Below, one piece after another: positions 1 through 11,562 of a DNA stretch of 11,562 nucleotides. Position 1 is the stretch's first letter; each line of letters begins with the position of its first letter. The stretch lies in contig DKBI01000191.1 in assembly GCA_002451175.1 (NCBI GenBank), positions 18,649-30,210 of the forward strand, written 5' to 3'. The position numbers were made by a program, and so were the translations under genes. Source of the stretch: Betaproteobacteria bacterium UBA6904 (GTDB lineage: Bacteria; Pseudomonadota; Gammaproteobacteria; Burkholderiales; SG8-39). The notes below the pieces were generated by a model. The model was not told the origin of the DNA. It searched no databases and saw nothing but the letters and a program-made list of their open reading frames with translations.

Positions 1-66
1 GCTGCGCTCGTGATAGGCGAAGTGGAGGTCGGAGACTTCAACGAGAGGGGAAGTGGGGCCCGGCAT
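1..66 (-). CDS. ABC transporter ATP-binding protein, N-terminal fragment (partial)
   Basis: Only the first 22 codons are in the window; the gene runs off the left edge. The minus-strand frame opens with ATG at 66 and reads MPGPTSPLVEVSDLHFAYHE and onward. The pattern of a short hydrophilic leader, then L-V-E-V-x-D-L-x-F-x-Y, is the usual first beta strand and aromatic A-loop of ABC ATPases. The tyrosine would stack on the adenine ring. The Walker motifs lie outside the window, so the transported substrate cannot be read. An MlaF-type lipid-transport ATPase is one possibility, because such proteins often begin this way, but this is a guess. A TAGAAT hexamer ends 8 nt upstream of the ATG and no Shine-Dalgarno is seen, so the transcript may be leaderless. 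The gene is divergent from srkA. Confidence 0.6.
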   Translation of the reverse strand, partial: MPGPTSPLVEVSDLHFAYHERS

Positions 67-74
67 GGCGCGAA

Positions 75-80
75 ATTCTA
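75..80 (-). promoter_or_regulatory. Candidate -10 box (TAGAAT) of the ABC ATPase gene
   Basis: The minus strand reads CGC-TAGAAT-TTCGCGCC-ATG. A start point about 7 nt past the hexamer would fall within 2 nt of the A of the start codon (66). The hexamer matches TATAAT at five of six positions. No good -35 element is visible at 16-18 bp spacing. The same CGC-TAGAAT arrangement precedes the histidine phosphatase gene. Confidence 0.45.
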
Positions 81-109
81 GCGCACAGCGTGCTTTGGAC
101 TTCTTCAGA

Positions 110-150
110 TCTCGCCATTTTCGGCATGAATCACGCCGAAAATGGCGAGA
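110..150. repeat. Perfect 16-bp inverted repeat in a divergent intergenic region
   Basis: The left arm (110-125, TCTCGCCATTTTCGGC) is the exact reverse complement of the right arm (135-150), with a 9-nt loop (126-134). Inside the loop, T127-A133 and G128-C132 can also pair across one mismatch. The element is AT-richer than its surroundings. It lies between the start of the ABC ATPase gene (66) and srkA (199). No T-run follows it on either strand, so it does not look like an intrinsic terminator. It could be a large operator, a structured RNA element, or a dispersed palindromic repeat or insertion-sequence relic. The sequence alone does not decide. Confidence 0.75.
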
Positions 151-186
151 CCTATGAAAATCAAAAGCAGCTCGCTCCTCCGCAAT

Positions 187-192
187 TAGAAT
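187..192 (+). promoter_or_regulatory. Candidate -10 box (TAGAAT) of srkA, leaderless geometry
   Basis: The sequence reads CGCAAT-TAGAAT-GCCTCG-GTG. Exactly 6 nt separate the hexamer from the GTG at 199, so transcription would start at the start codon. No Shine-Dalgarno precedes that GTG. The pattern supports the GTG start and suggests a leaderless mRNA. No convincing -35 element is seen. Confidence 0.45.
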
Positions 193-198
193 GCCTCG

Positions 199-1209
199 GT
201 GCCTACCGAGCCCACCCGCCCCTACGCCGGACTGACGCCGGGCGTGGTGCTGGACGCGCTCGAGCACGCCGGGTTCCGCGGCGACGGCCGGCTCCTCGCG
301 CTGAACAGTTTCGAGAACCGCGTCTACCAGGCGAATCTCGAGGACGGCGGCAGCGTGGTCGCCAAGTTCTACCGCCCCGCGCGTTGGACCGATGCGCAGA
401 TTCTCGAGGAGCACGCGTTCGCCCTCGCGCTCGCGGAGCGGGAGATTCCCGTCGTGGCGCCCCTCGGCACCCAGGGCGACACGCTCCAGCGCTTCGCCGA
501 TTTCCGCTTTGCGGTCTACCCGCGCTGCGGCGGCCGCCCGCCGGAACTCGAGGACGAGCGCGTGCTCGAGTGGATCGGGCGGTTCCTCGGCCGCATCCAT
601 GCCGTCGGCGCGGCAGCGCCGTTTCGCGAGCGCCCGGCGCTCGACATCGAGAGTTTCGGCGTGGTGCCGCGCGACTGGCTGCTCGAGCACGGCGGCCTGC
701 CCGAGGATCTGGTCCAGGTCTGGCGGAGCGTCGCGGACCAGGCCTTGGGGTGCGTGAAAGACGTGTTCGATGGCGCGGGCCCCGTGCGCTCGATCCGCCT
801 GCACGGCGATTGCCACGCCGGCAATATTCTCTGGAGCGAGGCCGATGTGCGCAGCGGCACGCCGGGCGGGCCGCATTTCGTCGATCTCGACGACGCGCGC
901 AGCGGCCCCGCGGTCCAGGACTTCTGGATGCTGCTTCCGGGCGAACGGCCCGTCGCCGAGCGCGCGCTCGCCGCGCTGGTGCGCGGCTACGAGCAATTCT
1001 GTGCGTTCGACCACCGGGAGCTGCAGCTGATCGAAGCGCTGCGCACGCTGCGCCTGCTGCATTACGCCTATTGGATCGCGCGCCGCTGGGACGATCCGGC
1101 GTTTCCCGCCGCGTTCCCGTGGTTCGGGACGGCGCGCTATTGGCAGGACCGGATCCTGGAGCTGCGCGAGCAGGTCGCCGCGATGCAGGAACCGCCGCTC
1201 GCTTGCTAG
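199..1209 (+). CDS. srkA: Stress response kinase A (YihE/SrkA-type Ser/Thr protein kinase)
   Basis: This is a 336-residue cytoplasmic kinase of the APH/choline-kinase-like fold; E. coli SrkA has 328 residues. In E. coli SrkA protects cells from stress-induced death by opposing MazEF-type toxicity. The SrkA signature NSFENRVYQ is at residues 36-44, and K56 in AKFYRP is the likely ATP lysine. The catalytic loop LHGDCHAGNILW spans 201-212, with D204 the catalytic base and N209 a metal ligand. The Mg-binding FVDLDDARSGP begins at 227, with D229 the metal aspartate. About nine extra residues lie between these two motifs relative to E. coli. The start is GTG; an ATG at 191 is in another frame. The next gene begins 8 nt after the stop, so the two are probably cotranscribed. 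Confidence 0.93.
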   Translation: MPTEPTRPYAGLTPGVVLDALEHAGFRGDGRLLALNSFENRVYQANLEDGGSVVAKFYRPARWTDAQILEEHAFALALAEREIPVVAPLGTQGDTLQRFADFRFAVYPRCGGRPPELEDERVLEWIGRFLGRIHAVGAAAPFRERPALDIESFGVVPRDWLLEHGGLPEDLVQVWRSVADQALGCVKDVFDGAGPVRSIRLHGDCHAGNILWSEADVRSGTPGGPHFVDLDDARSGPAVQDFWMLLPGERPVAERALAALVRGYEQFCAFDHRELQLIEALRTLRLLHYAYWIARRWDDPAFPAAFPWFGTARYWQDRILELREQVAAMQEPPLAC

Positions 1210-1217
1210 GATAGGTC

Positions 1218-2501
1218 ATGCCGACGAGCCCGCTGTGTGCGCTGGAGAACCTGCGAACCGCGTTCGGCCCGCAGCCCGCGCAAGAGAAGCTAGCGCTGCT
1301 GGGGTTGCTCGCGCGATCGCGGCTGCGCAACGCGCGCGAAGTCGAGCGGCTGCACGAATTGCTGCTGTTCATGCGCGCCTACCCGGACGACGGGCGGATC
1401 CTGGCCCGCACGCGCGCCCTGCTCGCCAGGTTCGCGCGCCGTGCCGATGTGCGAGCGCATCGCGATGCTCTCGAAAACTCCGGGATCGCGGGCACGACGA
1501 TCCGCTACCCGTTCTTCTGGCCGACCGCGCGCTGGCTCGCGGCGCGCTGGCCGCAGCAGCTGTCGTTCGATCGCGGCGACCGCGACGCGGAACGCGCGAT
1601 CGCAGCGTTTCTCGGTGCCGGGCGGCGCCTGAGCGGATTCGCGGCGCTCGACCGCCTGCGGCCCGGCGGCCAGACCGATGCGGTCCACTTCATCCGTCTC
1701 GTCGAGGCGATGCCGGGCGACGACCCCGCCAAGGAGAGGTTCTACGACGCCATCGAGCCGGTGATCGAGTTGCGCCCTGCGCCCGGCTCCCCGAGCCGCA
1801 CCCTGGCCGGGCACCGCATCGGACCCGTCGCATGGCAGCGCGCGCCGCTCGATCGCACGCGACCCGATCTGGCCCTGGAGATCCGCCGCGCACCGCGCCG
1901 CATCCGGCGCACCTCGCTGCGCACGGGAAGGCAACTGCTCGATCTCGCCCGCGGCGCGATGGTGACGCGCAGCCGCGACCTCGACGCCTTCGCCTATGGG
2001 GATCCGCGGTCGGTGCGGATCGTGGACGACGGCGCAGGGCTCGCCTTCGTGCTCAGCGACGTCGTGCCCGAGCGCCGCGCGCTGGTCGAGAGCCCCTTGG
2101 GCGTGCTGACGCTGAAGAACGCGATTCCGGTGGGCTATCTCGACATCGGCCTGTCCGGCCGGCACGCGGAGATCGCGTTCAACACCTTTCCCGCATTCCG
2201 CAACGGCGATGCGGCGCGCACGCTCGCGCGCGTGCTGGCCATGGCCTGGCACGCGCTTGGCGCAAGGACTTTCGGCGTCGCGCCGTACCAGCTCGGCAAC
2301 GGCAATCCCGAGGCCATCGCCTCGGGCGCGTGGTGGTTCTATTACAAGCTCGGCTTCAGGCCGCGCGACGCCGCCGCGCGCGCAATCGCACGTCGCGAGC
2401 TTGCGCGCCAGCGCGCGGCGCCGGGCCGCCGCACCAGCCAGGCGACGCTCGCGCGCCTGGCACGCTGGCCGATGTATTTCGATCCGCGGAGCAAGCGATG
2501 A
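1218..2501 (+). CDS. Uncharacterised protein with GNAT-like C-terminal region
   Basis: I do not recognise this 427-residue protein. It is a real gene: an AGGA sits 6 nt before the ATG, it starts 8 nt after srkA, and its stop overlaps the atuA start as ATGA. The N-terminal third is arginine- and leucine-rich and looks helical, with no signal peptide or membrane segment. The C-terminal part (about 255-385) alternates strands and helices. It contains a beta-strand/FNTFPAFRNGDAARTLARVL helix unit near 319-338 and ends in WWFYYKLGFRP (372-382), which resembles the closing Y-x-x-L-G-F-x-P motif of GNAT acyltransferases. Acyl transfer is therefore an inference from pattern only. The canonical Q/R-x-x-G-x-G/A acyl-CoA loop is not evident, so the fold may be degenerate. 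The extreme C-terminus is very basic. Its place between a kinase and AtuA gives no firm role. Confidence 0.85.
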   Translation: MPTSPLCALENLRTAFGPQPAQEKLALLGLLARSRLRNAREVERLHELLLFMRAYPDDGRILARTRALLARFARRADVRAHRDALENSGIAGTTIRYPFFWPTARWLAARWPQQLSFDRGDRDAERAIAAFLGAGRRLSGFAALDRLRPGGQTDAVHFIRLVEAMPGDDPAKERFYDAIEPVIELRPAPGSPSRTLAGHRIGPVAWQRAPLDRTRPDLALEIRRAPRRIRRTSLRTGRQLLDLARGAMVTRSRDLDAFAYGDPRSVRIVDDGAGLAFVLSDVVPERRALVESPLGVLTLKNAIPVGYLDIGLSGRHAEIAFNTFPAFRNGDAARTLARVLAMAWHALGARTFGVAPYQLGNGNPEAIASGAWWFYYKLGFRPRDAAARAIARRELARQRAAPGRRTSQATLARLARWPMYFDPRSKR

Positions 2502-4276
2502 GCGACAGCGTGGTCCGCATCGGCGGCGCCTCCGGATTCTGGGGCGACTCCTCCGTGGGCGCGCCGCAACTCGCGATGGTGCCCGGCATCCGGTACCTCG
2601 TGTTCGATTACCTCGCCGAACTGACGATGTCGATTCTCGCCGCGGCGCGCGCGAAGAATCCCGATCTCGGTTATGCGACGGACTTCGTCGAAGTGACGGC
2701 GCGGCAGATCCTGCAGACCTGCCACGCGCGCGGCATCCGCCTGATTGCCAACGCCGGCGGCATGAATCCCCGCGCCTGCGCGCGCGCTCTGGAGAAACTC
2801 GCCGCCGAACTGGGCGTGGCAGCGCGCATCGCCGTCGTCGACGGAGACGACGTGATGCCCATGCTGCCCTCGCTGCGCGAGCGCGGGGTGCGGGACCTCT
2901 ACACCGGCGCACCGTTGCCGCAGCGCGTGACGAGCGCCAACGCCTACCTGGGCGCGCTGCCGATCGCCCGCGCTCTTGCGCTCGGCGCCGACATCGTCGT
3001 CACGGGCCGCGTCGTCGACAGCGCCGTGACGCTCGGTGCGCTGATCCACGAGTTCGGCTGGGACGCGGGAGACTACGACCGCCTCGCGGCCGGATCGCTC
3101 GCCGGCCACCTGATCGAGTGCGGCTGCCAGGCAACGGGGGGGCTGTTCACCGACTGGCGCGACGTGCCGGACTGGGCGCACATCGGTTATCCCGTCATCG
3201 AATGCGCAGCCGATGGATCGTTCGTCGTCACCAAGCCGGAGGGTACCGGCGGACTGGTGTCGGTGCCGTCGGTCGCCGAGCAGATGCTGTACGAGATCGG
3301 CGATCCGGCGAATTACATCCTGCCGGACGTGGTGTGCGACTTCACCCGCGTGCGCATGACGGCCGACGGCCCGCAGCGCGTGCGCGTGAGCGGGGCCCGC
3401 GGCAGGCCGCCGACCGAGACCTACAAGGTCAGCGCCACGTGCGCCGACGGGTTTCGGTGCACGGGCACTCTGACGATCACGGGCTTCGAGGCCGCGGCCA
3501 AGGCGCGCCGCAGCGGCGAGGCTATCCTCGAGCGCACGCGCGAAATTTTCCGGCGCCAGGGACTGGCCGACTACAGCGCCACCGATCTGTCGGTCCTCGG
3601 CACCGAAGGCGTCTATGGTCCGCACGCGCAACCGCACGACCTGCGCGAGGCCGTGATGCGCCTTGCCGTAGCGCACCCGCAGCGCCAGGCACTGGAGATC
3701 TTCTCGCGCGAGATTGCCCCCGCGGGCACGTCCTGGTCGGCCGGCACGACCGGCAGTCTCAACGCCGGCCGGCCGGGCGTTGCGCCGCAAATCAAGCAGT
3801 TCGCTTTCCTTCTGCCGAAGACGGCGATCACGCCGCGCGTTGCACTGGACGGGCAAATCGAAGACATCATGGTTCCGGCGGGCAGCCCGGCCGCGCTCGC
3901 GCCGGGTTCGGACGCGCCGCAGGAGTGCCCAGCCTTGCCGTCTGACGCGGTCAGCGTTCCCCTGCTGCGACTGGCGTGGGCCCGCAGCGGCGACAAGGGT
4001 GACAGTGCCAACGTGGGCATCATCGCGCGCAGACCGGAGTACCTGCCTTGGATCGCGAGCCAGGTGAGCGCGCCGGCGGTCGCCGATTACCTGCGGCACC
4101 TCGTGCACGGGCCCGTGACGCGCTACGCGTTGCCCGGGATCGGCGCCTTCAACTTCGTGCTCGAGCAGGCGCTCGGCGGCGGCGGCATGGCGAGCCTGCG
4201 CAACGACCCGCTCGGCAAGGGCATGGCGCAGATCGTCCTCGGGATGCCCGTCCGCGTACCAGGAGACTTGCTCTAG
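2498..4276 (+). CDS. atuA: AtuA family protein (DUF1446 domain plus AtuA-like C-terminal domain)
   Basis: This 592-residue soluble protein is of the acyclic terpene utilisation protein A family, named from the citronellol/geraniol pathway of Pseudomonas aeruginosa. Its exact reaction is not established. The N-terminal DUF1446 domain covers about 5-455, with IGGASGFWGDS near 6-16, NAGGMNP at 85-91, VTGRVVDS at 168-175, ATGG at 212-215 and KPEGTGG at 246-252. After a proline/alanine linker comes the compact C-terminal domain (about 485-590), with ARSGDKGDSAN at 495-505. In other bacteria these two parts may be separate proteins. The ATG overlaps the preceding stop, and GGAG lies 6 nt upstream (2488-2491). 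The usual partners (acyl-CoA carboxylase subunits, acyl-CoA dehydrogenase, enoyl-CoA hydratase) are absent here, so terpene catabolism is not supported by context. Confidence 0.88.
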   Translation: MSDSVVRIGGASGFWGDSSVGAPQLAMVPGIRYLVFDYLAELTMSILAAARAKNPDLGYATDFVEVTARQILQTCHARGIRLIANAGGMNPRACARALEKLAAELGVAARIAVVDGDDVMPMLPSLRERGVRDLYTGAPLPQRVTSANAYLGALPIARALALGADIVVTGRVVDSAVTLGALIHEFGWDAGDYDRLAAGSLAGHLIECGCQATGGLFTDWRDVPDWAHIGYPVIECAADGSFVVTKPEGTGGLVSVPSVAEQMLYEIGDPANYILPDVVCDFTRVRMTADGPQRVRVSGARGRPPTETYKVSATCADGFRCTGTLTITGFEAAAKARRSGEAILERTREIFRRQGLADYSATDLSVLGTEGVYGPHAQPHDLREAVMRLAVAHPQRQALEIFSREIAPAGTSWSAGTTGSLNAGRPGVAPQIKQFAFLLPKTAITPRVALDGQIEDIMVPAGSPAALAPGSDAPQECPALPSDAVSVPLLRLAWARSGDKGDSANVGIIARRPEYLPWIASQVSAPAVADYLRHLVHGPVTRYALPGIGAFNFVLEQALGGGGMASLRNDPLGKGMAQIVLGMPVRVPGDLL

Positions 4277-4326
4277 AAGGCGCTCGCGACGCGCCGCCCG
4301 CCTCGCCCACGGCGCGCCCACAAAAT

Positions 4327-4353
4327 GAAAAGCCCCGGCGCGCGGCCGGGGCT
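4327..4353 (-). terminator. Rho-independent terminator of the diheme cytochrome gene
   Basis: A 9-bp perfect stem, AGCCCCGGC (4331-4339) with GCCGGGGCT (4345-4353), closes a 5-nt loop. On the minus strand it is followed by TTTCATTTT, a broken U-tract. It lies about 27 nt past the cytochrome stop. On the plus strand no T-run follows, so it probably does not serve atuA, which ends 54 nt away on the other side. Confidence 0.85.
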
Positions 4354-4379
4354 CCTCGAAGAAAAGCGCCTGAAGCGGC

Positions 4380-4634
4380 TTACTTCTTCTTGCACTCCTT
4401 CTCGTTCGTGCAGGTCAGCTTCATGCCGTCCGCCGACGCCCCGTGGCAGTCCGCGCACTTCTTGTCGCCCGCCGCCTTCACCATGTCCTGCGCCGTCTTG
4501 GACACGTTGGTCTTCTTGCCCATCGCTTCGGTGTGGCAGGCCGAGCACTTGGCGCCCTTGACCATGTTGGGTTTGGCGAACGCCACGCCACCGAACACCA
4601 GAGACAGCGCCACGGCCAGCATCAATTTCTTCAT
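4380..4634 (-). CDS. Small periplasmic diheme cytochrome c
   Basis: The product is an 84-residue precursor. Residues 1-20 are a Sec signal peptide (MKK, hydrophobic core, AFA cleavage), leaving a mature protein of about 64 residues. Two CxxCH haem-attachment sites are present, CSACH (30-34) and CADCH (60-64). Each histidine is a proximal haem ligand; distal ligands are not obvious. Two further cysteines (C75, C81) near the C-terminus could form a disulphide. The mature part is rich in lysine and ends in KKK, suggesting docking to an acidic redox partner. GAGGAG lies just upstream, its GGAG 6 nt before the ATG at 4634; an in-frame upstream ATG lacks such a site. A possible -10 (TCTAAT, 4658-4653) is seen. 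The protein is probably a soluble electron carrier and would need the Ccm system encoded at the right of the window. Its partner is unknown. Confidence 0.88.
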   Translation of the reverse strand: MKKLMLAVALSLVFGGVAFAKPNMVKGAKCSACHTEAMGKKTNVSKTAQDMVKAAGDKKCADCHGASADGMKLTCTNEKECKKK

Positions 4635-4844
4635 TTCATTCTCCTCAAGTGAATTAGATCCCAATGCCTATCCCAAACCGCATAACGCTCCAGAACCCAC
4701 GCCGTTGACATTGTCATACAACCTCGGGGCTTCCTCAAGGGTCTGGCCCCTCGAAGCAAGCCTCCCTTCCGCCGATACCGGATTGCCCTCCGGCAGGCCG
4801 GCACAGGCCCACCAACCACACCCAATGCCCCTCAATCGCGCCAG
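4635..4844. other. Non-coding gap between cytochrome and histidine phosphatase genes
   Basis: This is a 210-bp stretch between two minus-strand genes. It is less GC-rich near the cytochrome and contains that gene's ribosome site, a weak -10 candidate and the palindrome TGACA-T-TGTCA (4706-4716). A 64-codon minus-strand open frame over it (4631-4825) has arginine-rich, low-complexity content and no ribosome site, and is not called. No clear terminator for the histidine phosphatase gene is visible. Confidence 0.5.
4706..4716. promoter_or_regulatory. Small palindrome upstream of the cytochrome gene (possible operator)
   Basis: TGACA-T-TGTCA is a perfect 5-1-5 palindrome about 72-82 bp upstream of the cytochrome start codon. 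Its size and position suit a transcription-factor site, but I cannot name the factor. Short palindromes also occur by chance. Confidence 0.25.
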
Positions 4845-5474
4845 TCAGTCCGGCAGGTCGTCGATCGCGGCCTCGAGATGGGATCGCTCGGCCCAGGCAT
4901 GGACGATCCAGGCCTCGCCGCGGATCTCGATGCGGTTCAACGCGGCGTTGGGAATCTCGAAGTCGCGCTTGGACGCAAGGCCGAGCCCCTTGGCGTGGCG
5001 GTAGGCCATGTCGAGCACCCCGCCGTGCGTGAAGACAAGGACGTCCGCGCCTGCGTGGCGCGCCGCGATGCGGCCGAGGCTCGCGACCGAGCGCTCGAAG
5101 AACGCGCGCAATCCCTCTCCGCCCTCGAAATCGAATTCCGGATCGTGCGCGCGAAACCGCGCATACGCCTCCGGGAACCGGACTTTCGCTTCGGCATAGG
5201 TCAGCGTCTCGAAGATGCCGTAATGCCGCTCGCGCAGCCGCGGATCGGTGTGCACATCCAGGCCGAGCGATGCCGCCGCCGGTTGCGCGGTCTGCGTCAC
5301 GCGCTGCAGGTCGCTGGAATAGAGAGCTCCGAAACGCCGGCCGGCGAGCAGCGCGGCCACCGCGCGCGCCTGCGCGTGCCCCACCTCGGACAGTGGAACG
5401 TCGGTCTGGCCCTGCACGCGGCCTGCGGCGTTCCAGGACGTTTCGCCGTGGCGAAAAACCCAAAGCATCGTCAT
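4845..5474 (-). CDS. Histidine phosphatase family protein (phosphoglycerate mutase-like, GpmB/CobC type)
   Basis: This 209-residue cytoplasmic enzyme belongs to the phosphohistidine-forming phosphatase branch of the PGM superfamily. FRHGETSWN (7-15) holds R8 and the nucleophile H9. R58 in SSDLQR is the second phosphate-binding arginine. E82 in LRERHYGIFE is the likely acid/base. H150 in VFTHGG completes the phosphate pocket. The length is normal for the family. Members act as phosphoglycerate mutase-like phosphatases, alpha-ribazole phosphatases or general phosphatases. No cobalamin genes are nearby, so the substrate is not assigned. The ATG at 5474 is preceded by TAGAAT and 6 nt, with no Shine-Dalgarno; Met3 is an alternative start. 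It is divergent from the MFS gene, with 72 bp between the starts. Confidence 0.92.
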   Translation of the reverse strand: MTMLWVFRHGETSWNAAGRVQGQTDVPLSEVGHAQARAVAALLAGRRFGALYSSDLQRVTQTAQPAAASLGLDVHTDPRLRERHYGIFETLTYAEAKVRFPEAYARFRAHDPEFDFEGGEGLRAFFERSVASLGRIAARHAGADVLVFTHGGVLDMAYRHAKGLGLASKRDFEIPNAALNRIEIRGEAWIVHAWAERSHLEAAIDDLPD

Positions 5475-5480
5475 GCGCGA

Positions 5481-5486
5481 ATTCTA
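5481..5486 (-). promoter_or_regulatory. Candidate -10 box (TAGAAT) of the histidine phosphatase gene, leaderless geometry
   Basis: The minus strand reads CGC-TAGAAT-TCGCGC-ATG. Counting 7 nt from the hexamer places the start point exactly on the A of the ATG at 5474. A weak -35 (TTGGGC, 5508-5503) is found at 16-bp spacing. No ribosome site is present. Confidence 0.5.
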
Positions 5487-5546
5487 GCGGCAGGCTGATC
5501 GCGCCCAATTTGACAGCGCACGGTATCACTGCGACCCTCGCGCCCC

Positions 5547-7286
5547 ATGCGCCTGCCCAACCTGCTCGCCACGGCCCGAGGACGCCTCACCGCGTTCTTC
5601 TTCTTGTACATGACCGAGGGCATTCCCCTCGGCTTCGCGGCGACCGCGGTGGCGACCCAGCTGCGGCGCCAGGACGTCGGTCCGGCGGAGATCGGCGCCT
5701 TCGTGGCGTCGTTCTACCTGCCGTGGGCCTTCAAGTGGGCGTTCGGCCCGATCGTCGACGTCTTCGCCTCCGAGCGCTTCGGCCGGCGCCGGGGATGGAT
5801 CCTCGGCACGCAGATCCTGATGGCGGCCACGCTCCTTTCCACCGTGCTGCTCGATCTGCCGCAGCAGCTCGGGCTGTTCACCGCGATCCTGCTCGTGCAC
5901 AACACCTTCGGCGCAATGCAGGACGTCGCGATCGACGCGCTCGCCTGCAGCACGCTGTCCGAGCACGAGCGCGGCCTGGCGAACGGGATGATGTTCGCCG
6001 GCGCCTCGATCGGGCAGCTCGTCGGCGGCAGCGGCGTGCTGTTCCTCATGGGGTACACCGGATTCCAGCCGACGTTCTTCTTCGTCGCCGGCTGCATCCT
6101 CGCCGTGACCGCGTTCATCGTGCTGCCGATGCGCGAGGCCGCGGGCGAACCGCGCGCGGCAATCGTCGGGCCACGGCTGCGCGCGGCGGGGCGCGAAATG
6201 CACGACTTTGCGATTCGCTCGTTCCGCTCCTTCCTCGGCACGCGGGGCGCGTTCAGCGGCCTGGTGCTTTCCCTGCTGCCGCCGGGCGCCATGTGCCTCG
6301 GGCTGGCGCTGCAGTCGAACCTCGCCGTCGAGCTCGGCCTGAACAACGACGAGGTCGCGAAGCTCAATGCCTGGACCGCGGTCGTCGGCGCCGTTTCGAT
6401 GGTCGCGGGCGGCTACCTGTCCGACCGCTTCGGGCGGCGGCTGACGCTCTTCATCTACATTGCCTGCATGGGGCTGCCGGTGCTGTACCTGATGGCCTTG
6501 CTGCAACAGTATGGCTGGATCATGCCGATCAGCCCCAATGCGCCGAACCGGCCGGAGGTGCCGGCCGCGCTCGTCACCGCGCTGTGGATCGCGTCGATCG
6601 TCTACAACGTGTTCAACGGCCTGATGTACGGCACGCGCTCCGCGATCTGCATGGACGTCACCAACCCGCGGGTCGCCGCGACGCAGTTCACCGCCTACAT
6701 GGCGCTCATGAACCTGACGATTTCGTACAGCGCGGCCTGGCAGGGCATCGCCATCGAAGCGTGGGGCTACCCGCGCACCATGCTCGTCGACGTGCTGTTC
6801 GGCGTCGTGTGCCTGGCGTTGATCCCGTTCATGGCACGCAAGGCCGGCGAGTCGTTCACGGACGACGCCGCGCCGGTGCGGGCGCGCGCCGTGGCCGGGA
6901 TTCTCGGACTGGCGTGCCTCGCCTGGCTGCCCTTCCGCATGGGCGCCGAGACGCTGGGCGCGGCCCAGCCGATCGCCGGGACGCTGTTCACCCTGGTGTT
7001 CGTCGGCGCCGCGCTGTTCCTGTTCGCCGGCCGCGCGGTTCTCGGCGAACAGGCGGGCGCGCTGACGCGCGTCGGCCTGTGGATCGCGCCGCTGCTCCTG
7101 GCGATGTACGCGCGCTACCATCTGGACGCGATCGCGGGCTGGTTCGCGTTCGCCGTGACGCCGGAGACTTTCAAGTCGGCCGCCGAATGGGGCCTGCGCG
7201 GCGTGCCGCTCGCGGGCGGGATCACGCTCCTGCTGCTGGCGCTGCAACCCTGGCGCGAGCTGCGCCCGCAGCCCGAAACCGCCTAG
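5547..7286 (+). CDS. MFS transporter, PAT/AmpG-like, with extended C-terminus
   Basis: This 579-residue inner-membrane protein has a dozen or more hydrophobic segments. The N-terminal EGIPLGF motif, the FYLPWAFKWAFGP segment leading into VD, then GRRRGW (about 60-84), and QDVAIDAL (125-132) are typical of the peptide/acetyl-CoA/drug transporter (PAT) branch, which includes the muropeptide permease AmpG. A second loop motif, GGYLSDRFGRR, is at 288-298. The core ends near residue 428. About 150 further residues follow, with roughly four more hydrophobic segments. AmpG proteins also carry extra helices, but this protein is longer than the roughly 490-residue E. coli AmpG. The substrate could be anhydro-muropeptides or another metabolite. 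No ampC, ampD or nagZ is nearby. No clear ribosome site precedes the ATG. The stop overlaps the ubiT stop on the opposite strand. Confidence 0.85.
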   Translation: MRLPNLLATARGRLTAFFFLYMTEGIPLGFAATAVATQLRRQDVGPAEIGAFVASFYLPWAFKWAFGPIVDVFASERFGRRRGWILGTQILMAATLLSTVLLDLPQQLGLFTAILLVHNTFGAMQDVAIDALACSTLSEHERGLANGMMFAGASIGQLVGGSGVLFLMGYTGFQPTFFFVAGCILAVTAFIVLPMREAAGEPRAAIVGPRLRAAGREMHDFAIRSFRSFLGTRGAFSGLVLSLLPPGAMCLGLALQSNLAVELGLNNDEVAKLNAWTAVVGAVSMVAGGYLSDRFGRRLTLFIYIACMGLPVLYLMALLQQYGWIMPISPNAPNRPEVPAALVTALWIASIVYNVFNGLMYGTRSAICMDVTNPRVAATQFTAYMALMNLTISYSAAWQGIAIEAWGYPRTMLVDVLFGVVCLALIPFMARKAGESFTDDAAPVRARAVAGILGLACLAWLPFRMGAETLGAAQPIAGTLFTLVFVGAALFLFAGRAVLGEQAGALTRVGLWIAPLLLAMYARYHLDAIAGWFAFAVTPETFKSAAEWGLRGVPLAGGITLLLLALQPWRELRPQPETA

Positions 7287-7681
7287 AACCCGCGCAGCGG
7301 GCGCGGCAGGCGCGACCAGTCGATCGCGTCCAGCGCGTTCTTGGCGATCAGCCCGAGGTCGGTGTCGCCGGTCATGACGAGGCGGCGCGTGAAGAAGAGC
7401 GTGTCGGGATCTTCGCGTCGCGTGGCGAGCGCCACGAAGTCGGCGAACGCCGCCTTGATCTCCAGATCCGCGTCGCTGCCGCGCGCCGCCGGGCGAAACC
7501 CGAGCGCGCCGTAGGTGAGCCGCACGCGCACGCCGAGGTCGCGCGCTTCGATGCAGAGCGTCTTGCCGCGCAAGGGCTCGAGCGCATCGCGCGACAGCAA
7601 CCCGCTGACCAGCGCGATCTCGAGCGCCGCGGAAAGCGCGACTGCCGGCGGCCACTCCGGAAGCAGGCCGAGCAGCTTCAT
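7283..7681 (-). CDS. ubiT: UbiT, SCP2-domain accessory factor for O2-independent ubiquinone synthesis
   Basis: This 132-residue protein has an SCP2 (sterol-carrier) lipid-binding domain over nearly its full length. In E. coli UbiT works with UbiU and UbiV so that ubiquinone can be made without oxygen, and is thought to bind prenylated quinone intermediates. The C-terminal block [21 protein letters not shown] followed by [12 protein letters not shown] is the strongest UbiT signature. The protein is shorter than the roughly 174-residue E. coli UbiT, mainly at the N-terminus. The ATG overlaps the ubiV stop (ATGA), and GGAG lies 8 nt upstream. It is the last gene of the operon. Its TAG stop shares the palindrome CTAG (7283-7286) with the convergent MFS stop, leaving no room for a separate terminator. 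In E. coli ubiT is divergent from ubiUV, whereas here all three are in one operon. Confidence 0.9.
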
Positions 7682-8568
7682 GCCGCGAGCTCCAGCCCAG
7701 GCCGGCCGTGCCAGAAGCCGTCGCAGGTGTCTGTCTCCGGCAGCGCGCCCGAGGACGCACCGTCGCAAAGCGCGCGCAGCATCGCCAGCGTTTCGACGGT
7801 GCCCGCCGATTGCGGGCTGACGCGCAGCACGTCGATGCCGGTCGCGCGCACCGACGCCAGGTCGGGAACGAGGCTGTAGCACTTGGCGGATTGCGTCTGC
7901 ACGCCGTTCAGCACGAGGAAGGGCAGGCCCTCGCGTGTCTTCAGCAGCATCCCGTCCGGGTGCTCGAGGCACCGGTAGGCGCAGCTCTCCTTCTGCAGGT
8001 TGTAGCGCCGGGCCGTGAAGCAGCGCGCCGAGTACGCGAGCGGCAGCCGCCCGTGCGCGAACACTTCCGCTTCCATGCCTGCCGGACGCTCGGCAAGAAC
8101 GCCTCTGGCGATCCCCTGCGTCACCTCGACGGGCGCCACCCAGCGCGTCGCTCCCATTGCGGCGATCATCGCCAGCGATTGCGGACTGTAGAGATTCAGG
8201 TATGGGCCCGCGACCCAGTTCGTCGCGCCGGCCAGCAGGCTGACCGCGCCCATGTCGTTGGCTTCGACGCGCCAGCGCGCGTTCTGCACCACGCGGCGAA
8301 CGAGCTTCAGGTCACCTTCGCTTTCGGTGACGGGTTGCGTCGAGAACACGACTTCCTTGCCATGCGCCGCGAGGAGGTCCCCGACCTCGACCCAGTCCTC
8401 GAACCGCATCTCGTGCCGGCGCGAGCACACCACCTCGCCGAGATAGACGATGTCGGCCGCCGATTCCGCGATGCCGGCGTAGAACTGCATGACCGCCGTG
8501 CGCGGCCAGTAATAGAGCAACGGCCCGAGGGCGAGCTTCAGCCGGCCGCGCTCCGTCTCGCGCGTCAT
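7678..8568 (-). CDS. ubiV: UbiV, 4Fe-4S U32-family protein of O2-independent ubiquinone hydroxylation
   Basis: This 296-residue protein is a U32 'peptidase'-family member, close in length to E. coli UbiV (292). UbiU and UbiV form a heterodimer needed for the ring hydroxylations of ubiquinone under anoxia, probably using prephenate as oxygen donor. The start [14 protein letters not shown] (10-23) is typical of UbiV. Cysteines C48, C183, C196 and C200 match the E. coli 4Fe-4S ligands (C39, C180, C193, C197); the last three keep identical spacing. C230 is extra. The region [18 protein letters not shown] (190-207) holds two of the ligands. The ATG (8568) overlaps the ubiU stop as ATGA, and GAGG lies 8 nt upstream. 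Longer in-frame extensions into ubiU are rejected because they are off the family pattern. Confidence 0.95.
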
Positions 8569-9560
8569 TTCCACGGCCTCGAGAACGCGCCGAGCGTCTG
8601 CTGGCTGCCCTCGGCGTGCCGCCCGAGGGCCGCGATCCACTGCGCGCGCGGCACGAACCGCTCCGGTTCCGCGCGCAGCGCGTCGATCGCCTCGCGCCAG
8701 ACCTGCGTGACCTGCGCGACGTAGGCGGGGCTGCGCTGCCGCCCCTCGATCTTCACCGCGCGCACCCCGGCGCGCAGGAAATCCGGCAGCAGCTCGATCG
8801 TATTGAGACTCGCGGGCTCCTCGACGGCGTAATAGGTCGCGCCGTCGACCTCGAAGCGCCCCTTGCACAGCGTCGGGTAGGCGGCGCGCTCGCCCGGTGC
8901 GTAGCGGTCGATGAGCACGCCATTGAGCCGCGACTCCAGGCCCGCCGCGGTTTCCTCCCAGCGCACCGCGTGTCCCGGCGAGCAGGCGCCGAAGGTATTC
9001 GGCGAATCCCCGCAGGCGTACGCCGACAGCGCGCAGCGCCCCTCCACCATCACGCACAGGCCGCCGAAGCCGAACACCTCGATCTCCACCGACGTGTTGC
9101 GCGCGACGAGTTCCACCTGCGCCAGCGACAGCACGCGGGGCAGCACCGCGCGCGTCACGCCGAAGCGCTCCTGGTAGAAGTTGATCGCCTCGTAGTTCGT
9201 CGCCGAACCCTGGACGGAAAGATGCAGCGTGAGTCCGGGGTGCGTGCGATGCGCGTAGTCGAGCAGCGCCAGGTCGGCGACGATGATCGCGTCCACGCCC
9301 GTGTCCGCGGCGAGATCCACGGCATCGGTCCAGCGCCGCCAGGTCGCCGCCTGCGGGTAGGTATTCAGCGCCAGCAGCACCTTGCGGCGGCGCGCGTGCG
9401 CGTACGCCAGGCCCTGGAGCAGCGCCGCGCGGTCAAAGTTCAGGCCGGCGAAATTGCGCGCGTTGGTGCTGTCGCGCAGCCCGAGATAGACCCAGTCGGC
9501 GCCGTGGTCAATAGCCGCCTTGAGCGCGGGCAGGCTGCCGGCCGGGCAAACGAGATCCAT
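8565..9560 (-). CDS. ubiU: UbiU, 4Fe-4S U32-family protein of O2-independent ubiquinone hydroxylation
   Basis: This 331-residue protein has the same length as E. coli UbiU. Cysteines at 169, 176, 193 and 232 fall at the very positions reported as 4Fe-4S ligands in E. coli UbiU; C183 is an additional cysteine. The N-terminus [20 protein letters not shown] is the classic U32 opening, followed by [16 protein letters not shown] (25-40). [20 protein letters not shown] (163-182) and the downstream GACSPG hold the cluster region. U32 members are often annotated as collagenases, but the cysteine pattern and the UbiV and UbiT neighbours identify this as the ubiquinone protein. It is the first gene of the operon. 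An AGAGG about 11 nt before the ATG is a plausible ribosome site. A TAGAAT -10 (9594-9589) and an FNR-type box lie upstream. Confidence 0.95.
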
Positions 9561-9588
9561 CTGGTAAAAGCCTCTGGAAAAAGGGAAA

Positions 9589-9594
9589 ATTCTA
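9589..9594 (-). promoter_or_regulatory. Candidate -10 box (TAGAAT) of the ubiUVT operon
   Basis: The minus strand reads CGCAAA-TAGAAT-TTTCCC. A start near 9582 would give a leader of about 22 nt. At 16-18 bp spacing the upstream sequence is GC-rich (for example CGCCAC) with no recognisable -35, as expected for an activator-dependent promoter. Confidence 0.45.
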
Positions 9595-9634
9595 TTTGCG
9601 ACGGGCGCTCGGTGGCGCCGCCCCGGCGCAATGA

Positions 9635-9648
9635 TTGACCGGCGTCAA
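9635..9648. promoter_or_regulatory. FNR/CRP-family binding site between ubiUVT and ccm operons
   Basis: TTGAC-CGGC-GTCAA is a perfect palindrome fitting the FNR/FnrL/ANR consensus TTGAY-N4-RTCAA. Its centre (9641.5) is about 59.5 bp upstream of the start point predicted from the ubiU TAGAAT, near the class I distance. It is about 40.5 bp upstream of the start predicted from GAGAAT (9670-9675) for ccmA, near the class II distance. E. coli ubiUV is known to be FNR-activated, and ccm genes are commonly induced under anoxia. The regulator itself is not in the window; Dnr or another CRP-family protein is possible. Confidence 0.7.
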
Positions 9649-9696
9649 AGTCTGTCGGACGCTGGACGCGAGAATGCCTCGGCCTTACCCACCCTG

Positions 9697-10308
9697 ATGC
9701 TCAGTGCGATCGACCTCGAATGCATACGTGGAACACGCCGGCTCTTTGCCGGCGTGTCGTTCGACATCGAGCCGGGACAATGCCTGTTCGTCCAGGGGCC
9801 GAACGGCTGCGGCAAGACGAGTCTCCTGCGCATCCTTTGCGGGCTGGCGCGGCCGGAGAGCGGCGAAGTGCGCTGGAACGCGGAGCCGGTCGGCGCGCTG
9901 GCGGAGGAATACCGTGCCGCACTCGTCTACTGCGGGCACGCCAACGCGCTCAAGGACGACCTCACGGCGGGTGAGAACCTGCTCGCCTCCGCTGCGCTCG
10001 CCGGACGGCCGGCGAGCGGCAGCGAGATGCGCGCCGCGCTCGCGACGCTCGGCATCGCGCACCTCGAGGCGCTGCCGGTGCGCGCTTTGTCCGCCGGCCA
10101 GAAGCGGCGCGTCGCGCTGGCGCGCCTCGCGCTCAGCGCCTGCCGCCTGTGGATCCTCGACGAGCCGCTCACCTCGCTGGACGTCGCCGCGGCGGCCACG
10201 CTCGCCGGTCTCGTCGACGAGCACCTCGAGCGCGGCGGCATCGCCGTGCTCACCAGCCACCAGCCGATCGAGTTGCGCGTGCAAGCGCGCATCTTCGCCT
10301 TCGCATGA
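9697..10308 (+). CDS. ccmA: CcmA, ATPase of the haem-handling ABC complex for cytochrome c maturation
   Basis: This 203-residue ABC ATPase compares with about 207 in E. coli CcmA. With CcmB it forms the CcmABCD complex, which uses ATP to release haem-loaded CcmE in the periplasm (System I). The Walker A motif is GPNGCGKTS, preceded by FVQ. The signature is LSAGQKRR, and the Walker B is LWILDEP followed by LTSLDV. The switch histidine is in LTSHQP. The ATG at 9697 is chosen because the protein then begins MLSAIDLECIRG, matching family N-termini. An earlier in-frame ATG at 9631 would add 22 unrelated residues and would make the FNR-type site coding. No Shine-Dalgarno precedes 9697. The stop overlaps ccmB as ATGA. 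Confidence 0.95.
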   Translation: MLSAIDLECIRGTRRLFAGVSFDIEPGQCLFVQGPNGCGKTSLLRILCGLARPESGEVRWNAEPVGALAEEYRAALVYCGHANALKDDLTAGENLLASAALAGRPASGSEMRAALATLGIAHLEALPVRALSAGQKRRVALARLALSACRLWILDEPLTSLDVAAAATLAGLVDEHLERGGIAVLTSHQPIELRVQARIFAFA

Positions 10309-10994
10309 GCGCCGCCGCGGTCTCGGTCGGTGCGGCGATGGCGGGCGTCGTGCGTCGCGACCTGCTGCTCGCCGCGCGCCGCAAGTCGGAGCCGCTGTTC
10401 ACGCTGGGGTTCTTCGTGCTCGTCGCGAGCCTGTTTCCGCTCAGCATCGGGCCGGAGGCGGAATTGCTCCGGCGCATCGCGCCGGGCGTGCTCTGGGTAG
10501 CCGCGCTGCTGGCCGCGATGCTCTCGCTCGGCCGCATGTTCGCCGCGGACTACGACGACGGCACGCTCGAGCAGCTGGCGCTCGCGCCGGTGCCGATCGT
10601 CGCCTCGGTGACCGGCAAGATCATCGCCCACTGGCTCGTTTCCGGCTTTCCGCTGGTCGTGATCTCGCCCGTGCTCGCCCTGCAGTACGGCTTGCCGGCC
10701 GACGTGATCGTCATGCTGATGGTCTCGCTGCTGATCGGCACGCCGATCCTGTCGCTGATCGGCAGCATCGGCGCGGCGCTGACGCTCGGCGTGCGGGGCG
10801 GCGGCGTCCTGGTGGCCCTGCTCGTCCTTCCGCTCTACGTGCCCGCGCTGATCTTCGGCGCCGGCGCCGTCGACCAGAGGCTCGCCGGCTTGAGCCCGGC
10901 CGGCAACCTGTCCCTGCTCGGCGCGTGCCTCGCGCTCGCCGCGCTGTTCGCCCCGCTCGCGACGGCCGCCGGCGTGCGGATCGCGCTGGAGTAG
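10305..10994 (+). CDS. ccmB: CcmB, membrane subunit of the CcmABCD haem-handling complex
   Basis: This 229-residue inner-membrane protein compares with about 220 in E. coli CcmB. It has about six hydrophobic segments and is the permease-like partner of CcmA. Family features are VVRRDLLLAARRKSE near residues 15-29, the SLFPLSIGPE stretch, PGVLWVAALLAAMLSLGRMF, and DYDDGTLEQL, which matches the CcmB cytoplasmic loop. Further on, the G-T-P-x-L-S-L-I-G-S-I-G-A-A-L-T-L segment is strongly conserved. The start codon overlaps the ccmA stop (ATGA) with no ribosome site of its own, suggesting translational coupling. ccmC begins 4 nt after the stop. Confidence 0.93.
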   Translation: MSAAAVSVGAAMAGVVRRDLLLAARRKSEPLFTLGFFVLVASLFPLSIGPEAELLRRIAPGVLWVAALLAAMLSLGRMFAADYDDGTLEQLALAPVPIVASVTGKIIAHWLVSGFPLVVISPVLALQYGLPADVIVMLMVSLLIGTPILSLIGSIGAALTLGVRGGGVLVALLVLPLYVPALIFGAGAVDQRLAGLSPAGNLSLLGACLALAALFAPLATAAGVRIALE

Positions 10995-10998
10995 CCGC

Positions 10999-11562
10999 AT
11001 GAGCAATCGCCTCGTCAACTGGTTCCGCTACGGCTCGCCGCAGAGTTTCTACCCGCTCGCGGGCCGGATGATCCCCTGGTTCACGGCCCTCGCGGTGGCG
11101 CTGACGCTCGCCGGGGCCTGGGTGGGCTTCCTGCTGGCGCCGACCGATGCGCAGCAGGGCGATTCCTACCGGATCATCTTCGTCCACGTCCCCGCGGCCT
11201 GGATGTCCATGTTCCTGTACGTCGTGATGGCATTCTGGGCGGGGCTCGGGCTGGTCCTCAACACGCGTCTTTCGGCGATGATGGCGCACGCCATCGCGCC
11301 CACCGGGGCGATGTTCACCTTCATCGCGCTGTGGTCGGGCGCGCTGTGGGGCCGGCCGACCTGGGGCGCCTACTGGGTGTGGGACGCGCGCCTGACGTCG
11401 GAACTTGTGCTGTTCTTTTTGTACTTAGGCTACATGGCCCTCAATGCCGCGATCGACGACCCGCGCCGCGCCGACCGCGCCGCCGCGGTGCTCGCGCTGG
11501 TCGGCGTCGTCAACGTGCCGATCATCTACTTCTCCGTCCAATGGTGGAACACGCTGCACCAG
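10999..11562 (+). CDS. ccmC: CcmC, haem-presenting membrane protein (partial, cut by window end)
   Basis: The first 188 codons of CcmC are present without a stop; E. coli CcmC has about 245 residues. CcmC belongs to the haem-handling protein family and presents haem to CcmE on the periplasmic face. The tryptophan-rich motif spans 117-131 (WGRPTWGAYWVWDAR) and is followed by LTSELVLFFLYLGY. The two haem-ligand histidines are present: H63 in IIFVHVP and H187 in WWNTLH, corresponding to E. coli H60 and H184. Five hydrophobic segments are visible up to the cut. GGAG lies 7 nt before the ATG, inside the end of ccmB. ccmD, ccmE and later genes would be expected beyond the window. Confidence 0.95.
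   Translation, partial: MSNRLVNWFRYGSPQSFYPLAGRMIPWFTALAVALTLAGAWVGFLLAPTDAQQGDSYRIIFVHVPAAWMSMFLYVVMAFWAGLGLVLNTRLSAMMAHAIAPTGAMFTFIALWSGALWGRPTWGAYWVWDARLTSELVLFFLYLGYMALNAAIDDPRRADRAAAVLALVGVVNVPIIYFSVQWWNTLHQ

Follow-up and report, generated by a model that had tools for sequence, protein, structure and literature searches.

A predicted FNR-type activator site common to the divergent ubiUVT and ccm operons in a betaproteobacterial genus

A perfect FNR-type palindrome, TTGACCGGCGTCAA, lies between the divergently transcribed genes ubiU and ccmA in an 11,562-base stretch of DNA from Betaproteobacteria bacterium UBA6904 (the window). Judging from sequence comparisons, we think it probable that this single site activates both ubiU and ccmA in the absence of oxygen, most likely through the genome's own FNR. 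This reading, put forward in a first-pass annotation of the window, is supported as a prediction, in which we infer binding, transcription start points, direction of the effect, identity of the regulator, and order of events. FNR control of ubiUVT is widely published, and that of ccm is known in E. coli; a site common to both looks new as a way of arranging two known FNR targets, although the type of control is itself not new.

The palindrome, its flanking genes and similar sites in the genome

The main features of the region are as follows.

9635..9648, no strand assigned: FNR-type palindrome TTGACCGGCGTCAA, proposed common activator site (motif match; genome enrichment; 3/3 readable genomes of the genus)
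8565..9560, minus strand: ubiU, O2-independent ubiquinone synthesis (NCBIfam NF047963, 539 bits, cut-off 440)
7678..8562, minus strand: ubiV, start approximate (NF047965, 347.9 bits, cut-off 275)
7283..7681, minus strand: ubiT, start approximate (NF047962, 121.3 bits, cut-off 46.9)
9697..10308, plus strand: ccmA, haem exporter ATPase, gene 1 of the ccm operon (TIGR01189, 216.8 bits, cut-off 131.6, scored on the ORF from 9631; the start at 9697 is taken from congeners)
10305..10994, plus strand: ccmB (TIGR01190, 236.6 bits, cut-off 156.2)
10999..11562, plus strand: probable ccmC, extending beyond the window end (ORF order in L012)

The annotation had described a perfect TTGAC-N4-GTCAA in a 136-bp gap, and both the site, at 9635-9648, and the gap, at 9561-9696, are confirmed; the gap is bounded by the start codons of ubiU (ATG 9558-9560, minus strand) and ccmA (ATG 9697-9699, plus strand). 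The box has 0 mismatches to TTGAYN4RTCAA and is the sole match with at most one mismatch in the window; the chance expectation of a perfect site in 136 bp is 2.4e-5. Counting window matches with up to two mismatches is an uninformative test, with 2 matches against a shuffle mean of 1.82 and no enrichment. The name ccmC is a probable one given by resemblance, and further ORFs downstream in the contig resemble ccmE and ccmF. The assembly, which is 74% complete, contains a single ccmB and no ResB (second cytochrome c system, for aerobic growth); ccm is therefore probably also needed with oxygen, with basal expression required. The operon is probably not strictly anaerobic, and FNR would raise, not gate, its expression. 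Elsewhere in the window (4380-4664, minus strand), there is a small protein with a signal-like start and two CxxCH motifs that matches a triheme cytochrome domain weakly, with a score under the cut-off.

Box-type sites are enriched in the genome. The strict pattern TTGACN4GTCAA is found 16 times in the 3.12-Mb assembly, as against 0 occurrences of the reversed pattern and about 0.55 expected at the composition of the window (70% GC); TTGATN4RTCAA gives 14 forward and 12 reverse matches at 20 distinct places, with 0 and 0 in the reversed control. By a rough ORF call, 15/16 strict sites are outside genes or at gene edges. The distinct box sites number 36, and the neighbours of a part of them were scanned (20 proteins, one being the FNR itself). 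Downstream of strict sites we found HemN (a partial protein with 130 bits, the full-length cut-off being 325), a NuoE/NuoF-like protein, oxalyl-CoA decarboxylase and a GlpC-like protein, as well as a copper P-type ATPase separated from its site by another ORF. The TTGAT-type sites precede an octaheme tetrathionate-reductase-family cytochrome (two boxes), NAD(P) transhydrogenase alpha, a protein weakly similar to multihaem cytochromes, and a weak HPF match. Neighbours atypical of anaerobiosis include PutA, 2-dehydropantoate reductase, an ECF sigma factor, an F1-ATPase beta fragment, a glutamate-dehydrogenase-like protein and ribonuclease Z. The box set of the genome is FNR-like but mixed.

Several of these sites have peculiarities of their own. 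Four of the 16 strict sites extend to the 18-bp palindrome CGTTGAC-N4-GTCAACG (C72:4519, C95:275, C167:3952 and C186:1624; L008, L009, L011 and L014), and may belong to a regulator other than FNR. The two boxes of the octaheme cytochrome locus (L150:1411 and 1498, contig C173) are 87 bp apart; on their other side is a flavoprotein with weak similarity to sulfide:quinone reductase. One box (L147:1501, C120:8289) sits between a small CxxCH ORF, unmatched in NCBIfam, and a regulator of the CRP/FNR family that lacks the FNR cysteine pattern and has another box just 3' of its gene. Another (L007:2993, contig C57) has oxalyl-CoA decarboxylase on one side and, on the other, a divergent regulator of the CRP/FNR family whose helix reads PETLSR.

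Predicted promoters and conservation within the genus

Five genomes represent the genus, and the ubiU-ccmA gap is readable in three of them: the window's own, G001 (L102) and G002 (L101, with upstream sequence identical to L020). G003 and G004 were left out; in these, ccmB is at a contig edge, ubiU is partial or not found, and the gap has no match. The predicted promoter elements are the following.

9670..9675, plus strand: predicted ccmA -10 element GAGAAT, 21 nt from the box (box centre at about -40.5)
9589..9594, minus strand: predicted ubiU -10 element TAGAAT, 40 nt from the box (box centre at about -59.5)

On the ccmA strand of the gap, no -10-like hexamer other than GAGAAT, a 4/6 match to TATAAT, occurs downstream of the box; GAGAAT is part of GCGAGAATGC (9668-9677), invariant in the alignment of the three species. 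On the ubiU strand, the window and G002 have TAGAAT as their sole -10-like hexamer past the box; it is part of a 21-nt block at 9577-9597, also invariant in the three species. G001 additionally has AACAAT on this strand at a distance of 21 nt from the box, a possible class II ubiU start in that genome. The invariant block itself (GAAAAAGGGAAAATTCTATTT, window 9577-9597, 21 nt) is longer than a -10 element alone accounts for.

If a standard -10 occupies -12 to -7, the centre of the box falls at about -40.5 relative to the predicted ccmA -10 in all three species, within the class II range of -41.5 (+/-4), and at about -59.5 on the ubiU side. The usual class I distance for FNR is -61.5 or whole turns further upstream. 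The annotation's estimates of "near -41" and "near -60" were right; its description of the two as the classic activator distances fits ccmA, and for ubiU the box is 2 bp short of -61.5. The chance of -10-like hexamers at both places is 5e-5 at window composition and 0.0012 at gap composition, calculated for ranges (20-23 and 39-44) that were chosen after the data had been seen. A sigma-70 scan demanding a -35 element reported no promoter on either strand in 9400-9900, as expected for activator-dependent promoters.

Three other ways to interpret the gap were considered and rejected. The TTGAC half-site is not a plain sigma-70 -35 element, with no -10-like hexamer found 16-18 nt on in either strand. 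A second, ubiU-specific box in the class II slot has 7, 8 and 9 mismatches in the three species. A longer ccmA gene beginning at ATG 9631, which would contain the box, conflicts with the absence of this codon from both congeners and with the distance from GAGAAT to the ccmA ATG, which is 22 nt in G002 and 21 in the window and G001, breaking the frame from 9631; ATG 9697 is the likely start.

Comparison of the gap among related genomes, which the annotation had proposed, supports its claim of one site placed for both operons. Gene order and the TTGAYN4RTCAA box are kept in 3/3 readable genomes, the window's own included; the box-to-GAGAAT distance of 21 nt and the box-to-TAGAAT distance of 40 nt are identical in all three, and the rest of the gap has diverged, the islands kept in the alignment being 9577-9597, the box, and 9668-9677. 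Only 5 positions are kept in the 21-nt spacer and 20 in the 40-nt one. Invariant positions comprise 8/8 of the strict core of the box versus 25/61 of the spacers (Fisher p 0.0017, a guide only, as the sequences are related and boxes found by motif make the comparison partly circular); a motif-blind alignment also puts the three boxes in register. When a 261-bp probe spanning the gap was compared with 98 genomes of the family, only these three had a full-length match, and 22 more matched short parts of it.

The box in other relatives and the operons it may serve

Among the best 80 of 589 ubiU relatives (species genomes, all counted, some with short upstream sequence, and one, L020, from the genus), a perfect TTGAYN4RTCAA is found 30-130 nt upstream of ubiU in 31/80, and a box with at most one mismatch in 40/80; the reversed control at the same distances gave 0 perfect matches and 0 with at most one mismatch. 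Further upstream in these loci, there are 3 perfect matches at 130-300 nt and 0 at 300-470 nt (15 and 5, respectively, with at most one mismatch). In 23 of the 31 perfect ubiU boxes, a -10-like hexamer follows exactly 22 nt past the box, a class II arrangement, whereas L020, the genus member among them, has one at 40 nt only. L020 is also the only one of these best 80 with ccmA adjoining and divergent from ubiU; in L062, ccmA is elsewhere in the locus. Within the family but outside the genus, 11 loci have full-length ubiU (L103-105, 109-112, 114 and 117-119); a box within 300 nt is perfect in 4/11 of them and has at most one mismatch in 8/11, at varied distances. The closest non-genus ubiU among the best 80 (L021, 86%) has a different divergent ORF and an imperfect box with 2 mismatches, by hand count 23 nt from TAAAAT; the best match upstream of ccmA in that genome has 2 mismatches as well.

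For ccm, ccmB was found in 49/61 genomes, and 30 loci were taken for reading upstream of ccmA; leaving out L162, L163 and L176 (no ccmA) and L177 (no upstream sequence) gave 26, i.e., 3 in the genus and 23 others. Outside the genus, a perfect box was seen at 1/23 (L174), a box with one mismatch at 1/23 (L164), and two or more mismatches at 21/23, on which ground an FNR box at ccm as a general state was rejected. Across the relatives examined, the motif is associated with ubiU more than with ccm. A box in class II position to ccmA beside ubiU was seen in this genus only, and the connection with ccm seems to be an addition made in the genus.

These comparisons bear on which operon the box serves. 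It is unlikely, in our estimation, that it acts on ccmA only as a class II site, with ubiU depending on a different promoter or regulator and its spacing of 40 nt being incidental. The 21-nt spacing is near typical FNR geometry, the ubiU distance is off the optimum, and the ubiU class II slot has no box in any of the three species; but ubiU carries a box in many relatives, both in the perfect 31/80 noted above and in a survey of Pseudomonadota, where an FNR site is predicted for 1180/1566 ubiU genes (PMC11707229), and neither the 40-nt spacing nor the TAGAAT block varies among the three species. The converse, that the box belongs to ubiU alone and the adjoining ccmA is transcribed from an unrelated promoter, we regard as improbable. 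It agrees with the 21/23 non-genus ccm loci that have at least two mismatches, with L205, which also has no FNR box, and with the probable need for ccm under oxygen; moreover, a conserved GAAAAT precedes the box on the ccmA strand, 64 nt ahead of the end of the box, and could be a basal ccm promoter. Yet GCGAGAATGC is placed exactly 21 nt from the box in all three species, even though just 5/21 spacer positions are kept.

As to the regulator, PF13545 has nine matches in the genome, seven of them above the cut-off. One of the nine, on contig C178, has the C-X2-C-X5-C pattern (CSGCNLREMC), a central cysteine and an ETVSR recognition helix of the E--SR type; this 218-aa piece without the first residues scores 221.4 bits with the Fnr model NF008365 (cut-off 228). 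Four other domains (C120, C262, C284 and C57) have the E--SR helix without N-terminal cluster cysteines, and the helices of C210 and C215 read EMVSR. The sequence by itself does not decide among the E--SR regulators for this box. We give little credence to a site read mainly by one of the four, e.g., a DNR-type nitric-oxide sensor, with a signal other than oxygen itself: C120 and C57 do have boxes at their own genes, but the cysteine-bearing FNR is present in the genus (90% identity in G001 and G002, pieces with 95-96% in G004 and G003), and its contig also carries a hemN box at a distance of about 2.4 kb. A chance palindrome with no function, compatible with a box at this gap in three genomes only, is barely credible given the genome enrichment, conservation and constant spacing.

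Proposed mechanism and comparison with known systems

We favour a common site for both operons. The palindrome would be a binding site of an FNR-type regulator, most likely the oxygen-sensing [4Fe-4S] FNR encoded on C178; without oxygen, the FNR dimer would bind and both divergent promoters would be activated, ccmA in a class II arrangement, with the box replacing the absent -35, and ubiU in a class I-like one. In origin, the box probably served ubiU; the ccm operon of this genus adjoins it and has the close position, and ubiU lacks the usual 22-nt spacing. With a class II polymerase at ccmA, an alpha C-terminal domain would be located on the side of the box that faces ubiU, and therefore the two polymerases may compete. 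Tentatively, we suggest a regulatory capture, in which ccm took the class II position of the ubiU box and left ubiU at a class I-like distance, so that one dimer sets both operons as a unit, perhaps with two polymerases competing for it. The capture is made slightly less likely by the half of the 80 ubiU loci (best 80 of 589) that lack a box with at most one mismatch at 30-130 nt, and by the family members with the nearest ubiU, which have imperfect boxes at another distance. The common-site reading is supported by the enrichment, conservation and constant spacing of the box, by the cysteine-bearing FNR, by the frequency of FNR boxes at ubiU in related bacteria, and by the boxes that precede hemN and the octaheme c-type cytochrome gene; counting against it are the 2-bp offset on the ubiU side, the rarity of class I action by FNR, the 4/6 match of the ccmA -10, the many genome boxes not beside typical anaerobic genes, the four other E--SR regulators, the probable need for ccm with oxygen, the 40/80 ubiU loci without a box, and the small number of related genomes, three.

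In E. coli, FNR activates ubiUV via the F1 site and ubiT via F2 (PMC10470549). The present region is similar to that ubiT-ubiUV region in that FNR-type sites occur in a divergent gap at genes of O2-independent ubiquinone synthesis; however, E. coli has two sites and ubiT as the divergent partner, whereas here there is one site, the partner is ccm, and ubiT follows ubiUV on the same strand. A Pseudomonadota-wide survey found that 1362/1566 ubiTUV triplets have a candidate FNR site at one or both of ubiU and ubiT (PMC11707229); it shares with our region the FNR motif upstream of ubiU, and ccm goes unmentioned in the available part of its text. The E. coli ccm operon is FNR-activated (PMC10845959), and its genes are described as expressed only anaerobically (PMC10937671). 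Such FNR control is here predicted for ccm as well. The E. coli genes belong to the nap-ccm cluster and are not known to be controlled from a site in common with ubiquinone genes. Among the 23 FNR-activated promoters of E. coli with known starts, the site is at -41.5 (+/-4) in 19 and at -60.5 in one (PMC3688515), and class I action by FNR is therefore uncommon.

ccmA and ubiU have been brought together before in Pectobacterium versatile, where both are in a table of PhoPQ-affected genes (PMC7843439); this involves another regulator and separate loci, each with a PhoP-type sequence of its own. A limited literature search on ubiU and ccm together led to PMC7843439, where the passages on the two genes describe no common site, and it is on this search that we call the arrangement new.

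Each half of the proposed control, FNR acting on ubiUVT and FNR acting on ccm, is established knowledge. If the common-site prediction is true, one 14-bp site ties the synthesis of a lipid electron carrier without oxygen to the machinery for c-type cytochromes, and the region would exemplify how an FNR box already in place can come to act on an adjoining operon once genes have been rearranged. The octaheme cytochrome gene of the same genome also has boxes, which makes this coupling logic testable.
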